From Romanomermis culicivorax (taxonomy: Eukaryota; Nematoda; Enoplea; Mermithida; Mermithidae), in NCBI GenBank assembly GCA_963922205.1, contig CAWUHX010000083.1, positions 310,001-374,000 on the forward strand: DNA of 64,000 nucleotides, in the 5' to 3' direction. Within the stretch, counting starts at the first letter, position 1. The number at the start of each line of letters is the position of its first letter. Below the pieces are notes generated by a model, which did no database searches, had not been told where the DNA came from, and was given only the letters and a program-made list of their open reading frames with translations. The translations under genes and the position numbers were made by a program. Shown here piece after piece: positions 1 to 64,000 of this stretch.

Positions 1-157
1 GGGGGGAGGGAAGTTTGCCTAGCTAATAAAGCTGAAGATGTCGCTTCAAGCTTTATATAGCTAGCCTAAATAGGAAAGTCATGTGATATATCAACAGAGA
101 TTGTGTACTCATTTGCACTGATCACAGGATCAGTCCCAGCGCCAGCCGCGGGGAGGC
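1..157. other. Left flank of the Polinton, no gene seen
   Basis: This is host or older repeat sequence outside the Polinton terminal repeat. It opens with a G-rich run and has no open frame that looks coding. The last bases before the terminal repeat do not match the bases just outside the right repeat, so no target-site duplication is visible. Confidence 0.5.
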
Positions 158-200
158 TAGTACACGTGTGGCGCCAGTACTTTCATAGAAAGTACCCACA
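158..200 (+). repeat. Polinton left terminal inverted repeat (43 bp)
   Basis: Reverse-complement identity to 13361-13403 over 43 bases. The element proper probably begins with AG at 159-160, as is usual for Polintons. The repeat is built from consecutive palindromes: ACACGTGT, GGCGCC and then GTACTTTC-ATA-GAAAGTAC. Confidence 0.93.
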
Positions 201-273
201 AATTGGAGAATATTCATGCAGTATTCAAGTCATATAAATCAGAAGTCTTGTACCAAACATACTAGCCTGATGT

Positions 274-433
274 CAGACTGTTATTGGCTACTCACAATGC
301 ACCCAACATCATGCATACACATACAAGCATGCTCAACTCCAGGCCGTCATTGGCTCCTCACCAAGCACCTGGAACCCAGCATAGATTTGCGTGGCACTAG
401 ACCGTCAGTGGCTCCTCACCATGCATCTAGCAC
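274..433 (+). repeat. Subterminal imperfect tandem repeat, three copies
   Basis: Three copies of a unit containing a GACCGTCATTGGCTCCTCAC-like core begin near 274, 340 and 397, spaced about 57-66 bases apart. A 98-codon open frame runs through them but looks like a by-product of the repeat rather than a gene. Subterminal repeats in mobile elements often bind element proteins, which is inference here. The rest of 201-642 shows no gene. Confidence 0.6.
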
Positions 434-642
434 CTTGCTAAATTCACAAATTCAAACAGGACAACTGACAATTCATCTTTCTACTGCTGACATACTCTCT
501 TCTTTGTGTTAAAGTAAAAATGTCTGCATAGTAGACATGTTAATATAAAATATAGTCGGAGAAAAATAAATGAAAAAAAAGGAAAAAACGGAATGAAGTA
601 AATTCACAAAATTATCAAACTTACCCGGTGTAAGAAAAAATC

Positions 643-3600
643 TTACAGATCTAATGGTACAGTTGTTATACCATCATCTAGAACTTTTCGCTTTATGTAC
701 AGATAAGGTAGACCCCGTTTCTGCTGTATGTATGTCCACATTTTACTATCTCCCATCATTCTGAATCCTATATTTTCTCCATTCCAGCATTCTTGAGTTT
801 CTAAGACAGAGACATATTTGTCAAAACTGAGGGTATTGGTCTTTTTCATAACCCTTTTACAACTTAGCTTCTGGCTCCCTTCTCCTATTCCCATATATGT
901 TTTGGCAGACAAACAGCACATTGCTGTGCCTGCCCACTCTACTTTCAGTAAGCCAGGAGTTCTCTTGTCATCTAGCTTAGTCACAAACCATTTCGGGTAG
1001 ACTTGTGTCATAAATTGGTCTTTCAATTCTGGTCTAACTGTATTCAAAAGATTATCAGTTGATATTGCAAGGTAGATACTATCAGTGTCCGTTTCCATAC
1101 ACTGATAACATGCAGGGTCGAAATACTTTTGTAAAATATCATAAAAAAATTCTAACATGTGAATTTTTGCCCAATTGTATACTGATAGACCAACTACAAT
1201 TGGTAAGTCCAGGACTATTTCTCTTTTACGCGGTGAACTTCATAGCAGTTTTCTGTGACACATTTGATCTTGTTAATGTATGGACTTAGACTAAGTTCAG
1301 CAGCCCTCTTGTAATCTGTATAGAAAACATCAACATGTTTTTCTTTATTTGTCAATGTCTTTCCATATCCAGTATTTCCAAGAAGCTTGAAAGTGTCTGC
1401 AATCATGGAGAGATCAGGGTTAGAATCACCCTCTTGTCTATGCCTGGTGACTTTATCCTTGAATTCTTTGAAAGGGGTTGTCTTATCAAACTGGATGACT
1501 TCATAGATTTTTTCAAGTATCAGACCATGTTTCACCAAGAATTGTACCATGGGGGTAGAAAGCAAGATCTCTTTTCCAAAATAACTGCTAATGAGGTTCT
1601 TCCTCGGCTGATTGAGCTGATTTATTCTTTCAGCATACTCTTTCATGAGGTTACCAGCATCGTTCCTACCCACTTCAGCATGTTTTATAATAGGAGGAAA
1701 GTCTGCATATGTTTCTTTGAGGTGATCAGGGGTATAAATATCAACTTTAATGAAGCCAAAGACTGCACCATCAAGAATAGCTTGCTCCATAGAGTTTATA
1801 GCAACATATTTTTGGAACTGATATCGTCGGAAAAAATTGGGGCATGATTTTGTTCTATTCTTAATATATTCCTGGCGTTGTTCAACCCATTGGCACTCCC
1901 AGATAGTAATCAGATTATAACCTAATGATCTAATATAGGCTTCTTTTTCCAGCCTGTTCTTATGTTCTAAATCACTATCTTTTTGCTGGTTGATTTTACT
2001 AAGAGAACAATTGTGGCAATGCCAATAGCATCCATAGAATTCATAGATGCAGTTGGTATCTTGACAATATCCATCAACAGGCAAGTGCTTTGAACCAATA
2101 CACTTTTCTTTGCCATTCCCAAGGCTTTGTATAGGATGGCCAATTTTCCAAGATTCCTGTTCAAGCCATTCAATAGAGATTTTTTTGGCGCTATGCACTT
2201 TTTGGAATCTGTTTCCATCTAGCACCCAGTGATCGAAAAACCCTGTTGGTGTAGGCATGGATTGGGCCCAGAGGTAAAGAGCATTGAAATCCAGACCGAT
2301 GATGGTTTTCACTGGTTTTTCTGGGTTGTTCCTAATGAAGGTCTTATCTCTAATTGCCAATCGAGTCATCACCATAGCCAGCCCACCTCTCATGCTGGAC
2401 TTTAGAGAATAATATACATCCTTTGTTTTTTCAGAAAAAAGAGAAAACTGAGTATCTGGTATACTCCTAAACAAGTATCTTTCAGTTACACCAGGCAAAG
2501 ACATGGCCTCTCTAAAAATATCAATACCAAATTGACCCCAATACAATTTAGCCATTGTACTTGTTGCTTCCAGGAAGGGCACAACATCACGCAAATTGTA
2601 GAAGACCAAGAAATCTTTTAATGTCTGCATCTGGTTGGTTGCCCAATACTGTTGGCACATTTCATAATCTTCTTCGGAGATTGTCTCTTTCCTAAGGGTA
2701 CTATAGAAAGCTTCACGTGGAGGTAATGCAGTATCATTCAGTTTGTCAAAACAGTCAAGATATTCATAAGGGAATTTAGCTTTTAAAAGACTAGCCCCAT
2801 ATGCTTTCATGAAACTATCCAGGCTAAAACCTGGAGCAACATATAGGGATATATCGAGGAATTTGAGATTGTCTGTTGATAAGCAAAGAAAAGTGCCATT
2901 CCTCAATATGGCTTTGGGCCATTGCTTTTCCCCATCCCCCCTAACTTGTTGGACCAACTTTGGAAATATGTTTCTTTTAATGAGATTAATATCATACTTA
3001 CCTGAATTGAAACCCAAGCAAGTTAGTTGTGAACAATACCTTTGAAGACGATTCTTAACTGCTATAATTGAGCTGAGATAGCCCTTTTCTCGCCTAAAAT
3101 CTTTTTTTTTTATTCTCCAGTTCCAGGACATAAGCCTTGATATCTTCCAAATGAGCCTCAATTCGCTCAAAAACATGGGCATACTTTTCAGTCAAGAGCT
3201 TTTTCTGATGAAAGCTGATCAATTCCAAGTGACTTAACATCTTCTGAACCAAAGTATTGGCATCTTTCTCTACAAAACAAATTGGCTCAAAACCAGGAAT
3301 ATTGGTTGCTATAGCCCAAGATACTGGCCAATGTTGTGCTGTGAAAATCAATTTTTCAGAATTCTGTTGTGGGTGCTTGACCAGTATTGCTTCAAAATCA
3401 AACACTGCAAAAAAAGGACAAAAATGGTCCTCAGTGTCTACAATAATATTTAGTTCTTCCAACTGTTCAAAAACTGACTTTTTCACATGATACACACCTC
3501 CTGGAAATTTATGTACAGTTTCTCCTCTTTGACAATGATTTTCAGTATGATTGTTAAGCTTTTCTCTTTTTTTAAATAACCAGCTACAGCACAAGCATGA

Positions 3601-4833
3601 GTATCTTTTTGCGTACTGGTCTAAATTAACAATGTAGCTATAGTGAGCTGCATAATTTTCAGAAAATGAAACGTCTAAATTCAAAAGTTTGTTACTCCTT
3701 TGAACAACACTTTTCCAGCAGACTGCAATATTTGTGGTCTCATCTATATGAAATACTTGGATATCCACGTGGAACAATTGTTCAATTAGTTTTAGGTCAG
3801 TATATGGAACACCTGCGAAATTGTCTATCAAGGCTTCTATTTTCTTTTTCTGACAGTACTTCATGAAGAGACCAAAAACAAAAAACTTATCCCCAAAGTC
3901 CCCAGTTAGGCATTGAGCTGAACATCGAAATAAGCACAGGTTATCATTAAATTTATTATGCTGTCTATCTTGTGTCATTCCAATAAGATTATGCCGCTGA
4001 TGGGCTATATTATCAGGCAAAAGGAAGTTCTTACATCCCGCAACAAACCCATGCTGTGGTATTACATGAAACTCTATATTAGTTATAAAGTATAGAGCCC
4101 ACTTGGTATCTGGTCGAGTAAACTTTTGCTCAAAATCGATGTTTTTCATAGTTTCAGTCAGCTGTTTTACATTTTCACCATTCTTAATCAGTACAGGGTT
4201 ATCTAACAAGGTAAAATTATTATGACAGGCATACCAATATTTTACCTCACCTGTTTCTCAGTTTTTCAGGAGACATCCAATAGCCCCATTGATCCGAAAG
4301 CATTTTTGCTCCTTGTTATAAATATCAACCAACATTGCATAAAAATTACCATTGAATGAAGCCCATTCATAGTTGTAAGTATGATCAAGTAAATTGGTTG
4401 TAGATTCCTTAGTTTGGATGAGTCGCTGATATTGTTCAATTGCCTTTTTTGCATCATCGGGGTATTCTTCCATATTATCAATTTCGAATTTGTCTCCTGT
4501 AGGCTCCGCATTATTGTCTACTGTAATACTTGAGGAAGAAGTTGTTCCTTGTTTCACATTAGGCTGTACTTCTAGACATGACCGAGTATGGTCCTTTTTC
4601 AGAAGTTCAGTGAAATCTGAGAAACCTTTTCCACAATATAAACAAATGGTGTCTGTATGTTTGACATTCAAATGCCTACTAAGATTCTTCTTTTGCGAAA
4701 AAATGGCTGAACATTGTGGACACCTAAATCGAAGTCCATTATGGTATGAATCCATATGCTGTTTTAGATACCATTTTTCAGAGAATTGCTTTCCACATTC
4801 CATACAATTAATGTGTGTCTCCATAATAATCAA
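643..4833 (-). CDS. POLB: Polinton family-B DNA polymerase with N-terminal zinc fingers, interrupted
   Basis: Replicative, presumably protein-primed, DNA polymerase of the element. The gene starts at 4833 and reads leftward. The N-terminus has C2H2-type fingers (C-x2-C ... H-x4-H near residues 10-31 and a second just after). Exonuclease motifs follow: FDFEA (exo I), GFNSGKYD (exo II) and YNLRD (exo III). Polymerase motif A is DFNALYLWA, motif B is KLLGNTGYGK and motif C is ETDTDSIYL, so all catalytic motifs are present. The reading frame is broken three times: an in-frame TGA at 4258-4260, a frame change at the ten-base T run near 3102-3111, and another frame change near 1226-1232 at a short A run. 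Frame is kept across the TGA, so that break is a single nonsense codon and not an intron. The two frame changes sit in homopolymers and could be assembly errors. Divergently oriented from the integrase and capsid genes. Confidence 0.93.
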
Positions 4834-5448
4834 TAACAGAAAATTTTAATACAAATTTGCAGAGGTCACCTTCCTTCAAGTTGATAGAAATCACAAATGA
4901 GCTTACTCAAATTTTTTCTGCTTTTATACTTTCCTTGGTAAGATTACTGTGGGCTGATTTGGAACAGCAAAACCTACTGATCAATCCCATCAAATGTCAC
5001 TTTTTCTGATGATTCATGCTGAAAATAAACTGTTTTTTTCTGATTTTTTCTTATCTCACTTTTTGATCTGCCTTTCAAGTCAAATTTAATCAAAATGCAC
5101 ATATAAAAACTTTCTTGCTTACGTCACTTTTCTTTAGACAAGCAGTCACCTTATGAGTCATTTTCCCAACTATCTTTGTATAAAAGTATTTCTTGAGTTT
5201 TAGCTAGCCTTGATTCACAACAATGAGCATGTGAATCACTTAAGCTTCTAATACTGTACTTCACTGCTCTCTAAATTTGATCTCTTTGCTACTTTCACTA
5301 GTGGAAAAATATGCCAGATTTAACCATCTTTTCATCTACATAAAATGTTTCATGTAGTGGGAAGGTTTTCAATCAATAAAGTTTAGGTAAATAAACAACA
5401 ACTGACTCTCTTTGAAAATTGATTGGGTGTTTTTTATGTATTGCTGGC
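4834..5448. promoter_or_regulatory. Divergent intergenic region between POLB and the rightward genes
   Basis: A 615-base AT-rich gap between the polymerase start and the first rightward promoter motif. It holds TATAAAAACTT at 5102 and TATAAAAGTAT at 5179 on the plus strand, similar to the motif seen before other element genes, but no open frame of note follows them. It probably carries the divergent early/late control signals and possibly an internal origin, which is inference. Confidence 0.45.
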
Positions 5449-5459
5449 TATAAAAGTTG
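5449..5459 (+). promoter_or_regulatory. TATAAAAGTTG promoter motif before the 71-aa membrane protein
   Basis: Exact TATAAAAGTTG, 38 bases ahead of the ATG at 5487. It is the first of a series of near-identical motifs across the element. Confidence 0.7.
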
Positions 5460-5486
5460 GCTGGCTCTCTAAAATGAAGAAAAAAA

Positions 5487-5702
5487 ATGGATGCTAACCA
5501 CACTATTGAACATTTTCTTGCTTGTCTGGAAAGGCATAATGGGAAAACAGTTTTTACTGAGATATGGTATTGTGTGGCTCTATTGGCTATACTAACAATA
5601 CTGACTCTATTGAAATTGTTAAGGAGATATTTGGAGAACCTGTTCACCGAAAAACCTAAAACTAGTACAAAAAGTGTCAGATTCAATCTTGCAGATGTAT
5701 AA
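5487..5702 (+). CDS. Small single-pass membrane protein of the Polinton (71 aa)
   Basis: Function not recognised. The protein has a polar N-terminus, a hydrophobic stretch at about residues 27-43 rich in Leu, Ile and Ala followed by a basic LLRRYL segment, and a Lys/Ser/Thr-rich tail. This looks like one transmembrane helix with a positive flank. It is the first rightward gene, has a perfect TATAAAAGTTG upstream, and its stop lies just ahead of the integrase start. A short membrane protein in a virus-like element could sit in an internal virion membrane or act during exit, which is speculation. Confidence 0.6.
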   Translation: MDANHTIEHFLACLERHNGKTVFTEIWYCVALLAILTILTLLKLLRRYLENLFTEKPKTSTKSVRFNLADV

Positions 5703-5713
5703 ATAAAAGTTTG
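5698..5713 (+). promoter_or_regulatory. Degenerate TATAAATAAAAGTTTG motif before the integrase
   Basis: An expanded version of the element motif that overlaps the stop of the previous gene and lies 24 bases before the integrase ATG at 5722. Confidence 0.45.
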
Positions 5714-5721
5714 ACAGCAGC

Positions 5722-6786
5722 ATGCTTGAAAAAATGGACAAGCTCTTTGAAAGCATATACTTCAACCCAAGTACAGGGTATTGTAGTGTTCAGAACCTGT
5801 TACGACAGGCAAAAGCTAGTAATCCCAGGGTCACTCTGCATTCTGTTAAGGAATGGTTACAGAAACAGCCAACATATACTGTACACAAGTATGCTAGGCG
5901 CCATTACCCCAGGAATAATGTTCTAGTTACTGATATTGATGAACAGTGGCAAATGGATCTTGCAGACCTCAGTTCACTCGCCAGGCATAATGATGGATAC
6001 AAATTCCTTTTAAATTGTATAGATGTCCTGTCAAAATTTGCATGGTCTGTACCCTTGAAAAATAAAAATACATCATCTATTTTGCATGCCTTTCAAACAA
6101 TTTTGAAATCTGGCAGAAAGCCACAAAAAATACAGACTGATGCTGGTACAGAGTTCACAAACAAAGCCTTCCAGGCCTTATTAAAGAAACTTGGCATTAG
6201 TTTTTTCATAACTGCTAGTGAAACTAAGGCTAGCATTGTTGAGCGGTTCAATAGAACTTTAAAGGAAAGAATGTGGCATCATTTTACTCAAAATAATACA
6301 TACAAGTACCTAAACATTCTACCCCACCTGCTATGCTCTTACAACTCGACTAGGCATAGGACCATAGGTGTTGCTCCCATTGATGTTACTGATGAGAATA
6401 AAGCTGAAATTGTTGAAAAGCTTTTCAGGAAATGTAAGTATAGTTTACAACTTAAACTGGTCCCTGGTGACAAGGTACGCATAAGCAAAGTCAAAAGGAC
6501 TTTTGAGAAGGGTTACACTCCCAATTGGAGTGATGAAGTTTTTGTGATTCGTGAGCAAAAAGCTAGATATCCTCCTGTATATACGGTAGAAGATCAGCTG
6601 GGAGAAGTCATACAGGGTGTATTTTATGAGCCAGAATTACAGAAAGTTGATGAGATTACAGATGTCTGCATTATAGAAAAGATTATATGGAAGAGAAAAA
6701 GGGCTGGGAAAACTGAATACTTTGTTAAATGGAAGGGTCACCCAGATAAATTCAATAGTTGGGTGACAGATTTGATAAAACTATAG
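5722..6786 (+). CDS. INT: Retroviral-type DDE integrase with C-terminal chromodomain
   Basis: Catalyses insertion of the linear element into chromosomes. The 354-residue protein has an N-terminal helical region. The RNase-H-like core carries acidic residues at D79 (context WQMDLADL), D140 (QTDAGTEF) and E174 (SIVERFNRTLKERM), with 33 residues between the last two. The SH3-like region (PGDKVRISK) lies at about 233-290, and a C-terminal chromodomain reads YFVKWKGHPDKFNSW at about 330-346. The catalytic triad looks intact. Chromodomains on integrases can bind histone marks and steer integration, as known for chromoviruses, and the same role is inferred here. The ATG at 5722 is preferred over the overlapping frame at 5711, which runs out quickly. 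Confidence 0.96.
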   Translation: MLEKMDKLFESIYFNPSTGYCSVQNLLRQAKASNPRVTLHSVKEWLQKQPTYTVHKYARRHYPRNNVLVTDIDEQWQMDLADLSSLARHNDGYKFLLNCIDVLSKFAWSVPLKNKNTSSILHAFQTILKSGRKPQKIQTDAGTEFTNKAFQALLKKLGISFFITASETKASIVERFNRTLKERMWHHFTQNNTYKYLNILPHLLCSYNSTRHRTIGVAPIDVTDENKAEIVEKLFRKCKYSLQLKLVPGDKVRISKVKRTFEKGYTPNWSDEVFVIREQKARYPPVYTVEDQLGEVIQGVFYEPELQKVDEITDVCIIEKIIWKRKRAGKTEYFVKWKGHPDKFNSWVTDLIKL

Positions 6787-6852
6787 CTACAGTATGAAAA
6801 TTAAACAATGATTTGCAGGTCTAAAAATTTTTATATGTGCCTGATATTTCAG

Positions 6853-6860
6853 TATATAAG
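6853..6860 (+). promoter_or_regulatory. TATATAAG element before the micro-ORF and zinc-binding gene
   Basis: TATATAAG followed by CAACTT, 45 bases before the ATG at 6898. It is a weaker match to the element motif. Confidence 0.45.
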
Positions 6861-6897
6861 CAACTTCAAAATTATTTCAATCATTTGATTAACTAGA

Positions 6898-6963
6898 ATG
6901 GAATCGAAAAAAGTTAAAGCTCCTATTGAACTCTGTGCTCGAAACTTGCCAAGAGCCATGTAA
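6898..6963 (+). CDS. 21-codon micro-ORF upstream of the zinc-binding gene
   Basis: A short frame, Lys-rich at its start and ending in NLPRAM, opens 45 bases after a TATA-like element and stops six bases before the next ATG at 6970. It could be a leader peptide or uORF controlling the downstream gene, a separate micropeptide, or chance. No homologue is recognised. Confidence 0.3.
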   Translation: MESKKVKAPIELCARNLPRAM

Positions 6964-6969
6964 CCCTTA

Positions 6970-7173
6970 ATGATCGAACTGTGTTACTTTTGTCAAAAGA
7001 ACAGCTCTGAACGGGAGTGTTTCCAGTTGTCTCAGGGCAAAACATTCTTTACTATTGAAATGTGCCCAAAATGTCTAGAATACAATAAGGCATTGCAGGA
7101 AGCTGGCACTGCTGTACTAAAGAAACAGTTAGCTGATAGACAGGCACTCATCTTGAAGCCTACAGTAAACTAG
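6970..7173 (+). CDS. Small zinc-binding (double CxxC) protein, 67 aa
   Basis: Cys pairs at C5/C8 and C32/C35 (CYFC and CPKC), separated by a beta-rich stretch, form a zinc-ribbon or treble-clef pattern. A charged helical tail follows. Specific function is unknown; small zinc proteins of this type in DNA viruses are often nucleic-acid-binding regulators, which is inference. It sits between the integrase and a 110-residue protein and shares its leader with the 21-codon micro-ORF. Confidence 0.6.
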   Translation: MIELCYFCQKNSSERECFQLSQGKTFFTIEMCPKCLEYNKALQEAGTAVLKKQLADRQALILKPTVN

Positions 7174-7212
7174 TGAAATGGGATTTGCAAGTATTCTGTA
7201 ACATTTTTTATG

Positions 7213-7223
7213 TATATAAGTTG
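7213..7223 (+). promoter_or_regulatory. TATATAAGTTG motif before the 110-aa gene
   Basis: Differs from the element consensus at a few positions and lies 73 bases before the ATG at 7286. Confidence 0.55.
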
Positions 7224-7285
7224 TAAATTCTCCTTAGTCTTCAGTCTTCAAACTTTTCCTTCTACAGTTTAGTCACTTTTTCAAA

Positions 7286-7618
7286 ATGGAAGGTATTTTT
7301 TTAAATGTTGCACTGAGTATGGGCACTTTTCTCAAAAGACCTTATACTCAAAAAGATGTGGCCAGATATGCCTCATATTTTTGGGATCGAATAAATGATG
7401 ACTACAAGCGTGAATGGAAGATTTTGGCTAAAGTGGCCAATGAGCTGGATCATCATATGGGTAAGAGAAAACTGACTGGGTTTTGGCATTTTGCCAAGGC
7501 ACTAGAGGGTTTGATGAAAACTTGTAGTGCCGGACCCCTTCTTTTTGAGATCTGGATGAATCTTACTCCAGAGGCTGTACAAAAAAATGATGATGAAGGT
7601 ATAGATATACCCTATTAA
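7286..7618 (+). CDS. Uncharacterised Polinton protein, 110 aa
   Basis: Not recognised. A soluble, predominantly helical protein rich in Lys, Trp and aromatic residues (YASYFWDRIND, KLTGFWHFAKALEGL), with an acidic C-terminus. It has its own TATA-like motif upstream and is followed by a very A-rich spacer. Its position between the regulatory-type small genes and the ATPase suggests an accessory role. Confidence 0.6.
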   Translation: MEGIFLNVALSMGTFLKRPYTQKDVARYASYFWDRINDDYKREWKILAKVANELDHHMGKRKLTGFWHFAKALEGLMKTCSAGPLLFEIWMNLTPEAVQKNDDEGIDIPY

Positions 7619-7742
7619 TATTGTAATAATTGTGAGTAAATATTGTAATAAAAAATAAAGACAAGAAAAAAATTAAAAGAGAAAAAAAAATTTAAAAAAA
7701 AAATCAAACCACAATTGCTGGTATTTCTAGCATGTTGCATGT
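7619..7742. other. A-rich spacer with polyadenylation-like signals
   Basis: Over 100 bases of almost pure A/T on the plus strand with AATAAA-like words (for example AAAATAAAG), directly after the 110-aa gene. It is probably the 3' end signal of the upstream transcript. No coding potential. Confidence 0.4.
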
Positions 7743-7753
7743 TATAAAAGTTG
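7743..7753 (+). promoter_or_regulatory. TATAAAAGTTG promoter motif before the ATPase
   Basis: Exact motif 31 bases before the ATG at 7774. It lies downstream of a nearer-5' ATG at 7732, which argues that translation starts at 7774. Confidence 0.7.
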
Positions 7754-7773
7754 AGAATCTATTGAAAAAAAAC

Positions 7774-8397
7774 ATGGCTATAAAATTTAATCACCCCTTT
7801 ACATGTATTGTTGCTGGCCCTACAAAAGCGAGTAAAACAACCTTTGTAAAGAATTTAGTACTAAATGTGAAGTACTTGATTGAACCGGTTCCTGAACAGA
7901 TTCACTGGTTCTTTAGTGAGAAGCAGCCAGTCTACAATGACTTGTCTGGCAGAGTCAACTTCTATCAGGGATTACCTGACATGAACTTGATTAGAGAGCT
8001 CGGTCCTGCACCCCAACTTGTTATACTAGATGATCTCATGCAGGAAATGGCTAAAAATAAGCACCTGGACATTCTTATTACTCGTGGATGTCATCACATG
8101 AATGTGTCTGTGATACACATTGTTCAAAATGTTTTCTTCGAGGGTCTAAGAACATCTAGAATAAATGCAGAGTACCTTGTTTTGATGAAGAATCCTGCAG
8201 ATAGGCTCCAAGTAAAAACTTTGGCAAGACAGTTGTTTCCTGATAAAGTAAAGTACTTTCTCGAGTCCTTCGAAGATGCCACGTTCAAACCATACAGTTA
8301 TATAACTATTGATCTTTCTCAAACAACACCTGATAAACTTAGACTCAGAGCTGATATTTTTTCAAAATTTTCCACGATATATGTGCCAAAAGTATAA
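7774..8397 (+). CDS. ATP: Genome-packaging ATPase, A32/FtsK-HerA type
   Basis: A 207-residue P-loop ATPase expected to drive DNA into the capsid. The Walker A loop is GPTKASKTTF near residues 15-24, and Walker B is LVILDDLM near residue 83-90. A downstream helix-rich region with ITRGCHH and HIVQN matches the sensor part of this family. The frame is open from 7732, but the promoter motif at 7743-7753 lies after that ATG, and the ATG at 7774 opens a protein that begins with the first beta strand, as usual. The stop is fused to the next TATAAAAGTTG motif. Intact as read. Confidence 0.95.
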   Translation: MAIKFNHPFTCIVAGPTKASKTTFVKNLVLNVKYLIEPVPEQIHWFFSEKQPVYNDLSGRVNFYQGLPDMNLIRELGPAPQLVILDDLMQEMAKNKHLDILITRGCHHMNVSVIHIVQNVFFEGLRTSRINAEYLVLMKNPADRLQVKTLARQLFPDKVKYFLESFEDATFKPYSYITIDLSQTTPDKLRLRADIFSKFSTIYVPKV

Positions 8398-8403
8398 AAG
8401 TTG
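8393..8403 (+). promoter_or_regulatory. TATAAAAGTTG promoter motif overlapping the ATPase stop
   Basis: Exact motif; its TAA is also the ATPase stop codon. It lies 36 bases before the ATG at 8429. Confidence 0.7.
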
Positions 8404-8428
8404 TCTATTCTTGAGTTTTATAGTCAAA

Positions 8429-8773
8429 ATGCCTTGTGATCATCTTAGACATAATATTGATTACATCAGGGTACTAGCTAAGGCTAAACCCAAGCAACGT
8501 AAAGCTATTATTAGCACCGCTGATCCTGAACTGATACTTTGTTTGTGTGAATGTATACTCAACTTCCTCGAAGGCAATATAAAAGTTGACAAAAAAACCT
8601 TGAATAAATTAAGTTCCCACAAGGGACATTTACGAGTATTAGCAGATGAGAAAACAAGTCTCAGCAAAAGACGAGACATTCTAGAACAAAAAGGTGGATT
8701 TTTGCCTGTATTGTTGGCACCAATCTTAGGAATAGCTGGACAATTACTAGCTGATGCAATTATAAAAAGATGA
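8429..8773 (+). CDS. Polinton virion-type protein with Gly/hydrophobic C-terminus, 114 aa
   Basis: The N-terminal half is basic and helical (RVLAKAKPKQRKAII, then an ECILNFLEG segment). The C-terminus after residue 88 is a Gly-Gly start followed by a hydrophobic stretch (FLPVLLAPILGIAG). This layout recurs in Polinton/adintovirus genomes next to the packaging ATPase and resembles small precursor core/membrane-active proteins, with GG-phi positions suitable for the adenain-like protease. The upstream ATG at 8309 lies inside the ATPase gene and before the TATA motif, so 8429 is the better start. The stop overlaps the next ATG as ATGA. Confidence 0.75.
   Translation: MPCDHLRHNIDYIRVLAKAKPKQRKAIISTADPELILCLCECILNFLEGNIKVDKKTLNKLSSHKGHLRVLADEKTSLSKRRDILEQKGGFLPVLLAPILGIAGQLLADAIIKR
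8578..8588 (+). promoter_or_regulatory. Intragenic TATAAAAGTTG motif
   Basis: Exact motif inside the 114-aa gene, 192 bases before the ATG at 8770. It may serve the downstream gene, which otherwise has only a weak TATAAAAAG directly abutting its start. Confidence 0.45.
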
Positions 8774-9192
8774 TGCATACAAATAAAATGATTCTTGTAC
8801 CGCATGACATTGGTCATAGGGAGGATATAGCAGCTAATGTAATGACTGCTTTGGATAAAGAAATGAATGACATTTTAACTAATAAGTCATTGCCCTCTGA
8901 CAGAAAGATAATCTTATACAATCAAGTGTTGCACAGATATAGGCAGGCTACGCAGGATCAAACCAGACCTTATGAGTTGACTGTTAGTGAATCTGTTGCA
9001 GAACACCCTAGTCCTGATCTGGAAGAAATAACACCGAAGCAAACAAAGCCAGACACTGCTGAAAGCACTGTTGATGTTACCCCGAGAAAAGATGTGCTGT
9101 ATGAAAAAACTATGAAAATTGTACCAAAAAAGTTGCATAGTCAAGCTAAAATGTTATATGATTATGCTAAAGATAATCCACACATGGAGTGA
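8770..9192 (+). CDS. Polinton virion-associated protein, N-terminal part ending at an in-frame TGA
   Basis: A 140-residue frame with a charged helical N-terminus (ALDKEMNDILTN, LPSDRKIILYNQVLHRYRQ), an acidic, Pro/Thr-rich middle and a basic C-terminus. The helical region resembles a conserved Polinton protein encoded just before the capsid genes. The TGA at 9190-9192 is followed in the same frame by the ORF at 9208-9498, and the two halves together resemble one protein of the family. This TGA is therefore probably a nonsense mutation, although two separate proteins or readthrough remain possible. The start overlaps the previous stop (ATGA). Confidence 0.7.
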   Translation: MMHTNKMILVPHDIGHREDIAANVMTALDKEMNDILTNKSLPSDRKIILYNQVLHRYRQATQDQTRPYELTVSESVAEHPSPDLEEITPKQTKPDTAESTVDVTPRKDVLYEKTMKIVPKKLHSQAKMLYDYAKDNPHME

Positions 9193-9207
9193 TCAGATAA
9201 AGGGGAA

Positions 9208-9498
9208 ATGATTCTGAAAGGCACCAAAATAAGTGGAACCAACATTGTCGATTTGATTTCTAATGTGGCAAGAGTTGGTCCGAGGCGCCAGCAAGCAATA
9301 GGGTCAGAATTGTTTGTAAAGAACCTCTTAAAGGAGAATGTGCCTCGAGATCTTTTTGTAAATAAGTCCAGGTTAAATGTTCGAAGTGAAAGCGATGAAA
9401 CATTTGCTTCCCCGAGTGGACCCGTAGATGGAAAAAAAATTAAGGCACCCAAAAGCATTACACCAAGGTCTAGATGGTTAGAATTTGGAAAAGTATAA
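9208..9498 (+). CDS. C-terminal part of the same virion-associated protein (96 aa)
   Basis: In phase with the upstream ORF across the TGA at 9190. It contains a GTKISGTNIVDLI segment; a G-x-NIVDL pattern recurs in Polinton proteins at this position. A basic C-terminal half follows. If translated on its own it would start at the ATG at 9208, but no TATAAAAGTTG motif precedes it. Its stop is fused to the next motif at 9494. Confidence 0.65.
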   Translation: MILKGTKISGTNIVDLISNVARVGPRRQQAIGSELFVKNLLKENVPRDLFVNKSRLNVRSESDETFASPSGPVDGKKIKAPKSITPRSRWLEFGKV

Positions 9499-9504
9499 AA
9501 GTTG
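9494..9504 (+). promoter_or_regulatory. TATAAAAGTTG promoter motif before the pVI-like gene
   Basis: Exact motif overlapping the previous stop codon, 41 bases before the ATG at 9535. Confidence 0.7.
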
Positions 9505-9534
9505 TAATTTACAGCATTTTTCAAACTTATAAAG

Positions 9535-9957
9535 ATGAGACAATACTTTAATCCGGAAGATTATGCAACTTGGCTTCAGTACTACACTGAACAAGCTGAA
9601 CAAACTGGCTATGGTTTCAAAGGCTTCAAAGGCACTCCCTATCAACGCGGAGGAGGTCTAGGAAGCTTCTTTAGATCATTATTCAGAATGGCCATTCCTG
9701 TTATTAAGTCAGCTGCTGGCCATTTTGGTAAGCAAGCGCTATCTACAGGTGCACATATTGCTGGAGATTTAGCCGAAGGTCGATCTATTAAAGAGTCTCT
9801 AGAAGAACATGGCCGAGCAGCACTCTCCAAGTTGGCCCACAGTGCTGGAGATGCCCTGCAGACTGGGAGAGGCTTGGGGACTAGACCAAAAGGTATAAAA
9901 GTTGAGAAAAATGATATATTCTCAAAGAAAAAGAGAAGAAAACATGGCTCTAATTGA
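9535..9957 (+). CDS. pVI-like minor virion protein, 140 aa
   Basis: The N-terminus has aromatic and acidic residues, then a Gly-rich junction RGGGLGSFF at residues 38-46. An amphipathic/hydrophobic segment (FRMAIPVIKSAAGHF) follows, then Ala/His helices and a strongly basic tail (KKKRRK). A Gly-Gly site followed by an amphipathic helix is the layout of adenovirus pVI-type cement/membrane-lytic proteins that are matured by the viral protease. A similar role is inferred. Located directly before the major capsid gene, which overlaps its 3' end in another frame from 9944. Confidence 0.72.
   Translation: MRQYFNPEDYATWLQYYTEQAEQTGYGFKGFKGTPYQRGGGLGSFFRSLFRMAIPVIKSAAGHFGKQALSTGAHIAGDLAEGRSIKESLEEHGRAALSKLAHSAGDALQTGRGLGTRPKGIKVEKNDIFSKKKRRKHGSN
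9894..9904 (+). promoter_or_regulatory. TATAAAAGTTG promoter motif before the major capsid gene
   Basis: Exact motif inside the 3' end of the pVI-like gene, 50 bases before the ATG at 9944. Confidence 0.7.
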
Positions 9958-11245
9958 TACAATTTCTAGTATTAGTACAAAGTCTGAATTGGACTTTTTC
10001 ACTGTACCTCCCACACAAGTAGTAATTAAACGAGGCTACTGGGATGAAGTTAACCCGATAAATCCTATCACAAATGATGGTCCATACGAATTTCGTATAC
10101 CTCCAGATCCTCACATGGTTCAGCTTAGCAAAAATTATCTGTATATGACCTTGAAAATTACTTACACTGTTCCTGCTGGTGGAGCTGCACCAGTAATTGC
10201 ACCTATCAATCTGATTGGTAAAGTATTTTTCCGACAAGTGAAGCTCTTCCTGAATGGTCGTCTTATTCATGATAGTGGGGATAAGTATGCCTACAGAGCA
10301 TTCTTTGAAACTGATTTAAATTTTGGTTTTGATGCTAAAAATAGTCACCTACAGTCTTCTTTGTATACTGTGGAAGCTGGTCCTAAAATAGATACTGCTG
10401 ATTGCCAAGGTTTTAAAGACAGAGTAAAGTACTTTGAAAATGGTCAAACAGTTGAAATAACAGCTCCTCTTCATATTGATCTTCTAATGCAAGATCGATA
10501 TTTACTCAGCAATACTGAGCTCAAACTGGAATTGATTCGCAATAGTAATCCATTTGTATTACAGTGTCCAGCTGGTGATGCAGAAAATGCAAAATTGGAA
10601 GTTTCCCAGATGAAACTCTTCATCAGGAAAGTTGAAGTTCTCGACAGTGTTGGATTGGCTCTGGAAAAAGCAATGTTAAAGACATCAGTCAAGTACCCAA
10701 TTAGACGAGTCCAAATGGTGAATCTTCATATTGCTAGTACAACGCAATCTACACCTCTGAATACTCTATTCACTGGTCAGTTGCCACATAGGATGATTAT
10801 AGCATGTGTCGATGCGGATGCATATCGTGGAGAAATAAAAAAATCTCCATTTAATTTTAAATGTTACAGTATAAGTGAAGTCAAGGTTGTCTCTGGTGGT
10901 CAAGCTTTTCGAGCGACTCCATTAAGACTTGATTTTGCCAACAACAAATATATTCGAGCGTATGATCAGCTCTTTGAAACTCTAGACATGGCTAAAGATA
11001 ACAAAGGGAATGGCATTAGCAGACTTAATTTTAAAAATGGACAGTGCTACTTTGCCTTCGATTTTACACCTGATGAAGATGATAGTGGACATTGGGACTT
11101 GATTAGAGATGGTTCCACAAGTATAGAATTGACGTTTGCTGATAGGATACCTGATGCAGGTATAGAAGTTATTGTTTATGCAGAATTTGACAATTTGATT
11201 ATGATCGATAAAAATAGACACGTCTTTAATGACTATACTGCATGA
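9944..11245 (+). CDS. MCP: Major capsid protein (hexon-like, double jelly-roll type)
   Basis: A 433-residue beta-rich protein matching the conserved Polinton/adintovirus hexon family, which C. elegans annotation also knows as transposon-derived F54H12.2-like proteins. Recognisable blocks include GYWDEVNPINP, GPYEFRIPPDP, LSKNYLYM, RQVKLFLNGRL and DSGDKYAYRAFFETDLN in the first half, and a second beta-rich half with IEVIVYAEFDNL near the end. It would form trimeric capsomers of an icosahedral shell. The frame is open from 9902, but the ATG at 9944 follows the promoter motif and gives the conserved N-terminus. Intact; its stop overlaps the protease start as ATGA. Confidence 0.93.
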   Translation: MALIDTISSISTKSELDFFTVPPTQVVIKRGYWDEVNPINPITNDGPYEFRIPPDPHMVQLSKNYLYMTLKITYTVPAGGAAPVIAPINLIGKVFFRQVKLFLNGRLIHDSGDKYAYRAFFETDLNFGFDAKNSHLQSSLYTVEAGPKIDTADCQGFKDRVKYFENGQTVEITAPLHIDLLMQDRYLLSNTELKLELIRNSNPFVLQCPAGDAENAKLEVSQMKLFIRKVEVLDSVGLALEKAMLKTSVKYPIRRVQMVNLHIASTTQSTPLNTLFTGQLPHRMIIACVDADAYRGEIKKSPFNFKCYSISEVKVVSGGQAFRATPLRLDFANNKYIRAYDQLFETLDMAKDNKGNGISRLNFKNGQCYFAFDFTPDEDDSGHWDLIRDGSTSIELTFADRIPDAGIEVIVYAEFDNLIMIDKNRHVFNDYTA

Positions 11246-11736
11246 ATACCTCTGAAATCTACTTCTTGATCAATAGAGATCAATCTCTCAGACAAATCTT
11301 CAATGGGGTATTTCCTATAGACTGTTTACCACCTCTTGATACTGTACCCGCAGCATTGGTTGTAAATCTGGACAAGCAAGATGAACCTGGTTCACACTGG
11401 GTAGCTCTGTTTGTTGATAAAAAACATGCATGTTGTTATTTTGACAGTTACGGCCTGGAACCACCTCAACAGCTTAGGAATTACATCAAGACTATATCTA
11501 CTTCTTACAAGTGCAATACCAAATGTGTTCAACAGTACCTGACTGCTACATGTGGTCAGTTATGTGTATACTTTCTCGTGTGGATGGTTAGAGGTATAAG
11601 TATGACAGATATTGATGCTAGTTTGGAACAAAGCTATGCTGATGAATTTGTCACTGGCTTCATCAACAGTCTCTTTAGAACAAATACTCCCATATATGAT
11701 GATGCATTTTTATTTGAACAGCTCAACAGAATATAA
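11242..11736 (+). CDS. PRO: Adenain-like maturation cysteine protease
   Basis: A 164-residue Ulp1/adenain-fold (C5-type) protease that cleaves capsid precursors. The catalytic His lies in GSHWVALFV near residue 52. The acidic partner is in CYFDSYG near residue 71, and the oxyanion Gln and nucleophile Cys lie in CGQLCVYFL near residues 107-111. All triad elements are visible, so the enzyme should be active. The start overlaps the major capsid stop by four bases, implying linked expression. Likely substrates inside the element are the proteins with Gly-Gly sites at 8429-8773 and 9535-9957. Confidence 0.94.
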   Translation: MNTSEIYFLINRDQSLRQIFNGVFPIDCLPPLDTVPAALVVNLDKQDEPGSHWVALFVDKKHACCYFDSYGLEPPQQLRNYIKTISTSYKCNTKCVQQYLTATCGQLCVYFLVWMVRGISMTDIDASLEQSYADEFVTGFINSLFRTNTPIYDDAFLFEQLNRI

Positions 11737-11742
11737 AAGTTA
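11732..11742 (+). promoter_or_regulatory. TATAAAAGTTA promoter motif overlapping the protease stop
   Basis: One-base variant of the element motif, 23 bases before the ATG at 11755. Its TAA is the protease stop. Confidence 0.65.
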
Positions 11743-11754
11743 GTTTCTACCATA

Positions 11755-12552
11755 ATGACATATCAAAAAATGGATTTTTCACAGTTTTATGTAACATTAC
11801 CGAGCAATGCTCAGAGCGATCCGACTAACTCGGCTTCAAATTTTAGTATCAGGTTGCCTCATAGATTGATTTTGCATGGTGAATGGGAATGTGCACTTTG
11901 TGAATTCATCTACCCAAATACGTGGTTCAATATAACACCTAGTGATAGTGTAATAAAATTTTATGATCTTCAGACCAATACTAGGCAATTACTAAAAGTA
12001 CCTTCTACAAGGTATGAATCTATAATAGATTTAATTGAAGCTATTCAACAATCTATCAGGTTGTTGAGTGAACAGGAAAAAGTTCCATATAATGAGTTTA
12101 TTGAATTTTCATACAGGAGATTAGCCAGAGCAGTTGTCCTGAAAGTGAACTTGACTAGAATCAAGAGCATAAAATTAAGTGAGCCTTTACTCTACCTGTT
12201 GGGCTTTGAGAAATCACAACTAGAAACAACTTCATCTGAAAAACTGAAAATTGCTGCTGCACATCCTGCTGATATGAAGGCTGGTCTCGAAACTATGTAT
12301 GTTTATTGTAACATCATTGAACAACAGATTGCTGGTGATATTTTAGCCCCCCTCCTCCGTATTGTTAATATAGAAGGAGCTTTTGGTGACATTATAGATA
12401 AGATATATATAGCTCCTCACTACTTGCCTGTACTCGTAAAAGATATCGATTCTATCGAAATTTCAATTAGAACAGATCAAGACAAACCTATAAAATTTGT
12501 CACTGGTAAAACAATTGTGAAGTTACACTTTAGAAAGCGAAGTTTATTCTAA
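11755..12552 (+). CDS. Minor capsid protein (penton-like, single jelly-roll type)
   Basis: A 265-residue beta-rich protein with the conserved Polinton penton blocks: FYVTLPSNAQ near the start, NFSIRLPHRL, LHGEWECALCEF, then VYCNIIEQQIAGD, LAPLLRIV and PHYLPVL, and a final IVKLHFRKR. Expected to occupy five-fold vertices. Intact. It starts right after a TATAAAAGTT motif and is followed after two bases by the TBP-like gene, so the two may be co-transcribed. Confidence 0.92.
   Translation: MTYQKMDFSQFYVTLPSNAQSDPTNSASNFSIRLPHRLILHGEWECALCEFIYPNTWFNITPSDSVIKFYDLQTNTRQLLKVPSTRYESIIDLIEAIQQSIRLLSEQEKVPYNEFIEFSYRRLARAVVLKVNLTRIKSIKLSEPLLYLLGFEKSQLETTSSEKLKIAAAHPADMKAGLETMYVYCNIIEQQIAGDILAPLLRIVNIEGAFGDIIDKIYIAPHYLPVLVKDIDSIEISIRTDQDKPIKFVTGKTIVKLHFRKRSLF
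12489..12499 (+). promoter_or_regulatory. TATAAAATTTG motif before the TBP-like gene
   Basis: Variant motif in the 3' end of the penton gene, 66 bases before the ATG at 12555. Confidence 0.4.
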
Positions 12553-12554
12553 AA

Positions 12555-13067
12555 ATGCAAGTACAAAACATTACTGTCACAGCTGAACTTGGCTGTCGAC
12601 TCAATTTGGACTCACTTGTTAAAAAATTGGATGGCTCTAAACTGACTATGGGAAAATTCAGGTCACTGATTTGGCACCTCCATGATCCAAAATGTTGTCT
12701 ACTATTGTACGAAAATGGGAAGCTCATATGCGTGGGCATTAAGGCAATTCAGCAGGCTGTGAAAAGTATAGATTATGCAGCAGAAATACTGCTCAAACTC
12801 GGTTATCAGCCAAGACCCAGGAAATTTAAAATGTGCAATGTTGTTGGGTCATATGCCCTAGATCACTGTATAAATGTTGAGGAATTCTATAACACTCATA
12901 GGGGTCAATGTGATTATTCTCCCGAATTATTTCCTGCACTTAAATATACAATTAACAAGCGCGGCTTATGTGCATTGATTTTTCACAATGGTAAAATTAT
13001 TATTACAGGAGCAAAGACCTACGGTGAACTGGAGAAGAACTTCAAAGAGTTACTTGTCAATTTTTGA
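12555..13067 (+). CDS. TATA-box-binding protein (TBP) encoded by the Polinton
   Basis: A 170-residue protein matching the TBP C-terminal core over its whole length, with the two pseudo-repeats and no N-terminal extension. Repeat 1 opens with VQNITVTAELGCRL and repeat 2 with FKMCNVVGSY. Both minor-groove Asn positions are kept (N5, N95). Of the four DNA-kinking aromatic positions, three are Phe (F35, F126 in PELFPALKY, F143 in LIFHNGK) and one is Tyr (Y52 in LLYENGK). The TGAK turn of repeat 2 is present. Known TBPs nucleate Pol II and related pre-initiation complexes on TATA boxes. Here the element's own genes carry TATAAAAGTTG motifs, so a self-serving transcription factor is inferred. It begins two bases after the penton stop and is intact. 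Confidence 0.92.
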   Translation: MQVQNITVTAELGCRLNLDSLVKKLDGSKLTMGKFRSLIWHLHDPKCCLLLYENGKLICVGIKAIQQAVKSIDYAAEILLKLGYQPRPRKFKMCNVVGSYALDHCINVEEFYNTHRGQCDYSPELFPALKYTINKRGLCALIFHNGKIIITGAKTYGELEKNFKELLVNF

Positions 13068-13116
13068 ACTTGATGAGCAAGTGTTAGTATATTTCAATTA
13101 CAGTACTACCCACTGG

Positions 13117-13124
13117 TATAAATA
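13117..13124 (+). promoter_or_regulatory. TATAAATA element before the 59-aa basic protein
   Basis: TATA-like box 43 bases before the ATG at 13160, lacking the GTTG extension. Confidence 0.5.
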
Positions 13125-13159
13125 TATCATATAGAAAGCTGAAACATTCATTCTCTGCA

Positions 13160-13339
13160 ATGGAGCCTCGCAACTTATGTGGGAAAATTCCTATGCATTC
13201 TGTGCATTATGCTGTGTGTAGATATGTTCAAGCTGGAAGATATAGAGAATTGGGTGCTGATCCTTCACCAATTAAAAGAACGAAAAGGCTGATGAAGAAA
13301 GAATCCACTTGGGATCACAACTATACCAGGAAAAAGTAG
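13160..13339 (+). CDS. Small basic protein at the right end (59 aa)
   Basis: A short frame beginning MEPRNLCGK with His/Cys residues in the first half and a basic second half (IKRTKRLMKKES). It is the last gene, ending 21 bases before the right terminal repeat. It has a TATA-like box at the usual distance, which supports expression. The basic composition suggests DNA condensation or DNA binding, but no family is recognised. Confidence 0.55.
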   Translation: MEPRNLCGKIPMHSVHYAVCRYVQAGRYRELGADPSPIKRTKRLMKKESTWDHNYTRKK

Positions 13340-13360
13340 AAAAAACAAAAAAACAGGTAT

Positions 13361-13403
13361 TGTGGGTACTTTCTATGAAAGTACTGGCGCCACACGTGTA
13401 CTA
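13361..13403 (-). repeat. Polinton right terminal inverted repeat (43 bp)
   Basis: Reverse complement of 158-200. It is immediately followed by TATAGCC, which begins a separate host repeat. Confidence 0.93.
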
Positions 13404-13570
13404 TAGCCTATTTTTTTTCAAATGAGCCTCGGCGGAGCGCAAGATTCTCAGGCATATAAAAATCTGCACGTAGGCCAGTTGTTGTTTCCATACGCCGTCG
13501 ACTGTAGTCAGGAAAGAAAACTGAATTTTTATTTTGCAGCGAATTCACGATTCGCCGCTCTGATGAATTG
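13403..13570 (+). repeat. Left member of a ~165-bp inverted repeat pair
   Basis: Begins TATAGCC then a T run and CAAATGAGCCTCGGCGGAGC. The same sequence occurs in reverse orientation at about 29090-29257 with a few differences. It abuts the Polinton end exactly. Confidence 0.85.
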
Positions 13571-16500
13571 TCCGTGCCTGCTCATATTTACAGGCCTCAA
13601 GGGTTCGGTTCCACCGGGAATTGTTGACACCCAAATTCCTCAACTCTGAGGCTCGACAGATGTCGCGCCTTGATTCGTGCCAACTGTCCTCCGTCCGGAA
13701 CACCGTTTTTTTCCTCGAAGATTTTTTCCACGAAACCCAAAATTTGTTTCCTCATTTTCCAAATTTTTAAAAAAGTTTATAATGTGGTCAGGGATGTTTT
13801 TTCTGCATTTTGGGAGCATACTCAAACATTGTGATGATTTTGGAGTCAGTAACCTGCAAAAATGAGGAAAAGAGAAAATTTTAGTCAGGTTCAGGTTCAG
13901 GGTTTTTTTGCACACAGCAACCGAATTTCGGGCTGTGCAACCAAATTTTTTCTGCTAAATTGCACATTGCATCTTGAGCCCTGACAGCTCTTTTGATAAG
14001 GTAGTTGGGTTTTTTGTCCGGACATGCCTAATGTCCGGACAGAAAACCCAATTCTAAAATGGAAAAAAGTTGAAATTTTCCGGCGCTTCGCGCTGGGTTT
14101 ACATCCATTTATAATTTTTTATATAATTCTAGTGTGCCGTTAGGGAAGGTCATTCTAGTTAGTGCTTATAGGTTCTGATTATCATCATATTATGGATAAA
14201 TGTTTGATTCTGTATTGTTTTTTGACATATTTGATGAAAACTAAAATTTTTCTCAATAATTTTCCTAAAATTGTTTGCGGTCTTCTCAAAAATTTTGAAT
14301 TTTGATTTTCATGTGGTTAAAACATTTTGAGTGTAAGACAATGCTTGAAATTTTTGCCGGTTGAAAGATCCAAATTCTTCGTCGCTTGCCTAGTTTTTCA
14401 ATTTCAGTTTGTCCAACCGATAATTTATTAAATTCACCAAGAAATCAAACCATCTGTCTTAGAAATATGAGGTGAAAAGATTCATTTTCCAGCATTCTAG
14501 AATATTGAAATCCAGAAAAAAATTTTCGGCGCTAAGCGCCGAACTAATTACTCTAGTCTACTCATATTAACCTTTTCATTTGATATCCAAAACTCAGAAA
14601 ATTGGGTTTTAAATGCCTAAAACCGTCGCAGATCAAATGAAATGTTAAGAAAACTAGTTTACGATGGTTTTTCCCATATATTTAAACAAATTTATCGCTT
14701 TAAGAGTGAGCAACCAAAAACAACCAAAAGTTGCACATTGTAACTCGGCCTGTGCAACAGACATGCACGGCAAGAATTTTCCAGGGGGTGTCCATAGACC
14801 TTTTTTCCAGGGGAGTAGGGGGTGGGTGAGCAAATAAAAAAAAGCCTGTTTTTCATACAAAATATGCACAAAAATCATGAAAAAAGCTGTGTTGAAAGAA
14901 GCTCAGGGGGGTGTTTTGACGATTTTTTTGGCCAGGGATGAGGGTGGCCAGGGTCTCCGGTATGTGAGTTTACCCCCCGCCCTATGTGCATGCATGCTGT
15001 GCAAAAAAAACCCTGGTCAGGTCAGCCAAATTGAGCTAATGAATAATATATTGGTGTTCTACAGGAGCGCAAAGCATAAGCAAAGGATAGAGTACTCATG
15101 AATTTATCTGCTATTAACACTTTTATTTCTTAGTCCTCCGCGGAGCGCCGAAAATTTTTTCGAATTTTCACTTTCTAAAAGGCTGGAAAATGAATCTTCA
15201 AAACTTTAAGAATTTAATGAAAATCAGACTAGTGCAGTGTAATTTGTTCCACATTCGGGCGCGAAGCGCTGGAAAAATTTTCGAGTTTTTACATTCCAAG
15301 ACGCTGGAAAATGAATCTTTGCAACAAATATTCCTGAATAAAAGTTCTAAAATTGCATTCTGGAATGATGTGCTCTATCTTCATCGTCTATAAATCCAAA
15401 AAAACGTTTGAAAAATTCCAAGCTCTGAGAGAAAAAATTGAGAGAATTGATGAAAAATCTCAAATGTCAGCGAAATATTGACTGTTAACGTGACTGGCGC
15501 TGCGCCAAAAAATTTTGAGATTTTGACCTGTTGAAGTCACCAAAATGCATCTTTTCGTTTTCGAATTTCTCTAAATTTTTTCCACAATGAGATTCATTCC
15601 CAAAATTTGTTTCCTCATTTCCTAATTCATTTCCTCGAAGGACTATTTGAGGGGCATTGCTCCGGAAGCATTTGGAAATTGTTGATTTTTTGGTAAACAA
15701 TAGTGTCTTGGATGTTAAAGTAGTGGAAGTTTCTATTTTACCAATAGTTGCTTGCGAGAAACGCTTTAACGTAAATTAAATTCAAAGTGCTGAAATCAGA
15801 TGACATATGCAATGTGGTCTGAATGTTCAGGAAGGAAGCTAATGTTAAATACCCTATATTACTGTTTTTTATTGGCAAAGTCGCGGTGTTTGGCAATAAA
15901 ATCTGGAAATGTGAGCAATATTTTGGGCTCCATCGCCAAATCCCTAGAAAAGTTTGGAAAATTGACGATTATTTTGGTGCATTTTAGAAGGTCAAATCAT
16001 TATAGTGACCATTGTTTGTTATAATCCAGCTCAGGTTTGACGCTTAGCGTGTCTACTCCACACACTAGTTGACATGTCATAGTTGTCGTCCCCCAGACTG
16101 TCTCAGTTCATTGTTTAATCAATGATCTTTAATATTGTGTCTGAGATTTTGACAAAAATCAATATTTTTTCAATCTTTCCAACGCTCTTAGTGCAGTGTT
16201 TAAAAGTATTCTAATTTTGTGAAATAATCCAAATTTTTGGTTGCTTGTCTGATTCTGGAATTTTTGCATACATTCAATGATTTTTCGGCTCCGTATGAAT
16301 GTGGAAAGTGATTAAATTGAAAAAATTATATCATCCAGGAAATACATGTTGGAGAGATTCATTTTCCAGCGTACTAGAGTATCAACATTCAGAGAAAATG
16401 TCAACCCATTGTGCTGGAATTGTTTTTACGATTTGTCACTGTTTTTTCCAAATTTATAAAACTAGTTGACTTGACATCAAGCTGATTTTCTAGCTGATTT

Positions 16501-18271
16501 GCTGTTTAATAACATCATCTCACTGCTCAAGTCAGAACATCATTGGGCTTAAAAGTTAAACCTTAAATCATAAATAATTTATATGTCTCTGTATGTGCTC
16601 GCCGATTTCACATGTGAATTATACAGATATTTCTGTTGGGATCACGAATAGTGGATTTTTTTAATACGAAATCTAGATCCTCGTAGCTTATTACTCTGAT
16701 GACATTGATGACATGAATTTGTTGATTTTTCCCACATTTTTTCATACATTTTTCTGATACCATCATTTTTCAACTGAAAATCTAAACCAAGAATATTAGA
16801 AATTATCTATAGAATACATTTTCCAGCATTGCATAAGTTTATATGTTCCAAAATTCTCCTGAAAGTTAAACGTTCATAGTTTTCATGATTTAAGATTTCT
16901 CATCTTATTTATCAATCAGTAATCTTCATTATTCAGTTTAAATTTTGTTGGACATTGAGATTTCTTTGCGGATATTCATAAATTATTTCTCTCACTTGAA
17001 GTTTTTGAACATTCTGAACACAAATTTTTTCATTGGGAAATGATAAATACACATTTCTGGCCCAAAATGTAAGGCTTTCATCACAGGGATAAGGGTTGAA
17101 AAGACTAATTTTTCAGCATTCTAGAATATCAAAATCTAAAAATTTAATGAATTGAAATGTACACATCATCAGCTCTAATCACAGAGATGCCAGCAGCTAC
17201 TATTTTTTGCTTAATCATTCTAAAATAATGTTGATGTGGGAAAATCGATGCATATTATTGGTAATCTACAATTTTCACTCATTTCATGCATTTTTCAAAT
17301 TATTTAAAGTTGGAAAGAAAAAAATTGTGTGCAGAATTTTGGTTCACTTCCACATGGTGCAGATGAAGGCATGCAGAAAGACCCTGTAAGTTTCTGTAGA
17401 CAAATCATGAAATTTAAATTATAATTGACTGCAATGTCGAACAACTTCCAAATTTTTCTTATCAGTGTGTAGTAGTGTTAATTTAACTTTGCATAAATGC
17501 ATTATGTCATTTTCCTCTTAGATTTTCAATCCTATCAAAGTTGTCCTTGAAAGCAGCTGATTGTACATTGACCAATCATCAAGTAAATGGATGAGATTTA
17601 ATGTGTAATGTAAACAGGCTCTTTGACATGTTTACAGAAATTACGTGTATAATTGCTGGTCATTGATTCAAAATTGCCATCATTATTAAAGACACGAGAT
17701 GATGGACATAGCGAATGGTGGTCAGCCTACATGGACATAGCAAATGGTGGTCAATCTACACAATATGCAGTAAGAAAACATAGAATCAAGAAAATACTAC
17801 GTTTAATATCACCACAAAAGGGTTAGCATGCATGTAACAACTAGCTAGCTCTAGCTGATCAAGGACATTATCCAGTAGATTGAATTTTTTATCAATTTTA
17901 TTCAGAGTTGTGCGTATCTCAAGACAAAATATGAATTATTTTTCGGTCAACCAAGCTAATAGTTCACCTTCTAGTCTACAATGCTATTGCAGTGGCCAAG
18001 AATGCTATGATTTGTTGTGACAGGTGGTTGTGCAGTGTTCATAGCTCTGTACTACGATAGCCTCTGTTACATGCATGCAAACATCATATGTTTAAGAATC
18101 AAGTAATTCTAAATAAGAAATAATACAATTTGATTTCAAAAAGAAATGAAAAGATGAGAAAAATACTTGTGGAAATTCATCAAGCTTGAATTTTCTGTTT
18201 GAAAAATATGCATTTTCGGCCTAAAAATACATAAAAATATGATAGTGGTTTGAATATGTTTATATAAAAAA
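13404..18271. other. Repeat-rich stretch without recognisable genes
   Basis: AT-rich sequence with short hairpins of the GGCGC-x-GCGCC type (for example 14081-14096, 14527-14541, 15138-15150, 15257-15272 and 15496-15507), each set in AAAATTTT context. A 32-base tandem duplication (GACATAGC-AATGGTGGTCA) lies near 17703-17760. Open frames here are short and show no protein family. It looks like decayed transposon sequence. Confidence 0.6.
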
Positions 18272-20689
18272 TTAAAATTCATCGCTGCTATCTCCATCGT
18301 CATTGTCCGACGACATCAAACATAAACCGGATTCTGATTCCAGGTCAGAATCATTGATGTCAATTACTACTGGATGAACCTGAAAAAATACAACATCAGT
18401 TATTCTATTTTTTTCAGAAAAGATGTGTAAAGAAATATGTAATTGAGCTCAGAATGGCGGACAGGTTACCTAAACTTGGGGCTGCTGCTCTGTTAATATG
18501 TACATGTAATTGGGGCTAGGTGTCATAAGAACTCCTCACAGAAATCATCAGTTATATGGTGACCATCCAAGATTTGCCAATCATGCTGGCTATACGACTC
18601 CCATCAGTCAAAGATATCAATTTTTCATGCTTTTGTGAAAAAATTTAATTATTTTTCCTCAGATTTCCCTAAAATTTTAGTCAATTGATACCCACATCCC
18701 AAAAAAGTCACTGACTTCCCCTACCAGGCCTCAGAGTTCTGTTACATGCATGGTTCTATATACATCTTTATCAGGGTTTTATGTATACAAAAAACGGTGG
18801 ATTTTGGGCTGAACAGGATTAATTTTTACAAAATCCAGTAGCTGTTCTGTTAGGTGACCTAAGGTCTTACAGATGTGCATGCAGCATGCTGCATGAACAT
18901 TACTTCAGACTTTTGTAAGATCTTACTTTAATCAATGGAAGCAAGTTTTGTGAATATTCTTTTTCAATTTTGATGACGTGCCCAATGGCTTTAGACCAGG
19001 CAGTATGATCAATTTTCGTGATTTCCTCCAAAACTAATTGCTTAACATCAGAAATTTTAAAAGTGGTATTTCGACGGGCTATGTTGCCTTTTAATTGAGC
19101 CCATATTAGTTCTATAGGGTTTAGCTCTCAGTGGTATGGCGGTAGTCGTAAAATCTGAATGTTGAATGGTTTCGCCATTTCTTCTAGACTCATCACTTTC
19201 AATTGTCCTGCTTGATTTGATTTGACAATTTTCATTAGATTTGCTTTTTTCATTATAGGATCGTGGGGAATTCGTTTACGATTTAGCCAATCAACGATAT
19301 CACTTTTCTTCGATGAGTTTGTGGGTACCTAGATGGTAAGTTCCAGCTGTATGAGTATGTTCAGAGGTAAAGAATGATGAAAGACTATGCAGCAAGATTT
19401 TGAGTCACTGTTCCTCTGATTCTGACTTTGTGAAACAGGATGATCTGCTCATTGATGAAATAATCATATTTTTGTGTTAAAGATTGCAAATTGATAATAA
19501 AATCTTGTTCTAGATGCTGTTTGGTCGAAAAGTTAGTCACTTACATAGTTACTACCCAATAGTTTTGTAACCTTAAACTAACTTTTTCAAGTAGTCGGGA
19601 ACGGTAAGATGCATTGTCCAGAACAAGCACGGAATTTTCGATTTTAGGAAGTAAAGACTTCAGATGTTGTTCATAGTGATCGGCATTCATATCATGGTGA
19701 TAGTCGGCTTTTTTTCCAGAAATGAAAATGTCGGCACCATTTTCTAAGAAACCATCTTCACTGCCGACGTGGGAAATTATGAGACGTTGACCCTTGCCTT
19801 TCAAAAAATAGGAGTTGAAAAATATTTGATTAATAGAGCTGCAATATAACCAATATGTATTCATCAAATTTTATCATCAGGGAAGCACATGGTCCTTATG
19901 ACAAGGAAGAACATGTATTTTCTTTGATTTAATGTAATTGCATCATAAAATTATCGAAGTAGAGATCAAAGATAAATGACAAAAATTGTTAAAAGGGTGG
20001 GTTCATTTTTACAAAAAAGTAGGGTTTTAACTGCTGTCATTCCTCACCAGATGGATCTTTGTAGCCTAAGGTTAACGAGGAACTGGGATGGATAATGTCC
20101 CGTAAATCTTTTTCAATGTTAGTGTCAATCCACCCTTTTTTTGCGACATATCCAGCATTGATCCAAGTTTCATCTTGATAATAAATTTTCCGATTTTCGC
20201 CACGAAATTTCGTTATTTCTCGAATATAATTGTCACGTTTTTGCATAATTTCTGGTTTTTCGTAGACATGAAGGCAGCTTATGCGATTTTGATACCGAAA
20301 TCCGATTTGCCCGAAGATATGCCACAATGTCGAGGAGCAGACTCGCAAGTCAGTCCATTTTTTTACCTCTTCATTGATCTGTTTTAAATTCACAGGTTGA
20401 TTTTCTCTGTAAAATCGGTGCATTATTCTTCGAATTGCTTCAGAATCTGAAGGGCTTATGTCAATTTTTCGATGACGTTTTTTGAACAATCATTTGCCTT
20501 TTGAAAAAAATATGATTGTTATTCCCATAAATACATCAAAATGTCATGAACCTCCATGGTAAAGGTTAGTTAACCTAGCTATTATTTGTTAAGCAGAACA
20601 TTTTTCCAAAAGAGTCAAGTCATGAGTGAATACAAACATTCTGTATGCTGTTCATTCACATTATTTGCAACTAGTGAGACTCTCTCATT

Positions 20690-20780
20690 AAAGATGGCTA
20701 TGCATACACCTCAGGGTCCACGTCCCCATAGCCGGGCATGGCAACCTCTCTTGAGGCTGGCATGGCAGATGGAGGTGCTC
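20690..20780 (+). repeat. Inverted repeat partner A (pairs with 25318-25405)
   Basis: A GC-richer block containing CTCAGGGTCCACGTCCCCAT and GGCATGGCAGATGGAG. Its reverse complement occurs about 4.6 kb to the right. It lies in the large intron or gap of the transposase, so it may be an insertion end. Confidence 0.75.
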
Positions 20781-21146
20781 TCCTGCTTTCCTCAGAATGT
20801 CCAGCAAACCTGTAGACCTGGAAAAGGCAGGGAAAAAGGTCATGCCATGAAAAATCTAGGAACTCAATTTAGAAAACTTCAAAACAGATCTGGAAAACAT
20901 GGCAAAGTCTCGAGGAAAAAATTATGCCTGGAAAACCTGGAAAAGTCAGTGAATCTATGAGGATTCTTATAATACAGTGCTTTTTAGAGAAAAAATTGGC
21001 AGTCAATACCTACCAAAAGTTTTTCTTACGTTTTACATCATAAAGTACATTTTAGATATTCAAAATCTGAATTCTCCCAAGCTTTATTTAACTATACTTT
21101 TGAACATAAAGCCGAGTTTGAATTTAAATTCAAAAGCATCTTGAAA

Positions 21147-21216
21147 GTAATTTTCAACTGTAATTTCAACTTTTGACTTATAGATTTTCAAACTTAGGAA
21201 AGTGTGAGAATATTTT
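21147..21216 (+). repeat. 70-bp direct repeat, copy 1
   Basis: Identical over 70 bases to 21366-21435. Perfect identity points to a recent duplication or gene conversion. Confidence 0.8.
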
Positions 21217-21365
21217 GATACAAACTTATCTATTTCGCTCAAATTTCTCAAAAAATGTAGGTTCCTAGCTGATTTGTTTGTTTTCTAACTGGTTGACAAC
21301 TCGACCTGATTGATTTGACGTATCAGCACATTGACCATGTCCGATGAAGTAATTTTCATGATGAA

Positions 21366-21435
21366 GTAATTTTCAACTGTAATTTCAACTTTTGACTTAT
21401 AGATTTTCAAACTTAGGAAAGTGTGAGAATATTTT
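21366..21435 (+). repeat. 70-bp direct repeat, copy 2
   Basis: Identical to 21147-21216. It is preceded by a short tandem duplication of GATGAAGTAATTTTCA. Confidence 0.8.
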
Positions 21436-24400
21436 TTAAATGTATAAAATGATAAAAATACATTTTTGATCATAAAATTCGAACTTCGTTGTTCTTGACT
21501 GAGTTTTGATTTTCCGGCCTTTTAGAATGTCAGTACTTACAAAATTTCCCAGCTCTACACACTGATTCAATAAGAGGCATAAAAACCTGCATTTTGTAGT
21601 ACCATGTACTTTTATGCTATGAATGACATGAATTCAATTGCTATTGGCAAGAATTTTTGTGCTAAAATACATACAAAATTTTGATTTTATAGCCTACAAA
21701 AAACTTTTTTCTTCAATAGAAGATTTTTTGGTTGTTGTACGTATATGGGAGGATGTTCGTACAAAAAAAACTGCTAACCAATATTTAACTTTCTTTCAAG
21801 AGTAATTGAGATTCCAACCTTTCGGCTAATTTCATTCTTACTTTTCCTCACTATGTAATACATAGGCAGACTGAAAAATGAAGTTTTCTTAACTTTATTA
21901 TTTATTGAACTGAAATGAAGAAATGTGGGAGTAATTAATCATGAAAGAGTAGAAACGTAAAATGAAAATTTTTTTGTAAAATGACAATTGGTAAGATGAA
22001 ATACTTTGTTCTCAGAAAAAAATTGTTCAGCTTACTCTCATTTACAGTCTGCATTTACAGCTTTTGGTACACACTTGTCATTTTATGTATGAATTACTGA
22101 TGGCTTTAGCTCTGAAAAAATGTGGAGAATCATGGAAAAATGAGTGGGAAAAGTCAGAATTTTATTTTAGAAAACCATTGCTCACCCTGACTTCTGGACT
22201 TTGATGTTTTGGAATATTTTTAAAAATATAGACAAAATGACAAAAATTGGCGATTCATACGAGCTGTTCAGTTTTCTGTTATGATTTCCAGATTAATTTA
22301 TAGCAGTTATTTTAATATTACTGATTTATGACAATCTGCATCTCAGATCTGTTCTGGCTGGAGTAGACATAATAGGGCTTCATAGAGGCTGCTTCAGACA
22401 TGTTTACTTGGATTTGGCTTCAGAATTCTTGTTAATGTAGCACGTGTTACACCAGTGGCCTCTATACAACGATCTTTTGCTTTTTCGTGGTCGATCAAAG
22501 TGCTGCCAACTTCCTTTTCACATTGAAAATAACGATAAACATTCCGGATTATCATCTTACTTTGTTCATTTAAATGTTTATTATCGAGTTTATCTTGTAT
22601 TTTAGATAAATCGGAAAGAAGATTAATTTTGAATTGTTCGTAATTGTTGCTGCTACATGTTTGTAAATCTTCGGATAATCGTCTTTTACCTCTCGAATTG
22701 TTTGCCATTTCTGGAATCCAAATAAAACAAATTTCCAACTTCTGGCTTTTGAGACTTGATGCTCAACGAATTATGACTCCCCTCGACCTTGTTCTGACCA
22801 AAACATTTTTTCAATGGAGATAATTTTGTTGCCCAAAATGCCAATCATCATTAACATTGAATCAAAGCATAACCTTGAGAGACTCGAGTGTGCATTTTCT
22901 CCAAAATATCACTGGTGTCCTGACAATCGTGGAACACTGTTTTTAAGTTTGTGAATGTCATCGAATTAGTGCTTCGCTATAAATGAGTAATTTTCAATTG
23001 CTCCCAAAAATCATCAGAATCTTTATACGAGCTTTTGCATTGAGATGTTTTACTCATAAATTATTGCACATTCAAATTTTCAGTCCAGCGTGACATTATG
23101 CTCTATCAGAAAATCGCGAAAATAAGAAATAGTACTTGCTGTCCACATTTCAAGACGGACGGACATCACATGATTTTCCGATTAGCTCAAGTCGTGTCCA
23201 CCTCAGAAATTATTAATGTGTCACCAGATCAAAACATGGTACAGTGTAAATCCTATGTGCTCAACTCAATACGCCCATGAGACCATATGCACAGTGATGC
23301 TACAGGTTTTTGAACCATGAATATGAAGACCTAAGAACAAAATCTGTGGGAGCAACACTGCTCAAGACTTCAAATGGAAGCTCAGAAAAAATCTGGCAGA
23401 TGATAAGGGACCCCGAGTTCTTAATGAAAACATATACAAATTAATAACATACAAGTTGATAATACCAAAAAAAGCAAACAATCAATATTTTCAATCAAAA
23501 TGGTGCCAAAAACAAATGCAAGTCGGTTTTCATTGTTTCACTTTCTTTCTATGCAAATTTTTTGCTTTTTCCATGGTTGCCTTTATACTGACTATATATT
23601 CTGAATGAAACTATAGGATTCATATTGTGATTTATTAGGAAATCGATATTTTAACTTATAAATAGATTGACCGAATATTCATGCAAGAAAATATGCAAAA
23701 AATATCTAAATATGAATCATTGAGTGCTTCTTAAGTATGACGCCAGGTGTTATCAAAAATATCGTATATTCCACTCTGATCGATCGACTGTCTTCATCAT
23801 TATCGTCCATGGCAGCTGCAACACAAATGGTTTAAAAATATTTCAAGTGGAATAAAATTTATTCATGGTGCAATAGACTGAAAAGGTTACTTCTTTGATC
23901 CTATTCTTAACTGAAAACTGGCACATTCTGCAAAAGAATTGATATTTCAAAAGATCCCATAGGACAAGCCCAATAGGTTAGCCATAATAGCAGTATTAAT
24001 TGTCAAATCTTATGTAGTGTCAGATGTCATATGGTTGGCAGCCATGCATGTTTTTAGCAGTGCGCTTGACCTGGGCAGACTACATGTTGGCCCTAGGCAG
24101 TATCCTAGATGACCACCCAGATTCCACTCCCACTAGATTTTTCAGTTCATCAGAATGTGAGAAAGCTTTAATTTTTGCATAATGTATGAAGTTTTCAAAT
24201 TTTGATCAACAACTTATGACATACATGATATTAAAGTCTTGGATAGAAAACCCATCTACATGGACAATTACTTACTTTTGCAACTATTTGAACTTCCATA
24301 TTGCGCCAGCAATTGCAGCCTTCGCTCAACTGTCACTTATTATGATGTTATCAACATTATTACCAACTATGAACCTGCTCTGCACTACCTTACATAAAAT

Positions 24401-25317
24401 GGTTTGGTACAATGGCGATCAGTAGCAAATCTGTTTCAATGACATTTTTCCTATGGTCATTCTTTAGTTGTATTCATAACAGATGAATACTTGAGTCTAT
24501 AAGATTTAAATGTGGGCAAATCCGTATTCATGAGTAGTATAAGGTTGAAAATTCGGTTTGAATTCGTTGACTTTTAGCCCACAAACTTAGCTTATTACCC
24601 TAGCTGGCTAAATATACTGGGATCAAAATTGTGTAGTATAAACCTTTAGCAGAAAAGCCACCGTAACTTAAAACATCTAGAAAAAATGTTCAAAAAATTC
24701 GTATTAACAATATAGCATTATTATTTGTCACTGAAAAAATCCTAGTGAATGGAAGATGAATCACTTTCTGGCATTCCTGGAAGTTTATCAAGCATTCTGT
24801 GAGAAGAGACAGCTCATCACTTTTATAGAAGATAGCCTATCGCCTATGTTGTACATAATTCTTCTTATGACTCAACAAAATTAAAAACTCATTCATTAAT
24901 TCATTAGCTCATTTATTAGCGATCCTCGAACCTTAAATACTCAAAAAATTATTTCAACTTCCAAAAACCCCTTGTTTTGTTTTTTCCATTTAAATGGAGA
25001 ATTTTTGTCAGAAAACAAAAAGCAATACAACTATCAAGAGACAGGGAAAAATAGAAATAGAAAAAATGTACAAATAACCTATGGATACAAAATTCAGCTT
25101 GGCTTACGGATGGCACCTCCTATGAATACAGGACCTGGTGGTTACTTCATTCTCAAAATAGACCCCTCTACAGTAATCAACATGTGTATGCCAAAATTCG
25201 TTAAAAAATCTGCATCAGAAATATGTCGTAACTTTGATGTGTTGAAGTGATGATTCGTGTTAATCCATAAACCTTGACATTTATTCACATCAGAGGTTAA
25301 TAGTAAAGCAAGAAATC

Positions 25318-25405
25318 ACCTCCATCTGCCATGCCAGCCTCAAAAGAGGTTGTCATGCCCGGCTATGGGGACGTGGACCCTGAGGTGTATGCATAGCCAT
25401 TTTTT
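25318..25405 (-). repeat. Inverted repeat partner B (pairs with 20690-20780)
   Basis: Reverse-complement match to the 20690 block, including the GCCCGGCTATGGGGACGTGG core, with small differences. Confidence 0.75.
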
Positions 25406-26566
25406 AAGGAAAGTCTCTTCCGTGCGAAATTTCAGAACTGAATGTTGTAAAAAACATCAAGAATTGAACAGTTCACGAAAACATGGGATTATTCGACCGA
25501 AAATAAGGTCACATATTGTCAAATCTTGAGCCATCCAAGAAAATTGAATTGAAAATACGTTTTTGTAGTCTGGAACTCTAGATTATTCTGGAAAAAGCGG
25601 GAAAAAACTGCAAATAGAGAACAATATTGGGGATCAGGGCTGTGCGCAGGATTTTTTCATGGGGGGCAGACTAAATTTTTTTCACTAAACAGTCCCAGAA
25701 AATGTTGATTTTACATGATACACTGTGTGCATTCTGCCTCAATGGGGGGGGGGGGGCGGCCGCCCCAACCCCCCTTGTACACAGCCCTGTTGGGGATCAA
25801 TGGTGAATCTACATTTTTACAGTCATTGTTTTGGTAAAAAAATGCTCCGACCTGCTCTTTGCGTTCTGCTCAAAGTAGTCAAATAATGTTATCCTGTACC
25901 ATAACAGCCTTGGTTTTCAAAAATATTCGGACCTTAAGGATTTTACGATCACAGGTGAATAAGGTCAAACATATATTTGCCTTAATTTTTGATTTTTCGA
26001 CAGGTCTGCAGAAAAATGGCTCCAGAAGATTCTTGGACAAAGTACAGATATTTCTACATTTTCTTGTCAGACAATGTTTTTTTGGACTCTAAATTCAGAG
26101 TTCCCAGTTGTAATCATGGCATTTGCAGTCAAAACGACATAATACTTCTGAAAGTTCAATTCTGAATAAGACTGAGTAACTGCTAATTGTTAATTCAGAT
26201 TAGTATACCAGCGAAATGCATAACATTGACAATTCGAATTTCCACAGAAATCACCTTCACATTTTCCAGATTTTTGAATCTTCCGAGCCGATCCAAATGT
26301 CTCGAGCACCAAAACGCTGGAGAGAAACATACTATTCTCACATGTTCTGTTCAGAAACAGTGGATCAACATCACAATTCAGCATTATTTTCACAAACCCA
26401 AAAAATCCTGAAAAAAGCCCAAAAGTCATCACTTTGATAACTGGGATTTTTCCTGCCCTGAATGATATAAAATACAGATGCATTAGACCAATCAAATGTC
26501 AATTGAATAATGGTAATTAGCTCATATGAACCTTCGGCCACAAGCATACCTGTAAGACCTCCGACC

Positions 26567-26690
26567 AGTTGGGGGGGGGGGGGTAAATCCGAAATTTGGG
26601 AGGGGGGTAGAAAAAGAGGGGTTGGGGGTTGGATGATTTTGGGTACAGGGTTGGCCAAGTTGGGGGGGTCCCCCCTAACCCACCCCAAAG
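26567..26690 (+). repeat. G-rich tract with quadruplex potential
   Basis: Successive runs of four or more G (a 12-base G run near 26572, then GGGAGGGGGG, GGGGTTGGGGGTTGG and a GGGGGG run near 26661) separated by short loops on the plus strand. Confidence 0.6.
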
Positions 26691-29089
26691 TACAGGTATG
26701 GCCATAAGTAGATAATAATAATTGTCCTAAACACGAGTACAAAGCATGGGGCAGAATACCTGTAATTGGGGCAGTCGGAGAAGCTCCCTCAACAACGATT
26801 GGGCAAAAAAATTTGGGGTTTTCATATTGAAAAGATGTATTTCGATGCATTTTAGGAAGTCCAAATCTCAAAATTTTTCGGTGCTCCACGCTGGTCATAA
26901 CAATTATTTACCAAGCTCAGGTGCGGCTTCTAGCATGTCTACCTTCACTTACCATTCAATCTTTAATAGTTTTCATCATCATAAACGTATTATTTCATGT
27001 TTAATTGACAATCTTGAATATTATATCTTCATATTTATTGAAGATCCACATTTTTTCCTTCATAGACCTTTTGAGAAAGATCAAGACATCAACTTTCTAA
27101 AATTTTTGAGACATTTGTTCCTTTCTTAACGTAAATTCAATTCAAAAGCTTCATGGAAGTATTTTTAGAAAATTTCTACACTTCTGACCAGTGTTTTTTC
27201 TGCATGAGCTGTTTTGCATGGTGCAAAAAAATCGCCAAAGGAGTTTTGCACGCCCAAAAAATTTTTTTGTACTATAAACAGGGGTTTTTTCGTACATGAC
27301 CCATTTGCACATGTACAAACAGCAGCCAATATTTAATTTGTACAATATGTACATAGTAAAAATAAGTGTACATAAGTAACCTGTGTTATTCTACGTCATG
27401 GCCGAAGCAGTGTGATTTTCAAATTTTATTTATAACAACAAACATTAAAATTGAGCAAAAAACTGAAATTTTCTAGTTTCAAGTCTAATTTACAAGCATT
27501 GTGGAACAAATTTTTTAGAAAACTGTCTAATAGCATAATGAATTTGCATTATACAATAAAGATGGTCAAGTCCTCTATGATGATCAGTGAAAGCTCAAAA
27601 AAGATGTCAATCTTTCCCGCGCGAAGCGCGGGAAAAATTTTCCGTATATTGACATTCGACGGCGCAACAAAATCAATTTTCCAAACATTTATGTCAGGAA
27701 TTAGATTCAAATTTTGTGTTCAAAAGTCGTAATTTTTAGAATTTTATTATTTGAAAAATTTTAAAACCAGTAATTCATTCGTTGACTCTCATAAACTTGG
27801 CCGAAAAGATATAAGTGGAAGAGTAGAGATTTCTGAAAACTACTTCCATGAAGCTTCTGATTTGATTTTACGTTAAGAAAGGAATAATCGCTTCAAAAAG
27901 TTTAGAGACTTGACATATTGATCTTTCTCAAAAAATGTTTCAAGGAAAAATTGTGAATCTTCATTAAATATCAAAGATAATATTGAAGATTACCATTTAA
28001 AACTATTATACATTAAATGATAGGTGAAGCTAGACATTCTGAAAGCCGCGTCTGAGCTATGTAATATATATTAATGATTATTGAAGTTATAACCCGCGCG
28101 AAGCGCTAGAAAATTTTGGGATTATGACGTTCTAAAATGCACCAAGTTGATGTGTTGATCTTTCTCAAAAAATTTATGAAGGAAAAATGGGGATCTTCAT
28201 TAAATATAATGATATAATATTGAACATGAAAGACATGAAATATAGACATGAAATATACGTTTAAGACGATGAAAACTATTAAAAATTAGTGATAAGTGAA
28301 GGTAGACATGCTAAAAGCCGCCCGCACCTGAGCTTGACAATAAATAATAATGATTATTAAAGCTATAAGCAGCGCGAGGCACTGGAAAATTTTCAGATTT
28401 GGACCTACTAAAATGCACTAAAATGCTTCTTTTCTGTATGAAAACACCAAATTTTTTTCCACATTAAATAAATATTTTTTTGCACGGTGCAAAAAACTGG
28501 AAAAAAGTTTTTCACGAGTGGAAAGGATTTTGAACAGTGCAAAAAAACACTGCTTCTGACTCATGGCTTTTCGGCCAAATTTATCAAAGCTTACGAACAA
28601 ATTATGGTTCTAAAATTTTTCAATTTTTCAACGTTCAAAGTCATTTTTTCTTTCCGCGCTTCCATTTTACCTGTGATAATTAAGAAATAACTATTTATGG
28701 TATAAACGGAGGGTAAAAAAAAATTTTACCCGATTCCAATCATCGAGAGAAAAAATTGATGAAAAATCTCTATTTTCGGCGGCATAACTGACTGTAAACG
28801 ATTAGAAAATGAAACGAGCTAACTTGATTGATAGAAACTGTTGAGCATTAATTAGTAAGTCGAAGTAGATATGCTAACGGCCGCGCCTGATAGAATATAG
28901 TTATCACCCATGACCGGCGCGAAGCGCCTGAAAATTTTGAGATTTTGACCTTTTAAAGTTCACCAAAAAAACGCATCTTTTTGGTTTAAAGTTCCCTAAA
29001 ATTTTTTCCACAATGAGAACCATACCCAAAATTTTTTTCCTCATTTCGAAATTTTTCTCCTGAAAAGACTCCATTTGAGGGAAAACAAA

Positions 29090-29257
29090 ATAGTGACGGC
29101 GAATCGCAAATTCGCTGCAAAATAAAAATTTAGTTTTTTTCCTGACTACAGTCGACTGCGTATGGAAACAACAACTGGCCTACGCGCAGATTTTCATATG
29201 CCTGAGAATCTTGCGCTCCGCCGAGGCTCATTTGAAAAAAAACAGACTATAGAAAAT
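29090..29257 (-). repeat. Right member of the ~165-bp inverted repeat pair
   Basis: Reverse complement of 13403-13570, ending in GACTATAG. Together the pair brackets 15.9 kb and may be the ends of one large element or two insertions of the same short family. Confidence 0.85.
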
Positions 29258-30829
29258 GCTCCGATGGGGCAGAAAAAAGAAGAATATACTTGCTTGCCAA
29301 GCTAGATAAGGATTGACCTGAATTTTTGAAAACTAGAGTTGAGGTTTGAAAAATCGACTTTTGTAATATTGTATTTTTATTCTTTCTCAATAAAAAAATT
29401 TTCATGTCTGCGGAAAAGTATATTCTGCAACTTCATGCATTTTGTATTCCCATAACATTGTATCAACCACAGAAAAAATTTTCTGAGTGAAAATTATATG
29501 CAAGCTAATGATTGACTTCACTCAAATGCAGAGAAATACTGAACCAATAGCAATATAGCATTGTGAGTCCGGACTGATCCGAATATATGCCTCCAACTTC
29601 AGCTAAAAAATAGTGAGCCACTGGCATATTATAGTCATTTTGTTTCCCTGAACTTATGTCTGTGATTGAAAAAGCGTCATTGAGCACTATAAAAAACCTA
29701 TTGTAATGACCAGTTCTGAGTGATACTTTACTTGATCCAAAGGAGAACAGTGCGACTGACAATTGGGACGTGGAGTATGAATATAATGGTGGTCAACTAA
29801 ACGCAGACTCGATGATCGCTTGCTAATCGATATAAAATACAAAACGATTGCTTGCAAATAACACAACTCGGTTTAACTGCTTTTGAAAAATCACGCTTTT
29901 ACGGGGAACACACTTGCAAATAAAACTAAAATCGAAAATTCTGATGGAATCATGCTTTGCTTCTGTTTAAATATGCTTCTGTGGCCACTCCCTGGGCGTC
30001 GTGGGAGGTCTTGCTTCAGTCCATCTTCTTCCACCAATCACTGCTTCTTGCTTCATTATTCTCACCAATTTGGCCATGCCTTCCAATGCTTTCCTAGTAC
30101 TGTATGCTTTTCGTGTTTTCCCTATGCTTGCTTTTTATGGTGGGCTTAGCCACACCTCTGTGCTTCTGTGCCTGCTTCTGTATCTATTTCCTATGTATAC
30201 ACATGTTTTGTGGGACCATCACTACCGTTGCACTTGAGACTACTGTCTGGTGGGGCTTTTACTTTTTACTGTGTGCAGGTGTTGTTTACGATTATTATGA
30301 GGAATTACGGTAGCTGTGGAATGTGTATTTTAATGTAGATTCTAGGGGACCAGCTGCCATTGTGCAAATTAATTGGGGCGTCTTAATTGGGTCAATAGCG
30401 GCTACTGGGGTGTGGAAGGATCAAAATAAAGTACTTCACATAATTTTACAGGAATGTTTGGGTGTGAATCCCAGACACCCTTGAGACGATAAATTACAAA
30501 ATCAAATAATATTGTACACTATATATTTACAGCACTGTGCTAGCATGTACATTACACTATGATTAGTTGGACTAACCCAATCTGCGAATAATCTGAACGT
30601 CTGGATTAAATTACTGATCCTCGGCCGTGTTTCATACTAAGCAGAGGTCCCCAAGGTCAGATTTTTTAGGTAGGGTTAAAGTTGAAACTTTGGAAGGGTA
30701 GTGTAGCTATAAATGTCTACTAAACACGTCATTCTGTCTCAAAATTAGGCAACTAGTGATGAATTTTTAGGACTTTAGGCAGGGGTAATACCCTCATCAT
30801 ACCCCTCCCCATGGGGTAGTCTGATACTA

Positions 30830-31060
30830 AGTACCCAGGTATTTGGGATACCTGGGTATATCTACCCAGGTCAATTTCAAAATGAAACCTAAGTGCTACC
30901 TAGGTATTCGGGTGACCTGTTTACCTGAATTTCTATCAAGATATTCTATGGGTAAAACACTTATATACTCCAATGCTCAAGTATACTTAAATATAGTACT
31001 CAGGTTGGGTAAGCAAAATACCTGGGTAACATGAGTACTGGGAAGACTGGTTACCCAGGT
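30830..31060 (+). repeat. Clustered ACCCAGGT/ACCTGGGT words
   Basis: At least six occurrences of TACCCAGGT, ACCTGGGTA or one-base variants in both orientations within about 230 bases. These self-complementary pairs could fold into alternate hairpins. No gene is associated. Confidence 0.5.
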
Positions 31061-31981
31061 CATAAGATTTTCAAAGTGTGAAGCCCTAAAGCACTAATCC
31101 TCAGTTTCAGCTAATCCCAATGTCAAGATTATTTTCTTGCAGAGCTAACAATCCTCACATCAGGCTTAAGATTAGCTAATACTAAAGTGTAAGCCCAGGT
31201 TCAGGGGTCTCAGTCTAGAAATAAGAAAATTTAAGAAAATAGTGCAACCCAACAGCTCGAGATGGGGATAATCCTGGAGACATCGAGATTATAACAAACA
31301 CTTGATATCATTGACATGTTAGTGCAACTAAACTGACGTGGTTGCTCTTTTGTTCGAGATTATTTTTGAACTCGATGTTATACTTTCAGTCGATATGTAC
31401 CTTGGTTACAGTCATTGCACACTTCCTGCAAACAGGGCAACAGGATAAAGCATACAAAAATGCCTTTAAAAAGTTTTTGATTCAGCCATGCAGATACTAC
31501 TTTGACACTTTTATCATCGCCAAACTCATGTCTCTAAATGGGTGCATGTTTGATTTTAAATGAAACAAAATTGTATCACGCACCCACATCTGAGATATTA
31601 TCTGTGGGCAAACTTGCTCTGCTCTATGCCATGAAATCTTGTATTATAGTCCTTCTTGCTCAACCTCTGTATTGAATTGTATATCACATTGATCGAAAAG
31701 TATACATATAGCGCCTGTTGAATGAAAATGCCATATTTTTAAGGCAATGTTCCAAGGCAATCCCAGAGTTTAAAAAAGTTTTTAGTAAACTTTCCGGGAT
31801 TTTGGTCTCAAAAAACCAGGATCCATCTCTTCTGTAACCACCCTTCCTCCAAATTCCAGAGCTGGACATGTATGCTTGAAAGAAGAGATGCATGGGAAGA
31901 ATTTTCGAGAGGGAGAGTTAAAAGCAAAAAATGGATTTTCCAAAAAATTTTCAATTTTCATTAATTCTTGTCAAAAAACCT

Positions 31982-32336
31982 GGAGCCGGTTTCATCAGAC
32001 TTAAGCTCCAGCTGAGCTGCAGCTTAAGCTGTAGCTTAGCTCTATATGTTACACCATTACCGTTAAGCTGCAGCTCAGCTGTAGCTTAATTCAAACACAC
32101 AACACAAATCGAGAAAGTTAAGCTGCAGCTGAGCTGCACCTTAACGACAAAGTTGTGGCATACAGAGTTAAGCTACAGCCAAGCTGTAGCTTAACTTTGT
32201 CGATATGTTTTCTGTGCATGAGTTAAGCTATAACTGAGCTGCAGCTTAACGGTAATGGCATAACATATAGAGATAAGCTACACCTTATGCTGCAGCTCAG
32301 CTGGAGCTTAAATCTCTTTGATTAAACCGGCCCCTG
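31982..32336. repeat. Fold-back (palindromic) MITE rich in CAGCTGAGCTGCAGCTTAA
   Basis: The left half begins GAGCCGGTTTCATCAGACTT and the right half ends in the near reverse complement (TTTGATTAAACCGGCCCC). Inside, units of AGCT-rich sequence (CAGCTGAGCTGCAGCTTAA and variants) recur at least eight times in both orientations, with spacers such as ATATGTTA-CCATTACCG mirrored on both sides. The whole 355 bases can fold back on itself. Confidence 0.8.
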
Positions 32337-32958
32337 TTTTTTCATCTGTTTTAAGATTTTGAAAAAGTCCAGGGGTAGCCAATCGAGTTTTTCCAGAGGC
32401 CAGCCGGGTTTATCCAGAGTCTCAATGGAAGGGTTAACTCCCACACCCTATGTGCATCAATGGTTGGTAGGTGTGCTGATGCACTCAGCTGCAGAATATA
32501 CTTTTTCACGGAAATGAAAAATTTTTTTAATGAGAAAGACTAAATATCCAATATAACAAAAGTGGATTTTTCAAACTTTAATTCAATTTCTCAAAAATCT
32601 ATTATAGTTCAATCTTTTTTCTAGCTTGGCAACTATTCAAGCAAGTATATTCTCCTTTTTTCTGCCCCATCGGGGCATTTTCTAATAAACTAGTCCACCT
32701 CTTTTTAGTGGGCCTCAACCACGCATGAGAACCTTCATAGATGCACATTGAAGTTTTAAATTTGGTAATTTTCACATCAAAGAAACAACAAAAAACAATC
32801 TTAAAACTACAAATTATCACTTTCGGATTAATTTTTCCTCAAAATGGAGACTTCCAGGAGAGCAAAATTTACTGTAATTCGACATAATATTAAATCAAGC
32901 CACAGAAATACAGTACCATGGGTCAAACCTTAGGTAAGCAAATCTTTCTACATCAAGA

Positions 32959-35900
32959 CTATGTACACTCAAAACGACAGTAATCGGGCAGACGATACAT
33001 ATTATTCCCATTCCGCACCCACATTCCTTCTAAAGCTTCTCTTTGTGTTCCAGTCATTTGTATCGGATCGGCCGATCGCCGATCGTTCGACAATCTGAAT
33101 TGACCTCGGCACGTCACGTACCTCCTGAACCGCGGTTCGTAACATTTGGCCTGACAATTTTTACCGTACCGATCTTTAACCTCTACAGTAACCACGTTGA
33201 CTCGGCCTTGCGTGGTATCGGGATCACGGGCCGACAGAACGGCGCCGCCTTTGTAGGCGGGATAAAGTCCCATTCCCGGAACTAAAAAGCCGCGACTCCT
33301 TTCACCCTGGAAACTCGAGATTTCAATGCCCGCAGCGTCCAAAAAACTACCGTCCCTTTTGATTATAGTACAGGTGAAAAAAATTTGCGGTGCTGGAGGC
33401 AGTCGTTGGTTTTGGTTCTGCCAAACGTTTGTGGAAGGCCAATTCGGGTTCTGGAAGACGCTGCTGCTAGGTAGTAATCGTGGGTTTTGCCAGTTCCAAC
33501 TAGGCTGACCGGTGTCGTTTCGTGAATTTTTATGTTGCTGGTTTTTCCGCCACGGATTTAGGTTCTATCGTAAAATAAGAAACTTTTTAGAAGAATTGTG
33601 ATCGTCGTCGAAAATGAACTTGGCATGTTCCAAAACCATATATGACCGGAAAAGGCATAGTGTTTGTAGTTTTGCGCCCCGTTGTTCATCACACAGCTTT
33701 CTCAGCTCTACCATCACCACTACAATCTCAATTTCTAAACTATTGGCTGGGTTAGCTCTGTCAGTAGCTTGTCTTTCTCCTACGCAATAGGTTGAGGGTT
33801 CAAGCCATCGTCAACGTTATTTTTCTGACGCGCTAGCCACGTGGATGTTGTAGTAGTGCGTCCGGCTGTTCATTACGCGGCATGCCTCGCACTAATCCAT
33901 CACCACTACAACTACAATTTCCGAACCATCCACGTGGCTTGGTTAACGCAGTTGGTAGCGCTTCTGCCTGGTATGCAGTGGGTCAAGGGTTCGGGCCCCT
34001 GACCGACCGTTACTTCTTCTGACGCGCCGGCCACGTGGATTTGGGTGTACGACATGGATTTGAGCACATGACAATAGTCCCATAAGAGAGTGATGTTAAC
34101 CCAAACTATAATCCCCATTCCAAGGCCAAGAAATGGAACAAATTTTCAAAAATATCGGCTTTTGGTGATTTTGAAAAGTCTTTATTCAATAGGGTAGCTG
34201 TAGTTTGTTTTTTTATAAAATGCTTCCAAAATAGAAAAGTGACACAAAGCAGTACTGTCGTCAAAAGCGTTTATATAGAGCCCTTATCGTAAAATTTTCC
34301 GCTCGAAAAATTGTTGAAGGTGAGGGCAGTATACTGACAAATTTCCAGTCCTATATGATCTACTGTTTTTCAGAAAATCGTGAAAATCTAAAATACTACT
34401 TGCTTTCCACTTTCATTATTTAGAAGCATTTCAAGAAAAACAGATTATAGAAAAGTTTTGCAAGCCAATAAATCGAACTTCAATGTAATTTGATTTACAT
34501 TGCATCGCAAACGCTCACATTGGAGAAGTCGCACGATATGAGTTTTTTGTCCATGATCATTTTATAGTCATCGTGCTACTACAATCATGAGTTGAATTGA
34601 CTCTACTTGAGAAATTTTCTTAAAATCTCAAGTTTCACCAGAGCCATAGTCAAAATTTTGGTGAACTCTGGCAGGAATGCAAATCCAATTGACTTCAATT
34701 CGAGGAAAGTTTGGGGTAACGCAAAAAGTCAGTGACACATTTTAATCATTGCCATCACAGCATGGAAGATGATCCCACGAGTGCACAGCTGTTAACAAGT
34801 GTCCATCCACGGAGAAGATCAAGGCCAACAGAAAAAGCAAGCTGCTGGAAGACATAGAGGAAGATCTAGGGATTTATAGCTTAACAATAGTTTTGATCTT
34901 GCAACATCTGCTTGAGATTACTGAACGTGGAGGTCAAATTGGTGTCTAAACGCGTGGCATGTGAACATGAAGACCATTCAACAACTTTGAATTTGGAACT
35001 CATACATGAATATGAGAATTGAAGTCTGGATGTTGTCATTTAACCCTGAGGTCCAGATACCGTCGGGGCTGTGATTGCTCAAGGAGTAAAGACCATTCAT
35101 CAAGGCCAATGCACAAGATCAGTTAAAAAGACAATTTTAACATGATTTTCTTGATGCAAATGGTTGATGTCTATTGATTTATTGTGAAATTAAGCGTTCA
35201 TTTAAGGTTTATATTACACCACATACTGAGCAGATGATGTGAAGCCGTCAAGCAAAAATGTCAGATTAAAACCGAAAATGAGTTGCTACTGGACTGCTTC
35301 CTAAAAGGCTAAATGACCAATTCAAAAATTTGATGGCGCATAACGACTTCTGACCTTAGAGTTGGGTTAAATGCGTTTTTTAGCTTAGATTCGGACGTTT
35401 TTTATAACTAAACGTCGAACTATCGTATACGATGTCATATGGGAGTTAGCAAAACTTTTCAACCTCCCTCATACGTGAATTTTTTCAATCTCTAAAAGTA
35501 AAAACTATCAAGCCGCAGACTTTGAATATCCGACTGTATACGTACTCTTCCTACGTATTTCCAGCAGTCGTATTGATACTGAATTCATGTTGGGTTCCGT
35601 AGAATGGACAGTTTTTTCTAGCATACCTGATGCATCGATCTAACTGTTGTCATCAATGGACTTTCCCACCTTTGGGGTGATCTTTCTTGAGCACTCTTAG
35701 GGCCTGTAAAGTGTTCCCGGTTTTTGTTGTTCCAAGGTCCCGGATTCAGCGTTAACCCGATGGCGGGTACGAAATGTTTCGTCGTTCCTGGAAATTACAC
35801 GAACGCATAAGTGTTTTCAAAGAAATGCTTGTAAACTGTAAAATGAGAGAGATTGTTACTCTATTCAAGATTGTCCACACAGGTCTTTTATTGAAGAAAT

Positions 35901-38900
35901 TTTTACTACAAAATTTTTAAATGTTAGTAGAGTGATCTCTAATCCTATGCGACATTTGGTTTTGCAAAAAATCGTAAAAATATGAAATATTACTTGCTTT
36001 CCAGTTACAATATTTAGAAGCATTTCAAGAAAAACAGACTATAGTACGTTATTCCTCAAATGATTGAAAAATGATGACATAATAAAGCAAATGATTTATT
36101 TTTGCAGTTTTCTTCAAATCACTCGTCATATGTAATTTAAAAGTTGTCAATTAACTAAATTAATCCTTAAAAATTCATGAATAAAAAATTCTTCACTAAA
36201 CGGCTTTTGTAAACGATGTTCCGAGACAGCACGTGTTCATTTTAACGGTCATTTTTTAATTGATAGGGATTTTATGAGTGAATTCTCTGGTCGAAGAGAA
36301 AAAACTGTCATTTCATCTACGTAACATACTGAATTTCAGGAGCACTAAAATTTAGGACTGTGGAAGAGCTGGATAGTCTGTCGGATCGGAACATTTCATT
36401 TCGAAAATATTAGCATTGTCTAAAAAATTTTACAGACTTAGAAGTCATATAACTGCAGTACCTGCTAGCTTTATTTGATTATAATAGGCCACTTCTTCCC
36501 GTTTTTAATCCTATGCTTTCATCAAATTTCTGGCAATCAAGAGGTCCTAAGTGTAATCAATGAGAAAAACATTTTCATCCGTCGGCGACAAACGGACCTG
36601 CTAATAATTTTCTCTAATAACCCTTTTGAATGCAGTTAGGCGTCGGTGAAAGTTCTAATCTTAATTAAAAAGAAATAAACAAGACTTTGCTTTTTTAAAT
36701 TTTAGTCTCCACAAATTTTTACTTTTTTAAACGATGTCGTATGTAAAGAGATACATATTTTTTCTATCGTACAAAGTTTCCCTCTCCGTGAAAATTTTGT
36801 GTTATATTCAATCTACTTTTTTTCTTGTGGGCGGCCCGCCATTTCATAGTAAATGGACTATAGCATGAACCATACGATGAAAGTTTTTGACATTTTAGCA
36901 TGGATTAGGATTTTAATTGATGAATTCTAAAAATTCGCCCCTGACATCTAAGAGGAAAAGAAAAAAGCGTGGTTTAACATCAAGTTTTTAATTTCAGCCT
37001 GTGGACTTTGAGCAAAGATGACACAAAAAGCTCGAAGATTACGATGCGCACACATAGAACTATGTAAGAGGAAGCGTCATATATGAATTCCCCATCCACC
37101 AGAACGGGATTGGCCTACTTGAATTCTACAATCAAATGGTTAGGGCTAGGGTATGGGTCCCCTCAGGGGCGAACAAAGCTGAAAAATGTCAATGTTATAA
37201 TAGCAAATGGCCGTCTTTGACCAAAAAATGGTAGAACGTTAAATTTTTAGGCACATAAATAAATTGATCAATTTTTAGACCACATTGAACTATTTTTTAT
37301 ATTTTTACTTGCGTCAGGAACAAACGGAGCATTCGTTGGCAGCTGGGGCTGTTTTCTCGGAGTTGCACTTCGCGTCTTGATTTTCGGACAGATGCTGAAC
37401 GTAGGGCAAACGCCCTCGTAGCAAATGTTCGTGCCCTCGAAGCCCTTACAGTTTCCGCCCGGCTTAATTTTCGACACGCACCGGTAGCCCGATCGTGCGT
37501 CACAAAAAAGATAGGGCGATGAGCAAGTGGGCACCTTTCGAGAACAAGCAGGACGCGGTTGGTAACTGTAGAGTTCTTCGTACTGATTGCTCATGCCGTC
37601 GACGTTACGTAACGGTCGGAAAGGCGACATGGGAAGATAAGCCTTGTCAGTGCCCCGCGTGGCCGGGCAAGACAAGGCGCCATTGTATGTTTGCCGTTCG
37701 TTGGGTCTTTGTCGCGTTCGGCGGAATTCTTCGAATATGAAATCGACGAAGGCGTGATGCGAAAAGAAGACCGGGTCGTTGGGCGACACAGGCGGATTAA
37801 ACATATGGCCGCCGACCCACATGTGGACGCCGCCGTGGGCTAATTCGAAGTCGGGTTTGACGCTATTTAAAAAAAAGTAGTGAATAACGGTGAAGGACCT
37901 GCAGAGTGTCGAAAAGTTAGTCAAAGATATGCACATTTGATGGGTAAAGAAGTTACGTGAAAATAAACTGCTTTCAATTAAACCTGGATTTTATTATCGA
38001 CAAGAATGCACTTCAGTTCAACTGGTATTCACGTGCTCAACAATTGATACGTCTATCAAGAAAGAACTATCAGAACTAAGGGCCGTATGCACGAAGGCCG
38101 CTTAAGCTAATTCAGTGTTAAAAATGGCACAAGCGGTGTTAAAGTTAAGCGGTATGCACAAACGTGAGTTAGTGCTAACACGGTGTTAAATTAACACGAG
38201 ATTTTAATTCTGCTCTCCCCCAGGATTAACGATGAGTTAGTGCACTTTTCTTCTGAAATCTGGAATAGGTGGTTTTTTGTGTGTGATGGATGTTTTGGAC
38301 ATTTTTGAAGATGTGGATGAAGAGGATATTGATGATTATGTTCGAATCAGGACTTTTCGGATCGTAAAAATTCACTTGAAAGATATTCTGACACTGAATT
38401 TTGGATAAGATACAAACTGGCCAAAAATAACGCGATTCAATTGATAGCTTTACTGGAAGAAAATTTAAATCGTTACACAAAACGCAGTTCCCTGTTTAAG
38501 CTGCTTTACAGGTACAATTACATAAAAATTTAGTATGCAAACGGACCACTATATTTTGTCAAATCGGTGAACACAGGATACTCGGGAAACGACAGCGCAT
38601 GGGACTGGGCTGAGCCAGTCAACGATGCCATTTTCTTCTTATAATAATCAAGTTTAGTCGCTGCGGCTTCTTTTTTCAAATTCAATGAGTTTCCTTTTTG
38701 CTTAATCACTTTAATTTGCATAATTTTTGCATTATTTTCAGAGTTGAACTGTGGCACTACTTTTAATCTGCAGCATGGTGTTCACTTGAAAAGTCTGTGA
38801 TACAGTACATCAAATTCAAATGTAAAACCATTGCCGCCTTTTAGTTCCTCCACTTGCCGCATAATTGCTCTTTGGAGAGATTTTTAACTTTTGGGTTAGA

Positions 38901-41900
38901 TTTGAACGCTTCCTCAATGGCATCCCATGCTGCATTTTTCGCATGCACCGATTTCGAATCAATTTTTTTATTTTCAAAAGTGTCAAAAGTGTCAGCACGT
39001 TCGGAACTGCATTCCAATAAAAATTCGGTTTCTCCTACGTCAAAATTATGAGTTTTCTCACGATTTTTAACTGAATCTATGTACAAAAAAAAAACAACAG
39101 AATCAGAGAACCAAATTTCACTTAGATGAATAGGAAAGAAAGACTATTTTTTGTTTATGTTGTTTTTGTTGGCAAGTCTATTGTTGCCCAAAGGTTAAAT
39201 TTGGAACTTTAACGCGGCTTAAAATTTTGAACACAGTGTTAAGAAATTTAACACCGAGTTAAGTAAGCGGCCGTTAATCCACGTTCGTGCATACCGCTTA
39301 AATTTAAGCCGTGTTAGCAATTTAACACTGTGTCAACTAACACGCTTAAGTCCACATGTTAAAGTTAGCGGCGTTCGTGGATACGGCCCTTACAGGTTAG
39401 GTTTCATTCGCGCTAGTGAGCCCAAAAGTGACATGAAAGACGTTCTTCAATTGTAGCTATAGCCCATTCAATGCAATTTCGGGCCCAGCAACATACCAAA
39501 AAAGCACTATTTCAATTTTTTCATTTATATTGTTGAAAAACGCTTAATTTCTCCATGGCAATGAGAATGCCAAAATCATTGGAAAACATCATACTTCTGT
39601 TGATTTGGATAGAATTGAGTCGACACTTGGTGAACTACTCGAGAAATTTTGACCACTTGAAAGGGTAATCGAAGGAATCATGCCGCTCACTGAAGAAAAA
39701 TTCTTTTAAATGCTTACAGCAGTTAGCTTACCGTACTTCATTCATTTTAAAACGATCGATGCAGCGATCTCATGAAAGTAAGTTCGATACGGAAAAAACT
39801 AGTAAGCTTATTATTGTAATCAATGAAAAAGTTCTCCTTAGTGAGCGACAAGCAGAGTAGCTGAAAATTTCGTTCTATAATCTGGTTGAAAGCGGTCAAA
39901 ATTTCTCGAGTAGCATTTAAGTATCAATGCAGTTCTGTTCAATTCGACAATGGATAACATGATGTTTCTCAATGATTTGGTCATCCTCATTTTCAGGAAC
40001 ACATTTTGCCGTTTTCTACAGTATAAAATCTTCCACTAAACGAAAAATGCGTATCAAATTTAACTTACTGTTTTCGTTTTCGCTGCATTTATCATTTTAA
40101 ACTGCATGAGCCATAGTTTTTTCCAATGTTCAACTTACGTTCATGGAATAGCTGCATCGATCCTTTCAAAATAAATTAAGTACGGTGAAAAAATTCAAGA
40201 ATTAATTTATTGTAGCATGCTGCAGCGAAATTTTAACAATTCAGCTTTCAAATTCTGAATGAAAAAAGAATGACCAAAACTCTTGGTGCTCAATTGCTAT
40301 ATGACAACAAGATTAGCTCGCAGTAATGTTTCTACTCAAATCAATTATAGCGAATTTATTTTGCAGACGAATAATTGTTTTTGTGTTCATAAGGTAGAGA
40401 AATTTATATCAAAAGTCAAGAAGTTCAGACAATCCTGGATGTATAAAGACTCCGTCGACCGAGTTATAACCGCCCAATTCAGGCTGTTTAAGCCAGGTCC
40501 ACATGGATTGATTTCGAAAATTTTTTTGGGCTCATCTTTGAACGGATTTAGGAATCCACAGTTGTTATATGCGCAGTTATTGGAAGCCTTTTACTCACGT
40601 AAAACTTTGATTCCCTTTAATTGAAAAACTGTTAAAAAAGGTACTAATTGACGTTTTTCTGTCAAACGACGGACCGTACGAAAATTTAAAATTTTCAGTA
40701 CTGAATTAAATCATTGACAGTGCTTTTTAGTGAATTCTACATTAAAAGATTCATGTAAACGATTCTGAAGACTACTTATTTTTGACGTTGTTTAATTTAC
40801 AGGCTTTTCATAAATAGCAAACTGTTAAGGTCCCTCTTACCAATAGACCAGATCGTCGTATCGGCCCGAAGAAATAGCTTCTCTGATGAAAGACTCGTTG
40901 AACAACGTTCCTTGCATAGACTGCCCTGCCTCTCGATACAACCGAACGAATTGATTTTTGTAGGCGTGAGTCGTAGGCCAATGGGCGTACGGTCCAGTAG
41001 TCACGTAGCCTTGACCGTTGCCAAAAAATTCGTCAGTCCATACGATGGAATCCCTCGGGTCTGGCAAATCGTGATCCATCCTACTGTCCCCTAGGATATT
41101 TTTTAGACTTGTAGTGATCCTTCACTCAGCAGTTTTGTGTACAGAAATCACATGTACAACAAAATTAGGTGACTTCAAAATGATCCTCTCAAAAGATTGT
41201 TTCAAGATTGGTATCTCAGACAGAGCATTTTCTTTTGCTCGTTCGCAGGTTTTCTTCCACTCAACTTTGTTCTATGTGTGTACGTGTGGAAATGACCCTG
41301 ATTGTCCGAATCTTGATGAATTGTGAGACATCTGAGAACAGAAGATGATATCCATCATAGAGAAAAATTTCCAAAACTTACAGTAAGGCACCGAAACAGT
41401 CCCATCTATGCTTCGAAGCGCCACCTCAAATCTGAAAGAATAAAATGTTTTTTTGGAAATCAGAAGTGCACGTTCAAGGAGTCCTCAAGATTGTAAAAAC
41501 GTGTTCTTATCCGCTTTTTTTGCAACGCTGAAATTTATGCTCGTGATACTCACTGTTGGACTAGGACATTTTCTTCGGTCACTATGAAAATAAATGGCCC
41601 TGAACCAAACTTGTGAACAATCAACATGATTCGCATCTTGTTATGTGGCTCAAGGTGTTGAGTTGTCTTTGTGAGGTGTCTTTGTGCCCGCCAAAAAGGA
41701 TGTGAAGCCATGTTTTGGTTGATTTTTGCGTCACCAATGTCCATTTAAATGATGCTCCATCAAACAAGAGCCTTTTTTATCAAATTTTTGCAGATGAGAA
41801 ATTTCCAACTCTATATGACGCTTAGTTTAAAAAATGACAAAAAATGGAATAATACCGGTTTTCCGGTTTCATTCCTGAATGCAATTGAGAAGAAACAGAT

Positions 41901-44900
41901 TATATATTTTTGATTGAACGGGACTCCTTGTAATATTTAGGGACTGTATGAGTCTACTGACGACTGAACTATTCTAGTGATTCAGTAACCAACTTTTGTT
42001 TGTGCCATCTCGCAAAGTTCCCAATAGTCTTCGATGAACGAGCCCCACAACTTACTGTTTCAGTAATTCCCTGTGATAAGGCAAAAATGCGGCCGAAAAA
42101 TGAGCTTCGGGTGCTTCTTCGGGTGAATGATGCCTGATGAACAACTCGTATTTACTGGCGCCATCGATTTTTTCCGTTTTCAGACGATTGACCGCCGCAT
42201 GGTAGCGACGCCGCTCTTCGTCAGTCATCATTCGGTACTCTTTTCGCATGACGCGTTGGTCATTTTTGATTTTAGGGCTAGACGGAGCGTCGGCGAACAA
42301 ATCGCTAATAGATGAGCGTAAAAGTTGATTTTTGTCCAATTGTTTAATGGTCGAAATCGACGCTGCAGTCGCTGGTATTACTGTAGTTATCGACGAGACG
42401 ACTTGCCTCTTTTTACGACTTTTGGGCGCCATGCTAGTCGCCTTTGGATGATTTTTGTCGGCCCAAAAGCGCCGTTGCATGGGCGGATTTTTGGCCAAAT
42501 AAGGCTCCCGTGTATACTTCAGAGTGGTCATTTTTTCCAAAGAGGCATTATTCTGGGCTAAAAGGTCTCTGAAACACGAATGAGACTAAGGTTTAATTAG
42601 TTGTAAGCCCGCCAAAAAAGGATGTGACGTGATTATGATTAGCACTCCAACAGGCAATTACTGAAATAGATCCCTCTGAAAGTGCAAATCTGATTTTCTG
42701 AGTTCGAGCCTTCATGGTTTCCGTAATTGATTGAATTTATTCGGACGTGGTAAAATTATTTGAAAGCTTAAATTTTAGCCCCGATTGGTGTCCCAAAAAT
42801 TGATCTTCTGTCTATTGTCGTTATATCCTTCTCAGTATCAAAGCATTGTAAGAAAGCTATTCTATTCTAGTTCAAATGAGAACAGAAACTACAAGCGTAA
42901 TAATGAAACCGCCCACTAATAGAACCGCACCAAAGAGGTGAAAAATTTATAGAACCCGTACTCTAACTGAACCTGTTGGGTGCTATAAGAATCCAAACGA
43001 ATCAGAACTTCACTACTGTATAAAATGTAGTTTTTCGCGGCATTGTGCAACAAGAATCATCAGTCACACATGATAACTTCAGCTCAGAAAAGGAATCAAT
43101 AAAAACAGTCATGGCTATATTGTTTTGATTCAGTTCTAATTAAAGTTTTTATGCCACTAAAGCTCAAAAGAACTTTCGAGTGAACGATTTCTTGAAAAAG
43201 TAGTTGAACCGCCCTTTTATTGAACCTGCCTTCCTATAAAATCATTCCACGCGAAAAAAACGAAAAAAATTGCGAATTTTATTAGAATAAAATACGGTAT
43301 ATAATGTGGTAAAATAAATTTTTTATGGGTCGATTTTTCGCGATTAGCATATTAACGAAAAATACTTCCAAAGGATTCAAAATACGTCAGGTTTCGTGAT
43401 CTGATAGCCTGCTTGTAAAGCGAGTTTTTGAAAGCTATTATAGCTACGCAAAATGGGCCTATTTGTGCTGGTATGTAATAAATGACAAAAATTAGTATAT
43501 TCAAAATCGTTGACACAATGCGAAGAATTTTTATGGGACGATCAGATCCTTTTGACGAGTGCTTTAGCGGAAAATTAAAAATATATGAAAACTCAACTGG
43601 CTTTTCAATTTCATTATTTGCTTATGGTGTGAATAAAAAAGACTATAGTATAAAAAAGTCTAAACATGCATCCAGGATCTATACTACTTTCAAAAAACAC
43701 GAGTGTTCCGAATTAGTTGCCTTTTTCGGCGGAACGAAACGGAACAGCGGGATGTAACTGAACGAAAGGGAAATTTTCGTTCCGTTCGGTTCTGTTAGAG
43801 GTTACCGTCGATCGTTTTCCGCAATATTGCAGTTATACTTTCCGACCGAAAGTGGATTTTTAGGCTGAACGGTTCAAGCAGTTGACGATGGGTTCCGTTT
43901 CGCCGAAAAAAGCAAGTATAAATGAGTCTTTAGAGTTCTATTATTGTAACCCGTGCAAGTCTTCAGCCTATTCAAACTTGCTCATCATCCGAAAAATATA
44001 AGTCTCACTTAAATTTCCGGCATCTCTCTAGCCATTGTCCATATCGGGCCAATAGACGACCAGTTCTTAGCTCGTCATCTTTGGCGTTTTCGAACTGCTC
44101 AGGGAAGGCATCTCCAGGCGTTCTAGCCCTTAAAACTTTGAAGCAATAATCGACCGTAGATTGAACGATGGAATTATTTTTTGCGCTCGGTGGTTCCGTG
44201 CCATCCGGGCAAGATTTAACGTGGTACAAAGTCAAATTTCGTTGGGTCAAAATATCGACCAACATTCGGCACTTAGTTTTAAAATTTTGGTATATGGTTT
44301 TTTCAAAGTCGTGAATAAATTTTGGCCTGGTTTTATTATGATTTTCTAGGATTGCTTGCAATGCCTCAGAGGCATTTTCGGCCTTCAAAATTACGTGACA
44401 CATTTGAGCGACTTTTTCACGTTTTTGACACGTCGCCAAATGATCGTCTTCGTTAAGGAGGAATTGGTCATTGATTGTCGACAAGTTTACTGTATTTAAA
44501 TTGTCGGCTCGGAGACCGAAATCGGCGAACGATGACCTACCTAAGATCAATAGGGTGTTACGCCGACTCTGCATACCAGTCCAGGTGGCCCCCAGTGGCT
44601 TGGAGCGGCACCGTTTCAACGTGCATTTCACTACGTCGGTCAGGCACTGGGCACCCTGACAGGATCGGAGACGATTCAGCCTACAACGAAAAATATTACA
44701 AAAAGCAGGCAGGAATTGGAAAGCTTTTTCACGTGAGGCGGAAACTTCGACTAACTAATTTACGGATCTCCATAAAAAATGTATTTTATTGTAGATCAGC
44801 TGACGGTATATTTATTTTGAAACACACTGAAGACGCCGCAAAAATTCTATTAAAAATAGCAAGACATTTATTGACAATATCTGAGAAACTGTTGTTTCGT

Positions 44901-45752
44901 GTTGATGATGATTATCTGTAGGTTTTCTGAATCACAGCAATGATTAGTCAATTTTCAGTCTGTGACATTCATTTCCACTGCATTTGAAATTTCAAAATAA
45001 ATGAAAATTGATTGTGCCATATGCGGCGTTTTGACCATTATCACTATTCAACTGATCTGATTCGTTATCTTTTTCCATGCACAAAATGATGAGATTTATA
45101 AGTATTCAAATCAAAACTCGCTATCAAAAAACAAGATCCTAATTTATTCGAGATTCGACTACATTTCCTTCGGATATAGATCAAATGTATGATACAGTCA
45201 AGAAACGAACTGTAGCAAGAAAACCTAACTGTCTGTGTACACGAATACAGACGAAAAAACTTTGAGAGGCACGACTTTCAATAGGAATTTCTGATAACGA
45301 TTTATGTATGTAACAGATCACATTTTCAGACTAAAAATAAAGCCTGACCCAATTCGAGGCACCTGCGTTTATAAAAAAAAATTTTTTGTATTCAAAATTT
45401 GACAAAATTCGATATAGATGATCTTGCTGACATCATATTCCACAAATATTCTTTACCAGTCGCGTTGACTAGGTGTTACAGTATCATCGGAAAGTTTAGC
45501 CGGCACGTTCTTTGCTCTTTCAGCCCATTCCATTTCCATACGACAATCGGCCACTAACTGCTGCATGGAGAAACGATCGATCAAGTATGGCTTTTGAGTC
45601 AATTGTTTTTGAGCACACTGGGCGGCGGCATCGTTTACTTCAGCCGAAACATTTTGGTTGAACTTCGAATAAATTACGATTATCAAAATCGTTACATAAA
45701 CGGTATGGGGGCGTTTAGATCCCGTTGCGAAAAACATAAAGTCGTGATGCAT
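32959..45752 (-). CDS. Secreted tyrosinase (type-3 copper oxidase), multi-exon
   Basis: Oxidises phenols to quinones, for example in cuticle or shell tanning and melanin formation. Exons with consistent phases: 45457-45752, 44009-44680, 42056-42568, 41382-41431, 40841-41090, 37309-37862, and a last exon 32959-33564. The last junction is out of phase as read, so a further small exon between 33565 and 37308 is likely. The first exon has a hydrophobic TVYVTILIIVIY signal/anchor. The second encodes a Cys-rich helical region of unclear family. The third has a furin-like RKKR and the CuA site (FIRHHSPEEAP, AHFSAAF, PYHRELL), and the 50-nt and next exons read VPYW then MDHDLPDPRDS. CuB follows (AHGGVHMWVGGHM, DPVFFSHHAFVDFIF), then a Cys-rich tail, and the final exon is Trp/Gln/Asn-rich before a conserved domain. 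All six copper His are visible. Confidence 0.93.
33735..34045 (+). repeat. Pair of tRNA-like units (tRNA-derived SINE)
   Basis: Two units about 200 bases apart in a tyrosinase intron. Each has an A-box-like segment (TTAGCTCTGTCAGTAGC; TTAACGCAGTTGGTAGCGC), an anticodon-like hairpin (in the second, TCTGC-CTGGTAT-GCAG), and a B-box-like GGTTCAAGCC or GGTTCGGGCC. Both are followed by TCTGACGCGC and GCCACGTGGAT. The acceptor stems do not pair well, so these look like SINE heads or tRNA relics, not working tRNA genes. Confidence 0.6.
34199..34450. mobile_element. TATAGTC-family MITE in a tyrosinase intron
   Basis: Ends TGTAGTTTGTTTTTT...GAAAAACAGATTATAG with inward AAATGCTTCC/GAAGCATTTC. The right third (ACTACTTGCTTTCCACTTTC) matches the sequence before 36044 and at 53830. 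Non-coding. Confidence 0.65.
35800..36044. mobile_element. TATAGTC-family MITE, second intronic copy (left end uncertain)
   Basis: The right end is TTTAGAAGCATTTCAAGAAA-AACAGACTATAG, preceded by TTACTTGCTTTCCAGTTACA as in the 34199 copy. The left boundary is approximate. Apart from these copies, 34051-37308 shows no exon with confidence. Confidence 0.5.
38077..39392. mobile_element. PIF/Harbinger-like remnant in a tyrosinase intron
   Basis: A 1.3-kb element with ends TAAGGGCCGTATGCACGAAG and GTTCGTGGATACGGCCCTTA, plus subterminal repeats of GTGTTAA/TTAACAC. On the minus strand (about 38530-39086) it encodes pieces of a Myb/SANT-like DNA-binding protein (ETEFLLECSSERAD, KNAAWDAIEEAF, LSKEQLCGKWRN). 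On the plus strand (about 38270-38490) it encodes a degraded start of a Harbinger-type transposase (RYSDTEFWIRYKLAKNNAIQ) with a frameshift and stop. The catalytic domain is absent, so this is an internally deleted copy that could move only with help from an intact relative. Confidence 0.75.
43700..43900. other. Inverted GAACGAAAC-rich patch in an intron
   Basis: Short self-complementary words (CGGAACGAAACGGAACAG, AACGAAAGGGAAATTTTCGTT) lie within about 200 bases of a tyrosinase intron. Possibly the remains of a fold-back element. No coding content. Confidence 0.35.
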
Positions 45753-46029
45753 ATCAAGTAAAGTATTTTTCAGAATAAAAAATGGGATATGTAGGAAGGA
45801 AAATGTGGATTCGAAGAAGAAAGCGTTGATGAAAAAACCGACTCCAGATCAAATATTCTGAAAAGCGATGATAATCATATACCATTTCTTTGAAGTTTAT
45901 TACCATTCGAAAGTGCAAGAAAAGGCATGCAGGAAAATGCATCACTTGACGAATGTATACAATTTGACGAATTCTGAAATTATGCAGCGATCACATGAAA
46001 TATGTTAACTCACGGAAAACTATATTTCA

Positions 46030-47701
46030 CTAGTTTATTAGAAAATGCCCCAATGGGGCAGAAAAAAGAAGAATATCCTTGCTTGGATAGTAGCCAAGCC
46101 AAAAAAAGAAGTGGACTAGATTTTTGAGAACTTGGGTTAAAGTTGGAAAAGAATCACTTTCGTTATATTAGATTTTCCTTCTTTCTCAAAAAAAAATTTC
46201 CATGTCTACGAAAAAGTACAATCTGCAGCATCGTGCATTTTGTCCTTCCCCTGGCATCAACTACAGTAACATTTTTCTATATGAAAATTATATGCACATG
46301 ACTTCAAATGTAAAGAAATGGTAAACCAATAGCATTCCAACTCCTGACCGATTCAAAACTTCTGCCTCTCACACTAGCTGAAAGATGGTGAGGGAGACAT
46401 ATTATAGTCATTTTCAGATCTATAAAGAAACCTGAGATTGGTTGCATTAACCCTACATGAAGATAATCTCAACATCGGGATTAAATTGATGATCCAGAGT
46501 TTGAGCTTATCGCAATGTCCAAATTATTTTCTTCCAGTGCACAAACAATACTCATTTCAGGATTAACTAATACTGAGGTAAGTTCGAGTTTGGGAATTGC
46601 ACAAATCTGTTTATTTATTTCACTTTAGACAGCTCGAGCTGGGGATAATCTCGAGATCGAGCTCGTTATAGTCCTGATGACAATCAAATTATACCGAACT
46701 TGAAATCAAACCGAGTCGCCTTTTTGTTCGAGATAATCTTGAGCTCGATCTTAGACCCCTTTAGTGCAATTGGGCCTTGGTTACAGTGATTGGGCACCGA
46801 TTTGCAAGTGTGAGAACAGGGTAAAGCATACAAAAATGCTCCTGCTTCAGCCATGCTTATATTAGGGGTGTGCGCCAAATCCCGTACCTGGTTCTCCCCC
46901 ACTATACTCGCACTCCCACGGCAACAGTACGACTTTTTTGAAAGCAGGACGGGAGCGACAGGTATGGGTGAAATTGCTTCCCGTCTGCCATCCCGCAAAA
47001 AGCTTGCGCTCTTTCTGCAAATTTCAGTTCAAATTCAAAAACCATGAATGATGCTATTTTGTTGAATAGAGGAGAATAAATTAGTTTATAGCTTGTAATC
47101 AGTGGAACTTATGGAGTGAATTCTATACGATATGCTATATAAAAAGAGTGAATTAAACAGATCTTGCACAATCGACTCAGTTCTAAGAAGACTTTGCGTC
47201 GTAGCCTTTTCTAAAAAAACTGAGTGGGGTTTCATGTGTCACTTTCCCAGAGTTGATTCCTGTTTTATTGACACTAAATTTAGCAAAAAAATTCAACGTA
47301 GTTAGAATCACACATGTGTCAGAGAGCACAAGGGGGGTACAAACTACACCAAGAGTTTTGAAACTGGAAAATTTGTTATGAAAAAACTTTTTTAATCAAC
47401 TTTTTTTGAATTTGTCTCAAAAAACGCCAAAAAACCAAGGTTCACCCCTGTACCCTCCTCAAAATTTCGGAGATGCACATGTTTGGTTGGAAAGTGTGTT
47501 GATGCACTCAGCTGCAGAATATACTTTTTCACAGAGATAGAAAATTTTTTCTGAGAAAGAATGAAAATCTAATATAACGAGGGTGATTTTTTCCAACTTT
47601 AACACAAGTTATTAAAAATGTAGTCCACTTCTTTTTCTGGCTTGGCAAGCAAGTATATTCTCCTTTTTTCTGCCCCATCGGGGCATTTTCTAATAAACTA
47701 G
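46030..47701. mobile_element. Inverted-repeat DNA element, copy 2 (1.7 kb, deleted)
   Basis: Begins CTAGTTTATTAGAAAATGCC and ends GGCATTTTCTAATAAACTAG, giving perfect outer inverted repeats. Its first ~430 bases parallel 29251-29670, its middle (about 46490-46760) parallels 31080-31380, and its right end parallels 32460-32693. It lacks the 1.3-kb internal block of copy 1 and has no transposase, so it is a non-autonomous derivative. Confidence 0.78.
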
Positions 47702-47727
47702 TTTTGTTTTGCTTGCGTTCATCGTTA

Positions 47728-47880
47728 CCTCGAATTAACGCACCCCCGAAATTGAGGTTTGGAAGAATAAACGCACCCCCTCGAATTAACGCACCCCTTG
47801 AATAGACGCACCCTCCAGCGACCGTTTGAAAAAATAAACGCACTGTGCGTTTATTTGGGGTAGTACGGTATTATAGGTTG
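47728..47880 (+). repeat. Repeated AAACGCACCCC/AATTAACGCACCCC units
   Basis: Five copies of a TTAACGCACCCC-like or AATAAACGCAC word with CGAATTAACGCACCCC occurring twice, ending in a palindromic AAACGCACTGTGCGTTTATT. This looks like a repeat-element end rather than a gene. Confidence 0.55.
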
Positions 47881-48734
47881 ACGCTATCGCGCTACCTATG
47901 ATTATTTTCCAAATGAGCCCAGGAACGCAAAAAGATGCTTGAAAAATATGAAAAAAATGTCTGCGTGTATTACTTGTTTTTTGTCTGCGGAAGAATTTCC
48001 GAGTCTCGTTTGAAAATCAATTGAGTGTAGGTTGCTTGTCCTTGTAATCAATTAGAAAAAATTTTCTCCCCGGTAAACAGAACAATTGGAAAGTTACTTT
48101 TAATACCTGATTTAAACGCCGAATAGCACTCAGATGTGGAGTCAGTTCTGTTCAAATCAAAAGTGGATAGGTATGAAGTTTCTTCTTTGATTTTGGTCTC
48201 CCTGTTGTCATGAAAAAGTTTTGGGTCTTTCTACAGTATGTTATTCGTCATATAAATATTGCATGTCAAATTCAACCTATTTGTTTGATTGTCGTTGCGT
48301 TTGTCATACTCATTCCAAAAAGTATCAGGATAGTGTGATGACAAAATTCTCCCAGTTTTTGATTCCATTATTGTTACTCGGTAGGTTATTTTCTTTTCAA
48401 CGAAAACGCCTAACAATGAATGCGTTTTACTGCCTAACCAATCAATGTACTACACTCGTAAATTCAGAAAATGACAAGGGTATCCTCAATGAAAGCTTCA
48501 TGTGCGCGATCTCGAAGACAGTACTAGTTTTTGACAATTTTCAAATTTCTATACAAAACAACTTATCAATTGAGTTCGCAAGCCATCGGCAAATGATCCA
48601 TATATTTACTTTTTCCGAAAGTACAATGCATAATTCATGAACATTGAGGAATATGATTAGTGTACTGTAATTCTGGCCGTTGTCCTCTTTCGCGTAAGAA
48701 TAATCGCATCATTGTTTTTTATACTGTAACTATT

Positions 48735-51700
48735 TCATCGTGATTTTTTCGACTTTTTAGGCTTGCCACCGTCCGTCTCGTCGCTTTCAGCGACGTTTTT
48801 CGTAGTCGTTGTCGTCGGCGTCGCAGACGGGCCATCCTTAGTTGCGGTGATTTTCTGTTCTTGCTGATTTTGTATTTCGGTCGCTACTCGATCGTATTGA
48901 TTTTCCCAATCCCAAAGATCCCCAGAATTGATTGTTAGCCTTGTCATGGCGTCACGTAGTTCATTTAGCATCATTTCATAATTAGGCTTATCAAAAAATC
49001 TTTAGAAACGGAAAATTACCAGGTACTGTGACATTGATCAGCAGATAATACAAAAAAGTTTTTAAAAATTTGAAAAAAGATAAGATGAGTCAAAAAAGTA
49101 AGTCATGAATCCGGAAAGCCAATAGTTTATATACATTCATTTATAGCCTGTTTTTATAAAATGTTCGTAAATTGGAAAATGGTAAAAATTAGCAATGTAT
49201 CCGAAATTTTTAAACAAAGCTTTTATGATATTGAATTTTTTTCTAAAAAAATATTAAAGGTTATTTGAGTACGCTCACAAATTTTAAGTCCGATAAATGG
49301 CATATAGATCAGCAGAAAATTGTAAAAGCAAAATAGTAATTGTCTTCCAATTAGGCACCTCAAGACAGGCAGACTATACTATTTCCTGTCAAACCACACA
49401 TCATTTGGAGCTGAAAATTTGTGACACCACTCAAATAACTCTCACGAACTTATGGAATAAAAAATTCTACAGTAAAAGTTATGTGGCCGATTTTGAATTC
49501 GGTACATCGTCATTTTTTTATTTTGGAATTATTTCGTAAAAACACACTATCTCGTTAATTTATGTATAACTGAACACAGTTCACACAGCTCGAAAGATTT
49601 CAGTTTTTAAACTGGTCTTACCCAAGTTTTGCTATATGTTCGGCGATTTTAACCAGTTCGTGAATGCTGGTCATACGTTGAGCTAAGATTGGTGGCGGCG
49701 TGTCCAATTTCATTTGTTTAATCGACGTCGCCTTATTTGTGGACGTCCAAGGCAAAGAACCGGCCGACATTTCGTAAATCATGTAAAACAACGAGACGAG
49801 GTCATCGCCGCGGCTTAAATCCTGAAATTGGGAAATTTAGACGACGGTACCAAAACTAAAATCGTACTTTGCTCTAATGTGCATATATAAAAAATCAAAA
49901 GCCCAATTGGGACATTTTCCCGCATAGTACGGAATTTTTTGGGATCGTGCTAAAATTTTTTGGAGAGTTTCCGTCCGCACGGAACGGAAACCTTTTTTAA
50001 TGCTTTTATTGCTTTTCGATGTGGAAATTTTTGTGATCGATTTCGCAAGGTGCCAAACGGTCGATGCAAAAACCCTGAGTCAAACGGTAGGTCATACGTC
50101 ACTTTTTTTTAAAACTCACCTGCCTATCATGAGAACGGAGCGTACAATACCGTAATGTGCCCCGGAAACCGGCCTTGGGCCTCGGTTGTCTTAATTGTCC
50201 GTTTGCCAACGTGTAACACCTCGATAGTCCAAAATCCAGTATATACAATAGGTCTTTTTTATCGCCGCCCGGATAACCCATTGCAAAGTTTGTCTATATA
50301 ATTAAAATTTACGCATGTCAACACAGTTTCCTGAAATTTCATGAAGTCATCACTCACCGGTTTGATATCCCTGAAAAAAATTAGCAAGGTTTAGATCATG
50401 GGGTTTTTTACACTAATATTTTTCTGACCTATGAATCGTATTAACGGCGTGTAAATCGCGTAAGGCTTCGATAGCTTGGATACTCAACCGAACGATATTA
50501 TTGGTAGAAAATCTTTTCGGTTCGTAGGGGCAAAGGCGCCTCAATTTCCCCAAATTGGGGCCCAACAATTGCATAACTATATAATTGCAACGGTCCTCGA
50601 TTCCGGCGCCGAAAAGTTTGACCGCATGAATTTGACCTGCAGGATTTCATTCATTAGATCGGTAAGTGCTTGATTTTCAAAGTCGATGCCATTCTTCTAA
50701 CAAATTTTACCGTAATTTTTAGACGCCTATCCTCCAAAGACGAGTTACATTACTAGTACTGTGTAAACTCTAATGCTCCCAATGAGGAGAAGGGACTGAC
50801 GTCAGAAAGTTGTATTAGAAATCCCGAAAATTGGAGCAACTATAGAAGAACGAAACATCGATCAACTACAACAAAATTGTTGCAGTAATTCTAACAGAGC
50901 GGCATGAATGCTGCTTCTTTTGCTTCAATCTAACTGATTCTATGTAAAAGTATACTACTCGTATGTTTGAATTAAAAAACGAAAAAGTATGGCGACGTAT
51001 AGAAATGAAAAATCGCAGAAAGTCTTGACATATCAAAAGAAGCTCATGATATGTTTTACCTAGCATGTAATTAACATACCAATCATCAAGGAAGCTTTAT
51101 AGTGCACAACTTGATGGATGATGGAATACTTTGGAAATCACGCTCGCTGGAAAACATGTCTGACTTCGGCAAGAGATTACTGTACTGAAAATTCTGTCTT
51201 TTGTTACACGTTTTCGTCAAGCGTTCTTTCTCCAGTGATATCTCACTTAACTGGGAAAGCAGTGAGGCTTACTGTATCAAATTGACAACAAAAGTGATTA
51301 TCAGAGAAATTTCCCTATTTCCTTTCAGTCTTACACACTTGTGAAACATCACACCTTGTCCATACTATCGCATTCATTATAAGATGAGCAAACAGAAATT
51401 TTACCTTGGCACTTCTTCATAACGTGTAATTCTATGGGCAGCTGACATTTCCAGTCTGGTTGACCGAATTCGGCTTTCAAGGCGGCCACTTCGTTGATTA
51501 GCATGTCACTGACGGCAAATATTTGGCCGAAACCGCCAGCATCCAGTTTCATAATCTAATGTGAAGTGCCAGAGATCAGCTCTAGGGTCTGAGTAGTCTA
51601 AGAAAAAACATCTCAGTCTAGAAAGCCGTAGCTCACATTTTCTAATGACTTATTCACCATAATCCATTCATTTTCAAGTGAGCCTCGGAATGCACAAAGA

Positions 51701-52220
51701 TGCTAACAAATCCATGCACAGCTTTTCCATGGTTTTGCAAGCCAACATTTTCCTTTTCCAAATTGTAATCATCTTTTTCCTCTCTATCTCATTTCGAAAA
51801 AATGGACTATAGGGGAACATTGGTGTAAAATCTTCAAAACACATTTATTGGTATAAAAATAGTGCATAATAGGCACATTTCAACATTATGATTTCAATGA
51901 AATTAAAATCAAGTCGCAGTCCTTGAACAGTTGAAGGCTATGGGCTTCCTTATGCGCTTTCGTAATTCACATGACAGATTTCAGGTGGGACAATATGGAT
52001 CCTGACGTGGGTGCAGGGGTATTGAGTGGAGGGTATCCCCACCCCTGTTATAGTGGCCGCAGTGACTTTTTTCTGTTGACGAGACACCCTGTTTGCTTAA
52101 TATCTATAAGCTTACAACTTGCCAGCGATCTTTTATAATTTTGCCGACACTGAACGTTTCTTCAATTTCTTTGGCTTCTTCGAGGTCTCGGCGCGGTGGA
52201 GGTGGTGGTTTCGAAGCCAT
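48735..52220 (-). CDS. Tau-tubulin-kinase/casein-kinase-1-like protein kinase, seven exons
   Basis: Seven exons with consistent phases give a 371-residue protein: 52116-52220, 51405-51555, 50429-50636, 50358-50370, 50120-50293, 49622-49821 and 48735-48999. The start is the ATG at 52220, giving a Pro-rich N-terminus (MASKPPPPPRRD). The Gly loop reads DAGGFGQIF, and the ATP-binding Lys lies in AALKAE. The hinge region is NYIVMQLLGPNLGKLR. The catalytic loop HRDIKP is split by two introns, with the middle piece in a 13-nt microexon. The Mg-binding DFG lies in YILDFGLSR, and the substrate-loop AGFRGTLRY is typical of the TTBK branch of CK1 kinases. The C-terminus is a Thr/Lys-rich tail ending KPKKSKKSR. 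The kinase phosphorylates Ser/Thr in known relatives; substrates here are unknown. It looks intact and active. Nematodes carry many such kinases. Confidence 0.94.
51659..51812. mobile_element. Short MITE in a kinase intron (TATAGTCCATTTTTT ends)
   Basis: The left part contains ATTTTCAAGTGAGCCTCGGA, related to the 13403/29257 repeat ends. The right end is CATTTCGAAAAAATGGACTA-TAG. About 154 bases, non-coding; it appears to be a miniature derivative of the same end type. Confidence 0.6.
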
Positions 52221-53663
52221 ATAATTCCGACGAATATTGAATTAGTAAGAAAAATGATGAGATGGAGAAGCTACGGAGAAAAGTTTAGAGGCGTTTGACA
52301 TCATCGACCAAGTGAAATGTGTTGCAATGTAAATTGGATTATGTAAAAAATAGCAGAAGCAAATGATAAAATTGCGCTTTGGTGACGTTTGTTTACTAGG
52401 CAAAATGATTTTTGACCATGAAACTACAGTCTACATTAAGTGAATTCATCAAACTCGATTATTCATGAAACCCAACCCAGTACAAAGTACAAATCTGAAA
52501 TGCCAAAAATCAATTGGCTGCAGTAATTTGCCACCAACTGAATGTTTTATCAAGTCACAAAGCGTGAATTTTTTCGTAGACTACTGTTTCCACCAACGCG
52601 GAACTAAATTTTCCATGGTTGGAACGTCAGTGCCATATCTTAACTTGGGCTTTGTTGCAAAACCCATTGCAAAGCTATGTACATCTTGAAACAATATCAA
52701 GTAAGTATCGAAAGTAACACCTTTTCGCAAATAATTTCTTAGACAATACTTGTTTCTGTATGTTTTTATTAATAATTAACAAGCAAAAATCGCCGCATGA
52801 ATTCCCGCGTTTTATGTTGCGTGATCCCAAAACGATTGTGACTCAGGTTCACATTCTAAATTCTTCGTGATGAAGTGAACACTGAAGCCGTGTCATACAT
52901 TTAAAGTATGAATAGATTTTCCTAATTTTTGCGGCGCCGCGCGGTGCTGTTTTCAAACTTTAACTCAAACGAAATTTTCGAACAACCCATGTGTTATAAA
53001 GTCATTTTTTATTGTTGTTGTAATATATTGTTGCATACTATGACATCTGTATATGCAGTTCATCATATTTTTTAGATGAATTGTGAATTATGACACTTTT
53101 CAGATTTTATTTTATGATTCCTTTTGATCATACGTGCGCAGCGCAGAAATTCTGTATGGGGAGGCAGCCAGTAGGGGGTGAGATAGGAATTTTTTTCAGG
53201 TCTTCTAACATCCAAGCAGAATACTCTTCAACATAATATTAGTCAAATATGTGAAATTATTTGCTTTGGCAGCATTTTTTAAAGTTTGGAATCGAGTATG
53301 CTTCATTTAGAGAAATGGTTTAACTACGGTATTCTCTTCATTCTTACCACAACTTTCTCTTATCTCTTGGTCATTTTCCTCCGTCATCCTCCCAATCATT
53401 GCTGCAGGGGTCAAATCTGCTGGGGTAAGCAAGAATCTGCTGGGGATCAATCAAAACCTGCTGGGGTCAATACCCCCAAACCTCTCCACGCGCATGTGTG
53501 CTCTCGATGAGGAATTCATCCTACATTCTGAAAAATCCATGCTTGACAAGTTTTGGCCATACACTCAGAAATTTTTCCAGTAAGTTTTCTCCTGTAATTA
53601 ATTTTATCCCAGAGGTATCAATGACGTTTTCAGAAATAAATTTTCAGGAGGATTGGAAATATG
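52221..53663. other. No recognisable gene
   Basis: Upstream of the kinase start. AT-rich, with short open frames of at most 74 codons and no recognised family. The first few hundred bases probably include the kinase promoter, but no motif is clear enough to call. Confidence 0.5.
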
Positions 53664-53879
53664 TATAGTCCGCTTTTTATTAAATGTTTGTAAATTAAAA
53701 AATGGCCAAAAAAAGGTACCGCCCTTAAAGTCGTTTACATAAAGCTTTTACTGTAGGATTTTTGACCTAAATAAATTGGTGAGGATTAGTTGAGCAGGCT
53801 CAGGAAATTACAGAAATATAAAATGATACTTGCTTTCCACTTTATTATTCACGGCCATTTCCAGAAAACGAGACTATAG
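53664..53879. mobile_element. TATAGTC-family MITE (216 bp)
   Basis: Ends TATAGTCCGCTTTTTATTAA and CCAGAAAACGAGACTATA. Internal GATACTTGCTTTCCACTTTA is shared with the intronic copies at 34199 and 36044. The flanking TA could be the target duplication. Confidence 0.72.
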
Positions 53880-54243
53880 ATCATGTTGTGATTACATAAT
53901 TTACAATGGAGAAATGAATGTTGAAAAATTATGTATATGCAAAGTAGGTCTAAACACGTTTCTACGACTTGATGTTGTCTTAGAAATAAGCCAAGTGCAA
54001 TCAGCAACTTCAAAAACGACAAAAAACGAGAGCTTACTTGCAAATTTTTTGCGAACGTCTTTGTTCAGAGAGCAAAATCCGAAAGTCTAAAAGCGCGGTG
54101 AAGTTATGACAACCTTGACTGGTGTACCCATTTTTACTCCAACCTGACAGACTGATTTCCGTTGGGTTCATTCTTCCTCGTGTCTCAAATGGAAAAAAAT
54201 TTCCATATTCCACATTTTCTTCCCGTTAAGCTAAAAAGAAAAC

Positions 54244-54490
54244 TATAGTCTGCTTTTCCAGAAATGCTTCCATATAATGAATCCGGAAAGTAAGTACTAT
54301 TTTATATTTTCAGCATTTTCTGCCAAGCCGCACGTCCTATTGAACCGAAAACTTGAGACAACACTCAGCTAACACTCAGAATTCTTTGAGTAAAAAATTC
54401 TACACTACAAGATTCACGTAGAAGATTTTCAAATCACTGCATATTTGTGTAAGTTTTCATTTTAGAAGCATTTTATGAAATGCAGACTAT
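54244..54490. mobile_element. TATAGTC-family MITE (about 247 bp)
   Basis: Ends TATAGTCTGCTTTTCCAGAA and TTTTATGAAATGCAGACTAT, with internal GAAATGCTTCCATATAATGA and AGAAGCATTTTATG. A second nearby member of the family. Confidence 0.7.
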
Positions 54491-55758
54491 TTTCTCTTCT
54501 ATTTTTTAGATATCCAGAAATATTTACTTTCGAAACTCGTCGCCATCCCAGAATCTACGATACTCTGGAACCTTTACCAAACTCGAAATTTTTAATGCCT
54601 GAGAGCATACCGATTGGCACCATGCATTATTAATCGCCTTACTGTAAATTTTGATTGAACGTTTTTTTTGTTTTTGTCCTCCCAGCCAGGCTTTTAGACA
54701 CAAATCTCTCATTAAAAAACGACTGCAACGGAATAGATTATTTCATCCCTTTAGCCTACTGAATTCGAATTGGCTGAAAAGCATATTTTAAAAGAATTCT
54801 GTTGGTTTATGACTGGGCCTTGGCCGGCTCAGCTGTGCTAGTAAAGAGTGGAAAAGTGGGGAGAGAAGTAAAAAAAATTCGAACAAGGACGAAAAATTCG
54901 AGCAAAGAATCACGGTAAGAACTGTAGGCTGCGATTCAACCAAAAATTGGGAGGCAAATTCGTTCATGACTCATTCTATTCTATATTCATTTTGATATGA
55001 TCGATGTATCCGATGGAAGTAGTAAGGCCGGACCATATAGGGAAAATGGTTAAGCATATCCCTATCTTTTGTGTACCCCCTATAATTTGTCATTTTTGGT
55101 CGATTATTAGGGGGTATGGTAAACATATACACTCGATTTTTTGTCGATTTATAGGGGGCATGGTTAAGCATACGGGTTCTAGAGTTACTGTAATAGTAGA
55201 ATTACGGTAATAATTGGATTATGGTAATATTGGAGTTAGAGTAATAGTCGTGTTACTGTAGGTGGAAAAGGAAAATTGATGTCAAACAAAAAAATGGAAA
55301 AAGGAAAACTAAAATGAACAAAAAATGGAAAAGAAACAAAAAGAAAACATGTATAAAAACAACTTCTTAGATGGGCAGAGGAAGCCTCTCCAAAATTTGG
55401 GCCCCCCGGCCCCCTTTGACAAAAGGGCCCCACCTGCAGGCCTAAGTATGGTCAGAGGTCCCATTCCTGAATGATCATTCCAGTCAGTAATTGTCAGATT
55501 GGTCAGATTGGTCAGTAATGGTCTGTTCTATAAGTAAAATCTTGAAAAAGCAATGAAACATTATTCCTACAGGTGTATGTGTATAAAATTGATTGATTAC
55601 CTGTGGAAAAACGACCAAAAAAGTCTTTTATAGAAAAATGACCAGAATGAGTCTGGTATAGAAAATGTGTAGAAAATTTAGAGATCTTCAAAAAGTCTTT
55701 ATGTAGCAGAAGAAAAACTTTTAAATCAATGTATCACTTTTGTTTTATTGTAAAATAA
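54491..55758. other. No gene; short tandem repeats at 55010-55260
   Basis: Contains degenerate repeats of ATAGGGGGYATGGTTAAGCA spaced roughly 60-75 bases apart (about 55020-55165), then a run of short units like GTTACTGTAATAGTAGAATT (about 55186-55258). No coding content recognised. Confidence 0.55.
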
Positions 55759-58700
55759 TCATTTAGTCCAACCATGAGGAAATGTACAAAAATTGCGTTT
55801 CAAAATACATTTATCATATACAACCCTAAATTTTTTCAAAGTTTTACAAGTAACAAGTTTACGATCTTGCTCGCGCTCAATGGGAAGACTGTGCACATTT
55901 ACTTCTTCTTGTCAATTGTTTTTTACAAAAGCAAAAACCATTTGGCGTAGTGAATAAAAATTAACTTTTTTCATAGTGTCTAATGACAAAGTGATACCAT
56001 GAACCTTGATCACGCCATGATATGGTTTGGTAGATGGGGTGTACAGTCTGTAAGCATAATTTTTAGGACCTCCACTGACAAATTCAGTAATGTAGGATCC
56101 AGGACCATATTCACGTAACTCACCACTCATTTCACCCAAGCACCAACCTGTCAGTACTTGATATTGTTGTTTGTCAACCAATGACAAGTAAATAATACTG
56201 TCCATATCAAAATACAATACTCGACTTTTTAATCGTTGGATGTAAGAATATAACTTTAGTTGAGCCTGAGCTGTTGTATAAGCTGCTATAATGGGGTTTG
56301 TATTACCCATAACCTCAGCAAAATCATCATGTTGACAATAGATCATTGACACCATTTGCTTATTGACTAATCTAACATTTTTAATAATGTTGACAACATC
56401 CATTACAAGTTCAAAATTTTCTTTAGGTACATTGTGGATAATAGTCTTATCCATATTGTTTCCTTGACCAAACTAAAAAACATAAAATAATAACTAAAAT
56501 AAACACGAAAACTATGCAAAACTACTTTTCCCCAAAATGAATTTAACATTAGTTTGGCCAAAGCTCTCTTTCCAGGATTTTTCGAAATTTTTGAGGGGTC
56601 TAATGAAATATTCTTTGAATTGTTGACCTCCATTTCATATTCACCTTTTTGGTCATCCATCTGAGCTCTGGCAGGGTAACCTTCACTCTCCTATGAAAAC
56701 AGTAACCAAAATTGACTACATTTTAAAAATTATAAAACTTACTAGTTTCATTTTCATAAAAGTGTTGACATATTGTGTGAATAAACCACCATCAGGGTTA
56801 CTGGTTGGATGATATTATTCAAAATTATCGTAATGCCAAACTTCAAAAATCTTGAGGATCTAAAACAGAAATAAAAATACCTGTATACAAAAAGCAAATT
56901 ATTACAGTAACAATATACCTGATGTCCTTTCTCTAAGGCTTTGTATAATTCTGTCCTAACCCATGTACCATATAATGCTCACTCATGGTCATTGTGCTCG
57001 CATGTGGTCTTTTGCGAGGTATGCGTAAAAGTTTAGCATAAAGGTAACATCAGTTTACCACCATATCAATATGGTAGAACAAGATGTAAGAGCTAGCGAG
57101 GTGGTAAAACTGTACATTTGATCAAGCCCTCATAAGGTTGGGAAGTTGAGTTGACCTCTTCACAACCTCCAGTAAAGATTTTTGGATGACCTGTGGGGTA
57201 CTTCCCATATTTGTTGATGAAGGGGTATAAACTGCACACATCCATGTAATTGATCTTTGCGGCTGGTGTTCCATCTTCATTGTACTTAATTTTGTGGTAT
57301 AATTTTATGGCATTAATGGGACCACCAAAGAAAGCTAAAAACCACAACAACACAACTTTTGACAACAAAAAAGAATATATTTTAAAATTTTACTTTCTCA
57401 AGAGTTTACAGGTTCAGGTATTTTGACTGTAGCAAAAAAAGTTTTCATTTTGGGATTTGAATGAATTTGTTGTAACAGTTCACATTTCCACATTTCAACT
57501 ACGTTATAACGGACAGATTTAAGTTCCATAGCACCATTAAATGTGCACTCATATGCATCGCTTGCTTTTGTATCCTTATCAGCTGTTAATTAATGCCTAT
57601 TTTTCATACATTTGGTACAACCTTGCCAATAACAACTCTAAAATTCATAAACAGTTGTTCCTTTAACAAAACAAACAAGTAGATATTAAAATTTTTCAAA
57701 TTTTTGACAAAATTACCTGATAAACCATCAACCTTGTATTTACTAATTTGAACTTCACCACCATTAGGTTTATGTTGAATATACAGTTTTTTATTTTTAT
57801 GAGATAGCCATTTTAACTATTTTAAGGTGATAACGGACTGTCTTTCTCCTTTACCATAACCTTTGTATGGTATTACTCCAATACTGTTTGGTTTCAAAAA
57901 AACATTGGAAAGCAAGATTACAAGCGCTTGCGATAGTTATTGATTTTTTAAAATGATCAACATCTGTTTCCTCTATAAAAATATCCCTAAATTTCATACA
58001 ACACTGGTGTGAAACCTGTACATTGCTACGACAGTTAGCAAGTAATTTGTTGTCAAAGTTAAAGTGACAATCCTAAACAAGTATGTACTTCTAAATGCAA
58101 AACTTTTATAATTTTTGCAAACATACTGCTTCAAGCTTTCCATTATACCACTCCAAAAATGTGGCACAAGCTGCAGGTTTCATAGCATTGTAACCGTACA
58201 TCTGGCCAAGGATAGGGTCCAATATATCCATAATTTTCCTTTCTATTAAAGAAATGTGGAAAATATCCTATTCATATTTCACTTATCCCAAATGTTTTCA
58301 GTAGAGCTGCTAGCGGCATTGGAAGAAAGTTCAAAGAATCAAGAATTTTTATCGATCCTACTTTGATACACATCAATTCTAATCCTGGATAAATAAAATA
58401 AATAAATAAGTGAAAATGAAAAACTATAAAACAAGTCGCTAATTTACTCTTATTAATGATATTTAGTTTATGATGATCACTAGGGTACGAAAATTCCATT
58501 ATAAACTCTCCATCGAATCCTCTAGAATTATGTGCTATGGCTGTAATGCTTTTAATATCTTTTCCAAAAAGGTATTGGCAGAAATCATTTAGACATGTGA
58601 AGCCTTTCAATACATGCTCCCTTTGACCACACATATTGCAACAAAAATCTCCTCCACTTTGACGACACTGATCACACACAGTATGAACAATGCATAAATT

Positions 58701-60331
58701 TGGCTCATGTTTAAATACATTCCCTAGTTCTGTTTGTCATAGAATTTTTTGCTGTGCAGTCTCAAAATCATAAAAAACAAATTTTTGATTAATTGGACAC
58801 TTATCCGTAATTCCTTTTTCATCATCAACCAGGCAAGTATTGTCATCATTAACAATCTCATCATTTGTTTCAAATACATCTTCCTCTTCACTTTGCTCAC
58901 TACCAACAGGTTGCATAAAACATAAATGTCCTGAAATTTAAAAATTTTAAATAAAAATAAGAATACTTATACCATATCTAATACCTTTTCTAAGTATGCT
59001 CTTATTGCATGTTTTGCATTCCAAATAACCACAATTATGAGGTTTAGAATGTGCTCGTCAAACCAATGTATCACATTGCTGGCACACTTTGAAACAGTCA
59101 CAAATAAATACCCCAGTTTTTTGACGTTTCGATTGTCCTTCTTGAGTAGAAACAAACTTGTGCCGAGCAAAACACTCATCATTTTTAAAATATTGGTGAC
59201 AATCTTTGCATTTTCAAGGATTATATTGATTACATTGGGGTGGATTGTAACACAAAGGGCAAAAGTTTTTGCACCTATGTTCCACTTTGTTTTTGTAGGC
59301 TAAATCGCAATAAGGACAAAAGTAGCTGGGGTCAAAAAAACCAGGCATCTTTGTAATGATTGAGTAATAATTATCCTGGTGGTAAATATTCAAAACATGC
59401 ATTGCTTCAGGTCCTGAAAACTCTAAATGTGCACAAAATAACAGAAAAATAAAAAACTCTAACCTCTAAATATTAAATACTTAAACTGTTCTTTGCTAAA
59501 AATTTTGATCTGATAATGCAGTAATAGAATAGTTTGCAGTTTTTCCCATTGATGAAAACCGCAAGACCCTTCATGATTAGCTAACCCTGCCTGGGTCATC
59601 AATTCTTTAGCAACTTTTGTTTGCAGTATATGCTTTTTCTCATCAGACTTTCGAATATTTTCTCATTTGTACACAGGGTTCCTATCTTCTTTATGAATGT
59701 AAGCTCTGGCAACAACTAGAGCTCTAGTAAAGCATCAACAGTGTTGTTGATTTGAATAATGCAGCGTTTGTATTTCAGGAAATCATTATGTTTTAAATAT
59801 TGATGAGAATTGTGAATACCTTAAATTAAAAAAGAAAATAAGCAAACAAAAAATGGAAAGAAAAGTTTTTAAAAATGCTAAAAATGCAACCATGTGAGTA
59901 AATAAGTAAAAAATGAGTAATTAAATTAGCTAACCGCGACCATCAGGTGGTGTTACAACAATAGTACAAATTTTAGCTTGATGGCTATCAATCTGAATTT
60001 GCTCATTTGATTGAAGAACAGCATTAAGAGTGTTCATGATCAAATCACCTGTTAAAGCATGTTTTGGTCAAAAAGGTATCAAAACGTGACCTTTTGTCAA
60101 ATCTGGATGGTCAAAGGAAAACCCTATAAATGCATTATCAGCGACATTCTCAGAAATTCGCTCAACTATGCATTGAAATGTTGGCCCAAGTTGAGCATTT
60201 AAATCATCCATATGTTCAGTACTACAAAAGTTCAAAGAGTACTCACAACCTTGGGTATTGAAACATCTAATATTTATGGTACTTTGTTGACCTAATTCAA
60301 AAAAATTATCCGTAATAAAAGATGAGTTTTG

Positions 60332-62688
60332 TCACGTTAAATGGGGGAGTTGGGGAGGTTTGGGTATTGCATCAGGTAGAACATTGTTTTCCCAGTCACA
60401 TTGATGGTGAACCATATCAGATTGATCCTATTACAGTGAGTTAAAATGAAAAAAAGAGGGAGACTTATGTAAGGGTGTCATACTGTAGCAGCAGCATAAG
60501 AAAAAAATTTTTTTCTTCTTCTTTTTTTTTACCACTCAGATGACAGAAGAAGAAAAAAATGGAGGGAAAAATAACAAAGAGCAGAAAATACGAGATTTGT
60601 ACATACGGGTATTAAAGGTGTAAACAGTAGGTTTAAAATTTTTGGGGGCCGGAGGAGTGAGCAACTCTGATAGTTTACGGCAAAATACAAAAATACTGTA
60701 CACAATTAACAGATCACAGCGATGTATGATGTCCAGAATCATATGTGGAGGGTGTACTGTATCATAGGGTCATGGACCACCAACAGTCAGGAGAGGCCGT
60801 CAACCCCTAGAGCTGTGATACCAGTACCCGCGTATGGGTATACTGTAGTTGCAGTATGGGAATAGACACAGGCATACTGTAACGGCACCCACCCGGAGGG
60901 GTACAGTATACCACCCAATTGGAGAGAGAGGCAAAAGAAGAGAAAAAATGAGGGAATTTACAACACAGACTAAATATGTAGGAGATACAAGATTACTCAG
61001 AGGAAGAATACAGAATACTCGATATATAACTTGACTCTGGGGGCTCGACTCTGGGGGAAATTTGACTCTATAGGACAAATAACTCTACTCTGAGGGCAGA
61101 TAACTCGACTCTGAGGACATTTAACTCAACTCTGAGGTCATGGAACTCGACTCTGGGGACAAATAACTCGACTCAGGGGGATTTATTACTCATAGGGGCG
61201 ATACAAACACATGAGATAATTATTGACACATATAGATCACATTTAGATTTCTTGTAAGGGCGATTTCCATCTTACAGTAATAACACTCGATTTCAAGGGA
61301 AAATTTCCGACTTACAGTGGCGGTAATCCGAAATAAGGGCCATTTCCCAACTCAATAGGCAGTATACCAGAATTGGGGGGGGGGTCTCCGATTTATTGGA
61401 TGGCTAGTACCTGATTTTAAGGGGGCTTGTCCGACTTAAAATGGGAATTGACCCGACCTGGGGGTGGTTCCGACCCAAGGGTGAAGTTTTGCACTTAAGG
61501 GCGAGTGCCAGACTTAAGGTCGATTTTCCAGCCTCGCCATGTCACATTAAACGGGAGAGTTGGGGACGTTTGGGTATCGCATCAGGTAGAACATTGTTAT
61601 CCCAGTCACATTGATGGTGAACCATATCAGATTGATCCTATTCCAGTGAGTAATAGGCTATGACTCCTGATGGATACTGGCAATTTCCCCATTCTCCCTA
61701 TTTATTTGGGGGCCTAACCCGGCGAGTGGTGGCTATATGGAGGCCTATAGCTTTCTCTGGTGTTGTCCTGAGGTCTTGTTGTAGGGTAATGGACAATGGG
61801 GCCAGGTTAGGTGTGACAATCCCCGAGTCCTGCTCAGTGAGAGTGGGGACAAGGTCACCCATGAAATGACCTGATTTGTGGGACCCGATTATGAACCAGA
61901 CAGTCCCTTTTTAGCCCAAGCCTGAGAGGTGAGAGCCCTGCCTATCTGGGGAGACCTGGGAAACCGACTTAAGAAGGGTTCCCCCAAAAATATCCCACAA
62001 TAACAATAATCCCCTGAGAAGACTCACCTATTCCTGTTCTTCAAACGATTCGACGAAACGGGTGGCAGGTCCCTGGGAGCTTTCGGTTTTCGGACAAGGA
62101 AGGGGGATGCGATCCACTTGGTTTGTGGGCAACGGGTGTTGGCGATCGGGAGGCGACTCTCGATTGTTTTTCTGTTAACTGGGGCAGTCGGAAACCTGGC
62201 ACGGATGGGGGATGGGTACTGTATGTAGAATAGGCGGGGAACACAGTGAAGAAGAAGGATATTCGAATTTATTCAAATTAGGCGAAAGGCGGCGAACGCT
62301 GACAACAATTTGGATGCAGGGATAAACCCAGAATGAGCCAAGGAATGAACCAAGAATGAACGAAAAATTAAAGAAACATGTCCTTAAAAGGAGCAGGACT
62401 CGGGGATTGTCACACCTAACCTGGCGGCATTGTCCATTACCCTACAACAAGACCCCAGGACAACACCAGAGAAAGCTATAGGCCTCCATATAGCCACCAC
62501 TCGCCGGGTTAGGCCCCCAAATAAATAGGGAGAATGGGGAAATCGCCAGTATGCATCAGGAGTCATAGCCTATTACTCGCTGTAATAGGATCAATCTGAT
62601 ATGGTTCACCATCAATGTGACTGGGATAACAATGTTCTACCTGATGCAATACCCAAACCTCCCCAACTCCCCGTTTAATGTGACATCT
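60332..62688. mobile_element. Element with long terminal inverted repeats inserted in the second PolB gene
   Basis: The end sequence TGTCACRTTAAAYGGG followed by GAGTTGGGGA occurs at 60332 and 61544 on the plus strand and at about 62688 on the minus strand. The 61544 and 62688 arms match over about 300 bases (61545-61845 against 62390-62690), while the 60332 arm matches for about 105 bases. This suggests a nested or partly duplicated insertion. No transposase frame is recognised; the short open frames in both arms are mirror copies of the repeat. Confidence 0.7.
61022..61190 (+). repeat. Minisatellite of about 25-bp units (AACTCGACTCTGAGG)
   Basis: About seven imperfect tandem copies of a unit containing ACTCGACTCTGRGG and GACAWATAA. 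The next 300 bases (61250-61520) carry a second degenerate tandem series built on CCGACTTA-GGGCGATTT. Confidence 0.7.
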
Positions 62689-63140
62689 AATGCATGTCGC
62701 ACCGGGCAGTAGCATGCGCTACCACCAACTGCACAGCCCTGCATTGCCTGAGGGAGTGCAGCAGTGCCCGTCACAAATACCTGAGTGTAGGGCCCTGACT
62801 TGTGCGTGAAACATCAAGTCTACGCATTCAGAGGAAAACGCACGATGGCAGCATGTGGGCATCGTGACATTCCCCCCTAGAAAAGAGTGACATCCTCGTC
62901 ACAACTTCTCTCCCCTTGCTGAAGCATGCAAGGGGCCCCCTCTCAGCATGACCTCCATGTAACATGTGTTGCACCGGGTGGTAGCGTGCACTTCCACCAA
63001 CTGCATAGTCCTGCATCGCCTGAGGGAGTGCAGCAGTGCCCGTCACAAATACCTGAGTGTAGGGCCCTGACTTGTGCGTGAAACATCAAGTCTACGGGTT
63101 CAGAGGAAAACGCATGATGGCAGCATGTGTGCATCGTGAC
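62686..63140. mobile_element. TRIM-like unit with ~180-bp direct terminal repeats
   Basis: Two direct repeats (about 62686-62869 and 62956-63140) share GCACCGGG-GTAGC, GAGGGAGTGCAGCAGTGCCC, GACTTGTGCGTGAAACATCA and end in CATCGTGACA. They flank about 86 bases beginning TTCCCCCCTAGAAAAGAGTG. The layout fits a terminal-repeat retrotransposon in miniature with no coding sequence. A simple tandem duplication is an alternative. It sits between the inverted-repeat element and the N-terminal exon of the PolB pseudogene. Confidence 0.55.
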
Positions 63141-63577
63141 AGTTTGTTATACCTGCACCACCAATTTGAAGTGGTTCGTAAATTTCTTCTTCATCGGAAC
63201 TGTGTGGTGTATAACTTTTGTACTGATCATTTTTGTCATCATCATAATCTAAAATAGTTCCTTCTTCATCCAAAATATTATTATTATTATTGAGTGTTTT
63301 TTCTCTTCTTCTTCCTCTTCTTCTTCTTCTTCCTCATAGGTAATATTTTCTAAATCCTCATCCACAACCACTTCCTCTTCATCAGAAGTAATATATTCTA
63401 AAATTTCCATAGGTATGTCATCCTCATCCGAAGTGATATCCTCATAAACAGGTTTCATTATGAAGATTATCAAAAATGAAACTAGAAAAAACTAGAAAAC
63501 ACACCTGTTTACCAAAATTTATACAGTAATAAAGAAAAATATTTTATAAATTGGCAAAATCTATTAATTATACAGTA

Positions 63578-63990
63578 GAGTTTTAATTATTGTTTACGAC
63601 CCTGTCACATTTTCTTTTTTATGATGGGAAAGCTTTAAAGACCTCTATAACTCATGAACACCTGGCCATATCATTTCTTTAGCTTATTTTACAAGCACAT
63701 AACCAGTTAAAACCAGTTGAAACACCTGTTTCACAGTACAACTCTACTATTTTTGTTTTGATTCTTAATACTATAAAAGAACTGTAATAGCTGTTTATAA
63801 CCCTGTTGCACCATCTTTTCTTTTTATGGAAAAAAGCTTTAAAGACCATTATAATTCATGCACACATGGCTATATCCTTTCTCTAGCTTTGACCTTGAAG
63901 ATTGCATAAACACAATTATTTTCTCTAGCTTTGACATTGAAGATTACTATAACACACAAACACATTTATTTTCTCTAGGTTCTATATGTA
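63578..63990 (+). repeat. ~200-bp direct duplication and short tandem units
   Basis: The block starting TTTACGACCCTGTCACATTT (about 63592-63690) recurs with differences from about 63795 (TTTATAACCCTGTTGCACCA). Both include AAAGCTTTAAAGACC. It is followed by two tandem units starting TTTTCTCTAGCTTTGACWTTGA. Upstream of the PolB pseudogene start; no gene seen. Confidence 0.6.
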
Positions 63991-64000
63991 TATGACAGAA

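Follow-up and report, generated by a model that had tools for sequence, protein, structure and literature searches.

The window, by which we mean the whole stretch of 64,000 nucleotides of Romanomermis culicivorax DNA that was analysed, contains at its left end a Polinton (Maverick) that has a gene for a TATA-box-binding protein (TBP) among its own genes. The features of this element are the following.

1-201: inner portion of the left terminal inverted repeat; this arm begins some 390 bp to the left of the window
643-4845, minus strand: broken polymerase region of several ORFs, placed by these ORFs and by an alignment with locus L056
4258-4845, minus strand: C2H2 zinc-finger ORF (PF00096, E 2.6e-12), upstream of the polymerase pieces and on the same strand
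5707-6786, plus strand: integrase with a chromodomain (rve, E 5.3e-13; Chromo, E 1.3e-7)
7774-8397, plus strand: packaging-type (A32-like) ATPase (Pox_A32, E 9.7e-5; 22.4 bits, just below the cut-off of 22.8)
9944-11245, plus strand: major capsid protein, recognised through its relatives
11233-11736, plus strand: adenovirus-type protease (Peptidase_C5, E 7.9e-5, above the cut-off)
11770-12552, plus strand: penton-like gene, a label taken from the initial annotation; its homologues lie beside TBP in other lineages and in contig L001
12555-13067, plus strand: TBP gene, a 170-aa ORF (PF00352 profile and AlphaFold model)
13160-13339, plus strand: small ORF of 59 aa between the TBP gene and the right repeat, with TATAAATA 43 bp before it
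13360-13403: remnant of the right terminal inverted repeat, 44 bp; the full arm is seen in a sister copy

The TBP gene had been described as lying within the terminal repeats and two bases after the penton gene, and both statements hold. The inverted repeats at 158-201 and 13360-13403 (44 bp, 100% identical) enclose the gene, which starts at 12555, the penton-like ORF ending at 12552. The full terminal repeat measures about 595 bp, of which the 44 bp form just the inner end, as seen from a sister copy located 139 kb away on the same contig (C83:448328-462670). The right arm of the window copy (C83:310001-323403) is cut off at 13403, and most of that arm is lacking. The sister copy has both arms, with AGTAGT...ACTACT ends, and is flanked on both sides by GATATG, a 6-bp target duplication read from the printed ends; it thus carries the terminal inverted repeats and the 6-bp duplication expected of a Polinton/Maverick. 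Beyond the repeat the two copies also agree in about 1.4 kb of left flanking DNA, with 99% identity over the whole match, and therefore probably represent one insertion that was later duplicated (segmental duplication).

The coding content is also that of a Polinton/Maverick, with an integrase of the rve type and with capsid, ATPase and protease genes. The capsid ORF itself has no Pfam match; among its 557 relatives, several have a precomputed PF21738 match, and one (P0001) scores 24.2 bits with DJR-like_dom, short of the cut-off of 27. No Pfam match was obtained for the penton-like ORF, nor, at 0.01, for the polymerase pieces, one of which aligns (E 8.6e-11) with L056, where the ORF matches DNA_pol_B_2. 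The polymerase region at 643-4257 on the minus strand consists of several ORFs that overlap one another, and the window copy therefore looks defective there. Outside the element, the window holds an ORF at 20037-20489 on the minus strand that, judged by eye, looks like a transposase fragment, and a long inverted repeat at 61539-62686, with arms of about 297 bp at 97% and 555 bp between them.

The ORF at 12555-13067 encodes a complete TBP core. The PF00352 profile matches the 170-aa product in two stretches, scoring 124.6 bits where the cut-off is 22.9 (E 1.4e-36), and exceeds the cut-off in both repeats, which rules out a chance ORF and bears out the initial annotation, where a full-length alignment with both pseudo-repeats of the TBP core was claimed. 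Among PDB sequences, 35 distinct entries match at E <= 0.1, and their names are those of TBPs or TBP fusions, with one exception named only ECU04_1440 protein; the closest solved structures are TBPs, and the best alignment spans residues 2-165. The AlphaFold model, built from 23 aligned sequences, has a pLDDT of 94.7 and a pTM of 0.84. Foldseek comparison of this model with the PDB gives 44 matches at E <= 0.001, with human TBP at the top (1cdw; TM 0.91, rmsd 1.8), so the predicted fold is the TBP saddle. Compared with predicted viral proteins, the best match is a giant-virus TBP, and TM is at most 0.80 among the 50 matches listed; this difference in predicted fold (0.80 or less versus 0.91) makes a giant-virus origin appear less likely. 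A protein search with the single window sequence returned 30 candidates, none at E 0.001 or better, and PHROGs held no TBP match. The protein is only 32% identical to the TBP that we take to be the host's own, a two-piece PF00352 match at locus C95 that is 85% identical to human TBP. The window TBP is a single ORF; the host gene was matched as two separate pieces.

The TBP gene is a regular, conserved part of a group of Polintons. This was seen by searching the assembly (359 Mb, 595 contigs), where the searches score the best candidates only, so that all copy numbers are lower bounds. PF00352 gives at least 150 matches over the cut-off (the best 150 of 438 candidates). With the window TBP as query, the best 150 of 151 matches merge into 145 loci, including 106 with at least 79% identity to the window protein, 32 with 52-78% and 7 with less. 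Many genomic copies contain stops, and a hand count finds at least 164 residues without a stop in 60 of the 150 matches. The capsid search gives 98 matches at 94 loci, and in 85 of these 94 a TBP match from either list follows within 5 kb downstream on the same strand, typically at 1.3 kb; with the PF00352 list alone the count is 59 of 94. Four of the nine remaining capsid loci have a TBP match within 20 kb. A 25-mer of the inner repeat, allowing two mismatches, occurs 98 times in the assembly (reversed control, 0), with a TBP beside 46 occurrences, and 18 of 21 facing repeat pairs no more than 30 kb apart enclose a TBP. An inward-facing repeat lies within 2 kb of 45 of the 106 close TBP loci, mostly near 304 bp, and of none of the 32 and 7 more distant ones, so the repeat marks the window group, here called lineage A. 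The earlier proposal that the gene belongs to the element is thus sustained, and a lone host pseudogene, the refutation foreseen there, is ruled out by the many copies, the position behind the capsid gene, the low dN/dS in diverged lineages, the occurrence in L001 and the rejected grouping with host or animal TBP.

At least five diverged Polinton lineages in this genome (A-E) carry a TBP. Identity to lineage A is 62-67% in lineage B (L011, L012, L016, L026, L027), about 35-37% in C (L014, L015, L023), 34% in D (L007-L009) and 32% in E (L017); a sixth lineage (L022/L057) is broken. It had been suggested that other Polintons be searched for a TBP gene at the same position. Lineages B and C have it where the window does, behind the penton-like gene; in lineage D (L055) it precedes a penton-like gene, in L001 it is placed elsewhere, and L002 lacks it. 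At L055 a DNA_pol_B_2 gene lies on the opposite strand, and at L056 (lineage E) the DNA_pol_B_2 ORF is near the TBP; capsid genes were not found within the stretches examined at these two loci. The 59-aa ORF that follows the TBP gene in the window has a basic end and is also present after TBP in other copies of lineages A and B (54-85% identity).

Outside this genome, L001 is a deep-sea Polinton contig of 11.6 kb, filed under a planctomycete bin and bearing eight Polinton genes; its TBP adjoins the ATPase gene and is 35% identical to that of the window. Neither a polymerase match nor an inverted repeat was found within these 11.6 kb. L002, a mussel-associated Polinton filed under a mussel-symbiont bin, gave no match to TBP, and neither did the remainder of that genome. 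Searching with a profile built from the window and L001 proteins retrieves 20 database proteins, one of which is L001's own; the gene context was seen only for the latter. Proteins P0121-P0135 form one group in the tree (90/100). Scans of a viral contig collection with TBP, capsid and profile queries gave no relative of use, and the capsid search of a phage collection gave nothing useful. A scan of the viral contigs with a mixed TBP alignment gave 10 loci, with TBP ORFs read in nine (that of L068 is not visible). Judged by motif, these appear to be archaeal-virus TBPs; L063 falls with Methanocaldococcus (99/88), and L065 joins a long branch.

Selection on the Polinton TBP is purifying. Many wide pairs are saturated for dN/dS; the three unsaturated pairs of the window protein, with L029, L032 and L033, give 0.12-0.14 at dS 0.31-0.38. 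Values of 0.28 are obtained for L016 versus L011 and L012, and 0.20-0.23 for the sub-groups of lineage B versus L026 and L027. Recent copies (dS at most 0.10) have higher values, namely 0.37 for L029 versus L032 and L033, 0.54 for the near-identical lineage A pair L032 and L033, and 0.82 for L026 versus L027.

The descent of the gene was studied with a tree of 38 sequences, from which the partial P0136 and broken genomic copies such as L022 were left out. Lineages A-C form one clade (100/98) and D and E another (99/97), and neither falls within the host, human and yeast TBPs. In the AU test, holding A-C with host TBP is rejected (p 0.0026), as is holding them with host and human TBP (p 0.0017); the L001 group is likewise rejected from host and human TBP (p 0.009). 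Capture from an animal TBP is thereby rejected for both. Holding A-C with host, human and yeast TBP (p 0.078) or with the TBPL1 sequence used here (p 0.072) is not rejected. A single clade of all Polinton-type TBPs is not recovered in the tree, nor does the AU test reject it (p 0.41), and A-C may be joined with the L001 group (p 0.33) or with D and E (p 0.25). Lineage A alone, held with host, human and yeast TBP, gives p 1.9e-67; as this constraint splits A from B and C, it is given no weight. The gene may thus come from an older eukaryotic TBP or from a TBPL1-like protein, captured once or more than once.

The contact residues of the protein were read by alignment with yeast TBP. The residues named in the initial annotation (N5, N95, F35, F126, F143 and Y52) correspond to yeast N69, N159, F99, F190, F207 and F116, so that both minor-groove Asn are kept and the four intercalating positions read Phe, Tyr, Phe, Phe. 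Among the groove residues, Val71 and Thr124 are changed and Tyr replaces Phe116 in the window lineage, and Leu114 is changed in the L001 group. Glu188 is kept in all sequences checked and Leu189 in A-E; Glu186 is lost in A-C. The DNA-contact residues are mostly kept, and the contacts for TATA DNA and TFIIB are partly so. Tyr139 is changed in every Polinton-type TBP checked, and Lys138 likewise except in lineage D. We take these two residues, from yeast genetics, to be those serving TFIIA; a literature search on their role in TFIIA binding found nothing. The changed TFIIA-side residues suggest a partial escape from the usual control that the host exerts on TBP.

The motif TATAAAAG, an ordinary eukaryotic TATA box, lies just before several genes of the element.

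7743-7750, plus strand: TATAAAAG, 31 bp before the ATPase start
8393-8400, plus strand: TATAAAAG, 36 bp before a start at 8429
9494-9501, plus strand: TATAAAAG, 41 bp before a start at 9535
9894-9901, plus strand: TATAAAAG, 50 bp before the capsid start at 9944
11732-11739, plus strand: TATAAAAG, 38 bp before the penton-like start at 11770

These distances take a later in-frame Met as the start for four of the five boxed genes, a choice made after the boxes had been seen; the L058 alignments favour the later Met starts, and first-Met starts would put two boxes inside the ORF. The element holds 8 copies of TATAAAAG on the plus strand against 0.57 expected, and 1 on the minus strand; none of 200 shuffles reaches 8. 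The three others on the plus strand are two between the polymerase and the integrase and one within a gene. Also, TATAAAAGTT occurs 7 times against 0.04 expected, with none of 200 shuffles reaching 7. In lineages B and C boxes again precede the corresponding genes; the one in front of the penton-like gene is found in L011, L016, L026, L023 and L058 (44-50 bp). Three other genes of L058 also have a box in front of them; for the ATPase gene of L058 the start is too close to the end to judge. In L001, TATAAAAAG precedes two of five genes.

On the coding strand, the pattern TATAAA(A/T)AG (optional base) is over-represented in the late arm of the window element (7), in L058 (7) and in L001 (5), with 0 of 200 shuffles reaching the count in each case. 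It has no occurrence in the polymerase arm of the window element or in a host stretch. The TBP-less L002 has 1 occurrence, which 29 of 200 shuffles reach, and lineage D has 1 in the 2.5 kb examined, reached by 41 of 200. Lineage D has a TBP without box enrichment, which counts against a strict pairing of TBP and boxes. Upstream of the TBP gene there is no box within 60 bp, nor is there one within 75 bp at the three lineage B loci.

Taken with the protein, the boxes make it reasonably probable, as far as can be read from sequence, that a dedicated TBP brings host TFIIB and RNA polymerase II to the late promoters of the element. The Polinton TBP would be made during the cycle of the element and would bind the TATAAAAG boxes in front of its late genes, those for ATPase, capsid and penton. 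It could recruit host TFIIB through the kept Glu188/Leu189 contact, TFIIB would in turn bring host RNA polymerase II to these genes, and a TBP serving late promoters may be less bound by host control. No RNA polymerase gene occurs among the ORFs scanned in the element, so the TBP would need the host polymerase. That the TBP sets the element's own start sites is supported only indirectly, by the TATA boxes before its genes. Several points go against this promoter reading, namely the lack of box enrichment in lineage D and in the polymerase arm, the absence of a box near the TBP gene, the choice of later Met starts, the higher dN/dS between some lineage A copies, and the changes at Val71, Thr124 and Glu186; host TBP could also serve the TATAAAAG boxes equally well. 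A more ambitious form, somewhat less likely than not, would be a self-specified Pol II promoter system in a group of Polintons, where a resident TBP keeps the DNA saddle and the TFIIB contact, has shed the TFIIA-side control surface and acts on TATAAAAG boxes just before late genes, with initiation escaping control by host TFIID/TFIIA. The gene would then be an old one across Polintons of different hosts, possibly from one acquisition of an early eukaryotic TBP.

It is unlikely, though worth weighing, that the Polinton TBP acts on the host instead, competing with host TBP or tying up TFIIB and thereby lowering or redirecting host transcription, while host TBP serves the boxes of the element. 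The kept DNA and TFIIB contacts with the changed Tyr139 and (except in D) Lys138 would suit such a competitor, and the boxes are of the ordinary eukaryotic kind; however, boxes and TBP occur together in lineages A-C and in L001, and the TBP-less L002 is not significantly enriched, in a comparison of few elements. Somewhat less likely still is another role within the element, such as Pol III transcription, the marking of replication ends or repression of its own late genes. TBP is established as serving all three nuclear polymerases and the gene adjoins one terminal repeat in lineage A, but the boxes have the form of Pol II TATA boxes and stand before protein-coding genes, and the gene is placed differently in lineage D and L001. 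A recently captured host copy, or a decaying passenger without function, is highly improbable and is judged refuted unless the tree model misleads, since against the many copies with stops and the one lineage A pair at 0.54 stand the dN/dS of 0.12-0.28 in informative pairs, the rejected groupings of A-C with host and animal TBP, and the 60 of 150 matches that are long and uninterrupted.

If a dedicated TBP does act at the late promoters, a small virus-like element would be selecting its transcription starts with a single general transcription factor, a case directly open to testing. Several genes of the element carry TATA signals in front, and the element may thereby steer the host machinery to its own genes. 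Polintons are believed to stand near the point from which many DNA viruses of eukaryotes arose. A TBP 32% identical to that of the host, present in the same nucleus and in many diverged copies, represents a natural experiment on TBP surfaces, in which those serving DNA and TFIIB can be separated from those serving regulation.

Although virus-encoded TBPs are known, to our knowledge none is known in a small capsid-coding transposon. The described Polintons/Mavericks share with the window element the integrase, polymerase region, ATPase, protease, capsid, penton-like gene, terminal repeats and 6-bp duplication. They differ in that TBP is absent from L002 and is not among the eight core genes of vertebrate Mavericks given in PMC8097293. 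A word search found no TATA or TBP wording in PMC8097293, PMC11071296, PMC11071308, PMC10120064, PMC11244446 and PMC4028283, and no Polinton or adintovirus TBP was found in the part of the literature that was searched, so that an earlier report is possible. The TBPs described there belong to mirusviruses, to mirusvirus-like elements of algae, to a megavirus and to an algal virus; none is in a Polinton. TBP is present in 59% of mirusvirus genomes (PMC10132985), and Megavirus chilensis expresses a TBP along with its own RNA polymerase (PMC11464507). These viruses therefore encode a TBP as the window element does, but with large genomes and, in the megavirus, an RNA polymerase of its own; among the matches listed, their predicted TBP folds fit the window model less well than human TBP does. 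TBPL1/TRF2, the divergent second TBP of animals, is likewise a divergent TBP beside a normal one, and its kinship with A-C is not rejected (see above). In the sequence used here, TBPL1 is 31% identical to the window TBP and is without three of the four intercalating Phe, unlike the window protein with its Phe, Tyr, Phe, Phe. With cellular TBP (PF00352, eukaryotic and archaeal), the window TBP has in common the two-repeat saddle and both minor-groove Asn; unlike cellular TBP, it is carried by a mobile element, and Tyr139 and, except in lineage D, Lys138 are changed.
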